Assembly (NCBI RefSeq): GCF_000731095.1
Contig: NZ_JMTZ01000002.1
Coordinates: forward strand, 1-64,000
DNA from: Lysobacter antibioticus
Lineage (GTDB): Bacteria > Pseudomonadota > Gammaproteobacteria > Xanthomonadales > Xanthomonadaceae
DNA length: 64,000 nt
Direction: 5' to 3'
Shown: positions 1 to 64,000 of the stretch, one piece after another
Numbering within the stretch: the stretch's first letter is position 1
Layout of the letters: the number at the start of each line of letters is the position of its first letter
Notes under the pieces: model-generated
Told to the model about the DNA's origin: nothing
The model's database searches: none
Seen by the model: only the letters and a program-made list of their open reading frames with translations
Made by a program: the position numbers and the translations under genes

Positions 1-4
1 GGGA

Positions 5-39
5 TTTTTCATACGGGACATCCCTGTCCCGATGAAAAA
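5..39. repeat. Near-perfect inverted repeat at window edge
   Basis: TTTTTCAT (5-12) and CGGGACA (14-20) pair with TGTCCCG (25-31) and ATGAAAAA (32-39). This gives a 15-bp stem broken only by a bulged A at 13, around a TCCC loop. The structure is symmetrical and has no T-run outside the stem, so it is not a textbook intrinsic terminator. It lies downstream of the DUF4189 gene and could stop transcripts or be a dispersed palindrome. The rest of 40-290 shows no gene. Confidence 0.6.
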
Positions 40-290
40 CGGCCCGCATCCATGCGTGCCGCCCTCCGGGTCTTCCATTGCCTTCGCTAGTGCGAATCGG
101 CGCACAGCAACAGCAAAGGCAAAGGCAAAGGCAACGCTGCTCCAGGGTAGGAGCGGCTCTTCTTGGGAATTTCGTACGGTCACAAGCCGCGACCGCGCCA
201 TGGCGGTCTTGCGGTGCATCCCCCGCGCGAGAAGCAAGTATCGAAACGATGCAATCGCATCGCCCACCTCGGCGATACGACACTACATCG

Positions 291-812
291 CTAACGTTCC
301 CGCACCGGAAAACTGCACTCCGCGTAGTACAACTGACAACGCCGATCCTTGCGCGCCTCGCAAGCGCCCAAGCCGATTTCCGCGGCGCGTTCGGCGCTGC
401 TTGCGGTCGTCGTGTCCGATTGGCGATCGCCGGCGACCACCACCACGCAGCTGTCGCGATAGCTCATCTCGACCTTGCAGGCCTGGCCGCCGCGCGCGCG
501 GCAATCCTCCAGGGCGATGCGTTTGGCCTCGCGCTTGCTGCGCGTGTCGCTGGCCGCACCCATGATGCCGGCGGCCGCATCGAAGGCGAGCGCGCCCCAT
601 TGGCTGGCCCAACGCGGTCCCGCCGCCCCGCGCGGGGCGGGGCTATTGGGCATCGGCGCGCAGGCGTTCGGCGAGGCCGCGGTGTAGGGAACCATGCCAG
701 GCGGGCATCCGCCTTCCGCCCAGGCGGCCCCCGCCGATACGGCAGACAACGCCAACGCGGCGATGCAGATCGCGCGTTTGCAGTGCCGGGATGGACGCTC
801 GCGCATCGCCAT
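291..812 (-). CDS. DUF4189-domain secreted protein
   Basis: 173 aa. An N-terminal signal peptide (residues 1-32, cleavage near AWA-EG) precedes a proline/alanine linker and a DUF4189-like domain (about 68-173). Conserved cysteines and the patterns WGALAFD, A-K-x-I-A-L-x-D-C and C-x-V-x-x-S-Y-R-D-S-C are visible. The start is fixed by a 1-base overlap with the VirB6-like gene (TGATG), so the two are co-transcribed. DUF4189 has no established biochemical function. Export and coupling to a T4SS channel gene suggest a periplasmic accessory or protective role (inference). Confidence 0.75.
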   Translation of the reverse strand: MAMRERPSRHCKRAICIAALALSAVSAGAAWAEGGCPPGMVPYTAASPNACAPMPNSPAPRGAAGPRWASQWGALAFDAAAGIMGAASDTRSKREAKRIALEDCRARGGQACKVEMSYRDSCVVVVAGDRQSDTTTASSAERAAEIGLGACEARKDRRCQLYYAECSFPVRER

Positions 813-1939
813 CAGCTCCGGCGTACCGAATCTTCGCCGCGCGACTCGCGCCCCGACGGCGGCCGGCCGAGTTCGTGCGCCGCCCCGGTCATCAAGGCCG
901 GCGTGGCGGCGCGCTGCTCGCTGCCCGACCGCGGCGATAAATGCGACCCGGCCGAGGCTTGGCCCGACTGCGCGGATGCGGCGCCGGCACCGCCGCCGAA
1001 CGCCGAGTAATGCACGAAGTTGCCCATGGTGCCGTTGAAGAACACCGCCGCCACCGGTGGTGCGACGACGATGAAGGTGGTCAGGATCAGGCCGATGCCG
1101 CCCTGCTGCATCGCCAGGCTGGTCATGCCCTCGGCGTCGAGACCGACGATGCCGTTGAACGCCTTCGACACCCAGAACGCGACCGCCACTTTCGCCAGCA
1201 GTTTCATCGCCATCGCCGTGACCACGCTCAGCGTCGCCATCGAGAACAACGTACCCAGACCATAGAGCAACCACTTGCGGAACAGTTCCTTGGTCTGCTC
1301 GAAGAGCAGGCACAGGATGAACAAGGGGCCGAGACCGATGAACACGGCGATGCCGAATTTGTACAACAGCAACATCGCGCCGGCCGTCATCGCCGGACTG
1401 GCCGAACCGAAGCCGGCGAACAGCAAGGCCCGCGCCTTCTCCTCACGCATCGCATCGTCGCCGTCGACGACCTGCACCGCATCGATCGCCGCCAGGGCGA
1501 CCTGGGTATAGGCCAGGTTCTCGTCGATGCTGTCGGCGGCGGTCCGCCCCTCGATGCCGGTGAACACCTGATGGATCTCGCGATCCAGGCTGTCGGTGAA
1601 CAAGCCGTGCAGGCTGCCGCCGAACATCGACATGCCGGTGGCGGCCGACACGATGACGGCGATCCGCATCGCATTGGCGACCAAGGCCATCATCGGCTCG
1701 CGCGATTGCCCGGTGACGATGCGGTAACCCGCCAGCAGCACCCACAAGGTCACCAGCGTCAGGACGACGCTGCTGGCCCAGGCCATCATTCGCCCCATCA
1801 GCTGCAGGCCGAAGGCATCGATCTCGTGGCTGAAGTAGCCGTCGATCAGCTTGTAGAAGGCGAAGTCGCCCAGCCCCGACTGGATGCCGGCGAGATACGC
1901 CTCATGCAGCCCATTCGACACCCGATCCATCCCTGCCAT
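812..1939 (-). CDS. VirB6/TrbL-family type IV secretion membrane protein
   Basis: 375 aa polytopic inner-membrane protein. Hydrophobic segments lie near residues 50-75, 85-105, 185-215, 225-250 and 280-305, followed by a polar, low-complexity tail from about 318. This layout is typical of VirB6/TrbL, the inner-membrane channel component of type IV secretion systems. No other virB gene lies in the window. Upstream is a divergent region and downstream only the DUF4189 gene, so this may be an orphan copy unless the locus continues beyond base 1. A putative T4SS effector pair lies 1.5 kb away. Function is inferred from topology and family resemblance. Confidence 0.75.
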   Translation of the reverse strand: MAGMDRVSNGLHEAYLAGIQSGLGDFAFYKLIDGYFSHEIDAFGLQLMGRMMAWASSVVLTLVTLWVLLAGYRIVTGQSREPMMALVANAMRIAVIVSAATGMSMFGGSLHGLFTDSLDREIHQVFTGIEGRTAADSIDENLAYTQVALAAIDAVQVVDGDDAMREEKARALLFAGFGSASPAMTAGAMLLLYKFGIAVFIGLGPLFILCLLFEQTKELFRKWLLYGLGTLFSMATLSVVTAMAMKLLAKVAVAFWVSKAFNGIVGLDAEGMTSLAMQQGGIGLILTTFIVVAPPVAAVFFNGTMGNFVHYSAFGGGAGAASAQSGQASAGSHLSPRSGSEQRAATPALMTGAAHELGRPPSGRESRGEDSVRRS

Positions 1940-2181
1940 TGCGTTCCCCTTCGTTGCGGCCGGGCTTGCCGACGGGACGGCCCGCTGACCGGTGCCTGAT
2001 TACCGCGCTGCCTTGGGTCTGCGCATGCTGCGTAGCCATCCGGAAGGCGCTACTCCGGCCTGGAAAAACCTTACGAATCGCAGCCACGCACACGGACCCG
2101 CGATGGCCCCACTGCCCGATGGCGCGGCCATTGCGTCGTGCGGCAATGTGATGCGTGCGCCTCGAAGGCTGTTGTTTACGG

Positions 2182-2375
2182 CGACGCTTCGGATCGCGTG
2201 GTTCGGGCCGTGCTTCCCAGGTCGTGCTGTACGTACCGTGCTTTCCGGTTCGTGCTTTACGAGCCGTGCTTTACGAATCGTGCTTCCGGATGGTGCTTTA
2301 CGAATCGAGCGGCCCGGGTCGCGCCATGCAAGTCGCGTTGCCCGGGTCGCGCCGCCCGAATCGCAGGACGGCAGG
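2182..2375. repeat. Degenerate 14-bp tandem repeat array
   Basis: About 13 consecutive units keep a 14-base period. Examples are CGTGCTTCCCAGGT (2209), CGTGCTGTACGTAC (2223), CGTGCTTTCCGGTT (2237), CGTGCTTTACGAGC (2251), CGTGCTTTACGAAT (2265), CGTGCTTCCGGATG (2279), a 13-base unit at 2293, then more diverged CGxGC... units to 2375. The central copies are most alike. Fourteen is not a multiple of three and no long frame is conserved, so the repeat acts at DNA or RNA level, if at all. Confidence 0.8.
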
Positions 2376-2588
2376 CCCGCGCTCCAGAGTGGATATCCGC
2401 CGCGACGGGACCGCGGTGCGAGCGTTTCGTCGCCGTTCGCAAGCCTCCGTCTGCGAATGAGGTCGCGGGCTGCGTCGTCGTTGTAGATGCATCGCAACGA
2501 CATCGAATCCGTGAGTGAGGCTAGCACCGGAATTCCGGAATGCGTTGTAGGAAAACTCTGATTCGTTGTGCGCGTTTGGCCACGCCTT

Positions 2589-2620
2589 GTAGACAAATGT
2601 CTACGTTCTTGTGGACACAA
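2589..2620. promoter_or_regulatory. Two adjacent operator-like dyads
   Basis: GTAGACAAATGTCTAC (2589-2604) has 7-bp arms with two central bases. Immediately after it comes TTGTG-GA-CACAA (2609-2620). Both sit about 90-120 bp before the response-regulator start codon, in the AT-rich part of the gap. They are probable transcription-factor sites; the cognate regulator is unknown. Confidence 0.5.
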
Positions 2621-2711
2621 AGCAAATTCGAGAAGCGATGCTTGCCAACTCTGGGGTTTTATTGAGATTAGATGTCATCCAGATGGATCTGACTTGGCAA
2701 GAGAGTTCGTA

Positions 2712-3323
2712 ATGATCCGCGTCTTCATGATCGACGATCACCCCCTCATGCGCACCGGAATGCGCTGGGTACTGGAAGAAGCGGGCGACATCGAAGTGGT
2801 CGGCGAAGCCGCCAACGGTCGCGATGCGCTGGCCTTGATCCCGACGTTCGCCATCGACCTGGTGGTGTGCGATTTCGACCTGCCCGATACCGACGGCCTC
2901 GACCTGACCCGCCGCCTGCTGCGCCAGGACCCCGAGCGCAAGGTACTGATCGTCTCGATGCTCGAACGCAGCCCGATTCCGCGGCGCTTGCTCGCCGCGG
3001 GCGCGCTGGGCTACGTCAGCAAGACCAGCGATCCGCTGGTGGTCTTGCGTGCCGTGCGCGAAGTGGCCAGCGGCCGGCGCTTCCTCGACAACGCCCTGGC
3101 CTGCCAGGTGTTGTTCGACTCTTCGCCGTTCGACCAACTCAGCCCGCGCGAGCTCGAGGTCGCGATGCTGATGGTCAAGGGCGAAAGCATCCGTCGCATC
3201 GCCGATTCGTTGCGCGTCACCGAGTCGACCGTGCGCACGATCCGCTCGCGCGTGTTCGACAAGCTCGACGTCAGGGGCGATGCGTCCCTGGTCTATCTCG
3301 CGGTCGAGCATGGCCTGGCCTGA
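2712..3323 (+). CDS. NarL/FixJ-type response regulator, UvrY/GacA-like
   Basis: 203 aa. An N-terminal receiver (IDDHPLMRTGMR; phospho-acceptor Asp in VVCDFDLPDTDG; Lys in YVSKTSDP) is joined to a LuxR-type helix-turn-helix (about 138-203; LSPRELEVAMLM, then ESTVRTIRSRVFDKL). Overall arrangement and the end (LAVEHGL) resemble UvrY/GacA. No histidine kinase is adjacent, so the partner kinase is encoded elsewhere. The ATG at 2712 starts the receiver fold exactly; longer in-frame extensions would add unrelated residues. Its position beside T4SS effector genes may mean local control (inference). It could also be another NarL-family member. Confidence 0.85.
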   Translation: MIRVFMIDDHPLMRTGMRWVLEEAGDIEVVGEAANGRDALALIPTFAIDLVVCDFDLPDTDGLDLTRRLLRQDPERKVLIVSMLERSPIPRRLLAAGALGYVSKTSDPLVVLRAVREVASGRRFLDNALACQVLFDSSPFDQLSPRELEVAMLMVKGESIRRIADSLRVTESTVRTIRSRVFDKLDVRGDASLVYLAVEHGLA

Positions 3324-3429
3324 CCGCGCGACACCGCGCACGGCGCCATCGACCGCTGCGACGACAGCGGCGCTGCCGAGTCGTTGCCGCAGCGCCGTTC
3401 GTCCGCCTCCGCCTCCGCCACCAGCTTGC

Positions 3430-4050
3430 ATGCGCACTACCCCCGCCACGCCCGGCCTGGTCCTCGTCTTCGCCCTGGCCCTCGGCGCTTGCTCCAATGT
3501 CTCCGAGCCGACCATGCCGCACTACCGACGCAATCCGCACCCGCAGCAACGTTACGAGATCACCCTGCGCCTCGACGATGCGCCCGGGCCGGTTTTGACG
3601 CTGCAGGGCGCGGCCCAGTACGAGGTAACGGACCTGTCCTGCGTGCCCGAGCTGGCGGGCACCGGGGTACGGCCGATGCCCCGACACAGCTTGCCGGCAA
3701 CCTATATCCGCACGGCGGCCAACCGCTATGTCATCGCCGTGCACGCCGATGCGATGCGCGACGAGGATTACCACGGCCTCGGCGTCTGCCGTTGGAAGCT
3801 CGCCGCGCTGCACGTCAGCCTGCACCTCGCCGACCGCGAGCATCGCGACATCGCCATCGACCCGACGCTGCCGGGCGAGGCGCTGCTGTCCGGGCGCGGC
3901 AGCACCCTGCATTTCTGGCGCGACGGGCGTCCGCGGGTCAATCCGCAGGATGCGGTCGCCCTGGATTACCAAGGTCCGCGCACTTACCGCGAGGAGATCC
4001 GCGCGGACGTCTTCTCCGTCACCTTCATTCCGAGGGCGAGCACGCCATGA
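3430..4050 (+). CDS. Lipoprotein, probable immunity protein for the adjacent T4SS lipase effector
   Basis: 206 aa. The signal peptide ends in lipobox LGAC with Cys21, so the protein should be lipidated. The rest is a soluble, unassigned domain with scattered cysteines. Its stop overlaps the next start (ATGA), giving strict translational coupling to the lipase effector. In Xanthomonas-type bacterial-killing T4SSs, effectors (X-Tfe) are encoded with periplasmic, often lipoprotein, immunity proteins (X-Tfi). The order, overlap and lipobox fit that. No known immunity family was recognised, so the role rests on context. Confidence 0.7.
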   Translation: MRTTPATPGLVLVFALALGACSNVSEPTMPHYRRNPHPQQRYEITLRLDDAPGPVLTLQGAAQYEVTDLSCVPELAGTGVRPMPRHSLPATYIRTAANRYVIAVHADAMRDEDYHGLGVCRWKLAALHVSLHLADREHRDIAIDPTLPGEALLSGRGSTLHFWRDGRPRVNPQDAVALDYQGPRTYREEIRADVFSVTFIPRASTP

Positions 4051-5414
4051 GCACGAACAGCCAGCAGTACGCGAACCTCGCCAGCGACGCCTACAGCCCC
4101 TACCAACCGGGTCGCCGCGCCAGGGGCCTGGAAGAGAAAGTGCGCATCGACGAGGTGACCTACAAAGTCGTCGAGCACGTCGACCGCCCGTCCGGTTACC
4201 AGGGCACGATCTACCAACGCCTCGACACCGGCGCCATCGTGGTCGCGCACCGCGGCACCGAATTCGGCCGCGAGTTCGTCAAGGACGGTCTGCTCGCCGA
4301 CGGCGGCATGATCGCCGCACGCGTCAACCGCCAGGCCGACGACGCCATCGGCCTGACCCGCCGCGCCGTGGAATATGCGCAGGGCTTGAAGCACGAACTC
4401 GGCCGCGACGTGCCGGTGTCGGTCACCGGTCATTCGCTCGGCGGTTGCCTGGCGCAGATCAGCGCCTACCGTTTCGGTCTGGGCGGCGAGACCTTCAACC
4501 CCTATGGCGCCGCAAGCCTGCGCGATCGCATCCCCGAGGGCGGCATCCAGGTGCTCAATCACGTCATGGCCGGCGACATGGTCAGCGCCGCCGGCCGGCA
4601 TTTCGGCCGGGTCCGCATGTACGCGGTCGAACAAGAGGTCGATACGCTGACCCGGGTCGGCCGCTATGCCGACAACGGCGACCGCCTCGACATCCGCTAC
4701 GCCCTGCCTGCGGCAGCGGCCGGTTGGGAGTCACACCGCATGCACCACTTTCTCCCGGTCGACGGTGCGGGGCGGCGCGACCGCTCGGTGCTCGACGACC
4801 CGCAGGCGCAACGACTGGCGCAGCAACATCGGCCGATGTTCGACAAGTACCGCAGCGACATGCTGTTGACCCGCGAAGGCGCATCGATCGCGGCGGCGCT
4901 CGCGCAAGGCGCGCGCGGCGTGGCCGGAGAACTGCTGCGCCACCTGCCCGATCGGCCGCAGAATCCGTTCGACGAAACTGCGCGGCGCCTGCCGCCGATG
5001 CCGGCCGCGGCCTCCAGCGACCCACGCTTGGCCGAGCATCCGGACCACCGCTTGTACGGGCAGGTCCGCGCAGGCGTCGCCGCGATCCATCAAGGCCAGG
5101 GCCTGGGGTACGGCGAAGACGGCGAACGCACCGCCGCAAGCCTGCTGGTGCTGGCCAAGCGCAGCGGCTTGAGCCGCGTCGATCAGGTCGTCGCCGGCCA
5201 CGCTCCGGGCCAGCCCGAGCAGTTGTTTGTGGTCCAGGGCGATCCGCGCGACCCAGCCCATATCCGCGCGCAGATGGCGGCCGCCGACGCGGCGAAGACG
5301 CCGGTCGCCGAATCGTTGCGCGCACTCGCTGCCCTGAACACCCAGGCGCCCGCGCCAGTCCTGGCGCCTGACGCCCAGGACCGGACCCGCCCAGCGCCGA
5401 TGCGCCCCCACTGA
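4047..5414 (+). CDS. Putative T4SS antibacterial lipase effector (X-Tfe) with C-terminal XVIPCD-like domain
   Basis: 455 aa. Residues 1-240 form a class-3-lipase-like alpha/beta hydrolase: VVAHRGTEF (65-73) and the nucleophile elbow GHSLGG (128-133, Ser130); Asp177 and His233/234 are plausible triad partners. A linker (about 245-325) leads to a C-terminal module at 325-430 beginning AEHPDHRLYGQVR, with ER-T-A-SLL-LAK at 360-371 and GLSRVDQVV at 374-382, then a Gln-rich/Pro-rich tail. This resembles the XVIPCD that docks effectors on VirD4. There is no signal peptide, as expected for a T4SS substrate. Likely a phospholipase delivered into rivals; the preceding lipoprotein is the presumed antidote. 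Confidence 0.75.
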   Translation: MSTNSQQYANLASDAYSPYQPGRRARGLEEKVRIDEVTYKVVEHVDRPSGYQGTIYQRLDTGAIVVAHRGTEFGREFVKDGLLADGGMIAARVNRQADDAIGLTRRAVEYAQGLKHELGRDVPVSVTGHSLGGCLAQISAYRFGLGGETFNPYGAASLRDRIPEGGIQVLNHVMAGDMVSAAGRHFGRVRMYAVEQEVDTLTRVGRYADNGDRLDIRYALPAAAAGWESHRMHHFLPVDGAGRRDRSVLDDPQAQRLAQQHRPMFDKYRSDMLLTREGASIAAALAQGARGVAGELLRHLPDRPQNPFDETARRLPPMPAAASSDPRLAEHPDHRLYGQVRAGVAAIHQGQGLGYGEDGERTAASLLVLAKRSGLSRVDQVVAGHAPGQPEQLFVVQGDPRDPAHIRAQMAAADAAKTPVAESLRALAALNTQAPAPVLAPDAQDRTRPAPMRPH

Positions 5415-5502
5415 GCCTGCCGCAGGGGGCGATCCGGCTCATCCGCCGCACCGCGCCAACACCGGCGCAACCGGCAAGGCCGCAGGCCAGGATGGGCACA
5501 GG

Positions 5503-5532
5503 GCTGACCGATGGGCCGCATCTGCCTACAAT
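5503..5532 (+). promoter_or_regulatory. Candidate promoter of the ParB-like gene
   Basis: A TACAAT -10 hexamer lies at 5527-5532 with a weak GCTGAC -35 near 5503-5508 (spacer 18). This leaves a leader of about 20 bases before the ATG at 5560. The -10 is strong for this GC-rich genome; the -35 is poor. Prediction by eye only. Confidence 0.35.
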
Positions 5533-5559
5533 GCCGCGCCCGAAGTTGCAGTGCCCGTC

Positions 5560-6423
5560 ATGGAAATTCTCGTCAACCAAGAGCTCAAAGCCTATATCGA
5601 CCCGCTGACGGAGGAAGAGCACGAAGCGCTGGAGCGCAGCATCCTCGCCGAGGGTTGCCGCGACGCGCTGGTGCTGTGGGGCGACGTCCTGGTCGACGGC
5701 CACAACCGCTACGGCATCTGCCGCAAGCACGGCCTGCCGTTCCAGACCGTGCAGAACCCGCGCTTCCAGTCGATCGACGACGTCTACCTGTGGATGATCG
5801 ACCAGCACCTCGGCCGGCGCAGCGTCTCCGATTTCCAGCGCGGCGTGCTGGCTCTGCGCAAGCGCGAGATCCTGGCCGAGCGCGCCGCCGCCGGCGCACC
5901 GGCGGCGGCAACGGCCGACGCTGGCAGCGACGACGCCCCCTGGGACACCTCGGCGGCCGAACCGGGCGCCGACACGCCGCAGCCCGCCGCGGCAGCCGCG
6001 GCGAAGCCGGCACCGGGCGCGCGCAAGCAACGCGGCGAGATCGCCCGCGAAGCGCGCCTGAGCACCGCCCAGGTCGGCCTGATCGAAACCATCCACAAGC
6101 AGGCGGCGCCGGAAGTGGTGGCGGCGGTGAAATCGGGCACGTTGTCGCTCAATGCCGCCGCCGCGGTCGCGACCTTGCCGGAAGACGAACAGCGCGCCGC
6201 GGCCCTGGCCGGCAAAAGCGAACTCAAGGAAGCGGCCAAGCGCGTGCGCGAATCGCGGCGCAAACCGCGCGAGCCGCGCGAAGGCGATGAGGGCGAAACC
6301 TCGGCGCTGGACGCCGCGCTCGCCGACCAGGTGCTGGCATTGCGCCAGCGCGTGGCCGAGCTGACCGCCGAGAACGACGCCTTGCGCGAACAACTCGCGC
6401 TGTTGCAGGCCGAAACCGCCTGA
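5560..6423 (+). CDS. ParB/Srx-fold plasmid-partition-like protein
   Basis: 287 aa. The N-terminal ParB-like domain (about 1-95) carries LTEEEHEALERSI and VDGHNRYGIC, the latter matching the GxHRxxA-type box of ParB proteins. An alanine/proline-rich linker (about 105-150) is followed by a helix-turn-helix-like segment (EIAREARLSTAQVGLIETI) and a basic stretch. A predicted coiled coil ends the protein (about 255-285). No parA or parS-like site is adjacent, so this is unlikely to be the chromosomal segregation ParB; such orphan ParB-like DNA-binding proteins are common in xanthomonads. A GTG at 5551 is a possible earlier start. Confidence 0.75.
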   Translation: MEILVNQELKAYIDPLTEEEHEALERSILAEGCRDALVLWGDVLVDGHNRYGICRKHGLPFQTVQNPRFQSIDDVYLWMIDQHLGRRSVSDFQRGVLALRKREILAERAAAGAPAAATADAGSDDAPWDTSAAEPGADTPQPAAAAAAKPAPGARKQRGEIAREARLSTAQVGLIETIHKQAAPEVVAAVKSGTLSLNAAAAVATLPEDEQRAAALAGKSELKEAAKRVRESRRKPREPREGDEGETSALDAALADQVLALRQRVAELTAENDALREQLALLQAETA

Positions 6424-6470
6424 TCGAAGGCCGCGCGCTGCGATGCGGTGCGGGCCATCAGCACATGCAG

Positions 6471-6538
6471 AGCAAATCCACCCTGCCCCTTTTGATAAAG
6501 GGGGCGAGCGGCCGCGCAGCGGACGTGGGGGATTTGCT
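6471..6538. repeat. Short palindromic intergenic element
   Basis: Terminal inverted repeats AGCAAATCC (6471-6479) and GGATTTGCT (6530-6538) flank an internal hairpin (GCCCCTTT / AAAGGGGGC, 6485-6505). It lies in the 323-bp gap between convergent genes (6424-6746), which otherwise shows nothing coding. A related, degenerate palindrome occurs near 25.5 kb, suggesting a dispersed repeat family. It may also serve as a transcription stop. Confidence 0.6.
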
Positions 6539-6746
6539 TTGGCTCGCCTTGCTTCGCTCCGCGTTTCCAAGCGAACGACAGCCGCGCACTCGGCGACGCT
6601 AGAAGCCTGTTCCTCCAACGCCGTGTCCGCCGCGAACGCCCGCAGCCCGCCACGAACAGGCTCGCCCACAGGGCGACTTGCCTGGAGTTTTGCCGACTGA
6701 CGTCGGCCCGTCACCGTCGCGACGGGCCGAGACCATCGGGCCGCCG

Positions 6747-9700
6747 TCAGCGCTCGCCGCCGTCGTGACGCGCCCGTTCGATCGGCTGATTCGCCGATTC
6801 GGTCGCCTGCTGCGGCGCATCCGGCGCCTTGCCTTCGAAGCGCAGCGCCGGCTGGCCGCTCTCGGTTTCCACCGAGCGCACCTCGCCGTTGGCGCGGCGC
6901 GCCTTGACCTGCTCCAGCACCGGGTTGCTGCACGAGCCTTCGATGAAGTCGGCGCGCTGCAGTTCGCCGTTCTTGAGATCGACGAACAGGCTGTGGGCGT
7001 CGCCGGCATTGCGGTTGCTCGACGTGGTCAATCGGCTGTCGCGCGGCAAGGTGGTCGAATCGACCTTCAACACATGGGTCACCGGACGCAGCCCGCAATA
7101 ACTGTACTTGCCTTCGACGTCGCTGATCAGATAGGTGCCGTCCTCGAAATACAGGCGCACGCCGGGGATGCCGAGTTCCTCGCGGTCCTTCACCGAGTCG
7201 AGGTTGCAGTCGACGAAGATCTGTCCGACCACGCAGCCCTCATCGGAAAACACGCCGCCACGGATCTCGACCTTCCATTGCGACACGTTCGAGCACGGGC
7301 GCAGGCCGGTGCCGGCCGTGCATTCGGCCTGGGCGCGGTTGATGCCGTCGCCCTGCTGCGCGCCGACGCCGATACGCACGCGGTAACGCACCACCGCTTC
7401 GGCGCCGGGGGCGAGGCGATCGAGGGCGATGCGCAGCACCGGTCCGGGCGCGCCGCTCAGCGACACCAGGCCGGCGCCGCGCACTTGCGCGGTGTCGGCG
7501 ACGAGACGGAAACCGGCCGGCAGGCGATCGACCAGCACCGGCGCCAAGGCCAGGCCGGCGCCGCTGTTGCGGATGCGCACGCTGTAAGAAACAAGGTCGC
7601 CGACCTCGGCTTCGCGCACCGAGCCGATCTTCTCGACGCTGAGCACCGCATCGGTCGACGGCAACGGCGTATCGACACAGGCATCGTCGCGCAGCGTGCG
7701 GCCGGCTACGCTCAGCACGGCTTCGTTGAACAGACCGCGCCCGCTACCGCCGGCGACGCAGGCGTTATTGGACGGGTCGGCGATCATCGATGCCGCTACC
7801 CGCACCCGCAGCTCCAGCGCATAGGTATCGCTGGCGCCGGCGGCGAGATCACGGGCAGTGGCGAGCGCCCACGGGCCAACGCCGCTGACCACAACACTGG
7901 CTCCGTTGCGGGTCGCGGTGGCCGATAGCACGCTGACGCCGGCGCCGAACTGCGGCGTGTCGCTGAGCTCGTAACGGCCGACCGCGGCGCCCTGATTGCG
8001 CACCACGATCGCGTAACGCACCAGGAATTCGTCGGCCGTTCCGGGCACCGCCTGCGGCGGGCCTGGCGCGTCCTTGCTCACGCTTAACACCGTCGCCACC
8101 GGCGTACCGACGCAATGCGCGGGGTCGGCGGCGACATCGCACCCAGGCGGCGGCGTGGCGCAGCCGTTCGGGTCGGTGGACGGATCGCACGCGACCGGCG
8201 GCGGCGTGCCGGTGTTGTCGGTGATCAGGTTGTAGATGCCGCTCACGCCGGCGGGAATCGGGTCGACCACGCGCACCACGAAGCTCGCTTCGGCGGTGCC
8301 TCCGTTGCCGGCGATCGGCCCGGCCACGGTCAGGGTGCAAGGACGCGCGCCGGCATCGCCGATCGCGCAACCGGCGAGGCTCGCGCCGCTCACCGACACC
8401 AAGGTGGTATGCGCCGGCAACAACTCGTAGAAGCTATGGTTGCTCGCCGCGACCGCGCTGCCGTTGGTCAGGGTCAGGGTGTAGCTCAGGGTTTCGCCGG
8501 GCTCGGCCTGACCGGGCAGGTTGCCGCTCTCGCCGCTCAGGCGCTTGGCGACGGTCACGGTCGGCTGGATCACCGGCGTTTGCACGCAATGGTTCGGATC
8601 GGTCGCGGCATCGCAGCCAGGCGGCGGCGCGGTGCAGCCGTTCGGGTCGGTGGCCGGATCGCAGCCCACCGGCGGAGGATTGCCGGTGTTATCGGTGACG
8701 AGGTTGTAGATCGCGGTGACGGCATTCGGAATCGGATCGACCACGCGCACGACGAAGCTCACTGCGGCGCTGCCGCCGTTGCCGGCGATCGGGCCGGCCA
8801 CGGTCAGGGTGCAGGCACGCGCGCCGGCATCGCCGACCGCGCAACCGGCGATGCTGGCCCCGCTCACCGACACCAGGCTGGTATGCGCCGGCAGCAACTC
8901 GTAGAAACTGTGAGCGCTCGCGGCCGAGCCGCCGGTGTTGCTGAGGGTCAAGGTGTAGGTCAGTGTTTCGCCGGCCTCGGCGCGGCCGGCGACGTTGCCG
9001 GACTCGGCCGACAGCGTCTTCGCAACCGTCACGCGGGGGCCGGTCGGGATCTGCGCGCAACCGGGCAGGCTCGGGTCGCTGTTGCAATCCGGCGGGCCCT
9101 TATCCGGGTTGTAGGCGCGGTTGAGGATGCGCGCGACGCCGGCCGGTATCGGGTCGACCACGGTCACCGCGACGGTAAGGCTCAGGCTTGCACCGGGCGC
9201 GATGCTGAGGTTGCGCCAGGCCACCGTGCCGCCGCTCGCTGCGCCGTCGTGAATGCCACCGTTGTCGGACGACACGTAGACGGTGTTGGCATCGAGGTTG
9301 TCCAGGACATCGTAGTTGATCGCGGTCAGGTTGCCGATGTTGCGCAGGGTGATGGTGTAGTTGAGCGCCTCGCCGGGTTCGGCGATGCCGTTGCCGTTGG
9401 CGTCGGTCACGCTCTTGACCAGGGTCACGTCGCTGGCGCAGCTGTCCAGCGCGGTCAACGAGATGTCGTCGAGGGCGAGGTCGTTGCCGGCGCCGCCGGG
9501 GCTGTTGTTGACGACTTCCAGGCGCAGGCTCGATTGGGTCGGGACGAAGCTCACGCCGTACTCGTTCCAGGTCAGCACGGTGCCGGGCAGTTCCGGAATG
9601 TCGCCGCTGCTGACGCTGCCGAGCACCGCGCCGGTGCTCGGGTCGACGATGCGGAAGGTGACGTTGGGGTCGATATCGCCGTCGCCGGGCAGGTATTCCT

Positions 9701-10145
9701 GCACGTTGGTCAGCCAGGCGGTGAAGTCGTGGCGCACGCCGACCGCCAGGCCGGTGAAGTCGCGCGAATAGAACACGCCGGGATCGAAGTCGGCGTTGAC
9801 CAGCATCATGTAGCCGTTCGGATCGCCGGTGTGGTCGGTGCCGTCGCGCCAGGCGATGTTGCCGCCGTCGCTGCGCGGCGATTGCACCAGGGAGTACTCG
9901 CCGTCGTTGACCCGGCAATCCGGGCCGATGCACGGCGGTGCGGTGTCTTCGTAACGGTAGGTGGTCTGCGCCGGCGACAGCGGCGGACCGATGCGGCTGG
10001 TGCCGGAACCGAAACCGAAGCTTTCGTTGAACAGCGGCGCGCAGGTCTGCGCCGCGGCGGGCGCGATCGGCAGCGCCGCGGCGAGCAACAACGCCGCCGC
10101 GCGCGGCAACCAGCCGCGCAGGCGGGAAAGGGGTGCGATGGCCAT
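6747..10145 (-). CDS. Large secreted DUF11-repeat surface protein
   Basis: 1132 aa. A signal peptide (to PAAAQT) is followed by a lectin-like N-terminal region (about 30-230). Then come at least five DUF11-type beta repeats (each about 110-140 aa, with motifs like GE-L-YT-TL-N and VVDPIP). Two of these, encoded near 8.2-8.5 and 8.7-9.0 kb, are nearly identical and separated by Cys/Pro-rich spacers (GCDPATDPNGC type). A C-terminal SdrD/Cna-B-like domain follows (VDCNLDSVKDREELGIPGVRLYFEDG). The start at 10145 gives a proper signal peptide and has GAGGA 5-6 nt upstream. It lies 8 bp behind the OmpA-like gene, the last gene of a three-gene operon. Probably an exported adhesin or surface-layer component; no enzyme motif seen. 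Confidence 0.8.
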   Translation of the reverse strand: MAIAPLSRLRGWLPRAAALLLAAALPIAPAAAQTCAPLFNESFGFGSGTSRIGPPLSPAQTTYRYEDTAPPCIGPDCRVNDGEYSLVQSPRSDGGNIAWRDGTDHTGDPNGYMMLVNADFDPGVFYSRDFTGLAVGVRHDFTAWLTNVQEYLPGDGDIDPNVTFRIVDPSTGAVLGSVSSGDIPELPGTVLTWNEYGVSFVPTQSSLRLEVVNNSPGGAGNDLALDDISLTALDSCASDVTLVKSVTDANGNGIAEPGEALNYTITLRNIGNLTAINYDVLDNLDANTVYVSSDNGGIHDGAASGGTVAWRNLSIAPGASLSLTVAVTVVDPIPAGVARILNRAYNPDKGPPDCNSDPSLPGCAQIPTGPRVTVAKTLSAESGNVAGRAEAGETLTYTLTLSNTGGSAASAHSFYELLPAHTSLVSVSGASIAGCAVGDAGARACTLTVAGPIAGNGGSAAVSFVVRVVDPIPNAVTAIYNLVTDNTGNPPPVGCDPATDPNGCTAPPPGCDAATDPNHCVQTPVIQPTVTVAKRLSGESGNLPGQAEPGETLSYTLTLTNGSAVAASNHSFYELLPAHTTLVSVSGASLAGCAIGDAGARPCTLTVAGPIAGNGGTAEASFVVRVVDPIPAGVSGIYNLITDNTGTPPPVACDPSTDPNGCATPPPGCDVAADPAHCVGTPVATVLSVSKDAPGPPQAVPGTADEFLVRYAIVVRNQGAAVGRYELSDTPQFGAGVSVLSATATRNGASVVVSGVGPWALATARDLAAGASDTYALELRVRVAASMIADPSNNACVAGGSGRGLFNEAVLSVAGRTLRDDACVDTPLPSTDAVLSVEKIGSVREAEVGDLVSYSVRIRNSGAGLALAPVLVDRLPAGFRLVADTAQVRGAGLVSLSGAPGPVLRIALDRLAPGAEAVVRYRVRIGVGAQQGDGINRAQAECTAGTGLRPCSNVSQWKVEIRGGVFSDEGCVVGQIFVDCNLDSVKDREELGIPGVRLYFEDGTYLISDVEGKYSYCGLRPVTHVLKVDSTTLPRDSRLTTSSNRNAGDAHSLFVDLKNGELQRADFIEGSCSNPVLEQVKARRANGEVRSVETESGQPALRFEGKAPDAPQQATESANQPIERARHDGGER

Positions 10146-10153
10146 GCCGGTCC

Positions 10154-11176
10154 TCACTTCGCCGCGGCCCGGACTTCGATCTGCACGCGACGATCCGGCT
10201 GCAGGCATCGCTTCAATGCCGCGGTCGCACGCTCGCCGACACAGCCCTGGCTGACCGGTTCGCGTTCGCCGCGCCCTTCGGCGCTGATCGGCGTACGCAC
10301 GCCCTGCCCTTGCAGATAGGCGCGCACGGTGTCGGCGCGCTGCTGCGACAAGCGTTGGTTATAGGCCTCGTTGCCCAGCCGGTCGCTGTGACCGACGACG
10401 TTGAAGCCGGTCACCTCGGTGCGCGCGCGCAACTCGGCGGCGAGCGCATCGAGCCGTCCCTTGCCGCGCGGCAACAGGCCGGCGAGGTCGCCGCGATCGA
10501 ACGCGAACAACGCATCGGCCGACAGCTCGTAGTTCGCCTGCTGCGACGGCGGCGCTTGCGGCGACGGCGGCGGTGGGCAGGCCTCGGCGGCGGCTTCCGC
10601 GCGCGCCGACAAGTCTTCGGCGATCTGGATGTAGGGCTTGGCATGGCGCCAGCCGCCGTCGTGGCTCTCGTTGCCGGCGTGCACCAGCTCGACTTCGGCG
10701 CAGGCGGTGGCCTGGCGCGCGCAACGGAAGCCGGCGTGGCGGCGCAAGGCGTCGTAACGCGCCCACAGGTCGGGGCGCAATTTTTCGGCGCCGTTGACCA
10801 GCGGGGTTTCGCTGCCCGGGTCGGTGCCGGCTTCGAGCGCGGCGATCAACCTGGCCGATTCGGCCAACGCCGCCTGCGGGTAGCCGCCGCGGTCGTTGCG
10901 GCTGTACTCGTGGAAGCTGGTGTCGAGCCAGCACTGCGCTTTCGACAGCGCGTAGTCGTCGACTTCGATGCCGCGATCGTTGAGCGCCTTGATCCGTGCC
11001 TGCGTCGCTTCATAAGTTTGGTGGTCGGCGCGAATGGCCGCGTTGGCGATGCGCTGCGGCGCCGGCGTCAAGCTCTCCTGCGCGGTCTGGCTTTGCGCCG
11101 GCGATGCGGTCAGGCCGATCAGCGCGAGCAACACCGACAGGTGCCGACGATCCTTCGTTGGGTGGTGTTTCATCAC
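10154..11176 (-). CDS. OmpA-family peptidoglycan-associated protein
   Basis: 340 aa. A signal peptide (cleavage near AQSQ) is followed by a helical, Cys-containing N-terminal half unlike classical OmpA barrels. A Pro-rich linker (about 200-212) leads to a C-terminal OmpA-like domain (about 220-336) with FAFDRGDL, NVVGHSDRLGN, YNQRLSQQRADTVRAYL and DRRVQIEV, the standard peptidoglycan-binding pattern. It sits 10 bp after the giant barrel gene and 8 bp before the DUF11 gene, so it probably anchors a cell-envelope complex formed by the three products. An ATG at 11173 is an alternative start. Confidence 0.85.
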   Translation of the reverse strand: MMKHHPTKDRRHLSVLLALIGLTASPAQSQTAQESLTPAPQRIANAAIRADHQTYEATQARIKALNDRGIEVDDYALSKAQCWLDTSFHEYSRNDRGGYPQAALAESARLIAALEAGTDPGSETPLVNGAEKLRPDLWARYDALRRHAGFRCARQATACAEVELVHAGNESHDGGWRHAKPYIQIAEDLSARAEAAAEACPPPPSPQAPPSQQANYELSADALFAFDRGDLAGLLPRGKGRLDALAAELRARTEVTGFNVVGHSDRLGNEAYNQRLSQQRADTVRAYLQGQGVRTPISAEGRGEREPVSQGCVGERATAALKRCLQPDRRVQIEVRAAAK

Positions 11177-11186
11177 TCGATACTCC

Positions 11187-14100
11187 TCAGCGCGGCAAGG
11201 CGGGGTTGGTCGCGGGGTCGTTGCCGCGGAACAGGGTTTCGTCGAACTTGAAGCGCAGGCGCAGATACGCGCCCTGGTTGGTGTATTCGCCCTGGGTCAG
11301 GTCGTCGTCGCGGAAGCCGCGCAGGTTGTAGCCGGCCGACAGCCACAGGTTGTCCTTGACCAGATAGCCCAGTTCGGCGCCGAAGGCGTACTGGCGCGCG
11401 CCGCCGGGGCTCCACATCTGCGCCGCGAGGGCGCTGACGTCCCAACGTTCGGACACGTCGTAGGTCAGCCGGCCCGAGGCCAGGTACGCGGTGTAGCGAT
11501 CGCTGCGCCCGTCGAAGTAGTCGCGCTGGCGCTTGCCGGCAAGACGGCCGCTGAGCCACCACGGCCGCGACGGGTGCCAGTCGGCGTGCACCGACAGGAC
11601 GTGTTTGTCGAAACCTTCGTTGCCCAGCACGAAGCGGTCGTCGCCGTCGACGGGAAAGCCGCCGCTGCCGAGACCGCTGTTGGCCAGACTGCTGTCGCGG
11701 CGCGTCCAGAACTCGTATTTGCCGAGCACGTTGAGGCGGTTGCAGTCGGTGTCGCGATAGGCGAAGCCAAGCTGGAAACGGTCTTCGTAACTGTCCTGGG
11801 CATCGCCGTCGTAACGGTTTCGCAGATGGTAGTTGCGCAGCAAGCCGGTCCAGTCGCGATTGAGCTTGCGCGCGAGGGTGAAAGTCGACAGCCAGGTGTC
11901 GTAGCCCTGGCTCAGCCATGGCACCGTGGTCGGCAGGCCGGTGACCGGGTCGTTCGGCAGGACGTTGTCGCCGACGTTGTCGCTGCGCCGCCACTCCAGG
12001 CGCCCGCTGATCAGCCACAACTCGTCCGGACGCCACTCCGCGGCGAGGCTCGCGGCGGTGGCTTGCTGGCCGCGGCCGTCGAGCACCTGCAATTTCTCCA
12101 GGCCGGTCTGCAGGCTCAGCGCCGGCGTCACCCGCCAGCGATTGCGCAGGCCGTTGGCCCATTGCAATTGGCGCGCGCCGTAGGCGTCGTACATGCGGTA
12201 TTCGCTGAACACGGTGCCGCCGTCCATGTACTCGGTGTCGAGGCCGTAGACGAAGGCATTGCTTTCGTAGGGGCTGGCATGGCGACGGCCGGCGGCATCG
12301 ACCGCGCCCTCGGCGGTCGCGACCGACGCCAGGCCGGTGTTCCACTCATAGCGGCCGTACAAACGCGTCTTGTCGTGCACGCGCAGGCCCGCGCCGAGCG
12401 CGGCGCGGCGATGCTCGCTGTGGTCTAGGTCCTGCTCGGCTTCGGCGCTGAGGTCGAAGCGTTCGTCGACGCGCCACTGCGCGGCCACGCGCAACGCGGT
12501 GTATTCGACCGGCACGCCGGCCAGGCCGTTACCGACCCAACTGCCGTATTGGCCGCTCCAGCCGTAGCCAGTGTTGTACAGCGTCTGGCCGGTGCCGGGA
12601 TTGATCGCGTTCGGCGAGCCGCCGTAAAAGCCGCCGCCGAAGCCCGGCGAGACCACGCCGACGCCGAACGGCGCGGTGATCGGCGCCGGTACCGACAGGC
12701 CGTTGCCGTAACCGTAGCGGCCGGCGCGTTCGTCGACCCGGTTGGCGCCGACTTCCAAGGTGAAGGCTTCGTTCGGCGTGTAGCGCACGCCGGCCTGCAA
12801 CTGGTCGCGGCGCGCATCGCTGACCGTGTCTTCGACATGCGTGCCCTGTGCGTACAAGCCCCAGGTTTCGTCGAGGCGCAGTTGCGCATCCAAGCCGCCC
12901 TGCTTGCGCCCGCCGATGAACGACGAAGCGGGGTTATTGAAGCCCGCGTCGCTTTCGCCGTAATAGGCACCGATGTCGCTGTGTTCGCCGCGATGGCCGA
13001 AGGCCAGGCGCCAGGCATCGCCTTCGACCTGATCGCTGCGCAGCGGATCGATCGGGCCACCACCGACCCCTGCGCCAGGCAACGCGGTGTACAGCAGCCC
13101 CGGCAAGGTGTTGTAGGCGCTGCGGCTGCGCGCCACTTCGCCGCTGAGCCAGGTCCGCTCGCCGAAATGCACGCTGGCGTTGGCGCTGGCCAGCTCATAA
13201 GGCGAAAGGGGGTTTTCGTCCTTGACGTAGCTGCCGCCGAGTTCGAAGCGCTCGTTGACGCGGTATTGGCCGTTGGCGCCGTAAACCCAGTAGCGCTCGC
13301 CGCCCTGGTCGACTTCGTAGCTGATGCGCACCGACACCGGGTTGAGCGCGGCATCGACCGAAGGCACCGATTGCGCGAACAGGATGCGGCCGCTGAAGGG
13401 TTCGAAGTTGTAGTCGACGAAGCGCTGCATCGGCTTGACCTCGACGATGCGCGAGGGCGCGTGGCGGTCGCGCACGATCATCTCCACGCGTTCGCTGCCG
13501 AGCACCGCGCCGGCGCTGTTGCTGACGGTGTACGGGCCTGACAGGCCGCGCCCGGGGAATTCCTCGATCACCTGGCGCAGGTTGTCGTAGGCGGCGAACA
13601 CGTCGAGCGCGCCGCGCGCGCCTTCGGCATGCGCGCGCAGACCGGTCATGGCGCGGTGGTACTGGCCGAGCTCGCGCGTCGCGACCGGGGCGACACTGCC
13701 CTGCCCGTTGCGCTGGCTGAAACCGTCGCCGGTGACGATGTCGCCGTACAACAGGTAGTTGCGGTCTTTGTCCAGGCGCAGATACAGGCGACTGTTGCTG
13801 CGCGCCTCGAAGCCGACGATGGAGGCGTCGCCGTAGACCGGGTACCAACGCTCCGGGTCGAGATCGCGGAACAGGCGGTCGCGATCGGGCTTGTCGCTGT
13901 CGTAGGCCATGGTCAGCAAGGCATCGCCGCGGACCTTGCCCTTGAGGAAGAACGCCGTGCGCAAGGCGGCACTGCGCTTGCCGTCGCCGGAACGCCGCGA
14001 CCAGTTGCGTATCTCGTCCTCGAAGCCGTCCTCGGGCCGCGCCTGACTGAGGCTCAAAGGGTTCTTGCGGTCGAAGCTGACGATGCCTTCGACCAGGCCC

Positions 14101-14618
14101 ACCGCGATCATCTCGCGCAGCGCCGGCACGAAGCCGATCTCGCCCTTGGCCACCGCCGCACCCGCGGACACTTGCACCTGCACGCGCTGCGGTTCGATCG
14201 GCGCCAGCAACCAGACCTGCGCGGCACCGTCTTTCGCCATGAGCTGGAAACCCGGCATCGCCGCATCGAGGTCGCGCGGCGCCAGGCCGAACTGGTCGCT
14301 GCTCGCACCCGGCAGTTGCAAGCGGCCGGCCGAAGACTCCAGGGTCAGGACCGTCTCGCCCGGCAGCGGCCGACCGTCGCGGTCGAGCACCTGGATATCG
14401 AGTTTCGCCGGGGTCTGGCCGTCGGCCGGCAGGCTGTCGCGATCGACCGCGACGCGGATCGTCGCAGCCGGTTGCGGTGCCAGGCGTTGCGCCAGCAGCG
14501 GCGCCGGCAGGGGGCGATCGGTCTTGAATTGCGCCTGGGCCGTGCCGCAGGTCGCGGCGATGGCACAGGCTAATGTGCTGAGCGCACTCCGGCGCAGAAG
14601 TCGTTCCGTTTGACGCAT
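11187..14618 (-). CDS. Giant outer-membrane beta-barrel protein with N-terminal Ig-like domain
   Basis: 1143 aa. A signal peptide (to GTAQAQ) is followed by an invasin/big-1-like beta domain (about 50-165; VDRDSLPADGQTPAKLDIQV). After a linker, the C-terminal two-thirds shows alternating aromatic/polar strands (for example RYEWNTGL, KYEFWTRRD, YNLRGFRDDD, ending LRLRFKFDE) typical of outer-membrane barrels. No TonB box or plug motif was found, so it is not an ordinary TonB receptor. First gene of the operon with the OmpA-like and DUF11 proteins; could be the pore or assembly platform for the DUF11 protein (inference). A Clp-type site lies about 100 bp upstream. Confidence 0.75.
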   Translation of the reverse strand: MRQTERLLRRSALSTLACAIAATCGTAQAQFKTDRPLPAPLLAQRLAPQPAATIRVAVDRDSLPADGQTPAKLDIQVLDRDGRPLPGETVLTLESSAGRLQLPGASSDQFGLAPRDLDAAMPGFQLMAKDGAAQVWLLAPIEPQRVQVQVSAGAAVAKGEIGFVPALREMIAVGLVEGIVSFDRKNPLSLSQARPEDGFEDEIRNWSRRSGDGKRSAALRTAFFLKGKVRGDALLTMAYDSDKPDRDRLFRDLDPERWYPVYGDASIVGFEARSNSRLYLRLDKDRNYLLYGDIVTGDGFSQRNGQGSVAPVATRELGQYHRAMTGLRAHAEGARGALDVFAAYDNLRQVIEEFPGRGLSGPYTVSNSAGAVLGSERVEMIVRDRHAPSRIVEVKPMQRFVDYNFEPFSGRILFAQSVPSVDAALNPVSVRISYEVDQGGERYWVYGANGQYRVNERFELGGSYVKDENPLSPYELASANASVHFGERTWLSGEVARSRSAYNTLPGLLYTALPGAGVGGGPIDPLRSDQVEGDAWRLAFGHRGEHSDIGAYYGESDAGFNNPASSFIGGRKQGGLDAQLRLDETWGLYAQGTHVEDTVSDARRDQLQAGVRYTPNEAFTLEVGANRVDERAGRYGYGNGLSVPAPITAPFGVGVVSPGFGGGFYGGSPNAINPGTGQTLYNTGYGWSGQYGSWVGNGLAGVPVEYTALRVAAQWRVDERFDLSAEAEQDLDHSEHRRAALGAGLRVHDKTRLYGRYEWNTGLASVATAEGAVDAAGRRHASPYESNAFVYGLDTEYMDGGTVFSEYRMYDAYGARQLQWANGLRNRWRVTPALSLQTGLEKLQVLDGRGQQATAASLAAEWRPDELWLISGRLEWRRSDNVGDNVLPNDPVTGLPTTVPWLSQGYDTWLSTFTLARKLNRDWTGLLRNYHLRNRYDGDAQDSYEDRFQLGFAYRDTDCNRLNVLGKYEFWTRRDSSLANSGLGSGGFPVDGDDRFVLGNEGFDKHVLSVHADWHPSRPWWLSGRLAGKRQRDYFDGRSDRYTAYLASGRLTYDVSERWDVSALAAQMWSPGGARQYAFGAELGYLVKDNLWLSAGYNLRGFRDDDLTQGEYTNQGAYLRLRFKFDETLFRGNDPATNPALPR

Positions 14619-14714
14619 ATCCTTGCTTCCCTCGTTTACAACCCGAGGCGGGCTGTCCGGTAAGGCAGAGAGCAGCCACGACCGGAGAGGCGTGCCTTAT
14701 GTCTCTATTATTTT

Positions 14715-14730
14715 TGTGACGTGAATCACA
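14715..14730. promoter_or_regulatory. CRP/Clp-type operator
   Basis: TGTGACGTGAATCACA is a perfect TGTGA-N6-TCACA match, the consensus bound by E. coli CRP and the xanthomonad homologue Clp. It lies 97 bp upstream of the barrel gene start (minus strand). A second partial copy, TGTGACGTTAATCAAC, lies at 14794-14809. Clp regulation is inferred from the consensus only. Confidence 0.7.
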
Positions 14731-14814
14731 ATTTCGACTTAGAGACGCAAGCCACGTGCCAAGCTCGGCAGCAACGACTCGGCAGGGAAAATTTGTGACG
14801 TTAATCAACATTAA

Positions 14815-14851
14815 TGACACATAGTGACGTCATGCGTCACTCATTTGTGTC
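14815..14851. promoter_or_regulatory. Nested double dyad upstream of the barrel operon
   Basis: Outer arms TGACACA (14815-14821) and TGTGTCA (14845-14851) enclose inner arms AGTGACG (14823-14829) and CGTCACT (14835-14841). All arms match perfectly. The architecture suggests a second regulator, or overlapping sites for related dimers, acting with the nearby Clp-type site. Confidence 0.5.
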
Positions 14852-15073
14852 AGTTCATTGCGCTCGATCGCACAAAGCACATTAGTCGTCGCGCAGGCAC
14901 GCGAGCCTTGCGCCGAGTCGCACGCGAAGCCGCTTTCCTCGTCGCTAATCGACTTGCCGGCACGCGACAGGCACCTACGCTCGATGGCGTGAACCCAGGC
15001 GCCGCTGCGCACGCAACGGCGCCGGACCGCGCTCATCGGCCCCGTGAATCCGCCGCGGCTGGGCCACGGCGGC

Positions 15074-16087
15074 TCAGGGCAGTTCGCGGTGAACCGCCTG
15101 GTTCTTGCCGGCGCGCTTGGCTTCGTAGAGGGCGAAGTCGGCCGCTTCGAGCAAGGGCTCGTAGGAATCGCCGCTGCACGGCGAATAGGTCGCGCCGCCG
15201 ACGCTGACGGTGACGCGGCCGACCTCGGCGCCGGTGTTCGGAATCGCCAGTTCGTAGACGCTGGCGCAAATCTGCTCGGCAACCTGGCGCGCGCCTTCGC
15301 TCGGCGTCGACGGCAACACCAACGCGAACTCTTCGCCGCCGAAACGCGCGGCGACGTCGGCCGGACGCTGCGCGCAACGCTGCACCGCGCCGGCCACCGC
15401 CTTGAGCGCCTCGTCGCCGATCAAATGGCCGTAGGCGTCGTTGTAGACCTTGAAGTTGTCGACATCGACCATGAGGATCGAGAAGTCGCCCTGCTCGCGC
15501 ACCGCGCGGCGCCATTCGGTGTCGAGGTAGCTGTCGAGGTAGCGGCGGTTGTTCAGCCCGGTGAGGCCGTCGACATCGCTGAGCCGGCGCAGCACTTCGT
15601 TCATTTCCAACAGCTTCTGCTGGTTCTCGCTCAGCGCGCGATAGGCCGCGTCGCGTTCGATCTGGTTGAGATAGGCCTGCGAGTGGTGGCGGATGCGCGC
15701 GATCAGCTCGATCGGGTCCGGCAGCTTGACCAGATAATCCGCGGCGCCGGTCGCGAAGGCCTGGCTTTTCACCGCCGCGTCCTCCTTGCTCGACAGGACC
15801 ACGATCGGCACGTTGCGCAAGCTCGCGTGCACCCGGTACAGGTGCACCAGGGTCATGCCGTCGACGCCGGGCATGACCAGGTCCTGCATGATCACCGTCG
15901 GCTGCAGCGCCTCGGCGGTCGCGACCGCGTCGCTGGCCGAGCTGCAGTAGTGGAACTCGACGTCCTGCTCGCTGGCGATCGCGCGGCGCACGGCCTCGCC
16001 GATGATCGGTTGATCGTCGACCAGCAACACGACGAACCGGCGCCTGCGGGGCGTGGCCGGCGTAAAGCTCGAGGAATGCTCAGTCAT
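15074..16087 (-). CDS. wspR: WspR-type response regulator diguanylate cyclase
   Basis: 337 aa. N-terminal receiver (VVLLVDDQPIIG; phospho-acceptor Asp in MQDLVMPGVDG), a helical linker (about 140-170) and a GGDEF domain with active-site GGEEF and an upstream inhibitory I-site RPAD at the canonical five-residue spacing. It should make c-di-GMP when phosphorylated by WspE and be product-inhibited. Last gene of the seven-gene wsp operon; its start overlaps the wspF stop (ATGA, 16084-16087). Confidence 0.93.
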   Translation of the reverse strand: MTEHSSSFTPATPRRRRFVVLLVDDQPIIGEAVRRAIASEQDVEFHYCSSASDAVATAEALQPTVIMQDLVMPGVDGMTLVHLYRVHASLRNVPIVVLSSKEDAAVKSQAFATGAADYLVKLPDPIELIARIRHHSQAYLNQIERDAAYRALSENQQKLLEMNEVLRRLSDVDGLTGLNNRRYLDSYLDTEWRRAVREQGDFSILMVDVDNFKVYNDAYGHLIGDEALKAVAGAVQRCAQRPADVAARFGGEEFALVLPSTPSEGARQVAEQICASVYELAIPNTGAEVGRVTVSVGGATYSPCSGDSYEPLLEAADFALYEAKRAGKNQAVHRELP

Positions 16088-17103
16088 GGGGCTACGTTCC
16101 TGATGTCACCGAAGAGCAACCGCAACTTCGATGCGATTCGATCCAGGGGAAGAATCTCGACGGCGGCGCCGCGATCGGCGGCCGCCTTGGGCATGCCGTA
16201 GACGGCGCTGCTGGCCTGGTCCTGGGCGATGGTGTGGTGGCCGCGCATCCGCAGCGAGTGCAGACCGCTGGCGCCGTCGCGGCCCATGCCGGTCAGCAGC
16301 ACACCGACGATCTCGCCGGGCCAGTCCTTGTTGATGCTCTCGAAGAACACGTCGACCGAAGGCCGGTACGGCTGCTCCACCGGCTCGGGCGTGTACGCCA
16401 GCGCGCCGTCGGGCTCGAGCACGAGATGCTCGTTGGTGCCGGCCAGCAGAACGCTGCCGGTGGCCGGCCGATCGCCCGGCCGCGCCAGCCGCACCGGGTT
16501 GGCGGAAAAGCGATTGAGCCAGTCGGCCATGCTGCTGGCGAACTTTTCGTCGATGTGCTGGACGACGACGATCGCCGCCGGAAAACCGGCCGGCAATCCG
16601 CCGAGCAACTCGGCCAGCGCCGCCGGGCCGCCGGCGGAAGCACCGATCGCGACCAGGCGCTTGGCGCCGGAGCGGCGCATCGGCGGCTTCTTGGCCTGCC
16701 GCGACGGCGCATCGCCGACCAGGCGGCCGATCAGGTCGATCTTGGCCAGCAGTTCCTGCGCGCCGGCGTAGTCGTCGATGCCGAGGGTCGGCACGTCGGC
16801 GGCGTCGATGGCGCCGTGGCCCATGGCCTCGAACACCAGCGAGGCGTTGCCGCCGACGCTGGCGGTCACCACCAGGATCGCGCAGGGGCTGCGCGCCATG
16901 ATCTGGCGCGTCGCTTCGACCCCGCCCATGCCCGGCATCAGCAAGTCCATCAGCACCAGGTCGGGCGTGTCCTCGGCGCAGCGCGCGACCGCTTCCTCGC
17001 CGCTGGCCGCGGTCCAGGCGATGCGGTGCTCGCTGCGCCGGCCGATCGCGCGGCGCAGCGCTTCGACCGCCAGCGCCAGGTCGTTGACGATGCCGATCCT
17101 CAT
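16084..17103 (-). CDS. wspF: WspF, CheB-type methylesterase
   Basis: 339 aa. Receiver domain (MRIGIVND..., phospho-acceptor in LVLMDLLMPGMGG) and C-terminal CheB methylesterase with catalytic GASAGGPAAL (Ser), VVQHIDEKF (His) and GMGRDGASG (Asp). It demethylates or deamidates the WspA receptor, counteracting WspC; in Pseudomonas loss of WspF locks WspR on. The first acidic pair of the receiver reads N-D rather than D-D, as in many CheB/WspF proteins. It overlaps wspE by 4 bp and wspR by 4 bp. Confidence 0.93.
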   Translation of the reverse strand: MRIGIVNDLALAVEALRRAIGRRSEHRIAWTAASGEEAVARCAEDTPDLVLMDLLMPGMGGVEATRQIMARSPCAILVVTASVGGNASLVFEAMGHGAIDAADVPTLGIDDYAGAQELLAKIDLIGRLVGDAPSRQAKKPPMRRSGAKRLVAIGASAGGPAALAELLGGLPAGFPAAIVVVQHIDEKFASSMADWLNRFSANPVRLARPGDRPATGSVLLAGTNEHLVLEPDGALAYTPEPVEQPYRPSVDVFFESINKDWPGEIVGVLLTGMGRDGASGLHSLRMRGHHTIAQDQASSAVYGMPKAAADRGAAVEILPLDRIASKLRLLFGDIRNVAP

Positions 17104-19364
17104 GCGGCGGCCTCGCCGATCAAGTCGACCACCGCCTGCAACAACGCTTCCTCATGGAAGCCGCCCTTGGTCAGATAGAAATCGGCGCCGGCATCGAGGC
17201 CGCGCCGGCGATCTTCCTCGCGATCCTTATACGACACGATCATGACCGGCACGCTGCGCAGACGCGCATCCTTCTTGATCAGGCCGACCAGCTCGATGCC
17301 GTCCATGCGCGGCATGTCGATGTCGGTCACGACCAGATCGAAATGACCCGCCCGCACCGCGTTCCAGCCGTCCATCCCGTCCACCGCCACCTCGACCACG
17401 TAGCCTCCGCTTTCGATCAGTTTGCGTTCGAGCTCGCGTACGGTGAGTGAATCGTCGACCACCAGCACGCGCTTGCGGGTCGCGGTCTGCGCGCTGTCGT
17501 CGTAACGCAGCTGGGTCAGGCGTCCGGTCGACACCAGGCGCTCGACCGAACGCAGCAGGTCCTCCACGTCGACGATCAGCACCGGCGTGCCGTCGTCGAG
17601 CAGGGCGCCGGCGCTGATGTCCTTGACCTTGCCGAGCTGGCTCGGCAGCGACTGCACCACCAACTCGCTGACGCCGCGGAAACGCTCCACCGCCAGGCCG
17701 TATTCGTGACCGCCGCCGGGCGCGCCGAGCACGATCACGTGCAATTGCTCGGGCGCGGCCTTGGCCTCGGCGCCGCCGAGCACCTGCTGCGCCGACACCA
17801 GGCCGATGCGGCGGCCGTTCAACTCGAAATGCTGGCGCCCTTCCAGCCAGTGCACGTCCTCGCGCGCGAGCATCGCCGTGCAGACGATCTGGGTCAGCGG
17901 AAACGCATAGGCTTCCGCGCCGATCTCGACCACCAGCGCGCGCAACACCGAGGTCGTCAGCGGCAGCAACAACTGGAAGCGGGTACCGCCGCCCGCCTGC
18001 GACGACAGCCGGACCGTGCCGCGCAACTGCTTGACCATGTTCTGCACGGCGTCGAGCCCGACCCCGCGCCCGGAGATCTCGGTGACTACCTCGCGCAGGG
18101 TGAATCCGGGCAGGAACAGGAATTCGAGCAGTTCCGCCTCGCTCAGGCGCGAGGCGGTGTCCTCGTCGGCCAGGCGGCGGGAGACGACGATGCGGCGCAC
18201 CTGTTCCAGATCGATGCCGCGACCGTCGTCCTCGATGGTGATTTCGAGCAGGCCGGACACGTGATGCGCTTCCAGCCGCACCAGGCCACCGGCGGGCTTG
18301 CCGCCGGCGCGGCGCTGCTCGGCCGACTCGATGCCGTGATCGACCGCATTGCGCAGCAGGTGGCCCAACGGCGCTTCGAGCTTGGCGAGGACGTCGCGGT
18401 CGACCTGGGTCTTGGCGCCGACGATCTCCAGGCGCGCCTCCTTGCCGAGTTCGCGCGCCAGATCGCGGACCATGCGCTTGAAACCGCGGGTGCCGTCGGC
18501 GAACGGCCGCATATGGCTCGACAACGCCTCGTCGTAGAGGCGATGGGCGACGCTGGCGATGCGGCGCTCGAACAAGTCCAACTGGGCGATGCGATCGGCC
18601 AGTTGCCGCTGCGACTCGGCGATCGCCGAGCGCGCCTCCATCAGCAACGCGTTCGCATGTTGATCGCGCGACATGCCCGGCGAGACGTCGGCCAGCCGGT
18701 CCAGCACGACCGCGCTGTCGTGCTGCAGACGCTTCAGGCGGCTCAACGAGCGGATGTAGGGATCGAGCCAGCGCGACACCACCAGCGATTCGCCGGCCAG
18801 GCCGAGCAGGCGGTTGAGGCTGCGCGCGGTGATGCGCAGCACCCGCTCTTCGCTTTCGGCGTCGGCATGGGCCGCGTCCGCACTCGACGCCGGCTCCGGC
18901 TCGATCGTCACGGCCAGCGCCGACGCCGACGCCGACGCCGCGGCCGGAGCGGGATCGGCGGCCAGGGCCGCGGCCAGAGCGGCGCGGAAACGCTCGGCGT
19001 CCGGCGCATCGTCCTGCATCCACGGCGCGGTCTCCGTAGCCGGGGTCGCGGCGATGCGGGCGAGCAGGTCGACGCCGCCGAGCAAAGCATCGATGACGAC
19101 GTTGCCGAGGACCAGCCGCCCCTGTTGCGCCTCGACCAGGCAATCTTCCATCGAATGCGCGACCGCCACCGCGGCCGACAGGCCGAGGATGCGCGCGGCG
19201 CCTTTCACCGAATGCGCCGCGCGCATGCAGGCTTCGAGTTCCGGCGCCGAGGCCGGATGGCTTTCGAGGATCAGCAGCCCCTCGGTCAGCACCTGCGCCT
19301 GCCCCTCCACTTCCATGCGGAACAGGTCGTGCAGCGAATAGTCCTGGAGGTTGCCTGTGCTCAT
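17100..19364 (-). CDS. wspE: WspE, CheA-type hybrid histidine kinase-response regulator
   Basis: 754 aa. N-terminal HPt domain with phosphorylatable His51 (AAHSVKGAA), an Ala/Asp-rich linker (about 125-155), then dimerisation and HATPase domains (RNAVDHGIE, DDGRGID, GRGVGLDAV), a CheW-like domain and a C-terminal receiver (VLVVDDSLTV; Asp in VTDIDMPRMDG). This is the Wsp kinase phosphorylating WspR and WspF. The start at 19364 gives a 4-bp ATGA overlap with wspD and begins exactly at the HPt. Confidence 0.92.
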   Translation of the reverse strand: MSTGNLQDYSLHDLFRMEVEGQAQVLTEGLLILESHPASAPELEACMRAAHSVKGAARILGLSAAVAVAHSMEDCLVEAQQGRLVLGNVVIDALLGGVDLLARIAATPATETAPWMQDDAPDAERFRAALAAALAADPAPAAASASASALAVTIEPEPASSADAAHADAESEERVLRITARSLNRLLGLAGESLVVSRWLDPYIRSLSRLKRLQHDSAVVLDRLADVSPGMSRDQHANALLMEARSAIAESQRQLADRIAQLDLFERRIASVAHRLYDEALSSHMRPFADGTRGFKRMVRDLARELGKEARLEIVGAKTQVDRDVLAKLEAPLGHLLRNAVDHGIESAEQRRAGGKPAGGLVRLEAHHVSGLLEITIEDDGRGIDLEQVRRIVVSRRLADEDTASRLSEAELLEFLFLPGFTLREVVTEISGRGVGLDAVQNMVKQLRGTVRLSSQAGGGTRFQLLLPLTTSVLRALVVEIGAEAYAFPLTQIVCTAMLAREDVHWLEGRQHFELNGRRIGLVSAQQVLGGAEAKAAPEQLHVIVLGAPGGGHEYGLAVERFRGVSELVVQSLPSQLGKVKDISAGALLDDGTPVLIVDVEDLLRSVERLVSTGRLTQLRYDDSAQTATRKRVLVVDDSLTVRELERKLIESGGYVVEVAVDGMDGWNAVRAGHFDLVVTDIDMPRMDGIELVGLIKKDARLRSVPVMIVSYKDREEDRRRGLDAGADFYLTKGGFHEEALLQAVVDLIGEAAA

Positions 19365-19945
19365 CCGAGCCGCCGATTGAGTGCGCTGAGCACCAGCGCG
19401 TCGTCGAGCACGCCGACGTTGCGCTGGCCCATGGCCAGGATGCCGGTACTGAACGGCGACACCGAATGCGCGACCGTCGCCGGCACGTTGCCGATCGTGG
19501 CCGGGTCGTAACGATGCGAACCGTGCACTTCGTCGGCCTCGAAAGCCAGACGCTGCTCCTGCCAGGCCAGCACCACCAGGCGCCGGTTCAATACGCTGCG
19601 CGCGGCGTCGGCCTGGCCCGGTTCGAGATGGAACAGCGATTCGAGCGCCACGCAGACGGTGAGCTGGCCGCGCACGTTGACCAGCCCGCGCACCACGCCT
19701 TCGCGACGGTGCGGCAGGGTGTGGACCGGGCGCGGCTCGATGACTTCGTCGACCACCGAGGCGGTCAGGCCCAACCATTCCGCACCGAGGCGGAACACGA
19801 ACAGCGACCCAGTCAGCGACCTCAGGTCTTCGGCCTTGGCCGCGACGTGCCGGGTCGCCTCGCGCAGCGCCTCCGGCTCGGGCGCGCGGTCGAGCAAGCG
19901 CGCCACGGCGCTGCTCGATCCGGCCGGCGTGTGTTTGGCGCTCAT
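19361..19945 (-). CDS. wspD: WspD, CheW-like coupling protein
   Basis: 194 aa. After a 40-residue N-terminal extension comes a CheW domain (FVFRLGAEWLGLTASVVDEV, RGLVNVRGQLTVCVAL, and a late DALVLSAL). It couples the WspA receptor to the WspE kinase. It starts 25 bp after wspC with AGGA upstream and overlaps wspE by 4 bp. Wsp systems typically carry two CheW-like proteins, WspB and WspD, as here. Confidence 0.9.
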   Translation of the reverse strand: MSAKHTPAGSSSAVARLLDRAPEPEALREATRHVAAKAEDLRSLTGSLFVFRLGAEWLGLTASVVDEVIEPRPVHTLPHRREGVVRGLVNVRGQLTVCVALESLFHLEPGQADAARSVLNRRLVVLAWQEQRLAFEADEVHGSHRYDPATIGNVPATVAHSVSPFSTGILAMGQRNVGVLDDALVLSALNRRLG

Positions 19946-19970
19946 CCTGCGCGGTCCTTATCGGTGCCCA

Positions 19971-21242
19971 TCAACCTGCCGTCCTGCGCGAGCGTTGCGC
20001 ACGCAGGCGCAGGACCCGCCCAGCGGCGGCGTCGCCGCGGGTTTCTAACAGCAAGGCCAGGTGCATCAGGGTCTCTTCGTGTTGCGGCTGCAAGTACAAG
20101 GCCTTGCGGAAATAGTCTTCGGCGAGCTCGTTGCGGCCCTTCGCTCCCTCGATCAGCCCGAGCAGGTACAGCGCGCGCGCCGACGGCCCCTGCGCCTGCA
20201 GATAGGCCTGGCAGGAGCTCGCGGCCCGGTCGAAGTCGCCGTTGTCGGCCAGGCGCTGCGCGGCGTCGAGCAAGGCCTCGGCGCCCTCGACCGCAGGCGG
20301 CGCGGGGTTGGCGGCCGGCGCCGGCCGTGGCCGCGCCAGCGGCCGCGGCTTGGCGATGGCTTTCACCGTGGCGGCCTTGGCCGCGGCGCCCGCCAGCGCC
20401 GACGCCGTCGTCGCCAGCATCGCCGCCGACACTCCGCCGCCGCTGTCGGCGCGCGGCGGACGGAAGGCGAACGCCATCGGCAACTGCGCCGAGGCGAAAC
20501 CCTGCGACAGGATCAGCCCGGCCTCGGCCGGGCCGACGAACAGCAGGCCTTGCGGACGCAACAGCCGCTTGAGAATCCCGACCGTGCGCACCTGGGTATC
20601 GGCATCGAAATAGATCAGCAGGTTGCGGCAGAAAATCGCGTCGTACACCGCCTCGCCCGGCAGGAAAGCGACATCGAGGACGTTGCCCTGGATGAAGTTG
20701 ACCCGCGAACGCACCGTCTCCGGCAACTGCCAGCCGCCCGCCACGGCAGCGAAATGGCGCTCGCGGAATTGCAGCTCGCGGCCGCGGAAGGAGTTGCTGC
20801 CGTACAACCCGCGCCGCGCCTTCGCCAACGCGCGCTCGCTGATGTCGACCGCGTCGATGCTGAGCCGCTCGAGCGGAAAGCCGGCGTCGTACAGGGCCAT
20901 CGCCATCGTGTAGGGCTCTTCGCCGGTCGAACACGGCAGGCTCAGCAGGCGCAGACGCTCGCCGGGGTGGGTCGCCGCCCATTCCAGGCCGTAGCTGCCC
21001 GACAAGGCGCTGAAGGCCTGGGTATCGCGGAAGAACCAGGTCTCCGGCACCACCACCGCTTCGATCAGTTCCTGCTGCTCCAGCGGCGAGGCGCGCAAGG
21101 TCTGCCAGTACTCGCCGAGCTGCTTGCATTCGCAGGCGGCCATGCGGCTGGCGACCGCGCGTTCGACCACGGTCGGGCCGATGGTGCTGGCGTCCAGCCC
21201 CATGGTGTCCTTGAGCCATTGCTGGAAGCCGCCCGGCTTCAT
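19971..21242 (-). CDS. wspC: WspC, CheR-type methyltransferase with TPR tail
   Basis: 423 aa. The CheR N-domain and Rossmann domain contain the SAM motif LPCSTGEEPYTMAM, VDISERALAKAR and CRNLLIYFD. An Ala/Pro-rich linker (about 285-325) leads to C-terminal TPR-like helices (about 330-410; GDFDRAASSCQAYL, NELAEDYFRKALYLQP). This is the usual WspC architecture, in which the TPR region binds partner proteins. It methylates WspA using SAM. The start overlaps the wspB stop by 4 bp; a much longer upstream open frame is only the shadow of wspA. Confidence 0.92.
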   Translation of the reverse strand: MKPGGFQQWLKDTMGLDASTIGPTVVERAVASRMAACECKQLGEYWQTLRASPLEQQELIEAVVVPETWFFRDTQAFSALSGSYGLEWAATHPGERLRLLSLPCSTGEEPYTMAMALYDAGFPLERLSIDAVDISERALAKARRGLYGSNSFRGRELQFRERHFAAVAGGWQLPETVRSRVNFIQGNVLDVAFLPGEAVYDAIFCRNLLIYFDADTQVRTVGILKRLLRPQGLLFVGPAEAGLILSQGFASAQLPMAFAFRPPRADSGGGVSAAMLATTASALAGAAAKAATVKAIAKPRPLARPRPAPAANPAPPAVEGAEALLDAAQRLADNGDFDRAASSCQAYLQAQGPSARALYLLGLIEGAKGRNELAEDYFRKALYLQPQHEETLMHLALLLETRGDAAAGRVLRLRAQRSRRTAG

Positions 21243-21703
21243 GCGCTTTCGACCGAGGCCTGGAACAACAGCTCGCGCACCGAATCGGGCAGCAACTGCT
21301 CGATCCGCACCCACTGGATCAGGCCCTGCGCATCGGCGGCGACCGGCCCCAGATACGGCGCCTGCGCCGCATCGACACCGGCCGGAGCGAACTCGGCGGC
21401 CTCGCGCCGCACCGTTTCCAGCACTTGCTCGGCGATCAGGCCGAGCTTGCGGGTAGCGCCGTCGCTGGCCGGGTAGTTCACCACGATCACCCGCGTGCTC
21501 AACAGCGCACGCGCGGGACGCCCCAGCGCCAACTGGCACAGGTCGATCAGCGGCACCGGTTCGCCGCGGTAGTCGAAGGCGCCGGCCACCGCCGCGGGCG
21601 CCTGCGGAATGGCTTTCGGGTTGACCAGGTTCAGCACCGACACGACCTGCGCCGCTTCGATGGCGTAACGGTCCTGGTCGAGTTGGAAGACAAGGAAAAG
21701 CAC
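21239..21703 (-). CDS. wspB: WspB, CheW-like coupling protein
   Basis: 154 aa, a single CheW domain beginning at residue 1 (MLFLVFQLDQDRYAIEAAQV; GAFDYRGEPVPLIDLC). It links WspA to WspE. It lies 45 bp after wspA and overlaps wspC by 4 bp, so the whole operon is tightly coupled. Confidence 0.9.
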   Translation of the reverse strand: MLFLVFQLDQDRYAIEAAQVVSVLNLVNPKAIPQAPAAVAGAFDYRGEPVPLIDLCQLALGRPARALLSTRVIVVNYPASDGATRKLGLIAEQVLETVRREAAEFAPAGVDAAQAPYLGPVAADAQGLIQWVRIEQLLPDSVRELLFQASVESA

Positions 21704-21748
21704 GGCATCGTCCTCCCGGCTGCGTCTGGCTGTCCGAAGCGGCGGCGC

Positions 21749-23368
21749 TTACGCCAGCAACTTGAACTTGGAAACCCCGTCGCGCAGCCCGGCGCTGACC
21801 TGGTGCAGTTCGTCGATCGCCTGGTTGGACTGCTTCAAGGCGTCGACGGTCTGTTGCGCGGCCTCGCTCAACTGGCCCAGGGCCAGGTTGATCTGCTCCG
21901 CGCCGGCCGCCTGCGCCTGCACGCCTTCGTTCACCACCTCGAAGCGCGGCACCATCGCCTGCACGTGTTCGATCACCTGCGACAACTGGCCGCCGACCTG
22001 CTGCACGTCGCTGGTGCCGCGGCGGACTTCTTCGGAGAACTTGTCCATGCCCATCACGCCGGCCGACACCGCCGACTGGATCTCGCGCACCATCTGTTCG
22101 ATGTCGAGTGTCGCCACCGCGGTCTGGTCGGCGAGGCGGCGGATTTCCACCGCCACCACCGAGAAACCGCGGCCGTATTCGCCGGCTTTTTCCGCCTCGA
22201 TGGCGGCGTTGAGCGAGAGCAGGTTGGTCTGGTCGGCGACCTTGGTGATGGTGGTGACGACCTGGCTGATGTTGCTGGCCTTCTCGGCCAGCACCGCGAG
22301 CTTGGCGCTGATCGCCGCGGTCGCGTCGATCATCCGGCCCATGGTCTCCTCCATCTGCGCCACGCCGTGCTGGCCGTCGCCGGCCAGCGAGGCGGTCTGC
22401 TCGGCGCTGCCGGCCACCGTGCCCATGGTCCGCGCCAGTTCCTTCGAGGTCGCGGCGATTTCGCGCGAGGTCGCGCCGATCTCGGTGGTCGTCGCGGCGA
22501 TCTGCGCGGCGGTGGCCTGCTGTTCGCGCAAGGTCGCGGTGATCTCGTTGATCGAGGAATTGACCTGGATGCCGGAGGTCTGGATCTGCCCGACCAGTTC
22601 CGCCAGCTCGCCGCTCATGCGGTCGTAGCCCTGCGCCACGGTGCCGAATTCGTCGCTGCGCGAGAACCCCAGGCGCTGGCTGAAGTCGCCCTTGGCCATG
22701 ACGTCGGCAGCGCGCGCCAGCCGGTGCAGCGGCAGAGTGATCGCCTTCAATAGGAAGAAGCCGGCCAGCACCGCCGCCAACACCGCGCCGACGAAGGTCA
22801 GGCCGATGCCGAGCTCGGCCGATTTCACCGCCGCGTCGATGCGGTTGCCGGATTCGACCGACTCGTTGTAGTTGTACTGGATGATGCGGGTGATGGTGTC
22901 GACCGCCTTGGCGAAGATCGGCTCGGCGCGCGTGCGCATCGCCTCCTGCAAGGCCGCCGAACCGGCCTCGCCGGCCCGGATCAAATCCGGCTGCAGGGCG
23001 AACAGCGACGCACTGGAACCGGCCAGGGCGTCGAGATTGCGGCGATCCTCGGTCTGGGTGACGGTGGCGCGATAACGGCCGATCGCCTGCTCGAAGGCGG
23101 TCCGACGCGTGCGCAAGAGCTCCTGCGCTTCGGCGCGCTGGCTCGCGTCGGCCGAGGACAATCCGTTGATCGCGGTGTAGTAGGCGTGCCACTCGGTTTC
23201 CATCTGCCCGGAGGCATACAGCCCGGGAATGGAGTCCGCGCGCAGCCGGCTTTCTTCGGCCTGCACGTGCAGCAGCCGCTGCAGGGCGATGCCGCCCATC
23301 ACCACCATCGCCACGATGATCACGGCGAAGCTCAAGATGATTCGCTGCCGAATCGTGATGTTATTCAT
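21749..23368 (-). CDS. wspA: WspA, membrane methyl-accepting chemotaxis receptor
   Basis: 539 aa. First transmembrane helix at about 10-30, a four-helix-bundle periplasmic domain (about 31-187), second helix at about 188-209, HAMP, and a methyl-accepting cytoplasmic domain with the conserved hairpin tip (KVADQTNLLSLNAAIEAEKA). The protein ends ...KFKLLA with no CheR-tethering pentapeptide. It is the surface/stress sensor that starts the Wsp cascade. First gene of the operon; its promoter should lie in 23369-23761. Confidence 0.92.
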   Translation of the reverse strand: MNNITIRQRIILSFAVIIVAMVVMGGIALQRLLHVQAEESRLRADSIPGLYASGQMETEWHAYYTAINGLSSADASQRAEAQELLRTRRTAFEQAIGRYRATVTQTEDRRNLDALAGSSASLFALQPDLIRAGEAGSAALQEAMRTRAEPIFAKAVDTITRIIQYNYNESVESGNRIDAAVKSAELGIGLTFVGAVLAAVLAGFFLLKAITLPLHRLARAADVMAKGDFSQRLGFSRSDEFGTVAQGYDRMSGELAELVGQIQTSGIQVNSSINEITATLREQQATAAQIAATTTEIGATSREIAATSKELARTMGTVAGSAEQTASLAGDGQHGVAQMEETMGRMIDATAAISAKLAVLAEKASNISQVVTTITKVADQTNLLSLNAAIEAEKAGEYGRGFSVVAVEIRRLADQTAVATLDIEQMVREIQSAVSAGVMGMDKFSEEVRRGTSDVQQVGGQLSQVIEHVQAMVPRFEVVNEGVQAQAAGAEQINLALGQLSEAAQQTVDALKQSNQAIDELHQVSAGLRDGVSKFKLLA

Positions 23369-23761
23369 GACCGATCCCCGTGTATGCCATGAAGCATTAC
23401 CTATCTGGGCAGTGATTGTGAGGACCGCCTGTCGCGGACGAAGCCCCAGTGTAGAGACGCGCTTCGCCCCTGCCCACCATCACGGCTGCGAACGGACGGA
23501 CCGACTTGAACCGGCCTTCGGACTATGACCTCGCCTGGTCCGCACCGCCGTGAAAAGCCAACGGCGTCTCACTATGCGTCGACCCGAGAGTGTCGCGGCC
23601 CTAATCTACACCCGGCTCCGGATCGCGCAGGTTCGGTAACGGCGGCCTTCGCGCCATGAGCGGCGAAGCGATCGGCGAAAAGACGGGCGGATGCGGCGGA
23701 CGCCGGACCGGGAGCGAACGCAGCCCGGTCGGCCGATCCCCTGGCCGTCGGCGCCGCCGGC
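23369..23761. other. Gap upstream of the wsp operon
   Basis: 393 bp between wspA (minus) and the downstream end of the RIO-kinase gene (minus). No coding frame looks real. The part nearest wspA (23370-23450) must carry the wsp promoter; no clear -35/-10 pair could be picked out by eye. Confidence 0.4.
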
Positions 23762-24619
23762 TCAGTCCATTTCGGCCGCGGCCTCGCGGCCCTGCTGACG
23801 GATCAGCGCTTCGTCGCGCGCATCGTTGATGGCGTGGCGGACGCTGTCGAGGTCGACCGCGGACTCGTCGTGCACGAACACGCCGGTCAGTTCGCTGTCG
23901 GGACGCAAGTCGCCGGCTTCGAACAGGGCCCACATTTCCTCGGCGTACCAGGTGTCCAGCAGCTCCGGCGCCCAGGCGCCCAGGCTGGCGGTCAGGTTGT
24001 TGACGTCGCGCAACAGCATCTTGCGCGCGGCGTTGTTGCCGGCGGCGCTGACCACCTGCGGGAAATCGATGATGACCGGACCGTCCGGGGCAACCAAGAC
24101 GTTGTACTCGGACAAGTCGCCGTGGATCAGGCCGACGCAGAGCATCTTGACCACCTGCCGCACCAGGAAGCGGTGGAAGCCGCGGGCCTGCTCCGGCGCC
24201 AGCTCGACCTCGCCCAGACGCGGCGCGGAATGGCCGTCGGCGTCGGTGACCAGCTCCATCACCAGTACGCCGTGGTAATAACCGTACGGTTCGGGCACGC
24301 GCACGCCGGCATCGCGCAACTGGTACAGCGCCTCGACTTCGGTGTTCTTCCAGGCGGTTTCCTGCTGCTTGCGCCCGTACTTGGTGGCCTTGCCGATCGC
24401 GCGCGCCTCGCGGCTGCCGCGCACCTTGCGCCCTTCCTGGTACTGCACGCGCTGCTGGAAGCTGCGTTGCGCCATGTCCTTGTAGACCTTGGCACAGCGC
24501 ACGTCGTCGCCGGAACGCACCACGTACACCGCGGCCTCCTTGCCGCTCTTGAGCGGGCGCATGACCTCGTCGATCACGCCGTCGTCGATCAGCGCCTGCA
24601 ATCCGGGTGGAGTCTTCAT
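23762..24619 (-). CDS. RIO1-type atypical serine protein kinase
   Basis: 285 aa. Nucleotide-binding segment with SGKEAAVYVVR and the ATP-anchoring Lys in CAKVYKD; catalytic loop LIHGDLSEYNVLV; metal-binding IDFPQV in place of DFG, the RIO signature. Flexible basic loop at about 52-85. Bacterial RIO kinases phosphorylate protein substrates that are mostly unknown; archaeal/eukaryotic homologues act in small-subunit maturation. It diverges from a 23S rRNA modification gene, so a translation-linked role is plausible (inference). Confidence 0.9.
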   Translation of the reverse strand: MKTPPGLQALIDDGVIDEVMRPLKSGKEAAVYVVRSGDDVRCAKVYKDMAQRSFQQRVQYQEGRKVRGSREARAIGKATKYGRKQQETAWKNTEVEALYQLRDAGVRVPEPYGYYHGVLVMELVTDADGHSAPRLGEVELAPEQARGFHRFLVRQVVKMLCVGLIHGDLSEYNVLVAPDGPVIIDFPQVVSAAGNNAARKMLLRDVNNLTASLGAWAPELLDTWYAEEMWALFEAGDLRPDSELTGVFVHDESAVDLDSVRHAINDARDEALIRQQGREAAAEMD

Positions 24620-24715
24620 GTAGTCCTGTGGGGGGAAACGGCGCCGGCTGAGGGGGAATCCCGGCGTAACAGGCGTATATCTTTACACTTGGCGACCCCA
24701 GTATCGAATTCCGTC

Positions 24716-25426
24716 ATGTCCGATCCCGTCCGCCTCGACAAACGCCTCGCCGAACAAGTCCCCTGTTCGCGCACGGACGCCCAGCAATACATCGAGGGCG
24801 GCTGGGTGTCGGTGGATGGCGAAATCGTCGAGGAGCCGCAGACCCTGGTCTCGACCCAGACCGTCGAGCTGGCCGCGGACGCCCGCCTCGACCCCATCGA
24901 GCCGGCGACGATGCTGTTGCACAAACCGGCCGGCCTGGACCTCAAGGACGCCGCCAGCCTGGTCACGCCGGCCAGCCATGCGCCCGGCGACCTGTCCGAG
25001 GTGCGCCTGCTCAAGCGCCATTTCCATCGCCTGACCCCGCTGGTCCCGCTCGACCGCGACGCCAGCGGGCTGGTCGTGTTGACCCAGGACGGCCGCGTCT
25101 GGCGCCGCCTAACCGAGGACTACGCCCAGATCGAACAGGAGTTCGTCGTCGAAGTGGCCGGCGACCTGCTGCCCTACGGCATGCAGAAGCTCGCCCACGG
25201 CCTGAGCTACCAGGGCCGCGCGCTGCGGCCGTGCAAGGTCAGCTGGCAGAACGAAACCCGCCTGCGCTTCGCGATCAAGGACGTACAGCCCGGGCAGTTG
25301 CGCGACATGTGCCGCCAGGTCGGGTTCGAGGTGGTCTCGATCCGCCGCCTGCGCATCGGCCGCATCTCGTTGAGCAAGATGCCGGTCGGCGAATGGCGTT
25401 ACCTGCCGGTCGGCGAACGCTTCTGA
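24716..25426 (+). CDS. RluF/RluE-like 23S rRNA pseudouridine synthase
   Basis: 236 aa. N-terminal S4 RNA-binding domain (about 5-55; VRLDKRLAEQVPCSRTDAQQ) and a pseudouridine synthase domain with the catalytic motif PLDRDASGLVVLT (catalytic Asp in RDASG) and a C-terminal RRLRIGRISL strand. It converts a specific uridine of rRNA to pseudouridine. The exact target nucleotide cannot be read from sequence; RluF is the closest model by layout. ATG at 24716; a 96-bp divergent promoter region separates it from the kinase gene. Confidence 0.88.
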   Translation: MSDPVRLDKRLAEQVPCSRTDAQQYIEGGWVSVDGEIVEEPQTLVSTQTVELAADARLDPIEPATMLLHKPAGLDLKDAASLVTPASHAPGDLSEVRLLKRHFHRLTPLVPLDRDASGLVVLTQDGRVWRRLTEDYAQIEQEFVVEVAGDLLPYGMQKLAHGLSYQGRALRPCKVSWQNETRLRFAIKDVQPGQLRDMCRQVGFEVVSIRRLRIGRISLSKMPVGEWRYLPVGERF

Positions 25427-26458
25427 GGCGCGGGCTTCCGTCGACGGCCTACCGGACTTACACAACCCGCCTTTTCGTAAGCCTCTCCTTTTTAATCCGC
25501 TCCCTTTGCAAAGGGGGGCGGGCGCCTGCATCGTTGGGCTGAGCAGCGTTGCAACTGCGCTAGGGGATTTACCCGCAGCTCGCCGCTATGTGGCCGGCGC
25601 GGAAGCAAATCCCCAAGGCGAGGCGTTACCGCCATTCGCGCCACGAGGAACTCGTCGATGCCTTGCATCGCTGGCGAGTGCCCGGCTGAGACCGGGCCAA
25701 ATCCGATGCGCCGAGCGCATCGATGCAAAGCCGCCCATCGCCGGGCCATGTTTTTTATTTACACGGCCGGAATTCGGCCACCTGGCTCTTCGCCCACACT
25801 TCAGAGTGTGTACTTCGCAGCACATAACCAGCTTCCGAATTCGATCGGAAACGCCATGCCGCTCATCGGAAAATCGAAAAAAACACCGGGAAATACTTGC
25901 GATTCCAGCTTTCAAAACGGCCGCACCCCGGCGCTGCGATGTCCGCGGCATGTTTAAGCTTGATGACTCGGGCATCCGGAAAAACACATAACAATAAATT
26001 CTAAATAAATCTCAAGAAAGTTAGCTACATTCGCCGCAACGATTCATGTGCTATCGCCACAAGCTCCACCGATACGGCACCGGGCCCTCCTGCGGCCCCT
26101 CGTCGAACCTCCGAGCATAGAGCGAGCAAGCACACCCTCCGCGACAGGAGTGCAGCAGGCGATGCTCGCTTTCATTACCGACGCCGTAGGCGGCGCGCAG
26201 TCATTCACGCAACTCAAGGACTCGTGCATCGCGCACGAATCGGGTGCGCCGATATCAAGACCGACACCGCCCCCTCACTCGCCTAATGCATACGCAGCGC
26301 CAGCGCACTCGGTGCGACATGAGCGCGCCCCAACCGTCCCGCATGCGAGTCCGGCCGCAATGAAGAACAACCCGCTCCTGAGTTTCGCGCCAGCCTGGGC
26401 GGGCCTGCATGGATCGCGAACATCGTGGCGCCACCGCTACAGCCTCGGAGTAAGAGTC
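25427..26458. other. Long intergenic region with palindromes and AT-rich leader
   Basis: About 1 kb with no convincing gene. It contains the perfect 14-nt palindrome CCCTTTGCAAAGGG (25502-25515) and an inverted pair GGGGATTT (25563-25570) / AAATCCCC (25607-25614), together resembling the element at 6.47 kb. The segment 25740-26030 is unusually AT-rich, and bases 26340-26458 are the 5' part of the unit duplicated upstream of the second DUF3472 gene. AT-rich sequence near 25990-26030 could hold a distant promoter. Confidence 0.5.
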
Positions 26459-27577
26459 ATGAAGATCGTCAAGTCGCTGCGACGCTGGGGAGCGCTGCTG
26501 CTGTTGGCACTGCTACCCCTCCAGGTCATGGCCGCCGCACCGGGTGGCTACACCTACTACGAGTTCGACCCCGCCATCACCGGGTTCGATTCGATGAATT
26601 ACGGCATCACGGTGGAATCCGATCCCGGCCCTCGGGCCAACGTGTTCTGGGCCAATCAGTTCTGGCTCGTCGGCTATCCCGGCGGCTATACCGGCATGCA
26701 ACGCCACTCCCAACTCGGCGGCTATCTCCTGCTTTCGATCTGGGGCGCGACCGCAGGCCGGGTCGGCAGCCCGGGCAGCAGTTGCGGCCCGTTCGACGAG
26801 TTCGGCACCGGCTACAGCTGCCACATGGTTTACGACTGGAAGGTCGACCACACCTACCAGTTCCACCTCGCACACGAAGGCGGCGGCTGGTTCGGCGTCA
26901 CCGTCACCGACCTGACCACGGGCGCTTCGGTGAAGATCGGCAGCGTGCTCACAGCGGCCACCCAGATCTCACCGAAGAACATGACCAACTGGGTCGAATA
27001 CTGGGAGTGGAACTGGCCGGAGTCGAATTGCTACAACCAACCCTATAGCCGCGCGGAATTCCTGTTGCCGATCGGCAACACCGGCACCGCTTCTCCTCGC
27101 GTCGCCAGCATCTCGCGCAAAAATGTTCCGGGCTGTTACGGCCGCATCGACACGCTGCCGATTGGCACCGTGCACCACCACGCCATCGGCAACTCGCCGC
27201 GCGGCGCGGTGACCGATACCGGCGGCCTGTGCCTGGATGCCAAAGGCGGCGCGACGACCAGCAACGTCCCTGCGCAAAGCTTCGCTTGCCACGGCGGCGA
27301 CAACCAGGCCTGGGTACACGGCGTCGATCGCACGCTGCGGCTGCGCTCCAACCTGTGCCTGGATGTGGCCAACGGCCAGACCGCGCCTGGCTCGCCGGTG
27401 ATCGTCTTCAGTTGCCATGCCGGCCGTAACCAACAGTGGAATCGGGTCGGCAACCAACTGCGCAACGATCTGTCCGGCCTGTGCCTGACCTCGGCGGGCG
27501 CCGCCGCGCAACTCACGATCCAGGCCTGCACCGCGCAAACGAACCAGAACTGGCAGATTCCCAAGCCCGCCCCGTGA
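26459..27577 (+). CDS. Secreted DUF3472 + ricin-type beta-trefoil lectin (copy 1)
   Basis: 372 aa. A signal peptide (MKIVKSLRRWGALLLLALLP, cleaved near VMAA) precedes a DUF3472-like domain (about 27-235; TYYEFDPAITGFDSM, GPFDEFGTGYSC, GGGWFGVTVTDL). A ricin B/CBM13 beta-trefoil follows (about 250-370), with repeats CLDAKGGATT, NQAWVHG, CLDVANGQT, NQQWNRVG and NQNWQIP. Probably a secreted carbohydrate-binding protein; DUF3472 has no settled function. Copy 2 follows 178 bp on and shares its leader, so this is a tandem duplication. A longer upstream in-frame start is unlikely, as it would bury the signal peptide. Confidence 0.85.
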   Translation: MKIVKSLRRWGALLLLALLPLQVMAAAPGGYTYYEFDPAITGFDSMNYGITVESDPGPRANVFWANQFWLVGYPGGYTGMQRHSQLGGYLLLSIWGATAGRVGSPGSSCGPFDEFGTGYSCHMVYDWKVDHTYQFHLAHEGGGWFGVTVTDLTTGASVKIGSVLTAATQISPKNMTNWVEYWEWNWPESNCYNQPYSRAEFLLPIGNTGTASPRVASISRKNVPGCYGRIDTLPIGTVHHHAIGNSPRGAVTDTGGLCLDAKGGATTSNVPAQSFACHGGDNQAWVHGVDRTLRLRSNLCLDVANGQTAPGSPVIVFSCHAGRNQQWNRVGNQLRNDLSGLCLTSAGAAAQLTIQACTAQTNQNWQIPKPAP

Positions 27578-27598
27578 GCGGCCGGCTCCTGGCTGTCT

Positions 27599-27627
27599 GG
27601 CCGGGCATCGCACGAACGCGCCCGGCC
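27599..27627 (+). terminator. Hairpin after DUF3472 copy 1
   Basis: GGCCGGGC (27599-27606) pairs with GCCCGGCC (27620-27627) across a 13-base loop, 21 bp after the stop. No T-run. It may partially uncouple the two duplicated genes. Confidence 0.45.
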
Positions 27628-27754
27628 GCGCCGGGAGCGAATGCCGACGCAAGCAAACCAAAGACCCGCTCATGACTTACGCGCCAGCCTGAGCGGCCTG
27701 CATGGACGGCGAACGCCACGGCGCGAGTACTGCTACAGCATCGGAGTAAGAGCA

Positions 27755-28855
27755 ATGAAGATCGTCAAGCCGTTACAACGCTGGGGAGCGCTGCTGCTGT
27801 TGGCATTGCTGCCCTTGCAGGTCCCCGCCGCCGCACCTGGCGGCTATACGAACTACAAGTTCGACCCCATCGTCACTGGGCTGGATTCGGTCGATTTCGC
27901 CATCACGGTGAAGTCCGACCCCGGCCCTCGTTCCAACGTGTTCTGGAGCAATCAGTTCGGCCTCGTCGGCTCCCGCGCCGGCGGCTATACGGGCATGCAG
28001 CGGTTGTCGGGCACCGACGGCTACTTCCTGTTCTCGATCTGGGCGGCGACCGCCGCGAAAGTGGGCAGCCCCGGCACGGTCTGCGGTCCCTTCGACGAGT
28101 TCGGAGCCGGCTACAGCTGTTACATCAAGCGCGCGTGGAAGCAGGACCATACCTTTCAATTCCATATCGAACAGGAAGGCGGCGGCTGGTTCGGCGTCAC
28201 CATCAACGACCTAACCGACGGCACCTCGTTCAAGCTCGGCAGCGTGCTTACCGATGCGACCCAGATTTCCCCGAAAGGCATGGTGAACTGGGTCGAATAC
28301 TTCGAATGGAGCTCGCCGTCGGTGAGTTGCTACAACCAACCCTATAGCCGCGCCGAGTTTCTGCTGCCGTCCGGCAACGGCGGTACGGCCATGGCCAGCA
28401 TCACGACCACGAGTATCCCGGCCTGTAGCGGCCGCATCGACCAGACCCCGACGGGCAGCGTGCATCAGCACGCGATCGGCAACTCGCCGCGCGGCCCGAT
28501 CGTGCATTCCGGCAATCAATGCCTCGATGCCTACACCTACCAAAGCGGCGTCCAGCCCATCCTCGCCAGTTGTCATGGCCTGGATAACCAAGCCTGGGTC
28601 TATGGCGCGGACAAAACACTGCGCACCGCCTCGAATCTATGCATCGACGCCTACAACGGCGGCACCACGGCAGGCACGCCGATCTACGTCTACACCTGCC
28701 ACGGCGGCGCCAATCAACAGTGGAACCGGGTCGGCAGCGAATTCCGCGGCGTCCCGTCGGGCCTGTGCCTGCGCGCCGCGGGGGCCGGTTCCGACTATCA
28801 CCTGACCCTGCAACGCTGCGAACAGGGTTGGCAGATCCCGCTCGCGACGCCTTGA
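27755..28855 (+). CDS. Secreted DUF3472 + ricin-type beta-trefoil lectin (copy 2)
   Basis: 366 aa, a clear paralogue of the preceding gene. Nearly the same signal peptide (MKIVKPLQRWGALLLLALLP) and colinear DUF3472-like (YKFDPIVTGLDSVDFAI, GGGWFGVTINDL) and beta-trefoil (CLDAYTYQSG, NQAWVYG, CIDAYNGGTT, NQQWNRVG) domains. Differences concentrate in the lectin repeats, consistent with divergence of sugar specificity after duplication (inference). About 90 bp of leader DNA is duplicated too. Like copy 1 it should be exported by Sec. Confidence 0.85.
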   Translation: MKIVKPLQRWGALLLLALLPLQVPAAAPGGYTNYKFDPIVTGLDSVDFAITVKSDPGPRSNVFWSNQFGLVGSRAGGYTGMQRLSGTDGYFLFSIWAATAAKVGSPGTVCGPFDEFGAGYSCYIKRAWKQDHTFQFHIEQEGGGWFGVTINDLTDGTSFKLGSVLTDATQISPKGMVNWVEYFEWSSPSVSCYNQPYSRAEFLLPSGNGGTAMASITTTSIPACSGRIDQTPTGSVHQHAIGNSPRGPIVHSGNQCLDAYTYQSGVQPILASCHGLDNQAWVYGADKTLRTASNLCIDAYNGGTTAGTPIYVYTCHGGANQQWNRVGSEFRGVPSGLCLRAAGAGSDYHLTLQRCEQGWQIPLATP

Positions 28856-28860
28856 CCGAA

Positions 28861-28889
28861 GAGGCGGCCCGACCGGGTCTGGCCGCCTC
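28861..28889 (+). terminator. Terminator hairpin after DUF3472 copy 2
   Basis: GAGGCGGCC (28861-28869) and GGCCGCCTC (28881-28889) form a perfect 9-bp stem just after the stop at 28855, followed by CATTCTC. Probable end of the DUF3472 transcript. Confidence 0.6.
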
Positions 28890-29048
28890 CATTCTCTGCA
28901 TGACACGGGAGGGCGATCGCCGTCGTTTGCATCGACACCGTGAATCAGGCGAGCAGTAGTTCCTGGCTCCTCCCGGCCTGCCGGCCCAAAATACCGGCGA
29001 ACCGCAAGTTCTGGTGTTTCTGCGCATGCCGGCCGCCGCAGCCGCAGC

Positions 29049-29948
29049 TCAATTCAACGCGCTATTCCCGCGCAGTTGCGCGACCACCAGGTCGACGAAG
29101 GTGCGAACCTTAGGCGAGGCGTAACGCCCTTCGCGATGCAGCACGTGCACGGGCAGCGACGAATGCCCGTACTCGCCCAAGACGATCTTCAATTGCCCGG
29201 AAGCGAGGTGCGGCGCCACCTGGTAGGACAGCAGCCGGGTGATGCCGAAACCCCGCACCGCCGCCTCGATCGCCGCATCGTTGGTGGTAACGATCAGGCG
29301 AGGCTTTATCCGCACCGATAAAGCCTTGCGGCCGTCGCCGAACTTCCATTCGGTGGACGGGCTGATGCCGAGCGCGGAAATGATGTCGTGCCGAACCAGG
29401 TCGGCGGGAGTCTTCGGCAAACCTTGCCGGCGCAGATACTCCGGCGATGCGCACAACAGCCTGCGCACCTGCGCCACCTGGATGGCCTGCAGGCTCGAAT
29501 CGGGCAGCGCGCCGATGCGCACGCCGACGTCCAGCCCCTCTTCGATCAGATTGGCCACGCGATCGAGAAACAGCGCCGACACCTGGGTCGCGGGATAGCG
29601 CTGCAGGTACTCGACCACGATCGGCAGCACGAACAACTTGCCGAATTGGACCGGCGCGGTAACGGCCAGATGCCCGCGCGGTTCGGCGTTGATGCCGGCG
29701 GCGGCTTCATCGGCTTCGTCGACCTCGGCCAGGATCCGGCGCGCATCGTCGAGATAGCGCTGCCCCGCTTCGGTGGCGCGGACGAAGCGGGTGGTGCGAT
29801 CGAGCAACTTCACCGCAAGCCGTTCTTCCAGGCCAGCGATCGCCCGCGTCACCGCCGGCGGCGACAGGCCCAGCTTGCGGGCGGCGCGGGCGAAGCTTTC
29901 CTCTTCGGCGACCGCGACGAACACCGTCATCAGGTGCAGTCGATCCAT
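29049..29948 (-). CDS. LysR-family transcriptional regulator
   Basis: 299 aa. N-terminal winged HTH (FVAVAEEESFARAARKLGLS, PAVTRAIAGLEERL) and a LysR substrate-binding domain (about 90-295). It diverges from the AhpD-like/oxidoreductase operon with 160 bp between, and a T-N11-A dyad lies directly in front of it. LysR proteins usually control the divergent operon and themselves. The inducer is unknown; a redox or electrophile signal is a reasonable guess from the target genes (inference). Confidence 0.88.
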   Translation of the reverse strand: MDRLHLMTVFVAVAEEESFARAARKLGLSPPAVTRAIAGLEERLAVKLLDRTTRFVRATEAGQRYLDDARRILAEVDEADEAAAGINAEPRGHLAVTAPVQFGKLFVLPIVVEYLQRYPATQVSALFLDRVANLIEEGLDVGVRIGALPDSSLQAIQVAQVRRLLCASPEYLRRQGLPKTPADLVRHDIISALGISPSTEWKFGDGRKALSVRIKPRLIVTTNDAAIEAAVRGFGITRLLSYQVAPHLASGQLKIVLGEYGHSSLPVHVLHREGRYASPKVRTFVDLVVAQLRGNSALN

Positions 29949-29952
29949 CTGG

Positions 29953-29975
29953 ATTATTCCTGTAATCGCAATAAT
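29953..29975. promoter_or_regulatory. LysR-type T-N11-A box
   Basis: ATTATT (29953-29958) and AATAAT (29970-29975) are perfect inverted arms separated by 11 bases, the classic T-N11-A LysR recognition layout. It lies in the divergent region between the LysR gene (start 29948) and the redox operon (start 30109), right beside the regulator's own start codon, consistent with autoregulation. Confidence 0.65.
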
Positions 29976-30108
29976 GAATTTTGCGACCCGGTGATTCTTA
30001 TGGCAAGCGAAATGGCTGACAGTGTCGCCACGCCGAAGCCCACAGCAACCGATACCAGGCCTCGCCGGACCGGATCACTCCCCTTCCTTATCGACACTGG
30101 ACACCCCC

Positions 30109-30648
30109 ATGAGCCGCATCGCCGTCATCGACCGCAACACCGCCGACACCGAACAACAGCAGTTGCTGGACGCCATCCAACGCGAACTCGGCACGGTGCC
30201 GAATTTCCTCAAGGTATTCGCCAACTCGCCGGCCGCCCTGCGCGCCTTCCTCGGCCTGCACGGCATCGCCAAGGAGGGCAGCCTCGACCTCCAGACCCGC
30301 GAACGCATCGCCCTGGCCCTGGCCCAGCAGAACGCCTGCGAGTACTGCCTGTCCGCCCACACCGCCCTGGGCCGCAACGCCGGTTTGAACGGCGACGAGA
30401 TCGCCGCCAACCGCGCCGGCGGCAGCCAGGACGCCAAGGCCGCGATCGCGGTGAAGTTCGCCCGCTCGCTGGTGGAGCACCAGGGCGAAGTCACCAGCGC
30501 CGAGATCGTCGAAGTGCGCGAGGCCGGCTTCAGCGATGCCGACATCGTCGAGATCATCACCCACGTCGGCATGAACCTGCTGACCAACATCCTCGGCAAG
30601 GCCAGCCGGGTCGAAATCGACTTCCCCAAGGTAGCCTTGGCCGCCTGA
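30109..30648 (+). CDS. AhpD/carboxymuconolactone-decarboxylase-like protein
   Basis: 179 aa. All-helical CMD/AhpD fold with the redox pair CEYC followed by SAHTALGRNAG (about 81-95), the AhpD-type peroxidase signature. Such proteins reduce peroxides or act as disulfide reductants; the true substrate cannot be told. First gene of an operon with the flavin/iron-sulfur fusion and, 84 bp later, an alpha/beta hydrolase, all probably under the divergent LysR. Confidence 0.85.
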   Translation: MSRIAVIDRNTADTEQQQLLDAIQRELGTVPNFLKVFANSPAALRAFLGLHGIAKEGSLDLQTRERIALALAQQNACEYCLSAHTALGRNAGLNGDEIAANRAGGSQDAKAAIAVKFARSLVEHQGEVTSAEIVEVREAGFSDADIVEIITHVGMNLLTNILGKASRVEIDFPKVALAA

Positions 30649-30730
30649 GCGGCGGCCCCCAGGCCGCGCGCCACCACGATCACCAGAACCAGGGCCGGCG
30701 GCGCAGCGTCGCCGCCGGCTGGAGCACGCC

Positions 30731-32293
30731 ATGAGCCGCGCATTCGCCGATATAACCTTCACCCCCAGCGTCAAAGACGCGCAGCAACGCCACGGCAGCC
30801 GCGAGGCCAATCGCGCCTTCGAACTGGCCGAGGATGCGCGCGACTCGATCGGCGAGCGCGAGGCCGAATTCATCGCCGAACGCGACAGCTTCTATCAGGC
30901 GACCGTGTCCGAAACCGGCTGGCCCTATGTTCAGCATCGCGGCGGCCCGGCGGGCTTCCTCAAGGTGCTCGATGCCAAGACGATCGGCTTCGCCGATTTC
31001 CGCGGCAACCGCCAATACCTCAGCGTCGGCAACCTCGCCGCCGACGGCCGCATTTCGCTGATCCTGATGGACTACCCGAACCGGCGCCGGCTCAAGATCT
31101 GGGGCCGCGCGCGCATCGTCGACGAAAGCAGCGACGCCGCCCTGATCGCACGGCTGGAAGTGCCCGCATACCGCGCCCGGGTCGAACGCGGCATCGTCAT
31201 CGAGGTCGAAGCCTGCGACTGGAATTGCCCGCAACACATCACCCCGCGCTACACCGAGGCCGAGATCGAACGCATCGCGCCGACACGGCCGGCGCCGCCG
31301 CCGGAGGAAAAACCGCGCGCCGCCGAGGCCGCGGTCTGGGGCGAGGGCCCGCTGGAACTGGTCGTCGCCGGCGTCAGGCAACTCACCGCACGGGTGCGGG
31401 CCTACGAACTGCGCCATCCGCAAGGCGATGCCTTGCCGGCGGTCGCCGCCGGCGCGCATCTGCGCGTGCCGGTGCAACTGGACGGCAAGACCGAGCTGCG
31501 CCATTACTCGATCAGTTCCGACCCTTCGCGGCGCGATGCCTACGAGATCGCGGTGCTGCGCGAAGACGCCGGGCGCGGCGCGTCGAAAGCCCTGCACGCG
31601 GGATTCGAGCTGGGGCTGCGCCTGCGTTGCGAGCCCGCGCGCAACGATTTCGCGCTGAGCGAAGACGCGCGCCCCGTGGTCCTGATCGCCGGCGGCATCG
31701 GCATCACCCCGATCAAGGCCATGGCGCACACGCTGGCGCGGCGCGGACAGCCGTTTCAGATCCACTATGCCGGCCGCGGCCTGCGCGAACTGCCGTTCCT
31801 GGAGGCCTTGCAGGCCGAGTTCGGCGAACGGCTCACTTTGTATCCGGCCGATCAAGGGCGGCGTCTCGACCTGCACCGGCTGTTGTCGGCTGCGGCAGCG
31901 GATACGCTCGTCTATGCCTGCGGCCCCGCACGCCTGATCGATGAGCTCAACGCGACCGCGGCTACGCTCGGAATGAGCGACCAGGTGCGGATCGAACGTT
32001 TCGATGCGGCCGCCCGGCCCGACGACCGCGCCATCGAGGTCGAGTTACGCCGTTCCGAGCGGCGGATCCGCGTCGCCGGCACACAAACCATCCTCGATGC
32101 GCTGTTGCAGGCCGGGGTGAGCACGCCATCGGACTGCAGGGTGGGCAATTGCGGCACTTGCGCGATCAAGGTGCTCGACGGAGTACCCGAGCATCGCGAC
32201 AACGCCCTCAGCGCCGCCGAAAAAGAGCGTGCCTCCTTGATGTGCATTTGTGTCTCGCGGGCGCATTCCGAACATCTGGCGCTGGATCTCTAG
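30731..32293 (+). CDS. Fused PPOX-like flavoprotein / ferredoxin reductase / 2Fe-2S ferredoxin
   Basis: 520 aa, three modules. (1) Residues about 35-165 resemble pyridoxamine-phosphate-oxidase-like FMN-binding proteins (GFADFRGNRQYLSVGNL). (2) About 205-430 form an FNR-type reductase: FAD motif RHYSISSD, NAD(P) motif VLIAGGIGITPIKAM, late YACGP. (3) About 435-520 form a plant-type ferredoxin with cluster ligands CRVGNCGTC and a final Cys in LMCIC. A Pro-rich linker (about 178-195) joins modules 1 and 2. It should pass electrons from NAD(P)H via FAD to the 2Fe-2S cluster, and perhaps to the N-terminal FMN site. The physiological acceptor is unknown. Second gene of the operon. Confidence 0.88.
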   Translation: MSRAFADITFTPSVKDAQQRHGSREANRAFELAEDARDSIGEREAEFIAERDSFYQATVSETGWPYVQHRGGPAGFLKVLDAKTIGFADFRGNRQYLSVGNLAADGRISLILMDYPNRRRLKIWGRARIVDESSDAALIARLEVPAYRARVERGIVIEVEACDWNCPQHITPRYTEAEIERIAPTRPAPPPEEKPRAAEAAVWGEGPLELVVAGVRQLTARVRAYELRHPQGDALPAVAAGAHLRVPVQLDGKTELRHYSISSDPSRRDAYEIAVLREDAGRGASKALHAGFELGLRLRCEPARNDFALSEDARPVVLIAGGIGITPIKAMAHTLARRGQPFQIHYAGRGLRELPFLEALQAEFGERLTLYPADQGRRLDLHRLLSAAAADTLVYACGPARLIDELNATAATLGMSDQVRIERFDAAARPDDRAIEVELRRSERRIRVAGTQTILDALLQAGVSTPSDCRVGNCGTCAIKVLDGVPEHRDNALSAAEKERASLMCICVSRAHSEHLALDL

Positions 32294-32377
32294 CGCGTCG
32301 CCGCGGCACCCCACCCTCGTTTGGATCCGCCGGTCCTTGCGATCGCAACGATCTCCCCCACTCTACCGAGAACCGTC

Positions 32378-33382
32378 ATGCTTCGATTGTCTGTCGCCCT
32401 GCTGAGCGCCGCCCTCGCGGGCGCCGCACTTTCGTTCCTCCCCCTCTCGGCCGAGGCTTCCGCCATTGCGGAGACTCTGCCGCCCATCGCCGAGCGTCCA
32501 ATGACCACCCATCACCATATCGCCGTCGACGGCACCGAACTGTTCTATCGCGAGGCCGGCCCCAAGGACGCACCGGTCATCGTGCTGCTGCACGGCCTGC
32601 CGAGTTCCTCGCACATGTTCCGCGAGCTGATGCCGCTGCTCGCCGATCGCTATCGGGTCATCGCGCCGGACTACCCCGGCTTCGGCGCCAGCGCCACGCC
32701 CTCGCCGGCCGAGTACGACTACAGCTTCGATCGGCTGGCGCAGAGCATCGACCGCTTGCTGCAGGCACTCAAGATCCAGCGCTACAGCCTCTACCTCTTC
32801 GACTACGGCGCGCCGGTCGGCTTTCGCCTGGCCGTCGAGCATCCGGAACGTATCCAGACGCTGATCGTGCAGAACGGCAATGCCTATGACGAAGGCATGG
32901 GTACGTTGTGGGATCCGTTGCGCGCCTATTGGAAGGAGCCCACCCCACAACGCTCGAGCTTGCTCGCGGAAAAACTGCTGAGCCTGGCCTCGACGAAATG
33001 GCATTACCTCGAAGGCGTGCGCGACCCGTCGGCGATCGCACCGGAGAACTGGCTGCTCGACCAGGCCTTGCTCGACCGGCCGGGCGTGCAGGACATACAG
33101 CTGCGTCTGCTCTACGACTACGGCTCCAATCCCGGCAAGTACCCGCAATGGCAGGCCTATTTCCGCGAGCGTCAGCCGCCGATGCTGGTGCTGTGGGGCA
33201 AGAACGATCCGATCTTCCTCAGCGCCGGCGCCCACGCCTACCAGCGCGACTTGCCGAAGGCCGAGGTGCATCTGTTCGATACCGGGCATTTCGCCCTCGA
33301 AGAAGACGCGCAGCCGATCGCCCTGCGCATCCGCAGCTTCCTGGGCCGCCACGTGGGCGAGTCGCAGGCCAGCCAAGACTGA
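32378..33382 (+). CDS. Exported alpha/beta hydrolase with Asp nucleophile (dehalogenase-like)
   Basis: 334 aa. A signal peptide (cleavage near AEAS) precedes an alpha/beta-hydrolase fold: oxyanion segment LLHGLPSSSHMF, nucleophile elbow LYLFDYGAPVG with Asp (not Ser) in the nucleophile position, and catalytic His in DTGHFALEEDA. An Asp nucleophile is shared by haloalkane dehalogenases and epoxide hydrolases, so hydrolysis of a small halide or epoxide is possible, but substrate is unproven. The ATG at 32378 gives the signal peptide; upstream residues would not. Third gene of the redox operon, ending against the hexanucleotide repeat. Confidence 0.8.
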   Translation: MLRLSVALLSAALAGAALSFLPLSAEASAIAETLPPIAERPMTTHHHIAVDGTELFYREAGPKDAPVIVLLHGLPSSSHMFRELMPLLADRYRVIAPDYPGFGASATPSPAEYDYSFDRLAQSIDRLLQALKIQRYSLYLFDYGAPVGFRLAVEHPERIQTLIVQNGNAYDEGMGTLWDPLRAYWKEPTPQRSSLLAEKLLSLASTKWHYLEGVRDPSAIAPENWLLDQALLDRPGVQDIQLRLLYDYGSNPGKYPQWQAYFRERQPPMLVLWGKNDPIFLSAGAHAYQRDLPKAEVHLFDTGHFALEEDAQPIALRIRSFLGRHVGESQASQD

Positions 33383-33383
33383 C

Positions 33384-33479
33384 GGATACGGATACGGATT
33401 CGGATTCGGATTCGGATTCGGATTCGGATTCGGATTCGGATTCGGATTCGGAACCGGATTCGGAACCGGATACGGAACC
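33384..33479. repeat. Hexanucleotide microsatellite
   Basis: Sixteen contiguous 6-base units: two GGATAC, nine uninterrupted GGATTC (33396-33449), then mixed GGAACC/GGATTC/GGATAC. It starts one base after the hydrolase stop codon. Likely prone to slippage; because the unit is six bases, changes in copy number would not shift the reading frame. Confidence 0.95.
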
Positions 33480-33508
33480 GGCGCCGCTGCGGTGTCCGCG
33501 GCGGCGCC
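33480..33508. terminator. Hairpin after the microsatellite
   Basis: GGCGCCGC (33480-33487) pairs with GCGGCGCC (33501-33508). It lies between two convergent genes and follows the microsatellite. Possible bidirectional terminator. Confidence 0.4.
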
Positions 33509-33563
33509 GGCTTGATCGCTGCGCCGTCCGATCCGTGCGAATCGCCGGATCGCGGACGACAGA

Positions 33564-34127
33564 TCAGCCCTTGGGCAACAGCAGCTTGCAGCTGCGGATC
33601 GCGGTCTGCGCCGCCGCCACGTCGGCGTTGCGGCGGTAGTGATAGCCGCCCTTGAATGCGCCCATGAGGATTTCCTTCTCGATGTAGGCCACCTCGCCGG
33701 CCGCTACCTCGAAGCTCAGCGGTTCCTTGCATTTGCCGTCGCCGCTGAGCACGTGCTGGCCCGGCTCGAGCACCAGTCGATAGAAGCAGTAACCGCGGGT
33801 CTGGCCGATCGGCTGGCCGTCGAGCACCACGTCCATGCCGACCAACACCGCGACGAACTGCTTGCGGTAGAGGTAGATCACGCCCTTGCCGGGCTCGGGC
33901 TGGAAATTCAGTGCCGCCGCGGTTTCCGCCGGCGTCGCCTTGCGGGTGGCCTGGTTCTTGAACGCGAACAACCAGATCAGATAGACCACGAAGCCGAGGA
34001 CCAGCAGGCCGATCAGCCAATTGAAGAAGTTCGAGCCGCTCGCCATCGAAGCCATAACCCGGCCGACGATGGCGCCGACGATGATCAGCGGAAGGATTTT
34101 GAGAAAACTTGCACGACCTTGTGCCAT
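33564..34127 (-). CDS. DUF2846-like membrane protein
   Basis: 187 aa. One transmembrane helix near residues 35-57, then an exported domain (about 78-170) of DUF2846 type: GKGVIYLYRKQFV, a LDGQPIGQT turn, GYCFYRLVLEPGQHVLSG. DUF2846 proteins are envelope-associated with unknown function. No signal peptide is cleaved; the helix probably anchors it. ATG at 34127 chosen because upstream residues do not resemble a protein. Confidence 0.7.
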   Translation of the reverse strand: MAQGRASFLKILPLIIVGAIVGRVMASMASGSNFFNWLIGLLVLGFVVYLIWLFAFKNQATRKATPAETAAALNFQPEPGKGVIYLYRKQFVAVLVGMDVVLDGQPIGQTRGYCFYRLVLEPGQHVLSGDGKCKEPLSFEVAAGEVAYIEKEILMGAFKGGYHYRRNADVAAAQTAIRSCKLLLPKG

Positions 34128-34257
34128 GACGATCCTGAAGCGTTGATAGGGCCGACAGCATAGCCAACCGCCGCCGCGGCCACAGGCACGCGATCGGGCG
34201 GCTGCCGTCGGCAGGATGTCGGGACGGCCCGGGCGATGTCGTCCGCGGCCGTCGCCG

Positions 34258-34710
34258 TCACGGCGCCAGAGCCATCTTCTCCGGCGACACCAGGGCATCG
34301 AGTTCGGCCGCGATCTCCGCCGCGACCGCCACCGGCACGCCCCAGTAATCGAAGATGCCGCCGTCGCGGCGATTCTGCCCGCAGGTCACGAACACGCCGG
34401 TGCCGAATTTGCGCTTGAGCCGCGAGGCCAGCCAGCCGACGAAACCGCTGTTGTCGACGCGGCTCGGAAAGTGGAAGCGGAACAAGGCGAACAGATCCTC
34501 GGCGGGGTCTGTGCAGGGCACCAGCTGACTCCAGACTTCATCGTCGCGCACCAGGGCCAAGGCATCGGCACGCACCGCGCCCGGGAAGTCGGCCAAGGGG
34601 AACTCGAGAAAAGCATAGGTGCCCGGGTAGACCTGCAGACGCGCCTGCTTGGTCACGACCAGCAAGCGCGTGTTGGTCTGTTCGATCGTTTCCCGCGATA
34701 TGTCTACCAC
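34258..34710 (-). CDS. Hypothetical protein, cytoplasmic, 150 aa
   Basis: 150 aa with no signal peptide or membrane segment. Mixed alpha/beta character, with conserved-looking aromatic motifs (YPGTYAFLEFPL, LFALFRFHFPS, GGIFDYWGVPVAV). A DUF of unknown function, possibly DUF6196-like, is the best guess; no active-site pattern is visible. It lies between two unrelated genes, with a 66-bp gap to the PGAP1-like hydrolase. Codon use matches its neighbours. Confidence 0.6.
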   Translation of the reverse strand: MVDISRETIEQTNTRLLVVTKQARLQVYPGTYAFLEFPLADFPGAVRADALALVRDDEVWSQLVPCTDPAEDLFALFRFHFPSRVDNSGFVGWLASRLKRKFGTGVFVTCGQNRRDGGIFDYWGVPVAVAAEIAAELDALVSPEKMALAP

Positions 34711-34776
34711 TGCAACCTCCGGCGGCCGCTGCCGGCCCGATGATGGATTCGTCTGCCCAGTCCGGCGGCGACCGCC

Positions 34777-36021
34777 TCACTCCAGCCAGCGCCGGATGCG
34801 CTCGTAGACCTGCGGGTCGCCGAGCAGATCGAGATGATGCAGGCCATGGCCCACCCATTGCCGCGACTTGGGAATGCGCAGGTCGAAAACCGGGTCGGGA
34901 TGATGCCCGAGCGCGCTGGCGACCGGCACCAGGCCGTCGCCGCTGAGCCTGTCGATGCCCGCGTCCTTCGCTGCACCGTTCTTGTCGGTCGAAACCGCCA
35001 CCGCGTAACTGCGCACGTGCGCGGGCAGCGGCACCGGCGTGCGCGCATCGCGGCGTCCGTCGCCCTCGTGCTTAGGCTTGCGCCAATCCGCGTCGAGCAG
35101 ATTGCCGTGGCGCAGGTCCTGGATGCCGGCGCTGCGGATCTTGCCGAGACGTGCGAACGGCGCGGTGTAGGGGCTGCGTCCGATCAGCATGTCGAACCAA
35201 CTGCCGGCGCGTTCGAGCGGCGCACCGTGATGCGGCGTGCCGAGAAAAATCAGGCTGTCGAGCCGCTCCGGCCAGCGCAGCCCGGCGCCGGCGGCGGCAT
35301 GGCAGGCGCTGCGCGCGACCAGGCCGCCCATGCTGTGGCCGACGATGGCGAAACGCTCCACCGGCACCGGCCACTCGCGCAACAGGCGCTCCAGACGCGC
35401 GGCGAACTCGCTGCCGTTGCTGGAGATGTGGCGGCCGCTGTTGTAATGCAGATAGACCGGCGTCCAACCGGCATCGCGCGCCAATGCCGCGGCATGGTCG
35501 TGGCTGTTCCAACGCCATTGCAGGTCGTTCATGCACAGGCCGTGCACCATCACCAACAGTTTTCCGGTCGCCTGCGGACAGGCTGCGGCCAAAGCCTTGC
35601 GACCCAGCCGCAAGGGCGTGCCGTCGCGGCGCAGGCGCATGCGGATCGCCAGCGGGTTGGCGGTCGCGGCCAGATGATCGCCGAGCACGCCGTTGAGCGC
35701 GCAGACCACGCCGTCGCGCTGCGGTAGCGAGTCGATCCGGTCCAGCAGCGGCGCGAACTGCGCGAGCGCCAGATCGAGGCCGTCGCCGACGAAACGGGCG
35801 ATGCCGCGCACGCTGCGATAAACCAATCCGCTGATGCCACGGGTCGGATCGCGCACCGGCGCGCCGAACGGGCCCGGCAAAGCGACGATGGTGGCGTGGA
35901 CGGATTCGACCAGGTCGACCACCCCGGTGATCGCGTCGATGGTCAGGCGGCCGATACCGCGCAGGTCCGCACCAGGGCCGTTGCCTGTGTCGGCCGGGGA
36001 CGAGCGTTTCGGCATGAGCAT
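34777..36021 (-). CDS. PGAP1-like esterase/lipase
   Basis: 414 aa. The N-terminal helical region (about 1-145) precedes an alpha/beta hydrolase core with LLVMVHGLCMNDLQW (oxyanion), nucleophile elbow VGHSMGGLVAR (GxSxG) and late catalytic candidates Asp in SGDGLVPVASA and His in GHGLHHLDLL. A triglyceride or phospholipid esterase is possible; PGAP1-like bacterial proteins rarely have known substrates. No signal peptide. It is divergent from the GFA gene. Confidence 0.75.
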   Translation of the reverse strand: MLMPKRSSPADTGNGPGADLRGIGRLTIDAITGVVDLVESVHATIVALPGPFGAPVRDPTRGISGLVYRSVRGIARFVGDGLDLALAQFAPLLDRIDSLPQRDGVVCALNGVLGDHLAATANPLAIRMRLRRDGTPLRLGRKALAAACPQATGKLLVMVHGLCMNDLQWRWNSHDHAAALARDAGWTPVYLHYNSGRHISSNGSEFAARLERLLREWPVPVERFAIVGHSMGGLVARSACHAAAGAGLRWPERLDSLIFLGTPHHGAPLERAGSWFDMLIGRSPYTAPFARLGKIRSAGIQDLRHGNLLDADWRKPKHEGDGRRDARTPVPLPAHVRSYAVAVSTDKNGAAKDAGIDRLSGDGLVPVASALGHHPDPVFDLRIPKSRQWVGHGLHHLDLLGDPQVYERIRRWLE

Positions 36022-36144
36022 CCAACGCGCGGCAACGGGACCGCCAGCCTAGCGCAGTCGATGCCGACGGCGCATTCTGGGGTACGGCGACGACGCAGAT
36101 CGACCCGGCCTGCGTCGGCCCGCCCCGCGAGGAGACGACGAACG

Positions 36145-36567
36145 ATGAACGACACCCACTTCGAAGGCGGCTGCCTGTGCGGCGCGATCCGCTATCGCGC
36201 GACCGCCGCGCCGTTGCGCGGGGTGATATGCCACTGCGGCCTGTGCCGCCGCCATTCCGGCGCGCCGGCGCTCGCTTTCGTGCATTTCCCGGCCGAGGCC
36301 TTCGCCTGGCTCGCTTCGCCGCCAACCTGGTACCGCTCTTCCGAATACGCCGAACGCGGCTTCTGCGCGAACTGCGGCAGCACCCTCGGCATGCGCGAAA
36401 GCGTGTTGGCCGATCGCGTGCAAGTCTGCATCGGCAGCCTCGACGAGCCGGAACGGGTAGGCGTCGACGACCACGTCTGGACCCGTTCGCAGTTGCCTTG
36501 GTTCGATACCGCCGACTCACTGCCCCGTTTCAGCAAGAGCAGTTCGGCGGTACCGTCCAAGGCCTAG
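36145..36567 (+). CDS. GFA-family (CENP-V/GFA) zinc protein
   Basis: 140 aa. GFA domain with zinc ligands GGCLCGAIRY, CHCGLCRRHSG and FCANCGSTLG, plus RVQVCIGSLD. Family members include the S-hydroxymethylglutathione synthase Gfa, but most homologues have other or unknown roles in thiol or formaldehyde handling. Sits alone between convergent genes. Confidence 0.88.
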   Translation: MNDTHFEGGCLCGAIRYRATAAPLRGVICHCGLCRRHSGAPALAFVHFPAEAFAWLASPPTWYRSSEYAERGFCANCGSTLGMRESVLADRVQVCIGSLDEPERVGVDDHVWTRSQLPWFDTADSLPRFSKSSSAVPSKA

Positions 36568-36602
36568 GCGCCGTCGCGCGACGCCAGGCCCGCATCACCC
36601 GC

Positions 36603-37310
36603 TCAGGGCTTCGGCGCGATCATGCTCTGGAAATAATCGATCCCCTGACCCCAGGCGCCGCCGTGTTGCTGGGCGATCTTCTGCACCTGCGCGCCGGTGG
36701 CGCCCTTGCTCCAGTCGCCCTGCCATTCCAGCATCACCGCCAGCCAGGTCACCGGCACCGCGCCGGCCTGGATCATGCGCTGCACCGCCATGTCGTGCGA
36801 TTCGTGCGAGACATCGCCGCTGGCGTCGACGACCACGTAGACCTCGTAGCCGTCGCGCAGCGCCGACAACACCGGCAAGGTCACGCAGCTGTCGGTCCAC
36901 AAACCGCTGACCAGCAGCTTCTTGCGGCCGGTCTTGCGCACGGCCTCGCGGATGCGCGGGTCCTGCCAGGGGTCGATCGCGGTGCGGTCGTAGGGCACCA
37001 GCTCCGGACGCGCCTGGGTCAGTTGCTTGAAGAACGGGCCGCCGAATTTCTCGGCGCTGATCGTCGCGTACAGGGTCGGCACTTCGAAGGCTTTCGCCGC
37101 CTTGCTCAAGCCCTCGGCGTTGTTGATCAGCTTGCCGACCTCGATCGACTGCACCGAGAACACGAACTGCGGCTGGTAGTCGACCATCAGCACGACGCTG
37201 TTTTCCGGGGTCAGCGGGGTGCGGATGTCGGCATGGGCCGGCAGGAACGCAGCGGCGAAGAGCAAGCTCGCGGCGATCGACCGCCGCATGAAAGCCGTGG
37301 ACAAAGACAT
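36603..37310 (-). CDS. Exported YcaC-like isochorismatase-fold hydrolase
   Basis: 235 aa. A signal peptide (cleavage near AHAD) precedes an isochorismatase-like fold: Asp44 (LMVDYQPQF), Cys141 in GLWTDSCVTLP, and the flank TAIDPWQDPRI resembling YcaC. YcaC proteins are cytoplasmic with uncertain substrates; an export signal is unusual. The ATG at 37310 gives the signal sequence; earlier starts would not. Confidence 0.8.
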   Translation of the reverse strand: MSLSTAFMRRSIAASLLFAAAFLPAHADIRTPLTPENSVVLMVDYQPQFVFSVQSIEVGKLINNAEGLSKAAKAFEVPTLYATISAEKFGGPFFKQLTQARPELVPYDRTAIDPWQDPRIREAVRKTGRKKLLVSGLWTDSCVTLPVLSALRDGYEVYVVVDASGDVSHESHDMAVQRMIQAGAVPVTWLAVMLEWQGDWSKGATGAQVQKIAQQHGGAWGQGIDYFQSMIAPKP

Positions 37311-37480
37311 GACGAATTCCCATCGCAGCACTGGAGGCCGATTGGCCGGTGCCGGATACGGTACGCATGCGCGCCGATGACGACGGCGCCAGTTCCCGCG
37401 ATTTCGCTGGAGCCAGTGGCGCGATGCCAGCGAAGGCATTCAAGGACAGGAGCGGCTTGCCGCCCCTGTCCTCGAGTCGA

Positions 37481-37651
37481 TCAAAGACTGCGGAACAAAG
37501 ACCCGATCAGCAGCAGGACGAAGCCCAACGCCGCCAGCCAGAACGCGAAGCCCGCGAGGAACGGCAGATAGCCCAGACGCGCGGCGATGCCGGCGCCGCC
37601 GGCCAGCAGGGCAATGAAGAAGATGGGAAAGCTGGGCGGGGTCAGACGCAT
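37481..37651 (-). CDS. Small hydrophobic membrane protein, 56 aa
   Basis: 56 aa, almost entirely two transmembrane helices (about 8-25 and 30-52). A purine-rich AGG lies upstream of the ATG, so the small gene is probably real. No known motif. Function unknown. Confidence 0.55.
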   Translation of the reverse strand: MRLTPPSFPIFFIALLAGGAGIAARLGYLPFLAGFAFWLAALGFVLLLIGSLFRSL

Positions 37652-37731
37652 AGGGAACCTCAATGACGGTAGACGGATGCAGGTGCGCGCCAGTTTTGCG
37701 CTGGTTCTCGCTGGCTTTGGGCTGGCTTGCG

Positions 37732-37869
37732 CTAGGCCCGGGCGAGGCTGGCGATGAGGGCGGCGATCACGGCCAAGATCGACGCGACCGTCAAGGCGGC
37801 CACCAGCGAGGCCGACGGCGCACGCCCGTGATCGTCTTGCGGAGTTTGCTTGTCCGATTTGCCACTCAT
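37732..37869 (-). CDS. Small membrane protein, 45 aa
   Basis: 45 aa: a polar N-terminal half (MSGKSDKQTPQDDHGR) and one strong transmembrane helix (about 22-42). An AGGAG ribosome site lies 9-10 nt before the ATG at 37869, which decided this start over an upstream ATG. A recurring CACAAAGCAC motif lies about 100 bp upstream (37969). Unknown function. Confidence 0.55.
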   Translation of the reverse strand: MSGKSDKQTPQDDHGRAPSASLVAALTVASILAVIAALIASLARA

Positions 37870-38260
37870 GCCGTTGGCTCCTGCCATGCCGATACCTGCA
37901 TGAGGGAATGCACACGAATCGTGCCAACGGCGCAGACGCGCGAGAGCCACCAACGGCGCGCTCAGCGACACAAAGCACACTAGTCGGCGGAGGCGTCAAA
38001 ACCGCTTATCACGTCACATTTTGACCCGCGCCGTCCGCAATCACAGACGCTGTCACAGCCGGATTCGCCGTCGGTTCTCGACTCGGTGGCATAAGCACAT
38101 AACCGCAACGGCGGGTCGCGCCCTCGCGGCCGCCTTACAATGCCGACCGCCTCACGGTTTGCCGGGTGATAGTGTGGCGGTCCGACGCCCGGCTTCGGAG
38201 TGGCGCCGTGCCGCGCCGCACGGCCTCGCCTCTCCCGCACAGCCACGCCCACGACGGTCC
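37870..38260. other. Gap upstream of metNIQ
   Basis: 391 bp. Carries the motif CACAAAGCACACTAGTCG (37969-37986) on the left and, closer to metN, a TACAAT hexamer near 38135-38140 that could be the metN promoter -10. No SAM-riboswitch-like structure was recognised. Confidence 0.4.
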
Positions 38261-39268
38261 ATGATCCAATTCCAGCAGGTCCATAAATCGTTCCGCGTCG
38301 GCGGTCACGAGGTGCCGGCCTTGCTGCCGCTCGATCTCGACATCGTCGAAGGCGAGGTGTTCGGCATCATCGGCCACTCCGGCGCCGGCAAATCGACCCT
38401 GATCCGGCTGATCAACGGCCTCGAGCGCCCCAGCGGCGGCCGCGTGCTGGTCGACGGCGAAGACGCCAGCGCGCTCGACGGCGCCGGCCTGCGTGCCCTG
38501 CGCCAACGCATCGGCATGATCTTCCAGCACTTCAACCTGCTGTCCTCGCGCACGGTAGCGGCCAACGTCGCCTTTCCGTTGGAACTGGCCGGCACCCCGC
38601 GCGCCGAGATCGCCGCCCGCGTCGCCGAGTTGCTCGCCCGCGTCGGCCTGAGCGCGCACGCCGACAAGTACCCGGCGCAGCTGTCGGGCGGGCAGAAACA
38701 GCGCGTCGGCATCGCCCGCGCCCTCGCCTGCCGCCCGCGCATCCTGCTCTGCGACGAAGCCACCAGCGCGCTCGACCCGCAAACCACCGCCTCGGTGCTG
38801 GCGTTGCTGGCCGAGATCAACCGCGAACTCGGCCTGACCATCGTCCTGATCACCCACGAGATGGAAGTGATCCGCCGCGTCTGCGACCGCGTCGCCGTGC
38901 TCGACGCCGGCCGTCTGGTCGAAAGCGGCCCGGTCGCCGACGTATTCCTGCACCCGCGCCATCCGACCACGCGCCGCTTCGTCTCCGAGGCCGAGCATGT
39001 CGACGAAGGCGGCCTGCATCGCGATTTCGCCGCCGTGTCCGGGCGTTTGCTGCGCCTGACCTTCATCGGCGAGCACACCTACGAACCCCTGCTCGGCCGG
39101 GTCGCGCGCGAGACCGGGGTCGACTACAACATCCTCGCCGGCCGCATCGACCGCATCAAGGACACGCCGTACGGCCAGCTCACCATCGCCCTGGTCGGCG
39201 GCGACAGCCATGCCGCCATCGCCGCGCTCGGCGCGGCCGGTGTGCACGTCGAGGAGATCGCGCGATGA
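38261..39268 (+). CDS. metN: MetN, D-methionine ABC transporter ATPase
   Basis: 335 aa. ABC ATPase with Walker [10 protein letters not shown], signature LSGGQKQR, Walker [10 protein letters not shown] and a C-terminal NIL regulatory domain (about 260-335; [19 protein letters not shown]) that senses methionine. It energises uptake with MetI and captures substrate from MetQ. The start at 38261 begins the ATPase core directly. It overlaps metI by 4 bp. Confidence 0.95.
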
Positions 39269-39948
39269 GCCCGAACCCCGGTTGGTTGCAACACCTCGAC
39301 GCCGGCAAGTGGGCCGAGATCGGCCAGGCCACGCTCGACACCTTGCTGATGCTCGCCGGCGCCCTGCCGCTGACCCTGCTGATCGGCCTGCCGCTCGGCA
39401 TCGCCCTGTTCCTGACCGGCCCGCGCCAGCTGCGCGCGCAGCCGCGCCTGTACGGCGTGCTGTCGCTGGTCATCAACATCCTGCGCTCGGTGCCTTTCAT
39501 CATCCTGATGATCGTGATGATTCCGCTGACCCTCGCGGCGATGGGCACCTCGCTCGGCGTGCGCGGCGCGATCCTGCCGCTGGTGGTCGGCGCGGCGCCG
39601 TTCTACGCGCGATTGGTGGAAACCTCGCTGCGCGAAGTCGACCGCGGCATCATCGAGGCCTGCCAGGCGATGGGCGCGACGACGCGGCAGATCGTGTTGC
39701 GCGCGCTGCTGCCCGAAGCGCTGCCCGGGCTCATCGCCGGCGCCACGGTGACCACCGTCGCCCTGATCGGCTATACCGCCATGGGCGGCGCGATCGGTTC
39801 CGGCGGCCTCGGCGACCTCGCCTACCGCGACGGCTATCTGCGCTCGCATACCGACGTGGCGGTGGTGACGGTGCTGCTGTTGCTGCTGCTGGTGCAGGCG
39901 TTGCAGACGCTCGGCGACAAACTCGTGGCGCGCTTCAGCCGACGCTGA
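39265..39948 (+). CDS. metI: MetI, methionine ABC transporter permease
   Basis: 227 aa membrane permease with five or six helices and the binding-protein-dependent transport EAA loop ([25 protein letters not shown]) that contacts MetN. Begins inside the metN stop codon (ATGA). Confidence 0.94.
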
Positions 39949-39987
39949 GCGGCCGCTCCAAGCTATCGAATCGATCGAGGACGCAAG

Positions 39988-40782
39988 ATGAAAAAGCTGA
40001 TGGCCATCCTGGCCCTGACCGCCGCGGGCCTGAGCGGTTGCGGCGGCGGCAACGACCCGGCGTCGCAAAAGCTCACCGTCGCCGCCACCGCGGTGCCGCA
40101 TGCGGAAATCCTCGAAGTGGTGAAGCCCCTGCTGGCCAAGCAGGGCGTCGAACTCGAGGTGCGCGTGTTCAACGACTACGTGCAGCCCAACGACCAAGTG
40201 GCGCAGAAGCTGCTCGACGTCAGCTATTTCGAGACCGAGCCCTATCTCGATTCCTACAACCGCAGCCGCGGCACGAAGCTGACCACCATCGTCGGCGTGC
40301 ACATCGAGCCCTTCGGCGCCTACTCGCGCAAGTTCAAGTCGCTCGACGCGCTGCCGCAGGGCGCCGACGTGGTCATCCCCAACGACCCGAGCAACAACAG
40401 CCGCGCCCTGATCCTGCTGCACAAGTCCGGGGTGATCCAGCTGCGCGACCCGAACGATGCGCTGGCGACCCTGCGCGACATCACCGCCAACCCCAAGCAG
40501 CTCAAGTTCCGCGAACTCGATGCGGCGATGCTGCCGCGCATCCTCGACCAGGTCGACCTGGCGTTGATCAACACCAACTACGCGCTCGACGCCGGCCTCG
40601 ACCCGACCAAAGACGCGCTGGCCATAGAAGGCCGCGACTCGCCCTACGTCAACTTCCTGGTCGGCCGTCCGGACAATCGCGACGACCCGCGGGTCAAGAA
40701 GCTCGCTGCGGCGCTGACCGGCCCCGAGGTCAAGAGCTTCATCGAGAAGAAGTACCGCGGCGCGGTGTTGCCGGCGTTCTGA
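39988..40782 (+). CDS. metQ: MetQ, methionine-binding lipoprotein
   Basis: 264 aa. Signal peptide with lipobox LSGC (Cys18), then the NlpA/MetQ periplasmic binding fold. It delivers methionine to MetNI. Its gene follows metI by 39 bp and is closed by a strong hairpin. Confidence 0.93.
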   Translation: MKKLMAILALTAAGLSGCGGGNDPASQKLTVAATAVPHAEILEVVKPLLAKQGVELEVRVFNDYVQPNDQVAQKLLDVSYFETEPYLDSYNRSRGTKLTTIVGVHIEPFGAYSRKFKSLDALPQGADVVIPNDPSNNSRALILLHKSGVIQLRDPNDALATLRDITANPKQLKFRELDAAMLPRILDQVDLALINTNYALDAGLDPTKDALAIEGRDSPYVNFLVGRPDNRDDPRVKKLAAALTGPEVKSFIEKKYRGAVLPAF

Positions 40783-40794
40783 GCACGCCCGACT

Positions 40795-40823
40795 CGCCTC
40801 GCGTGTCGCCGGCACGCGAGGCG
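40795..40823 (+). terminator. metNIQ terminator
   Basis: CGCCTCGCGTG (40795-40805) pairs perfectly with CACGCGAGGCG (40813-40823) around a 7-base loop, 12 bp beyond the metQ stop. No T-run follows, which is common in this GC-rich DNA. It separates metNIQ from the downstream peptide/YcaO locus. Confidence 0.6.
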
Positions 40824-41282
40824 ACTCCAACCCACTCGGGTCCGCCAACGGCTGCGCAATGCAGCCGGAGCGACAGCGTCACGCATCGACCTGCTAAGCC
40901 ATGGCATCGGCCCCGCGATGCGTGCGGATAGAAGACTCATCGACGCAAGCGCAAGATGCGCGGCGAATTCGCGCCCGATCGCGAACGGGCAAGCAATGCC
41001 CGGAGTCGCCGATCCGGGCCGGCCGCCTTCGTCTCCGGCCCGCCCATTCAGCCATCCCGACATCCGGCCCTCGGCCGGTACAGCGCCGGCCTTGGCCCAG
41101 GCGTTTCCGAAACTGGGTCCGAAGTTTCACAACCGATGAGATCGGCGCCCGAACCGAGATTGACCGTGCTCCCAGCCGCCCCGTATAGCTGGCGCGCGGG
41201 CCGCCGGGCTCGGTCGCTAGCGTCGAGCGCCCCGGCTTGCTGCATGGAACTTCCGCAAGTCACATCACAACGAGGGATTGTT
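40824..41282. other. Leader region of the peptide/YcaO locus
   Basis: About 460 bp without a credible gene. Includes a promoter candidate at 41160-41189 and an in-frame but unsupported extension of the first peptide. A GC-rich hairpin GCCCG...CGGGC occurs near 40976-40993. Confidence 0.4.
41160..41189 (+). promoter_or_regulatory. Candidate sigma-70 promoter of the peptide/YcaO locus
   Basis: TTGACC (41160-41165) and TATAGC (41184-41189) with 18 bp between, giving a leader of about 90 bases before the first peptide gene. Both hexamers are good for this genome. Supports independent transcription from metNIQ. Confidence 0.45.
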
Positions 41283-41420
41283 ATGAAGAAGACGATCGAG
41301 ATATTCATCATCAAGTCGCGTCCGGTCTTGATCGATGCCACCAAGGCGATCACGGCCCAGGGCATCACGCCGGTGCTGACGCCGCAGGAGAAAGAACTCC
41401 TGGAGAAGCTGGCGAAGTAA
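41283..41420 (+). CDS. Putative RiPP precursor peptide A (45 aa)
   Basis: 45 aa, no cysteine. Ungapped alignment with peptide B gives 22/45 identical residues: N-terminal MKK-I---I-KS-P-L, Ala19/Lys21, Gln26, Pro30 and the C-terminal TP-EK--L-KLAK. A GAGGG ribosome site lies 6 nt upstream. A GC hairpin (GGCCGC/GCGGCC, 41424-41441) follows the stop. The paired genes lie upstream of a YcaO enzyme, so they look like precursors. Modified residues cannot be inferred; a non-RiPP role is possible. Confidence 0.7.
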   Translation: MKKTIEIFIIKSRPVLIDATKAITAQGITPVLTPQEKELLEKLAK

Positions 41421-41637
41421 CCGGGCCGCATCGCGCGGCCGACTCCGGTGCGCCGGCGGCCTGCCGCGAGCCGCGACGAGCCATCAACCGCCATAAGCGA
41501 TTCGGCGCCGACCCTGGACCTTGCCTAGGACCTTGCGTATCGCCGGCCCGCAAGCGGGCGGATTCGCGGGGACCGCCATCGTCGAACGACTCGGCGCGTC
41601 GCACCAACCTGCAACGACACCACCTCAAAGGGACCGT

Positions 41638-41775
41638 ATGAAGAAGCTCATCGGCACGACCATCGTCAAGTCCGTCCCGCATCTGCTCCTCGCCAACAAG
41701 ATCGAGCAGAACCAGGACGTCAAACCGGCGCCGACGCCGGAAGAGAAAGCCATCCTGGACAAGCTGGCGAAGTAA
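41638..41775 (+). CDS. Putative RiPP precursor peptide B (45 aa)
   Basis: 45 aa, homologous end to end to peptide A and of identical length, with a strong AAAGGGA ribosome site. The middle (residues 17-32) differs most, which suggests a variable core between conserved flanks, or a core bounded by a C-terminal recognition helix (EEKAILDKLAK). No Cys; only Thr7, Thr8, Ser12 and Thr33 are hydroxyl residues, so classical azole formation is limited and backbone chemistry is more likely (inference). A perfect 12-bp hairpin separates it from ycaO. Confidence 0.7.
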   Translation: MKKLIGTTIVKSVPHLLLANKIEQNQDVKPAPTPEEKAILDKLAK

Positions 41776-41801
41776 GCCCGGCTTCCATCCTGAGCGAACG
41801 G

Positions 41802-41827
41802 GCGGCACGAACCCAGGTTCGTGCCGC
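41802..41827 (+). terminator. Strong hairpin between precursor B and ycaO
   Basis: GCGGCACGAACC (41802-41813) pairs perfectly with GGTTCGTGCCGC (41816-41827): a 12-bp stem with a tiny loop, 26 bp after the peptide stop and 31 bp before ycaO. In RiPP operons such hairpins make precursor mRNA more abundant than enzyme mRNA, by attenuation or mRNA stabilisation. Confidence 0.7.
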
Positions 41828-41858
41828 TTCGTTCCGGCACCCCGCAAGGAGCGACTGC

Positions 41859-43109
41859 ATGATTCCGCTGGAGCGAGAGCGATCGCTGGCCGACGCCGAA
41901 CGCGTCATCCGCAGATTCGTAAGCGAGCAGGGCTGGCGCATACGCACCCAGACGCACGGCGAGCGCTTGCAGTCCACCGTCTGCACCCTGCACGACGGCG
42001 ACGACGAGGTCATCGCCAGCGGCTTCGGCAAGGGCGACGGCGAGGCGGCCCGGGTCGGCGCCATCTACGAAGCGGTCGAGCATCTGTACACCAACGCACC
42101 GCCTGCCGGAGAACGCATCGATTTCGTACGCTCGATCGATCTGTTCCGCGACCCGCGCTATGCCGGGCTGCCGTTCCTGTCGGCGTTCGCGCAGAACCCG
42201 CAGCAGCGTCTGGCGTGCCGAACCTATCGCCCCTTCTTCGGCGACGCCGCCGACGTGCCGGCACCCTTGTTCCTGACGTTTCCGAACTACCTGGACCAAC
42301 TTCCGGCCGAGGACGACTTCGACTACTCCAGCGTCATCCGCTATGGCTCCAACAGCGGCATCGCGATCGGCGCCAGCGTCGAAGAAGCCGCGGTGCACGC
42401 GATCGGCGAATTGGTCGAGCGCGATTCCTGGTCCTTGTTCCTGGTCGCGCACTACCTCGGCGAGCCGGCCAGCCTCGGCAGCGTAATCGATCCGCGGTCG
42501 CTGCCGCCGCAGGTCGCCGCGATCCACCAGGCCGCCAGCGCTCAGCTCGGGCGCGGCATCGTCCTGATCGAGGTGACCAGCGACCTCGGTTTCCCCGCCT
42601 TCATCGCCACCACCGACCGGATCCTCGACGACGAAGTGGTGTACCCGAGCGGCTTCGGTGCGTCCTTGTACGCCGCCCATGCCGCCATCCGCGCATTGAC
42701 CGAACTGGTGCAATGCGTCGGCATCCGCGAGCAGTTGCCGAGCATGCACGAGTACAGCCGCCTCGCCCTGGAGGCGTTGGCCGAATACCCGAAGCTCAGG
42801 GACTGCGCTTACTTCCAGGTATCGGCCGAGCGGCTCGAAACGGTCGAATGGTCGCATCCGACGCGCGAGGTCCAGACGCCCAAGGCGCTGCTGCGCGAGA
42901 TGGTGACCCTGCTGCAGCACAAGGGTATCCACCTCTACCACGCGATCAACCATCGCCAGGGCGATGACTTCTGCGTGGTCAGTTGCGTGTCCTTCGAGCT
43001 CGAACGCTTCCTGCTGGTCGCCTCGGGCATCGCCATGGCCCCCGGCAAACGCGGCATGGATCTGCTGGCCGGCAAGCTGCAGGTGCCGGCGCTGGAGCGC
43101 ACCGACTAG
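41859..43109 (+). CDS. Stand-alone YcaO-domain ATP-dependent enzyme
   Basis: 416 aa. YcaO core with ATP/Mg motifs: IAIGASVEEAAVHAIGELVE followed by RDSW (the ERD box, about 167-190) and SLYAAHAAIRALTELVQ (about 269-285). YcaO enzymes activate backbone amides, making azolines, thioamides or amidines. No partner TfuA, E1-like/ocin-ThiF or dehydrogenase is adjacent, and no Pro-rich C-terminus (PxPxP) typical of azole cyclodehydratases was seen. An AAGGAG ribosome site precedes the ATG. Its stop abuts the stop of the convergent lactonase. Most probably modifies peptides A and B. Confidence 0.85.
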   Translation: MIPLERERSLADAERVIRRFVSEQGWRIRTQTHGERLQSTVCTLHDGDDEVIASGFGKGDGEAARVGAIYEAVEHLYTNAPPAGERIDFVRSIDLFRDPRYAGLPFLSAFAQNPQQRLACRTYRPFFGDAADVPAPLFLTFPNYLDQLPAEDDFDYSSVIRYGSNSGIAIGASVEEAAVHAIGELVERDSWSLFLVAHYLGEPASLGSVIDPRSLPPQVAAIHQAASAQLGRGIVLIEVTSDLGFPAFIATTDRILDDEVVYPSGFGASLYAAHAAIRALTELVQCVGIREQLPSMHEYSRLALEALAEYPKLRDCAYFQVSAERLETVEWSHPTREVQTPKALLREMVTLLQHKGIHLYHAINHRQGDDFCVVSCVSFELERFLLVASGIAMAPGKRGMDLLAGKLQVPALERTD

Positions 43110-43907
43110 TCAGCGCTGGAGCAGGAAACCGAGCACCGCGCTCATGAACTCGGCCGGGCATTCGACGTTCGACAGATGCACCGCCGGCAGCACCAGCAGG
43201 CTCGCGCCGGGCACGCTCGCGGCGATGGCCTCGCCGTGGCTGGCCAGGGTCACCGTGTCGTAGCGGCCGGCGATCACCAGGGTCGGGCGCGCCACCCGCT
43301 CGAGCGTCGGGCGCATATCCAGATCGCGCACCGCCGCGTAATTGCCGGCCAGGCCGCGCGGATCGGTGGCGAGCAACATGCCGCGGAAGGCCTGGATCGC
43401 CGGCCCGTTCGCCTCGCGCAGCGCCGCCGGGAACCAGTTGCCGAGAAACATCTCGGCGGTGTCGGCCATGTCCTCGACGCCCAGCACTGCGGCGATCCGC
43501 TCCGCCCATTGCCCGGCCGGCCCCAGATAGGCCGAGGTATTGCTCAGAATCAAACGGTCGATGCGCTCGCCGGCATGCACGCCGAGCCACTGCCCGATCA
43601 TGCCGCCGAGCGACAGGCCGAGAAAATGCGCGCGTTCTATGCGCAGGGCGTCGAGCAGGTCGATCACGTCGCGGCCCAGGCGTTCGAGCGAGTACTCGCC
43701 CGCGGGCACGCCGGACGCGCCGTGGCCGCGCGTGTCATAACGCAGCACGCGGAAATGCCGCGCGAGTTCCGCCACTTGCGCATCCCACATATGCAGATCG
43801 GTGCCGATCGAGTTGGACAGCACGAGCACCGGGCGCTCGGCCGCGCCGTCGAGGCGGTAGGCGATGCGCACGCCGTCGCTGGCGTTGAGGTAAGACAGGT
43901 CGTTCAT
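43110..43907 (-). CDS. pcaD: PcaD-like 3-oxoadipate enol-lactonase / alpha-beta hydrolase
   Basis: 265 aa. Hallmark PcaD strings: SNSIGTDLHMWDAQV, nucleophile elbow GLSLGGMIGQWLG (Ser), His in AVHLSNVECP. PcaD opens 3-oxoadipate enol-lactone in the protocatechuate/catechol branch of the beta-ketoadipate pathway; no other pca gene is next door, so a related lactone is possible. Divergent LysR gene with a clear dyad between them. Its 3' end touches the ycaO stop with no spacer. Confidence 0.82.
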   Translation of the reverse strand: MNDLSYLNASDGVRIAYRLDGAAERPVLVLSNSIGTDLHMWDAQVAELARHFRVLRYDTRGHGASGVPAGEYSLERLGRDVIDLLDALRIERAHFLGLSLGGMIGQWLGVHAGERIDRLILSNTSAYLGPAGQWAERIAAVLGVEDMADTAEMFLGNWFPAALREANGPAIQAFRGMLLATDPRGLAGNYAAVRDLDMRPTLERVARPTLVIAGRYDTVTLASHGEAIAASVPGASLLVLPAVHLSNVECPAEFMSAVLGFLLQR

Positions 43908-44029
43908 GGCGATGCTCCGTTCGGATAGGCCGCTTGTGAGCTTCGCGGGCAGTCGTTCAGCCCGGTGTCGCTCCTGCAACGGCAGACGCCGCGGAGCAAA
44001 TCCTAGTTGCGGCCGATCCCGGCGGATAT

Positions 44030-44053
44030 TACAAAGCTCGTACATTCTTTGTA
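44030..44053. promoter_or_regulatory. LysR-type operator, lactonase/LysR divergent region
   Basis: TACAAAG (44030-44036) and CTTTGTA (44047-44053) are perfect inverted arms with a 10-base spacer. It ends 12 bp before the LysR start codon and 123 bp from the lactonase start, fitting shared control. Confidence 0.65.
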
Positions 44054-44065
44054 GTCATATCCGAC

Positions 44066-45034
44066 ATGAGCGCCTTCACCCTGCACGACCTGCAATGCTT
44101 CGACGCCGTAGTCCGCGCCGGCGGCTTCCAGGCCGCGGCCGCGACCTTGCATCGCTCGCATCCGGCGGTGTTCGCCGCGGTCGCCAAGCTGGAGCGCCAG
44201 CTCGGTTTCGACCTGCTCGACCGCAGCGGCTACCGGGTGCGCCCGACCGACGCCGGCCAGTCCTTCCATCGCCGCGCCCAGGCCTTGCTGCGCGAGATGG
44301 AGGAATTGCGTACTCATGCCGCGCAACTGGCCATGGGCGAGGAAAGCGAACTGCGCGTGGTGATCGGCGACCTCTGCCCGCGGCCGCAGATGCTGGCCCT
44401 GTTGAGCCGCTTCTTCGCCGCCCGCCCGGGCACCCGCCTGCATCTGCATTTCGAGGCGGTCAGCGGGCCTACCGAGCGTTTGTTCGACGGCGACGCCGAC
44501 TTGATCCTGCATCGCGTCGACAAGCGCGATCCGCGCATCGAGTGGATGGATCTGTGCCCGGTGCCGTTCGTGCCGGTGGTCGCCGCGGGTTTCCTGCCGT
44601 TCCCGATCTCGCGCGCGATCAAGCCCGAACGGATGCGCGACTTTACCCAATGCGTCATGCGCGACAGCGCGCGTCACTCGCCGCCACGCGACTACTTCAT
44701 GATCGAAGGCGCGCATCAATGCACCGTCGCCGATCAGCTCATGAAGAAGGACATCATCCTGCAGGGCATGGGCTGGGGCCACATGCCGCGGTTCCTGATC
44801 GAACAGGAATTGCGCGAGGGGCGGCTGCATTCGATCGCTGGCCGCTACCTGCCCGGCAGCGTCGAGGACCTGGTGGCGGCGCGGCGCAGCGACCGCGCGC
44901 ACGGCCCGGTCGCGAACCGATTGTGGAGCTATCTTGGCGAACAGGCACCGCGATTCCGCGACTCCATCCAAGCGGCCATGCCCACGGCGAGGACAAAGGC
45001 GAAGCCTGCCAGCTCACCGAACAAGCGCGGATGA
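44066..45034 (+). CDS. LysR-family regulator
   Basis: 322 aa. N-terminal HTH (HDLQCFDAVVRAGGFQAAAATL, FAAVAKLERQLGFDLLD) and LysR effector domain (about 95-300). Divergent from the PcaD-like gene, with a dyad between, so probably its activator. It is not obviously PcaQ by sequence, and the effector is unknown. A stretch after residue 305 is polar and disordered. Confidence 0.87.
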   Translation: MSAFTLHDLQCFDAVVRAGGFQAAAATLHRSHPAVFAAVAKLERQLGFDLLDRSGYRVRPTDAGQSFHRRAQALLREMEELRTHAAQLAMGEESELRVVIGDLCPRPQMLALLSRFFAARPGTRLHLHFEAVSGPTERLFDGDADLILHRVDKRDPRIEWMDLCPVPFVPVVAAGFLPFPISRAIKPERMRDFTQCVMRDSARHSPPRDYFMIEGAHQCTVADQLMKKDIILQGMGWGHMPRFLIEQELREGRLHSIAGRYLPGSVEDLVAARRSDRAHGPVANRLWSYLGEQAPRFRDSIQAAMPTARTKAKPASSPNKRG

Positions 45035-45228
45035 CGCGACCCGCTGCCGCCGCGGCCGTATAACGCAAGCCGCGCGTCGATACGTCCATACGCCTGCGCC
45101 AAGCCACTGCAGCGCCCGCCGATTCATGTCTGCGTTGCATTTCTGACGCGCTCCCTGTTGGCCTGTCCGGCCGACACCTGTCGTTGGCTTGGTCGTAACT
45201 GGACTCAAGGCCACAGGAGTAGCCGACC

Positions 45229-45642
45229 ATGAACACCGCGTTGAACACCGCACTTTGGATCGCCCTCGCCATCGCCGCTGCGGCCGAGGGCTGCAGCCCG
45301 GTCGCCGCCAGCCAAGTCTCCGGCTGGTGGGACGGCAACTGGAACTGCACCATCGATGGCCGCCCTGCCAAGATGAAATGGAGCGCCGTCAATGACAGTC
45401 AAACGACCTGCGACGACGACGAGGTCTGCACTCACACCTTCGGCGCCCGCTGGAAGGGTAGGTTCTCCGACAACGGCTCGGCCTGGGTGGCGCTGAACAA
45501 TGCGCGCCGCGGCAAAAACGGCGGCCTGTACTTCAACCATGCCGACGGCAACCGCTGGTACCTGCCCACGCCGACGGACAATCGGTCCAAGGGTTGGACG
45601 ACCTGGAACGGCCAGCGCTATCCGCTGGTGTGCTGGCGCTGA
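45229..45642 (+). CDS. DUF6006-family secreted protein
   Basis: 137 aa. A signal sequence (about 1-25) precedes a compact domain with GWWDGNWNCTIDGRPAKMKW, DDEVCTHTFG, FSDNGSAWVAL and YFNHADGNRWYLP, matching DUF6006. Conserved Cys probably form disulfides after export. Function unknown. An AGGAG ribosome site precedes the ATG. Confidence 0.75.
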   Translation: MNTALNTALWIALAIAAAAEGCSPVAASQVSGWWDGNWNCTIDGRPAKMKWSAVNDSQTTCDDDEVCTHTFGARWKGRFSDNGSAWVALNNARRGKNGGLYFNHADGNRWYLPTPTDNRSKGWTTWNGQRYPLVCWR

Positions 45643-45688
45643 GGCCGCTCGTTCGCTGAGCCATCGCGCACGCCGCGCGATTCGGCGG

Positions 45689-45716
45689 CCGCCTGCATCG
45701 GGGTTCCGGCAGGCGG
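45689..45716. terminator. Hairpin between convergent DUF6006 and dienelactone-hydrolase genes
   Basis: CCGCCTGC (45689-45696) and GCAGGCGG (45709-45716) give an 8-bp stem 46 bp after one stop and 18 bp before the other. Probable bidirectional terminator. Confidence 0.45.
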
Positions 45717-45733
45717 CGGTTACCGGCATCGAT

Positions 45734-46585
45734 TCAATCGCGCGACTCTGTCCTGGCAAGACGCCGGGCGAAGAACGCCAGGATCTCGTCGCGCGCGGCG
45801 ATGGTCGGCTGACCGGCTTCGTCGATCAGATGCGCCGTCACCACGCTGTGCGGGCTGGCGACCACGTGCTCGAAGAACGGCGCCAGGCCCTCGCGATTGG
45901 CCGCACTGTCGGGCAGCACCCGCGCGACGAAACGCTCGCCGAGCGCCTCGGCGTAAGCAGCGAAGCGCTGCGCCTTGCAGAAACGGTCGCCGTCGAAGCG
46001 ATAGGCCATGACCGTCAGGTTCTCGCGTTCCAGGCGTTGCCGCACCGCGGCGAGTTGCTCGGGCGCGATCTCCAGCCCGGCCGGGTCGTCCAGCGGCAGC
46101 GAAGGCTGCGCCAACACCGGCGCCAACATCGAAGGTTCGAGCATCATGGTCAGGGCGAAGTTGCCGGTGAAGCACATACCGATCGCGCCGACGCCGGGGC
46201 CGCCGCATTCGCCGTGCGCGAAGCGCGCCAGCGCGCGCAGCCATTGCGTGACCGGGCTCGAACCCTGGCCGGCGAAGGCGCGAAACTCGGCGCTGACGCA
46301 AGCGCGCTGGAAGATCGCCTTGCTCTCCTCGACACCGGGCACGGCGCCATCTCGGCCGAACAGCGAAGGCATGTAGACGGTGAACCCCGCGTCCCGGACC
46401 CAGCGGGCGAAGCGCGCCACCTGCGGGCTGATGCCCGGCATCTCGGTCATGACGATGACCGCCGGCCCGATGCCGGCGACGTGCACGCGCTTGCCGACGC
46501 CGTCGAGGGTAATCGTGCGCGGCTCGAAGTCGTCGAGCGGATCGGACTGGCCGAGATCGGTGCGGTTGATCGGGGCAGACGGCAT
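45734..46585 (-). CDS. Dienelactone-hydrolase family protein
   Basis: 283 aa. The alpha/beta hydrolase core has the dienelactone-hydrolase nucleophile elbow AIGMCFTGNFALT (Cys) and a His in VTAHLID; Asp is less certain. A chlorocatechol/dienelactone substrate or another ester is possible. Divergent from the GlxA-type regulator with 99 bp between, suggesting regulation by it. Confidence 0.8.
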   Translation of the reverse strand: MPSAPINRTDLGQSDPLDDFEPRTITLDGVGKRVHVAGIGPAVIVMTEMPGISPQVARFARWVRDAGFTVYMPSLFGRDGAVPGVEESKAIFQRACVSAEFRAFAGQGSSPVTQWLRALARFAHGECGGPGVGAIGMCFTGNFALTMMLEPSMLAPVLAQPSLPLDDPAGLEIAPEQLAAVRQRLERENLTVMAYRFDGDRFCKAQRFAAYAEALGERFVARVLPDSAANREGLAPFFEHVVASPHSVVTAHLIDEAGQPTIAARDEILAFFARRLARTESRD

Positions 46586-46684
46586 TCGTGGGTGTCCTCT
46601 GGTCGGGCGCTGCCTACGCGGCGCGGCATCGGCTCGACCGCATTGCAACCCGCCACGCGCTAGACTTCGAGTGTCCGCTTGGAC

Positions 46685-47689
46685 ATGTTTCGGGCGTTTC
46701 CGGCCATGCACGATTTCACCGTCCTGATCCTACCCGGCGCCTACGCCAGCAGCGTCGCCGTCACCCTCGACCTGCTCGGCGCCGCGGCCGTGCTCGCACC
46801 GCGACTGCAAACGCCGCGACCGAATTGGCGGGTGCTATCGCCCGACGGCGGCAGCGTGACGCTCGGCAACGGCCTGCGCATCGACACTCGAGCCTTGCCC
46901 AGGCGCTCGCGCAACGACGCCTCGACCTGGGTGGTACCGGGCCTGGGCGTGGACCAGCCTGCGCAACTCATCGCTCGCCTGGCCCAGGCCGATGCGCAAT
47001 ATGCAATCGCAGGGCTGCGCCGCCATGCCGCGCGCGGCGGCAGTGTCGCCGCCTCGTGCTCGGCGGTGTTCCTGCTGCAGGCCGCCGGCCTGCTGCAGGG
47101 GCGCCGGGCTACGACTTCGTGGTGGTTGGCCGCGGACCTGCAACGCATCGCCCCGGACTGCAAGGTCGACGCCGACCGCATGGTCTGCAGCGACGGCCCG
47201 GTCAGCACCGCCGGCGCGGCGTTCGCCCAGTCGGACCTGATGCTGCAGTTGCTGCGCCTGCGTTTCGGCAGCGCGCTGGCCGACGTCGTCGCCAAGATCC
47301 TGCTGCTCGACGGCCGCCAGGCGCAGGCGCCGTTCGTGATCCCGTCGATGCTCGCCGGCGGCAACGAACTGGTGGCGCGGCTGACCCGGCGCATCGAGTC
47401 CTCGCTGCCGCATCCGCCAAGCCTGAGCGAACTCGCCTCGGAGTTCGCGATGTCGCCGAGAACCCTGGCCCGGCACGTGCGCGCCGCCACCGGCCGGACC
47501 GCGCTGGCCCTGATCCAAAGCGTGCGCTTGAACCGCGCGAGGCGCTTGATCGAGACCAGCCGCATGAGCATCGAACAGGTCGCGGCGCAGGTCGGCTACG
47601 AGGATGCGACGGCGTTGCGGCGGCTGATGCGCAAGGCCACCGGCGCCACGCCGAGCCGGTTCCGCCCGAGCCACCACCCCTTGGGGTAG
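46685..47689 (+). CDS. GlxA-type AraC regulator with DJ-1/PfpI-like domain
   Basis: 334 aa. N-terminal DJ-1/PfpI-like domain (FTVLILPGAYASSV, then Cys in VAASCSAVFLL) and C-terminal AraC HTH (LASEFAMSPRTLARHVRAAT, VAAQVGYEDATALRRLM). GlxA-like proteins usually regulate adjacent catabolic genes. Alternative starts at 46706 (ATG) or a TTG at 46679 are possible. It ends 11 bp before the palindromic element. Confidence 0.85.
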   Translation: MFRAFPAMHDFTVLILPGAYASSVAVTLDLLGAAAVLAPRLQTPRPNWRVLSPDGGSVTLGNGLRIDTRALPRRSRNDASTWVVPGLGVDQPAQLIARLAQADAQYAIAGLRRHAARGGSVAASCSAVFLLQAAGLLQGRRATTSWWLAADLQRIAPDCKVDADRMVCSDGPVSTAGAAFAQSDLMLQLLRLRFGSALADVVAKILLLDGRQAQAPFVIPSMLAGGNELVARLTRRIESSLPHPPSLSELASEFAMSPRTLARHVRAATGRTALALIQSVRLNRARRLIETSRMSIEQVAAQVGYEDATALRRLMRKATGATPSRFRPSHHPLG

Positions 47690-47700
47690 CAGCGGCGCCC

Positions 47701-47966
47701 TGGATTTCCTTCGCTCACAAGCCGCGGCTGCGAAGCTTCTGCATGCGGCGCCAGTCGCGGCTCACGCCGCTCCTACAAAAACGGCTGCCGATGTCGCTCG
47801 ACTCGCTCCGCTCCCACTGTAAGGGCGGCGTGAGCCGCGACTACGAAGTACCGGAGCCCGACGCAACCTGCGCGAAGCCGACCAGCCCTCGCGAGCGACG
47901 AATCTCCGGATCGTCGCGATGCAGACCGGTGCTTCGCGGTCGCGGCTTGTGACCGAAGAAAATCCA
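47701..47966. mobile_element. 266-bp MITE-like nested palindrome
   Basis: Outer 36-bp imperfect inverted repeats (47701-47736 against 47931-47966; 32/36 match, starting TGGATTT and ending AAATCCA) enclose a perfect 17-bp inner pair GTCGCGGCTCACGCCGC (47754-47770) / GCGGCGTGAGCCGCGAC (47826-47842). A GCCGCTCCTAC word recurs at 47767 and at 47975. No ORF inside. It lies between a regulator and a convergent cellulase gene. The form matches a non-autonomous MITE or a compound REP element; no target duplication was seen. Confidence 0.75.
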
Positions 47967-48003
47967 GAAGGACGCCGCTCCTACCCCTTGAAGCGCAGCG
48001 CCC

Positions 48004-48996
48004 TCAGCGCCCCTCGATCAAGCGTATCGCGATGTCGGGCGAGAACTGCCCGGCCGGGATCCCCGGCCCAATGCCGCAGTTGCCGTCGGAATCGCCCGGC
48101 ACTTTGATCCATAACAGCATTTCCGCGCCGCTGCCGCTGTTCTGCGAGACCGTGCCGAGCTTGCGGCCGGGCGGGTTGCACCACTCGCCGTTGGAGCCGT
48201 TGCCGTTGCGGCTGGTGTCGACTATGAACGGCTTGGGGTAGCCGAACTGCCGCTGCAAGGCGCCGGCGACGGCGACGCCGTAAGCATTGGAATCGGCGGT
48301 GGTGTAGTAGTTCGACACGTTCAGGGCGAAGCCGCGAATGCCTTTGACGCCGGCCGAGTTCAGACGCCGCGCCATTTCGTCGGCGCCGATCCAACGGGCG
48401 TTGCCGCCGTCGTGATAGACCAAGGCATTCGGCGCGCGCAGCTTGAATTCGTTCGCGGCGTACTGCAGCAGACCGGTGCGGACGCTGCGCTGATCGGCGG
48501 GCAGGCAATCCAGTTGGGCCAGTGCGTCGGGCTCGATCACCACCACCGCGCGGCGGCTGCCGATGCCCGCGGCGAAGCCGGAGATCCAGGCGCGATAAGC
48601 CTCGGGACTGCCGGCGCCGCCGCCGGAGTGACTGCCGCAATCGCGGCCGGGAATGTTGTAGGCGACCAGGATCGGTAACTTGTCTGCGGTCTGCGCCGCA
48701 CCGACGAAGCTCGCCACCGCGGTATTGATGTTGCCGCTCCAGTTGCCGAACCAGCGCGCCATCGGCCGGGTCGAGATCGCGCTGCCGATCCGCGTCGCGC
48801 GCGGATCGCCGGCATGGTCGCGCACCCAGATCGCCGGATTCGAGTACGGGTCGACATAGAAACCGCCGTTCTGATTCGCCGCGCTCGCTGCGCCCGGCGC
48901 CAATGCGGCGAAACACAGGGCGATGACGCCGGCGACGAAACCGCGCTGCCGCTGCGGACGAACCGCTGCCGCACCGGCCATGGAATATCGATGCAT
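48004..48996 (-). CDS. Secreted GH6-family cellulase (endoglucanase/cellobiohydrolase)
   Basis: 330 aa. A twin-basic N-terminus and signal peptide end near ASAA. GH6 catalytic core: VVVIEPDALAQL (catalytic Asp in PDAL), LNVSNYYTT, IVDTSRNGNG, and the late LLWIKVPGDSDGNC (Asp in the substrate loop). It inverts beta-1,4-glucan hydrolysis. No separate cellulose-binding domain is present, unlike many GH6 enzymes. The start has AGGAGG 4 nt upstream. Confidence 0.92.
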   Translation of the reverse strand: MHRYSMAGAAAVRPQRQRGFVAGVIALCFAALAPGAASAANQNGGFYVDPYSNPAIWVRDHAGDPRATRIGSAISTRPMARWFGNWSGNINTAVASFVGAAQTADKLPILVAYNIPGRDCGSHSGGGAGSPEAYRAWISGFAAGIGSRRAVVVIEPDALAQLDCLPADQRSVRTGLLQYAANEFKLRAPNALVYHDGGNARWIGADEMARRLNSAGVKGIRGFALNVSNYYTTADSNAYGVAVAGALQRQFGYPKPFIVDTSRNGNGSNGEWCNPPGRKLGTVSQNSGSGAEMLLWIKVPGDSDGNCGIGPGIPAGQFSPDIAIRLIEGR

Positions 48997-49168
48997 GGAG
49001 CCTCCTGCGTGCTGACTGGAACTGCACAGAAGGTGACTTCGAAGCCCGCCGCGCGCTCCGAAACGCCTCACACTTTCGTGCATCCGTCTTGGCAAAACCG
49101 CCGCCTCGCGCTCGTTCCGCCACCCAGCGCACGCTTGCCGCGTTGCGGCTATTGCGGACCGCGCGCCG

Positions 49169-51031
49169 CTACAGCGTTTCGACGGCGGCGGCGCGCGCGC
49201 AGCGGCCGAGCTCGCGGCCGAGGCCGGAGTTCGTGCCCGACGCCCCGACGAGCCCACGCAGGCTGCAGGCGTCGGCGACCACAGGCGCCAGACAGACGTC
49301 CCAATCCATGCTCAGCGCATGCTCGGCGCTCGACCAGGTGCAGCCGTGCGTCGCGCTACCCGGCACCAAAGTCCAACCGCGCCGGTTCGCGTGGCCCAAG
49401 TGTTGGCTGCGGGTGGTATCGATGCAGGCCGCCAGGGCGATGTCCTGCACCAACAACCAGCGCGTCTGCGGCGACTGCCGCTGCCACTCCAGTCCGCGCC
49501 GCATCTGCACCGGGAAGATCGCCTTGAAGCCGAACTCGGCGACCGGCCGGTCGGCCATCAACAGGTTCTGCTCGCGCCAGGCCACCAGGCCCAGTTCGGC
49601 CTTCGGGCCGATGCGCTTGCCCACTTCGGCCATCAGGCCGCGCGCGGACGACGAATCGTTGAGCAACGGCGCCATGACCAGGCCGAACGCGACCCACAAG
49701 CCGGCCAGCATCGCCGCCATGCCGGCGAAGGCGCGGCGTCGCCCGGTCCACAACAGACAGGCCAGGCCCCAACCGCCGACCGCGGCGACGCTGGCGGCCA
49801 GCGCCGAGGACACGTCCTCGAGCGAGCGCTCGGCGACGAAGCGCCGTTCGAACCCGGGATCGCCGAACCACATCGCCAGGCCGCCGAGCAGCAGTGCGAT
49901 GGACAATACCGCGGTGAAACCGAGCGCGACGCGCTGCGCCGACGCCTTGCGCAGCAAGCCCGGCAGCAACGGCGCCAGCGCCAACGCGACCATCGGCAGC
50001 GCCGGCAAGATGTACATATCGCGCTTTCCGCCGGGAATGCTGAAGAACAGCAGGACCAGCAACCACCACGCCAGCGGCAACAGATAGCGCGCATCGCGAC
50101 GGCGCAGACGCCGGCGCCAGGCCGGCAGCGCCCACGGCAAGGCGAGCATGGTCGGCAACCACATGGTCGCCATCACTTCCAGGAAGTACCAAGTCGGTTG
50201 GCCGTGATCCCAGGACGCGCCGTAACGCTTGGCGGTCTGGCGCACCAGAATGTCGTTGAGATAGGCCGAGTACTGGCCGCCGTCCGGCCCGAGCGCGGCG
50301 ATCGCCAGCGGCACCAGCCAGATGCCGGCGGCGGCGACGAAGGCGAGCGGCCCGAGCCAGAACTTCGCGCTCTTGGCATGCAGCTTCACGTTCCAGCCGC
50401 GCAACGAGGCGATGGCGGCCGGGATCAGCATCAGCAAGGCGATCGCACCGACGCCCTTGCTGATCGTGCCCAGCCCCGCCGCGGCCCAGCCGAGCATCCA
50501 CATCGGCCAGTCCGGGCCGCGCTTGCGCGCGCTCAGCAAGACATGGCGCAGCAGACCGTAATTGGCCAGGGTGATCCAGAACACCACCAACGGATCGATC
50601 TGGGCCTTCTTCGCCTGCCAGGTGAACTGCAGGGCGAACAGCAACGCATAGCCGGCGTACAGGCCGACACGACGCGTCCACAGGCGGCGGCCGAGATCGA
50701 CCACGCACCACAGCGTGCCCAGCGAGGCCAGCAGCGACGGCAACAGGAAGGCGATGCGCCACTCACCGAACACCTGATAAGCGGCGGCCTGCAGCCACAT
50801 GAACAACGGCGGCTTGTCGGAATACAGCTCGTGGCCGCGATGCGGGAACAGCCAATCGCCGCTCTCGATCATCTGCTTGGCGACCAGGGCGAAACGCGGC
50901 TCGTCGGCCGGCCAGGGATCGCGCAGGCCCAAGCCGACCCCGAGCACCAGCACCGCCAGCACCCAGAACAGGACGGTCTGGTTGCGTCTGGCGACTCGAT
51001 GTAGCGCGGCGCTGTGCAGGATCGTGGTCAT
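49169..51031 (-). CDS. ArnT-like polyprenyl-phosphate glycosyltransferase (GT-C)
   Basis: 620 aa with about a dozen transmembrane helices. The first periplasmic loop carries the GT-C acidic motif DPWPADEPRFA, followed by GDWLFPHRGHELYSDKPPL. This resembles ArnT (L-Ara4N transferase) and other PMT_2 lipid-linked sugar transferases; it might modify lipid A or a glycan. The exact donor and acceptor cannot be told. Preceded by a 557-bp gap. Confidence 0.85.
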   Translation of the reverse strand: MTTILHSAALHRVARRNQTVLFWVLAVLVLGVGLGLRDPWPADEPRFALVAKQMIESGDWLFPHRGHELYSDKPPLFMWLQAAAYQVFGEWRIAFLLPSLLASLGTLWCVVDLGRRLWTRRVGLYAGYALLFALQFTWQAKKAQIDPLVVFWITLANYGLLRHVLLSARKRGPDWPMWMLGWAAAGLGTISKGVGAIALLMLIPAAIASLRGWNVKLHAKSAKFWLGPLAFVAAAGIWLVPLAIAALGPDGGQYSAYLNDILVRQTAKRYGASWDHGQPTWYFLEVMATMWLPTMLALPWALPAWRRRLRRRDARYLLPLAWWLLVLLFFSIPGGKRDMYILPALPMVALALAPLLPGLLRKASAQRVALGFTAVLSIALLLGGLAMWFGDPGFERRFVAERSLEDVSSALAASVAAVGGWGLACLLWTGRRRAFAGMAAMLAGLWVAFGLVMAPLLNDSSSARGLMAEVGKRIGPKAELGLVAWREQNLLMADRPVAEFGFKAIFPVQMRRGLEWQRQSPQTRWLLVQDIALAACIDTTRSQHLGHANRRGWTLVPGSATHGCTWSSAEHALSMDWDVCLAPVVADACSLRGLVGASGTNSGLGRELGRCARAAAVETL

Positions 51032-51588
51032 CGCGTGATCGGTAGTGGCGTGGTCTTGAAGCAGGGCAGCAGGAACGGTGGTGCCGGATCGGCGTGCTGC
51101 GAACGCCCGCAGGGCGAAGCGCCGGCATTGTATCGAGGCCGATCGCAGCCTCGGCATGACGGCTCGCACACGACCGCGCGCAGACCTCGGCTCGCATGGG
51201 CCCGCCTGCATCGGCAAGGGACGCAATCGGCGAATGCTGACATTCCCGATGTCCGATAGATGTCGGAGCCCGGACCGCCGCAGGCACGTCGTGCGCAGCG
51301 GCGCCCATGATGCGCAATACGCCACCGTTCGGAAACAGCGGCCACACTCCCGGGCCGGCCTCGGCTGGGCGAGCGCACCCGTTCGAGGCATACTTTTCGC
51401 CATGGCCGGTCGACGGCATCGCGCCATCCCGGTTCCCGTCCGTGCCCCGCTGCGAGGCCCGGCCGCGGCCGGACGGCCGCTCGCGACGGATGCGCCACGG
51501 CTCGCCTTCGACCGCGACAGCAGGACTCTCAAGCCCGCGGCGCGCATCGCGCTGCCGCGGACGCCCCATCGATGACGAGGTAGACCAG
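51032..51588. other. Divergent gap between the glycosyltransferase and fabV
   Basis: 557 bp. No convincing gene. A GACAT-tcccg-ATGTC dyad occurs at 51239-51253; otherwise nothing recognisable. fabV's non-AUG start lies at its right end. Confidence 0.45.
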
Positions 51589-52794
51589 TTGATCATCCAC
51601 CCCAAGGTTCGCGGTTTCATCTGCACCACCACGCACCCGCTCGGCTGCGAGCTCAACGTACGCGAGCAGATCGAAGCCACGCGCGCGCGCGGCGTCCGCA
51701 AGGACGGACCGAAGAAGGTGCTGGTGATCGGCGCGTCCAGCGGCTACGGCCTGGCCGCGCGCATCACCGCCGCGTTCGGCTTCGGCGCCGACACCCTCGG
51801 CGTGTTTTTCGAGAAGCCCGGCAGCGACAAGAAGGCCGGCACCGCCGGCTGGTACAACTCGGCCGCGTTCGACAAGTTCGCCAAGGCCGAGGGCCTGTAC
51901 AGCAAGTCGATCAACGGCGACGCCTTCTCCAATGAAGCGCGCGACACCGCCATCGAGCTGATCAAGAACGAGATGGGCGGGCAGATCGACCTGATCGTGT
52001 ATTCGCTGGCCTCGCCGGTACGCAAGCTGCCCGACACCGGCGAGCTCAAGCGCTCGGCGCTGAAGACCATCGGCGAGCCTTACGTCTCGACCGCGATCGA
52101 CACCAACAAGGACACCATCATCCAGGCCACGGTCGAGCCCGCCACCGAGCAGGAGATCGAAGACACCGTCACGGTGATGGGCGGACAGGACTGGGAGCTG
52201 TGGATCGACGCGCTCGAACGCGCCGGCGTGCTCGCGCCGGGCGCGCGCACCGTCGCCTTCAGCTACATCGGCACCGAGATCACCTGGCCGATCTACTGGC
52301 ACGGCGCGCTCGGCAAGGCCAAGGTCGACCTCGACCTGACCGCGCAGCGCCTGGATGCGCGCCTGCGCAAGATCGGCGGCGGCGCCAACGTGGCGGTGCT
52401 GAAGTCGGTGGTGACCCAGGCCAGCGCGGCCATCCCGGTGATGCCGCTGTACATCTCGCTGGTGTTCAAGGTGATGAAGGAAAAGGGACTGCACGAAGGC
52501 ACCGTCGACCAGCTCAGCCGCTTGTTCCGCGAGCGCCTCTACCGTGAAGACGGCCAGGCACCGCAGACCGACGACGAGCACCGCCTGCGCCTGGACGATT
52601 GGGAACTGCGCGACGAAGTCCAGGACACCTGCAAGGCGCTGTGGCCGCAGGTGACCACCGAGAATCTGTTCGAGCTCACCGACTACGCCGCTTACAAGCA
52701 CGAGTTCCTCAAGCTGTTCGGCTTCGAGCGCAGCGACGTCGACTACGACGCCGAGGTCGACCCCGACGTGAAGTTCGACTGCATCGAGCTCTGA
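51589..52794 (+). CDS. fabV: FabV, NADH-dependent enoyl-ACP reductase
   Basis: 401 aa, matching the family size. N-terminal [13 protein letters not shown] and NADH-binding [16 protein letters not shown]; catalytic Tyr/Lys region [20 protein letters not shown]. FabV is the last enzyme of the fatty-acid elongation cycle and is less sensitive to triclosan than FabI. No ATG is available: a TTG at 51589 aligns with the usual start and has GAGG 8 nt upstream. Confidence 0.92.
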
Positions 52795-52841
52795 GTCTCG
52801 GCGGGTTGCATCACGCTGCACCGGCGCCGCTCCCGGCGCCC

Positions 52842-52866
52842 CTCCGCTCCTGCGACAGGAGCGGAG
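52842..52866. terminator. fabV terminator
   Basis: CTCCGCTCCTG (52842-52852) and CAGGAGCGGAG (52856-52866) form a perfect 11-bp stem with a 3-base loop, 47 bp after fabV and 23 bp before the convergent zinc-ribbon gene. Likely bidirectional. Confidence 0.65.
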
Positions 52867-52889
52867 CCCGGACCGGCCCACAGGCCGCG

Positions 52890-53165
52890 TCACTTATAAC
52901 GGCGGCGCTCGGCCTTGAGCGCCTGCTCGGATACGAAGCCCGTGCCGCAGCTCCGGCAGTAGTACCCCTCGACGAATTGTTGTAACGGCGCCTCGCGCAC
53001 CTGCGAGGGCAGGACGTCGTCGACGCGAAGATCGGCCGCGTACGCCATCCGCGGGTCCTTGCCCGGCGCGGCCACCCAGGCCTGGTCGATCAACAGCAGC
53101 TTCGGCGCCAACGCGGTGGCCAAACCACACCGCGGGCAAAGCTCATCGAATGGATACGGGCTCAT
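52890..53165 (-). CDS. Small two-zinc-ribbon protein
   Basis: 91 aa. Two CxxC motifs: CPRCG (near residue 10) and CRSCG (near residue 70), with a short middle domain. Zinc-ribbon proteins of this size are usually RNA- or DNA-binding. Function unknown. It follows the DUF2834 gene by 31 bp on the same strand. Confidence 0.65.
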   Translation of the reverse strand: MSPYPFDELCPRCGLATALAPKLLLIDQAWVAAPGKDPRMAYAADLRVDDVLPSQVREAPLQQFVEGYYCRSCGTGFVSEQALKAERRRYK

Positions 53166-53196
53166 TGCGCCTCCTGCGCCGGACCGGGTCGAACGA

Positions 53197-53523
53197 TCAG
53201 GGCCTGCCGGCATCGAGTTTCGCCTGACGCTGGTAGAGAAACAACGGCAGCCCCAGCGACACGCCGACGAGCAGGGTCGCGACGACCGACACCCATGGAC
53301 GGCGCACCGCCAAGCGACACCCTTCGCTTGCGATAAACACCAACAGCACCAGCGCCGACACCAGCACGTCGATGCCGAAGAAAGCGCCGATGCGCGTGGA
53401 AAACAGTTCGGCAACCAAGCGCGGCAGGTCCGGACCGTGCTCGTTCAACCACGGCAGCAACTGCGCATACGGCAGCAGCAGACCGGGCACGCACAGCGAC
53501 AGATACAGATGCCTGAGTTTCAT
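53197..53523 (-). CDS. DUF2834-like membrane protein
   Basis: 108 aa, three transmembrane helices (about 7-22, 45-65, 73-94) with Pro-rich PLFLYQRQ at the end, resembling DUF2834. Function unknown. ATG at 53523 removes an implausible N-terminal extension. The recurring CACAAAGCAC motif lies about 115 bp upstream. Confidence 0.65.
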   Translation of the reverse strand: MKLRHLYLSLCVPGLLLPYAQLLPWLNEHGPDLPRLVAELFSTRIGAFFGIDVLVSALVLLVFIASEGCRLAVRRPWVSVVATLLVGVSLGLPLFLYQRQAKLDAGRP

Positions 53524-53954
53524 GGATTGTCTGATCCCATCGGAGAACCGGTTTTCCACAGTACGCCGCACGGACTTTCACTGCGTCCGGTACGACACTC
53601 ACGAACGCTCACTGCGAGTCGTCCGCGTCCTCTGACGACACAAAGCACACTGAACAGTGACGGGCGTTTGCAGTCCTTTGTTTCAGTGCCGACGATCCCC
53701 ATAAACGCGACCGCGGTAACGTCGTCGAGCGCCTATCGGCGTAGAGTGCCGGCCGAGCTTCCGGGTTGGCCTGCATTGCCGCAGCGCCACTCGCCACCGT
53801 AGACGCGCAGAGTATCGGATGCATGCCGGCTCGGCGGTGTACCGCCAAGGTTCGCATCCGATATCGCGGATGGGTCGCGATGTCGGATGCGCCGCCTTCG
53901 CCGGTTGCGGCTTCGATGGCATCGTTCTGATCGGCTCAAGGAGGAGTGAGGATC
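53524..53954. other. Divergent gap with the CDPS leader hairpins
   Basis: 431 bp. The left part has the motif CACAAAGCACAC at 53639-53650; the right part carries the two alternative hairpins ahead of the cyclodipeptide synthase. No gene seen. Confidence 0.5.
53813..53890 (+). promoter_or_regulatory. Mutually exclusive hairpins upstream of the CDPS operon
   Basis: Hairpin 1: TATCGGATGC (53813-53822) pairs with GCATCCGATA (53854-53863), enclosing a second stem GGCGGT/ACCGCC (53833-53838/53841-53846). Hairpin 2: GCATCCGA (53854-53861) pairs instead with TCGGATGC (53883-53890), enclosing ATCGCG/CGCGAT (53863-53868/53876-53881). The shared segment 53854-53861 means both cannot form together. This is attenuator- or riboswitch-like; alternatively the three TCGGATGC words are protein operators. 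Confidence 0.6.
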
Positions 53955-54683
53955 ATGTCGCTGTCGATCGTCGCCGAAACGCCTGATCGCCCTCGCCTGC
54001 CTATCGTGGAGGACGTCTCCGGCCGTCTGCGCGCGCGGCCGTACACGGATGCCTGCGCCGATATCCTCGAACGCGCCGAACATGTCGTGATCGGATTGAG
54101 CCCGTTCAACGGCTATTTCAGCGCCATCGCGATCCAGCGCATGATCGCCTGGGGTTGCCGGCACTTCCGCAAGGTCGATGTGCTGCTGCCGGGCTATGAG
54201 GCGATTTATACGCTCACCGCCGCCGGCCTCGCTCCGATCGAGGCGACGCGCAAGCTCAGGCGCGAATTGCTGCGCCTGCGCAACACCAGTCTGCGCAGCT
54301 TGCAGGACCACGATGTCGAGCATCCGCAGCAACGCATCCACAGTTGGACGCGGCTGCTCGAAAACCGCGCTTACCTGACTTTGCGGCAGCAGGTGCGGCG
54401 CACCTACCGCGACGATTTCTCGGTGCGCCAGGCCTGTCGCAACGCTGCAGTCACAGCGGTCGAAGGCGCCATGGGCCAGCGGCCGGACGAGAGGCGCCTC
54501 GCACAGGCCGTGCATTACCCGCTCGCCGAGCTGCCCTTCTTCGTCGACAGTCCGGCGATCTACGGCGTGCGCAGCTCGGTCTTCGCCTACCCGCGGCCGA
54601 TCTCCCTGGTCCGCGCATTGTCGATCCCCAGCGACGCCGCGCTCGCCCGGGCCGATGGTCAAGGATTCGTCTCGTTCGAATAG
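53955..54683 (+). CDS. tRNA-dependent cyclodipeptide synthase (CDPS)
   Basis: 242 aa. The CDPS nucleophile motif GLSPFNGYFS has catalytic Ser49 and Asn52. Tyr188 and Glu192 in HYPLAELPF, and Tyr212-Pro213 in FAYPRP, keep the spacing of the AlbC residues Tyr178, Glu182, Tyr202 and 203. CDPSs use two aminoacyl-tRNAs to make a diketopiperazine. Asn at the AlbC-40 position with Pro at 203 mixes the NYH and XYP subfamily marks. AAGGAGG lies 10 nt before the ATG. First gene of a P450/methyltransferase operon. Confidence 0.9.
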   Translation: MSLSIVAETPDRPRLPIVEDVSGRLRARPYTDACADILERAEHVVIGLSPFNGYFSAIAIQRMIAWGCRHFRKVDVLLPGYEAIYTLTAAGLAPIEATRKLRRELLRLRNTSLRSLQDHDVEHPQQRIHSWTRLLENRAYLTLRQQVRRTYRDDFSVRQACRNAAVTAVEGAMGQRPDERRLAQAVHYPLAELPFFVDSPAIYGVRSSVFAYPRPISLVRALSIPSDAALARADGQGFVSFE

Positions 54684-54699
54684 CGACAGGAGAGCCGCC

Positions 54700-55908
54700 A
54701 TGCCCAGCCCGCTCGATCAAGCCCAGGACGTTCTCAGCTATCCGTTCGCCATCGGCCCGCTCGGCACGCCGCCCGAGACCATCGCCTGGGCGCGCAAACA
54801 CCGGCCGGTGTGCCCGATCAGCCTGCCCAGCGGTACCCGCGCCTGGATGGTGACGAACAAGGACGACATCGGCCTGGTCCTCACCGACAAGCGTTTCTCG
54901 CGCGACCTGACCTACTCGGGCGCGCCGCGTTTCGTCGGCGAGGATTTCACCGCGGTGCCCGGCGGCCTGTTCAACCTCGACCCGCCCGATCACACCAGGG
55001 TGCGACGGGTCATCGGCCATTTCTACACGCGCACCGGCGTCGAGCGGTTCCGTCCGCTGGTCGAACGGCATGCCACGCAGTTGCTCGACGCCATGGCCGG
55101 CGGCGACAACCCGGCCGATCTGATGCAGGCCTATTCCACCCAACTGCCGCTGCACAGCAGCTGCGACATGCTGCAGGTGCCGGTGGATTTTCGCGAGCAG
55201 TACCTGGCGTATTTCCACACCCAGACCAATTATCAGGCGACGGCGGAGGAAGTCGCGCAGGCGACGGCCAAGATCCTGGATTTCTCGCGCGACATCATCG
55301 CCCTCAAGCGCAAGCACCCCGGCCACGCCGATCCGATCGGCGCCTTGATCGAAGCCCGCACGCAAGGCTTGATCGACGAAGACGAACTCGTCGGCACGGT
55401 CTGCTATCTGTTCGTCACCGGCTCGGAGCCGCTGATCCCGCCGCTGTCGACCGGCGTGCTGACCTTGCTGGAGCATCGCCCCCAGTTGCAGCAGTGCATC
55501 GACGATCCCACCCTGTGGCCCAAGGCGATCGAGGAAGTGTTGCGCTATCACCACAACGGCGTGCTGGGCCTGCCGCGCGTGGCCACCGAGGACGTGGCGC
55601 TCAAGGACACCCTGATCCGTCGCGGCGAAGCGGTATGCGCCACCATGCTCGGCGTGACCTGGGACCCGAAGTACTACAAGCACCCGGCCAAATTCGACAT
55701 CCACCGCTCGACCGACGGCACCGCGACCTTCGGCGCCGGCCCGCACTTCTGCCTCGGCTCGGGGCTGGTGCGGATGTTCCTGGAAGTCGCTTATCGCATG
55801 CTGTTCGCCCGGTTCCCGAGCCTCACCCTCGCCGTTCCCGCCGGCGAGATTCCCTGGGAAAAGAACATTCTCTTCATTCGGCCGGTCAGCCTGCCGGTCG
55901 CCTGGTGA
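54700..55908 (+). CDS. Cytochrome P450 tailoring enzyme
   Basis: 402 aa. Heme ligand Cys351 in FGAGPHFCLGSG; ExxR in EEVLR (279-282). The I-helix acid-alcohol pair is altered: Thr240-Gly241-Ser242-Glu243-Pro244, so the usual Thr is a Pro. This is seen in some atypical P450s and may mean non-monooxygenase chemistry such as coupling, or an alternative proton path (inference). It starts 16 bp after the CDPS gene with ACAGGAGA upstream, so it probably acts on the cyclodipeptide. Confidence 0.92.
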   Translation: MPSPLDQAQDVLSYPFAIGPLGTPPETIAWARKHRPVCPISLPSGTRAWMVTNKDDIGLVLTDKRFSRDLTYSGAPRFVGEDFTAVPGGLFNLDPPDHTRVRRVIGHFYTRTGVERFRPLVERHATQLLDAMAGGDNPADLMQAYSTQLPLHSSCDMLQVPVDFREQYLAYFHTQTNYQATAEEVAQATAKILDFSRDIIALKRKHPGHADPIGALIEARTQGLIDEDELVGTVCYLFVTGSEPLIPPLSTGVLTLLEHRPQLQQCIDDPTLWPKAIEEVLRYHHNGVLGLPRVATEDVALKDTLIRRGEAVCATMLGVTWDPKYYKHPAKFDIHRSTDGTATFGAGPHFCLGSGLVRMFLEVAYRMLFARFPSLTLAVPAGEIPWEKNILFIRPVSLPVAW

Positions 55909-55936
55909 CCCGCCCACCGACCTTATCGAGGTTCCC

Positions 55937-56704
55937 ATGCAAACGATGGACAGCCAGTTCGATGCGCTCGCCGATGCCTACGAGAGCAGCATCGACGAGA
56001 TGCCGTTTCGCCGCCATATCGAAATGCACAGCGTGCTGCGGGTGATCGGCGACACCCGCCACTTGCGCGTGCTCGACCTGGGCTGCGGCAGCGGGCTCTA
56101 CACCCGCGCCATCGCCGAGCGCGGCGCACGCCGCGTGGTCGGCTTGGACGTGTCGGCCGGGATGATCAGCCACGCCCGCGCCCACGAGCGCCTGGCCCCG
56201 CTCGGCATCCACTACCATTGGCGCGACGCCGCGCGCGATCCGGGCACCGTCGCCGACGACCTCGGCGAACGTTTCGACCTGGTCACGGCGGTGTACGTGT
56301 TGCCGTACGCCGAATCCCGCGAAGGCCTCACCGCGATCTGCCGCACGGCCTTCGAAGCCTTGTCCGGCCCGGGCGATCGTTTCGTCGCAGCGGTGCTGAA
56401 CCCCGAGTTCTCCAGCGACGAGCAGTGGTACCGGCATTACGGCATGACCTTGACCGCCGCACAGGGCCGCAAGGAAGGCGCGCCGGTGCACCTGCACGCC
56501 TGGTTCGGCGAGCACACACTCGACCTGGATGCGTTTTATTGGTCGCGCGACGCCCACGACCGCGCCTTCCGCGAGGCCGGCTTCGGCCACGTGCAATGGC
56601 ACCTGCCGACCCTGTCGGAGAGCGGGCGCAGCGTCAGGGACGACGAGTTCTGGCACAACTATCTCGAGCAGCCTCATGCCTTGATCGTCGAGGCCTTTCG
56701 GTGA
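55937..56704 (+). CDS. SAM-dependent methyltransferase
   Basis: 255 aa, class I Rossmann methyltransferase with motif I VLDLGCGSGLYTRAI (about 45-59), acidic VVGLDVSAGM and motif II-like DLVTAVYVLPYA. It lies 28 bp after the P450 gene, third in the CDPS operon, and is a good candidate to N- or O-methylate the cyclodipeptide. An ATG at 55946 is possible. Confidence 0.85.
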   Translation: MQTMDSQFDALADAYESSIDEMPFRRHIEMHSVLRVIGDTRHLRVLDLGCGSGLYTRAIAERGARRVVGLDVSAGMISHARAHERLAPLGIHYHWRDAARDPGTVADDLGERFDLVTAVYVLPYAESREGLTAICRTAFEALSGPGDRFVAAVLNPEFSSDEQWYRHYGMTLTAAQGRKEGAPVHLHAWFGEHTLDLDAFYWSRDAHDRAFREAGFGHVQWHLPTLSESGRSVRDDEFWHNYLEQPHALIVEAFR

Positions 56705-57043
56705 GCGCCTGATTGCGGACATTCCGTAATCCCTGCGCGCCCCCTCTTCGACGTGGGCCGCCTCGCCCGGAAACCGCGACCTGGACAGCGGCGCCACCCT
56801 CGTGCCAAGGCAGCGAATCGTCGCAGACCGATACCAGGCTGGTGCGTAAACCCGCACTGAACCCGGCCGACAAGAAATGTTTCAAAGTTCTCAACCGATT
56901 CAAGCGACGGAGAAATCTTCGACGGCTCCCTCTCTACTGCCCACTCGCGCGTGACGCGAAAGCTCTTGCGTCCCCTGAGGCCCGGCACGTTGCGCGACCG
57001 GCCCGTCGGAACGCAAGCGAATCGGCAGCTCAGAGAAGGCGCA
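56705..57043. other. Gap between methyltransferase and acyltransferase
   Basis: 339 bp with no gene found. The acyltransferase may be a separate transcription unit. Confidence 0.4.
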
Positions 57044-58147
57044 GTGACAGAACCCAGCACTACGATGCGGCCGCGCGCCGCATTCTTTTCTTCGATCCAG
57101 GCTTTGCGCGGCATCGCCGTGGTATTGGTCGTCCTGTTCCATCTGCGCCTGATGGAAGACCTGCACGGGCAAGGCCGGCAGATCTTGCCGAGTCTGCTCG
57201 AATTCGCCTACGGCGGCGTCGACCTGTTCTTCGTGATTTCGGGCTTCGTCATGGTCTCGGTGGCCGCGGGCAGCTACCGCTCGCCGGCCGGCGCCGGGCG
57301 CTTCCTGTTGCGCCGGGCCTGGCGCATCGTACCGCCCTATTGGTTCTACACCAGCCTGCTGGTCGCGCCGATGCTGCTGATGCCCGGCGTCCTCGACGCC
57401 TCGCACGACTACGGCAAAATCGCGACCTCGTACCTGTTGTGGCCGCAGGCCTCGCTCCCGATCCTGATGGTCGGTTGGACCCTGATCTACGAAGCGTATT
57501 TCTATCTGGCCATGGCGGTCGCCATCGCACTGCTGCCAGAGCGTTACGCCGGGACCTTCCTGGCCGGTTGGGGCATCACGGCAATGGCGGTCCACGCCGC
57601 GGCCGGCGCCAATGCGCCGCCGTGGCTGACGGTCGCGTCCAGCCCTATGGTGCTCGAATTCATCGCCGGCGCCCTGGTCGGGCTGCACTGGCGACGGCTG
57701 CCGGCGCGCTACGGCCTGCCCTGCCTGTCGCTAGGTGCGTTCGCTTTCGTTGCGAGCATGTTCGTCCTGGCCCAGGCCGGTGCCCACGAGCCCTCGCCGA
57801 TGCTGCGGACTGCGATGTTCGGCTCGGCCAGCGCCGTCATCGTCCTCGGCGCGGTGGCGTGGGAGAGCGCCGGCCCGGTGCGCATTCCGCGCTGGCTGCT
57901 GATCCTCGGCAACGCCTCGTACTCGATCTACCTCGCGCACCCGTTCGTGATCTCGTTGACGGGCCGGCTGTGGCGCAACACCGCCATCGGCCAGGTGCAG
58001 GGCCTGCACGCAGCCTCGGTGGTCGTGGCGATCCTGCTATGCCTGGCGGTCGGCATCGCTTCGTATCGCTGGCTCGAACGTCCCGTGCAGTCGATCGGCG
58101 GGTTTCTGTTCAAGCCTCGGCCGACGCCGGTCGCGCAACCGGCGTAA
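57044..58147 (+). CDS. Acyltransferase-3 (OafA-like) membrane protein
   Basis: 367 aa from GTG 57044 (AGAAGG upstream). About ten helices and the acyltransferase-3 signature SIQALRGIAVVLVVLFHLRL; FFVISGFVM; a YSIYLAHPF late motif. Family members O-acylate glycans or small molecules. Downstream of the CDPS operon but 339 bp apart, so linkage to the cyclodipeptide is only possible. ATG at 57065 is an alternative start. Confidence 0.82.
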   Translation: MTEPSTTMRPRAAFFSSIQALRGIAVVLVVLFHLRLMEDLHGQGRQILPSLLEFAYGGVDLFFVISGFVMVSVAAGSYRSPAGAGRFLLRRAWRIVPPYWFYTSLLVAPMLLMPGVLDASHDYGKIATSYLLWPQASLPILMVGWTLIYEAYFYLAMAVAIALLPERYAGTFLAGWGITAMAVHAAAGANAPPWLTVASSPMVLEFIAGALVGLHWRRLPARYGLPCLSLGAFAFVASMFVLAQAGAHEPSPMLRTAMFGSASAVIVLGAVAWESAGPVRIPRWLLILGNASYSIYLAHPFVISLTGRLWRNTAIGQVQGLHAASVVVAILLCLAVGIASYRWLERPVQSIGGFLFKPRPTPVAQPA

Positions 58148-58170
58148 GCCGGCGGGTCGGTCGCCGCGTC

Positions 58171-59712
58171 TCAGGCGCTCGGCCAATACGGCGCGCGCAA
58201 CTCGCGCTTGAGCAGCTTGCCGGTCGGGTTGCGTGGCAGGTGATCGCGGATCTCGACCGCGGCCACCCGCTGCTGTTTGCCGACGCGCTCGTTGAGCCAG
58301 TGCTTGATCGCTTCGCCGTCGCCGGCCTCGGCGTCCTTGACGATCACCAGGGCCAACGGCGATTCGCCCCAGACCGGGCTCGGCACGCCGATGACCGCGC
58401 ATTCGGCGATCGCGGCGTGCTGCATCAACACGGCCTCGATGTCGGCCGGATAGATGTTCTGGCCGCCGGAGATGATCAGGTCCTTCTTGCGGTCGAGGAT
58501 GTAGAGATAACCCTCCTCGTCGAGACGGCCGATGTCGCCGGTGCGCAACCAGGTGCGTCCGGCCTCGTCGATCCAGGTGGCCTGCGCGGTGGCTTCGGGC
58601 CGTCGCCAATAACCCGCCATGGCGAAACGGCTGCGGCCGACGATTTCGCCGGCCTGGCCGGCTTCGAGCGGGCGGTCGTGCTCGTCGAGGATCAACAGGT
58701 CGACGCCGGGCAAGGGCTTACCGACCGAGGAGAGATGGCTCTCGGCATCCTCCGGGTCGAGCGCGGTGATGATGCCTTCGGTGGTGCCGTAGACCTCGAT
58801 CACGTCGCAACGGCAGGTCTCGATCAGGCCGGCCTTGGTCGCCAGCGGCAAGGACGAACCCACGCTCATGATCGCCTGCAGCGAAGAACGGTCGGTGGTC
58901 CAGAACTGCGGATGATCGAGCAGGCGCTGGTATTGCACCGGCACCATCGCGGTGTGGGTGATGCGCTCGCGGGCGATGGTGGCCAGGGTGTCGGCGACAT
59001 CGAAGACATGCCGCAGCACCACCGTGCCGCCGCTGAGCCAAGTGCCGAGCAAGGCGGCCCAGCTGATGTTCGAGTACAACCCGGTGACCAGCAGAGTGCG
59101 CGCGCCGGCGTGATAGCGCAGCGCCAGGGCCGCGTCGTAGGCCCAGGCCACGCGCGTGCCGTGGCTGTGGACGATGCCTTTCGGCTCGCCGGTGGTGCCC
59201 GAGGAATAGATGATGTTGCACAGGTCGGTCGCGGACACCGGCACCGCCGGCGGATGCGAGTCGGCGCCGCCGAGCCAGTCCGCATACGCGCGCCAACCGG
59301 CCGTGGCCGAGGCGCCCTCGCCGACCACCTCGATGCGGGCGATGCCGGGAATCGCACCGATGCGAGCGGCGTGATCGGCGGTCGCGAATACGAACACGGC
59401 CCCCGAATCGGCCAACATGCTCGCCGCGCTCTCGGCGCTGATCGCGGTGTTGAGCGGCACGGCGACGCAACCGGCCTTCATGATGCCGACGATCAATTCG
59501 GCCATCTCGATGCAGTTGGACATCAGCAGCGCGACGCGGTCGCCGTGGCGCGAGCCGGCGCCGATCAGGGCATTGGCGATGCGGTTGGTGCTGCGGTCCA
59601 GGCTTTGCCAGTCCAGGGTCCGCTGCGGCGCGACTAGCGCGGGCGAGCGCGCGCGCCAGCGGCCGTGCAGGGCGAAGATTTCGGGCAGCAACGGTTGCGG
59701 TGCATCCAACAT
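58171..59712 (-). CDS. AMP-forming acyl-CoA synthetase/ligase
   Basis: 513 aa ANL-superfamily enzyme. P-loop IIYSSGTTGEPKG, A5-type YGTTEG, hinge TGDIGRLDEEGYLYILDRKK, and catalytic Lys in NPTGKLLKREL. It activates a carboxylate to acyl-AMP and acyl-CoA. The preferred acid is unknown. It follows the alpha/beta hydrolase by 107 bp. Confidence 0.88.
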   Translation of the reverse strand: MLDAPQPLLPEIFALHGRWRARSPALVAPQRTLDWQSLDRSTNRIANALIGAGSRHGDRVALLMSNCIEMAELIVGIMKAGCVAVPLNTAISAESAASMLADSGAVFVFATADHAARIGAIPGIARIEVVGEGASATAGWRAYADWLGGADSHPPAVPVSATDLCNIIYSSGTTGEPKGIVHSHGTRVAWAYDAALALRYHAGARTLLVTGLYSNISWAALLGTWLSGGTVVLRHVFDVADTLATIARERITHTAMVPVQYQRLLDHPQFWTTDRSSLQAIMSVGSSLPLATKAGLIETCRCDVIEVYGTTEGIITALDPEDAESHLSSVGKPLPGVDLLILDEHDRPLEAGQAGEIVGRSRFAMAGYWRRPEATAQATWIDEAGRTWLRTGDIGRLDEEGYLYILDRKKDLIISGGQNIYPADIEAVLMQHAAIAECAVIGVPSPVWGESPLALVIVKDAEAGDGEAIKHWLNERVGKQQRVAAVEIRDHLPRNPTGKLLKRELRAPYWPSA

Positions 59713-59819
59713 GGAAGGGTCTCCGTGTCGCGTGAAGGCTCGGTCAGGGCGAAGGGATCGGAACGCGCCGCTGCCCGCCCAGATTGAGGGCATCGACGCG
59801 CGCAGACAGGGCCGCGGTC

Positions 59820-60707
59820 TCAATCCGCAACGTCGAGCAGGGTTTCTATGCCGATTCGGGCATCCAGTTCGGACAAGGACGGCGCATGGCCGACATCGGG
59901 CACCTCGACCAGGCGCACCAGCGGCGACACCGCGGCCATGCGCCGGGCGGTCTTGGCCTCGAGGATGTCGGACAAGGCGCCGCGCAGCAGCAGGATCGGC
60001 CGGCCGGCGGCGAGCTTGCGGTAGAGATGCCACATCAACGGCCGCAGCAGCCACAGCTTGGTAGGGCTGACCGTGCGGATGATCTTCGGGTCGTAGTCGA
60101 GCACCAGCAGGCCGTCGTCGCGGACCCGGAACATGCGCTCGATCATCCGCGCCCAGTCCGCGCGCGTGTACTTCGGATAGGCGGCGCTGCCGATGCGTTC
60201 GATATAAGCCGCCGCGTCTTCGCGCGTCATCGGCGGCACCGGCACGCCGGCGTAGCGCGCGATCCGGTCCAGCGCCGACTTCGGCGCCTGCGGGCCGGCG
60301 TCGTTGAGTACCGCCGCCGCCACCGCGGCCGGCTGCTTCACCGCCACGGTCATGGTCACCCACACGCCGAGCGAGGTGCCGATGAAGACCGCGCGCGGGA
60401 TCGATTGCGCGGCCATCAAATCGAGAATATCCAGCGCATAGCGGTCGGCGCTGTAGCTGGACGGATCGTCGGCGTACTGCGAACGGCCGCGGCCGCGCAG
60501 GTCCACCGCCAGTACGCGCCGCCCGGCCGCGGCGAGCACCGTGGCGATCTCGTCGAAATCGGCCGAGTTGCGGGTCAACCCCGGAATGCAGATCACCGGG
60601 CAGCGCGGCTTCGCGCCGGAATAGACCGCCGCGGGGTAATCGCGGGCGTACAGCCGCAGTCCATCGCGGCTGTGCCAATGCAATGCGTCGTAAGGTTCGG
60701 CCGACAT
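59820..60707 (-). CDS. Alpha/beta hydrolase
   Basis: 295 aa. Oxyanion CIPGLTRNSADF, nucleophile elbow FIGTSLGVWV (GxSxG), LRGRGRSQYADD and late His in VGHAPSLSE. Probably a serine esterase or lactonase acting with the CoA ligase on an imported substrate. No signal peptide. Start at ATG 60707. Confidence 0.82.
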   Translation of the reverse strand: MSAEPYDALHWHSRDGLRLYARDYPAAVYSGAKPRCPVICIPGLTRNSADFDEIATVLAAAGRRVLAVDLRGRGRSQYADDPSSYSADRYALDILDLMAAQSIPRAVFIGTSLGVWVTMTVAVKQPAAVAAAVLNDAGPQAPKSALDRIARYAGVPVPPMTREDAAAYIERIGSAAYPKYTRADWARMIERMFRVRDDGLLVLDYDPKIIRTVSPTKLWLLRPLMWHLYRKLAAGRPILLLRGALSDILEAKTARRMAAVSPLVRLVEVPDVGHAPSLSELDARIGIETLLDVAD

Positions 60708-60824
60708 GGTGGGGAGGGAATTCCTGTGCCAACGAAAGTGTGGTCGGCCCCCGAGCATGTGCCGACCGAGGGCCGATGGAAACGCCCGCTGCGCCGTTCG
60801 CGGCGTGCGCCGGAGGACCTGCGC

Positions 60825-63071
60825 TCAGAACTCGTAGCGCGCTGACAGGCTCACTGTGCGCGGCGCGCCGTAGAAACCGGTGACGATGTCGAGCGCGGCG
60901 ATGTGGTAGCCGGTGCTGCGATAGGACTTGTTGCCCAGGTTGCTGCCCTGCAGGCTCAAGGTCCACGGCTGGTTGACCTGCCAGATCAGCCCGGCGTTCC
61001 ACAATCCGTAAGCCGGCTGCGCGATCAGCGGCGACAAGGTCGTCTCGGGATAGGTCTTGCTCTGATAGCTGTAATTGATGCGCCCGCCGAGGCTGCCGCC
61101 GTTGGCGAGCGGATACAGCGCGTCCAGGCTCAGCCCGCCCGACCATTTCGGTGCGTTGGTGAAGCGCTGGCTGTCGGCGATGTCCACGCCGCCGCTGCGG
61201 TACTCATCGTACTTACTGCGCAGGTAAGCGACGTTGCCGCTGAGCGTCCAATGCTCGGAGGGCTTCCAGGCGAACTCGTGTTCCAGCCCCTGGATGGTGC
61301 CCTTGCCGGCGTTGGTGAAGTCGCCGAAGAAGCCGGGACTGCCGTTCGGCAAGGTGTAGGAGGTGAACACCGACAACTGGATGTTGCTGTAGTCGTTGTG
61401 GAACAACGAGGTGTTCATCATCAGGCGGTCGTCGAAGAAGGTCATCTTGCTGCCCAGCTCAAAGGACTGGACCTTCTCGTCGTCGATCGGCCGGCACGAG
61501 GCCGGGATCACCGCGCAATTGGCGCGGATGTTGTAGCCGCCGGAATGGAAGCCGGCGTTATAGCTGGCATACAGATTGACGTGATCGTTGGCGCGCCAGG
61601 ACAGGGTCAGTTTCGGCGAGACGTTGCGCGAGGTGTTCGAGCCGGTGAAGTCGGCCAGCTCGGCGATCGGCACCTGGAAGGCGCCGTCGGCGAAGGCGTA
61701 GTTCTGGATCAGCGCGTCCTTGGTCTCCTCGGTCAGGCGCAGCCCCAGATCGAGGCTCCACTGCGGGTCGAGGTCCCAGGTGAAATCGCCATAGGCGGCG
61801 ATGCTGCGGGTGCCGATGCGGCCGCTGCTGACCGCGTACTGCGACAGCCGCAGCGCGGTGTACGGCGGCGAGCCCAGGAAGGTGCTGCGGTTGATGCCGC
61901 CGGCCGCACCCTTGAAGTAGAACAGGCCGAACACGCCGTGGAGCTTGCCGCCGGCATCGTAATTGGCCTGCAGTTCCTGGCTGAACTGATGGTCGCTGTA
62001 GCCGCCGGAAGCTTCGCCGATCCGTTCCGGCAAGGTGTCGAAATCGATATTGCTCTGGGTCGATGAGCTGCGGTAGGCGGTGATCGACTTGAACGCCCAG
62101 TCGGCGCTGGCGATCCACTTGACGGTCAGCGCCGCCCCTTCCAGCTCGCTGTGGTTGACCTGGGGCATCGCGCTGCGGGTGTCGAAGTCGCTGGCGAGCG
62201 GCTTGTACGCCGGATAGTACTTGTTCGCCTTCAACATCTTGGCGCCGCGCGGATTGGAGTTGTCGTGCATGCCGTCGAGCGCGAGTTCGACGTTGAACGT
62301 ATCCGACGGGAAGTAACCGAAGGTGGCGCGTGCGGCGTTGGTGTTCTTGTTGCCGTTGCGGCTGTCCTGGACCAGGTTCTTGCCGTAGCCGTCGTTGTGC
62401 ATGCTGGCGACGGCGACACGGGCGCGCCAGACGCCATCGTCGCTGGCACCGCCCAGACTGGCCTTGGCACCGCGTTCGCCATGGGTGCCGACCGTGGCTT
62501 CGACGGAACCTTGAGTGCTCTTGGGCAAGGGGCTCGATACGTACTTGATCGCGCCGCCGATGGTGTTCTTGCCGTACAGGCTGCCTTGCGGGCCGCGCAG
62601 CACTTCGATGCGGCTGACGTCGAACACGTCGAGCAAGGCCCCTTGCGGCCGCGCCAGATAGACGTCGTCGAGGTACACGCCCACGGCCGGGTCGAAGCCC
62701 CAGGTCGGGTCGGACTGGCCGATGCCGCGGATGTAGGCGGTCAGGGTGGTGTTGGAACCGCGCGCCGCATACACCTGCAGCGACGGCACCTTGCCCTGCA
62801 GGTCGGCCAGGGTCTGCACGTTCTGCTTGAACAGCGCAGAGGCGGTGAAGGCGCTGACCGCGACCGGCACGTCCTGCAGGGTTTCCTCGCGTTTGCGCGC
62901 GGTCACCGTGATCGATTCCAACTGGGTCGGTTTCTTTTCCGATTCGCCCTGCACTGCTTCGGCCTCGGTTCGGGTCTCGGTCGATGCCCCCTGCACCTCC
63001 TGCGCCCGCACCGCCGACCACTGCGTCGACATCGCCACACCGATCGCCACGCTCAAAAGCCTGTGTCTCAT
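60825..63071 (-). CDS. TonB-dependent outer-membrane receptor
   Basis: 748 aa. A signal peptide (near VRAQ) precedes a plug domain (about 60-170; SITVTARKREETLQDVPVAV, IEVLRGPQGSLYGKNTIGG) and a 22-strand barrel ending SLSARYEF. The TonB-box-like region and VTARKREE motif resemble receptors from xanthomonads and sphingomonads that import plant glycans or aromatics. Adjacent CoA ligase and hydrolase suggest an organic acid or ester substrate (inference). Divergent from the AraC gene. Confidence 0.9.
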   Translation of the reverse strand: MRHRLLSVAIGVAMSTQWSAVRAQEVQGASTETRTEAEAVQGESEKKPTQLESITVTARKREETLQDVPVAVSAFTASALFKQNVQTLADLQGKVPSLQVYAARGSNTTLTAYIRGIGQSDPTWGFDPAVGVYLDDVYLARPQGALLDVFDVSRIEVLRGPQGSLYGKNTIGGAIKYVSSPLPKSTQGSVEATVGTHGERGAKASLGGASDDGVWRARVAVASMHNDGYGKNLVQDSRNGNKNTNAARATFGYFPSDTFNVELALDGMHDNSNPRGAKMLKANKYYPAYKPLASDFDTRSAMPQVNHSELEGAALTVKWIASADWAFKSITAYRSSSTQSNIDFDTLPERIGEASGGYSDHQFSQELQANYDAGGKLHGVFGLFYFKGAAGGINRSTFLGSPPYTALRLSQYAVSSGRIGTRSIAAYGDFTWDLDPQWSLDLGLRLTEETKDALIQNYAFADGAFQVPIAELADFTGSNTSRNVSPKLTLSWRANDHVNLYASYNAGFHSGGYNIRANCAVIPASCRPIDDEKVQSFELGSKMTFFDDRLMMNTSLFHNDYSNIQLSVFTSYTLPNGSPGFFGDFTNAGKGTIQGLEHEFAWKPSEHWTLSGNVAYLRSKYDEYRSGGVDIADSQRFTNAPKWSGGLSLDALYPLANGGSLGGRINYSYQSKTYPETTLSPLIAQPAYGLWNAGLIWQVNQPWTLSLQGSNLGNKSYRSTGYHIAALDIVTGFYGAPRTVSLSARYEF

Positions 63072-63267
63072 CCTGGTCCATTCCCCTGCGCGCATCGCCG
63101 TCGTCGCAATGACGGCATGGCTGCAACATAGCGGCGTCGCCTCGCCGCGGTTCCACCGCGGGAGCACACCGCATTGACCCTGAGTGCACAGACGTGCTGC
63201 GTCGCAACATGCAGCGCGAGCCGCAAGGCTCCTAAGATGCCGATCGACAGTTCACCGAGGGATCGCC

Positions 63268-64000
63268 ATGTTCGCAACCGAGGTTGCAGCGCCGACTGCA
63301 TTCCCCGCCAAGGCCGCGGCGACTCCACGGATCGCGATGGGCGGCTGGTCGACCGTGCATTCGCCCGGCTTCGGCAGCGCCGACGTTCAACTGACCCGCC
63401 CTGAAGGACGCATGGGCTGGCTGGCGAGCCAATCGGTCGGCGCGCTGCAACTCAACCACATCGCCCTGAGCGGGCTGCACATGCGCCGCACCCCGCAGCA
63501 TCTGTCGGGACTGGCGCAGAACTACGTGCTCGCCCTGCCCGCCGCCGGCAGCTCGCGCAACCTCGTCGGCGGCCACGACGTGATCCTGGTGCCCGACCGC
63601 ATCTACCTGATCTCGGCCGCGGTGGTCGGCGAGGTACAACCGGAAGGCTGCTACAAAAGCTTCAACACCCTGATACCGGCGCATCTGCTGCAGCAACGCG
63701 TGTCGCATCTGCCGACCGTGTTCTCGGCGCCGCTGGATGGCACCGACCCGCGCGCCGAATTGCTCGGCGCCTATGCGCGGCAGATCGACCGCCTGGCCAA
63801 GCAGCTCGGCGAAGGCGAAGCGCAGGTCCTGACCACGCAGTTGTGCGACCTGGTCGCCCTGATGCTGCGCGGCGATTCGCGCACCTTCTGCGACGACCGC
63901 TCGCTGGCCGCCGCGCACAAGCAGCGCGCGCTGGATTTCATCGAGGCGCATTACTCGAACGAGGACCTGTCGGCGGAAATGATCGCCCAGCGTTGCAGCA
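63268..64000 (+). CDS. AraC-family regulator (partial, runs off the window)
   Basis: 244 codons visible, incomplete. An N-terminal AraC-binding-2-like domain (about 30-180) is followed by the start of the DNA-binding HTH (ALDFIEAHYSNEDLSAEMIAQRCS). Its ATG at 63268 has GAGGGAT upstream. Divergent from the TonB receptor with 196 bp between, so probably its regulator. Confidence 0.85.
   Translation, partial: MFATEVAAPTAFPAKAAATPRIAMGGWSTVHSPGFGSADVQLTRPEGRMGWLASQSVGALQLNHIALSGLHMRRTPQHLSGLAQNYVLALPAAGSSRNLVGGHDVILVPDRIYLISAAVVGEVQPEGCYKSFNTLIPAHLLQQRVSHLPTVFSAPLDGTDPRAELLGAYARQIDRLAKQLGEGEAQVLTTQLCDLVALMLRGDSRTFCDDRSLAAAHKQRALDFIEAHYSNEDLSAEMIAQRCS

Follow-up and report, generated by a model that had tools for sequence, protein, structure and literature searches.

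A lone YcaO enzyme and the short peptide gene beside it as a probable self-contained RiPP-type cassette in Lysobacter

YcaO enzymes chemically alter peptide backbones, and the soil bacteria of the genus Lysobacter are a source of antibiotics. The closest described systems each share some features with the locus described here. The streptamidine (ami) cluster of S. albidoflavus holds a stand-alone YcaO and is grouped with poorly annotated precursors of 31–89 aa that lack Ser/Thr/Cys-rich regions (PMC8442711). The ItfB-type YcaO of Bacteroidales acts at the very C-terminus of its precursor, and in a P. gulae relative of this system a radical SAM enzyme and a transporter are linked (PMC10352776). 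In E. coli, YcaO thioamidates the protein uL16, a reaction that has been reconstituted with unphysiological sulfide (PMC13063428). Within the genus, a YcaO gene of L. gummosus 10.1.1 is reported to be 2.5-fold induced and to have three orthologues in L. capsici, and a Lysobacter YcaO gene has been discussed as a possible antibiotic-maturation enzyme (PMC10745450); a term search of the main text of an L. capsici transcriptome paper did not find YcaO named (PMC10380237). The literature searched, in which subscription journals are thinly covered, contains no report of the peptides described below.

The locus lies in a 64,000-nt stretch of DNA (the window), which lies on contig C2 of a 5.5-Mb L. 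antibioticus genome. The sequence-only reading had described two tandem 45-codon genes, each with a ribosome site, followed by one YcaO gene, together with a promoter candidate and a hairpin, and all of these were found as follows (peptide types are explained below):

40785–43121, no strand assigned: stretch of about 2.3 kb missing in the relative G005, which has 47 other nt at the same site
41160–41189, + strand: sigma-70-like promoter candidate TTGACC-N18-TATAGC, with TTGACC at 41160 and TATAGC at 41184
41283–41420, + strand: peptide gene A1, 45 aa, type ii-like (E 1.9e-8 with a profile trained without type ii)
41421–41637, + strand: A1–A2 spacer, 217 nt, with a GC-rich foldback directly 3' of the A1 stop and without the promoter pattern of A1
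41638–41775, + strand: peptide gene A2, 45 aa, type i-like (E 0.0026 with a profile trained without type i)
41800–41829, + strand: A2–ycaO hairpin, 13 pairs counting G-U, then TTCGTT
41859–43109, + strand: ycaO, encoding a stand-alone YcaO of 416 aa

A GA-rich stretch stands 5' of each peptide ATG (ACGAGGGATTGTT-ATG and CAAAGGGACCGT-ATG). The two peptides are identical at 22 of 45 residues (49%), and neither matches a Pfam or NCBIfam family at cut-off. Judging from sequence comparisons, we propose with a probability of roughly 0.7 that the lone YcaO modifies its own peptide, the two- or three-gene unit being a self-contained RiPP-type cassette. The peptide is regarded as the most likely substrate because of its pairing with the enzyme, the selection acting on it and its co-variation with the YcaO.

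First, we examined the pairing. YcaOs of the same family, whose identity to the one in the window is 50–63% by alignment and 51–64% by the search below, occur in 11 of 20 genomes of the genus, in 23 copies at one to three per genome. The search that defined these counts used 100 relatives and matched 13 genomes, two of which, with weak partial matches to another YcaO, were excluded from later counts; in these two genus genomes without the family (G011 and G013; loci L014 and L015) the other YcaO lies about 18 kb from a SagB-type gene and is perhaps part of an ordinary azole cluster. The earlier claim hung on conserved peptides standing beside orthologous ycaO genes, and it held: upstream of every family YcaO (23/23) is a gene for a peptide of 45–59 aa, ending 70–161 nt before ycaO, so that the RiPP hallmark of a short precursor gene consistently beside a modifying enzyme is present at all 23 loci. 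When a profile of the 24 peptides was run against 60 genomes, each of the 24 strong matches (E 6e-17 or better) adjoined a ycaO and the next-best match (E 0.0069) lay inside a longer frame; peptide and enzyme are thus never apart in this 60-genome sample. Peptide and YcaO distances are strongly correlated (Mantel r 0.945 for 23 pairs, with A2 representing the window; 0 of 2000 permutations).

The family was found in two of 369 genomes of a class sample, the window genome and G157 (E 1e-34; the genome is 82% complete, and a 49-aa ORF overlaps the ycaO start), and in one of 398 genomes of a phylum sample, again the window genome; both samples were searched at a threshold of E 1e-20 with at most four first-look candidates scored per genome, a procedure that could overlook members that are distant or hidden. 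Under a narrow search pattern, viral contigs yielded no family locus and a genome contig collection yielded six, all named Lysobacter.

Second, we analyzed the peptides. They form four types, of which i, ii and iii are 45–46 aa long with an MKK start and iv is 58–59 aa long with an MG start. Profiles trained with one type left out and run on the 3065 ORFs of the 23 loci ranked the omitted type above all other non-training ORFs every time, recovering 9/9 (iv), 4/4 (iii), 4/4 (ii) and 7/7 (i) members. In these tests A1 acts like a type ii member and A2 like a type i member, and the window locus therefore joins two types before one enzyme; it is the only locus with two peptide genes, a single peptide being present in 22 of the 23. 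The C-terminal conservation first noted between A1 and A2 is sharper than had been claimed, as the last 13 residues read T-x2-E-x3-L-x3-A-K in 24/24 peptides, with D or E after L, and the final codons are AAG-TAA in every gene. A K-[S/T/N/P] pair occurs at residue 10–12 of each peptide, a motif that was picked post hoc and is not aligned by the aligner between types i–iii and iv. Cysteine, reported as missing from A1 and A2, is absent from all 24 peptides; the accompanying statement that Ser and Thr are few is true of A1 and A2 (6 and 4) and weaker for the 58–59-aa type (7–13).

The peptides are under purifying selection, as judged by pN/pS values of 0.43, 0.77, 0.41, 0.32 and 0.19 for five sets of relatives, the type ii value being based on 8 pairwise differences. 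Constraint is strongest over the last 16 residues in types i and iva (0.12 and 0.10), which is not so in iii and ivb (0.37 and 0.30), and no obvious hypervariable core is seen. A structure model of A2, of low overall confidence (mean pLDDT 71.8, pTM 0.26), contains helices at residues 19–26 and 34–44, the second with pLDDT 83–84. TAA is the stop codon in 24/24 peptide genes versus 28/157 called flanking genes and 1/23 ycaO genes, a bias that could reflect strong expression, an exact-end requirement or a regulatory role.

Third, the enzyme is a YcaO as judged by Pfam PF02624 (112.7 bits, cut-off 25.7), by the fold of its predicted model and by its nucleotide-site residues. The model has a pLDDT of 86.3, and its 40 PDB matches at E 0.001 or better are all YcaO entries. 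EAVEH, SNxG, GExxERD and RAxxELxQ are invariant in 23/23 family YcaOs, and the last three align with the corresponding motifs of MjYcaO, TruD, LynD, MusD and MkYcaO; we take them to form the ATP/Mg site. The 416-aa protein has no fused partner domain, and it scores 59.3 bits with the SagD/TOMM model TIGR03604 (cut-off 219.25), 54.7 bits with the McrA-glycine thioamidation model TIGR03266 (cut-off 365) and under cut-off with TIGR00702. A C-terminal PxPxP is found in 0/23 family YcaOs, with an internal match near residue 335 in four.

The genomic surroundings were compared over five called genes per side, the genes being called by a simple composition rule that can overlook small ones and the neighbours being named by eye for selected sequences. 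Loci of the same type mostly lie in a common setting, and about seven settings were seen overall: type i by alkaline phosphatase, type ii by a pabB-like gene, type iii by a CorA-like gene, and type iv by rtcR-, rtcB- and rtcA-like genes (five loci) or at another site (three loci), while L049 and the window have settings of their own. In the window, a methionine-type ABC transporter and an NlpA lipoprotein lie upstream and an alpha/beta hydrolase and a LysR regulator downstream. Judged by this lipoprotein, G005 is the closest relative (98% identical; next best 86%), and the missing stretch there may represent either gain of the cassette here or loss in G005; a search of the flanks for repeats at the site ends gave nothing longer than a 9-nt inverted match. 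The window genome also carries a second cassette (G000:C44:15291-16838; L019, L028), with a 59-aa type iv peptide and a YcaO that is 55% identical, adjoining rtcR-, rtcB- and rtcA-like genes (named by eye).

Among the five called genes per side at the 23 loci, no flanking gene is common to all settings, and no protease, transporter or immunity gene was found to be common to the Lysobacter loci among linked genes, as judged by eye at selected loci. TfuA (PF07812) is absent from the 11 family-bearing genomes, and an E1-like/Ocin-ThiF partner (TIGR03882) exceeds the cut-off in none of them, with weak matches in all 11. SagB exceeds the cut-off in 11/11 genomes with the family and 9/9 genus genomes without it; as it is present in all 20 regardless, it is not linked to the family, and a SagB oxidoreductase as unlinked partner was rejected.

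The sequence-only reading had argued against a standard azole or thioamide cluster, and the azole half of this is supported. An azole/TOMM cluster can be rejected on the sub-threshold SagD score and the lack of both a C-terminal PxPxP and an E1-like partner over cut-off. The thioamide half is less secure: TfuA is missing, but a thioamide could form without it, given that E. coli YcaO works in a cell that has none. With no cysteine, TfuA, C-terminal PxPxP or E1-like partner over cut-off, a backbone amidine or thioamide would be the likeliest product rather than an azole.

Finally, we considered how the cassette may be expressed. The pattern TTGA[A/C]-N-TAT[A/T] lies at −119 to −126 of the start in 10/24 peptide genes, namely in 6/6 type i and 3/3 type ii loci of relatives and before window A1; it was found in 0/4 type iii and 0/9 type iv genes and is absent from the region before window A2. 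Over both strands of the loci (694,044 nt) it matches 13 times, including these 10 sites. A conserved palindrome-like element, GCAGCCGCAGGCTGCGGCACA with small variants, was seen by eye about 80–100 nt before the type iv peptide start in L013, L021 and L023–L027. Between peptide gene and ycaO, a perfect stem (G-U allowed) of at least 10 bp occurs in 19/23 loci versus 192/2837 random stretches of the same loci, and one of at least 12 bp in 15/23 versus 65/2837; the other four loci, all type i, have an interrupted inverted repeat. The hairpin sits roughly 10–40 nt 3' of the peptide stop. Paired stem changes, such as A-T to G-C, were seen by eye in the type iii and type ivb alignments, each of four loci. 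Energy z-scores from mononucleotide shuffles reach −2 in 10/23 loci, the stem-length control being stronger. Rfam gave nothing over cut-off in 40700–43200, where one match scored 17.6 bits against a cut-off of 100.

Based on these observations, we suggest that a single promoter would drive the peptide gene or genes and that the hairpin 3' of the peptide gene is probably a read-through terminator, such that only part of transcription would reach ycaO and the peptide would be in excess over the enzyme. The C-terminal amphipathic helix of the peptide (T N-cap, E, L and the A-K end) would then dock on the lone YcaO, which, if it follows the chemistry of its family, would spend ATP on activating a backbone amide in that peptide. 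A more specific version is possible, although we hold it to be doubtful: that this is a two-gene RiPP class whose YcaO reads the C-terminal helix and alters the invariant Ala-Lys amide to an amidine or thioamide, that the product has a modified C-terminus and may act without leader removal, and that the several diverged cassettes of a genome, lying at different sites, serve different peptides. Modification at that amide would explain why no peptide reaches past the Lys; the variable stretch after Lys10–12 is the alternative candidate site. Counted against a RiPP reading are the lack of a common protease, transporter or immunity gene and of an obvious hypervariable core, the C-termini of iii and ivb not being the most constrained part, and the TAA stop in 24/24 genes, which would also fit a regulatory leader peptide.

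The strongest rival holds that the peptide is a small partner subunit, an activator or adaptor, of a YcaO acting on another protein, as E. coli YcaO acts on uL16. One peptide per enzyme in 22/23 loci, the strong co-variation, the conserved C-terminus and the lack of a common processing or export gene would all agree with this, and a protein-modifying YcaO without TfuA is known (PMC13063428). However, the window has two diverged peptides and one enzyme, the presence of as many as three cassettes in one genome, with diverged peptides, is easier to reconcile with diversified substrates than with a single shared target, and the hairpin would suggest unequal expression; we consider a partner subunit unlikely. 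Slightly less probable still is a regulatory leader peptide, in which the behaviour of the ribosome at the peptide end would control the hairpin and thereby ycaO. The invariant A-K-stop, with AAG and TAA in 24/24, and the hairpin just downstream of the stop are what such a mechanism would predict; AAG alone adds little, since it accounts for 1485 of 1733 Lys codons nearby. Against it stand the spacing of the fixed residues, which resembles that of a helix, the conservation of the N-terminal third over 45–59 aa, variation of synonymous codons, the tandem pair in the window and the lack of an Rfam family over cut-off in 40700–43200. If the cassette were what is left of a normal azole or thioamide RiPP cluster after degeneration, the missing TfuA and E1-like partners would be accounted for, but this is highly improbable given the same minimal layout in 23/23 loci at about seven settings, the invariant nucleotide site and the purifying selection on the peptides.

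If modification of its own peptide by the lone YcaO is correct, the cassette would rank among the smallest systems that modify peptides, using one enzyme and no Cys-dependent chemistry. The strict peptide end gives a sharp, testable prediction, and the peptide–enzyme pairing provides a handle on stand-alone YcaOs without a known substrate.

More distant stand-alone YcaOs were found in a plasmid collection, in which 128 records matched, none at 60% identity or more; eight of 20 listed records were examined, including one of the 111 from Rhizobium. YcaOs 24–34% identical, in Streptomyces, Nonomuraea, Pantoea and three Vibrio records, have an ORF of 38–53 aa directly upstream, which is annotated in 3/6 cases; the Nonomuraea ORF overlaps the ycaO frame and may be a chance one, and ORFs of 38–40 aa can arise by chance. 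The gene downstream encodes a SagB-type oxidoreductase in Streptomyces, a methyltransferase in Pantoea and an ABC transporter in Vibrio, the last comprising a membrane and an ATPase part in the one of three records checked. The Vibrio plasmids (L082, L083 and L084) combine an ORF of about 40 aa, a stand-alone YcaO and the abutting transporter gene, a possible exported relative. On the Pantoea eucrina plasmid (L081, 7808–10024) a 43-aa ORF, a YcaO and an overlapping SAM methyltransferase lie behind maltose genes, and similar YcaO matches occur on Pantoea sp. PSNIH1 and Acinetobacter venetianus records. Against the full Lysobacter profile, the distant upstream peptides ranked first in 3/7 loci at E 0.65 or worse (L084 excluded), and a profile of the last 16 residues ranked them first in 1/7 with no E below 0.65. 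Similarity between the distant and the Lysobacter peptides is not significant. A shared helix motif, read by eye in the distant peptides, was not supported by this test, and we therefore claim only gene order for these loci. Rhizobium (a YcaO–TfuA pair) and M. chelonae (a partial match), both with a 47-aa ORF upstream, were excluded from the family argument.

Among known systems, the M. jannaschii and M. kandleri YcaOs (6peu, 6pe3 and 6ci7) share the stand-alone fold, with a TM value of about 0.7 of the target for our predicted model, at about 19% identity; among solved structures, MJ1094 is closest by sequence (E 8.4e-17). We know of no peptide gene adjacent to these archaeal enzymes. E. coli YcaO is, like the present family, a Pseudomonadota YcaO without TfuA, but its substrate is a protein, the available sections of the report mention no peptide gene, and its pI is 4.4 (PMC13063428); the family YcaOs are likewise acidic, if mildly so, at pI 5.06–5.86. 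With streptamidine the Lysobacter loci share the stand-alone YcaO and the inconspicuous precursors, but the major ami clusters include a hydrolase, a dehydrogenase and transporters, and ALV, shared by the two streptamidine motifs, occurs in 0/24 Lysobacter peptides; 22 published streptamidine-family peptides also lack the motifs (PMC8442711). The daptide YcaO acts at a C-terminus and needs no cysteine, but it does so after earlier pathway enzymes and keeps the PxPxP (PMC12338566). The ItfB-type system is from another group of bacteria and its precursor ends in Phe; it shares with the Lysobacter cassettes a fixed last precursor residue and offers an earlier example of a YcaO that acts at the final peptide bond (PMC10352776).
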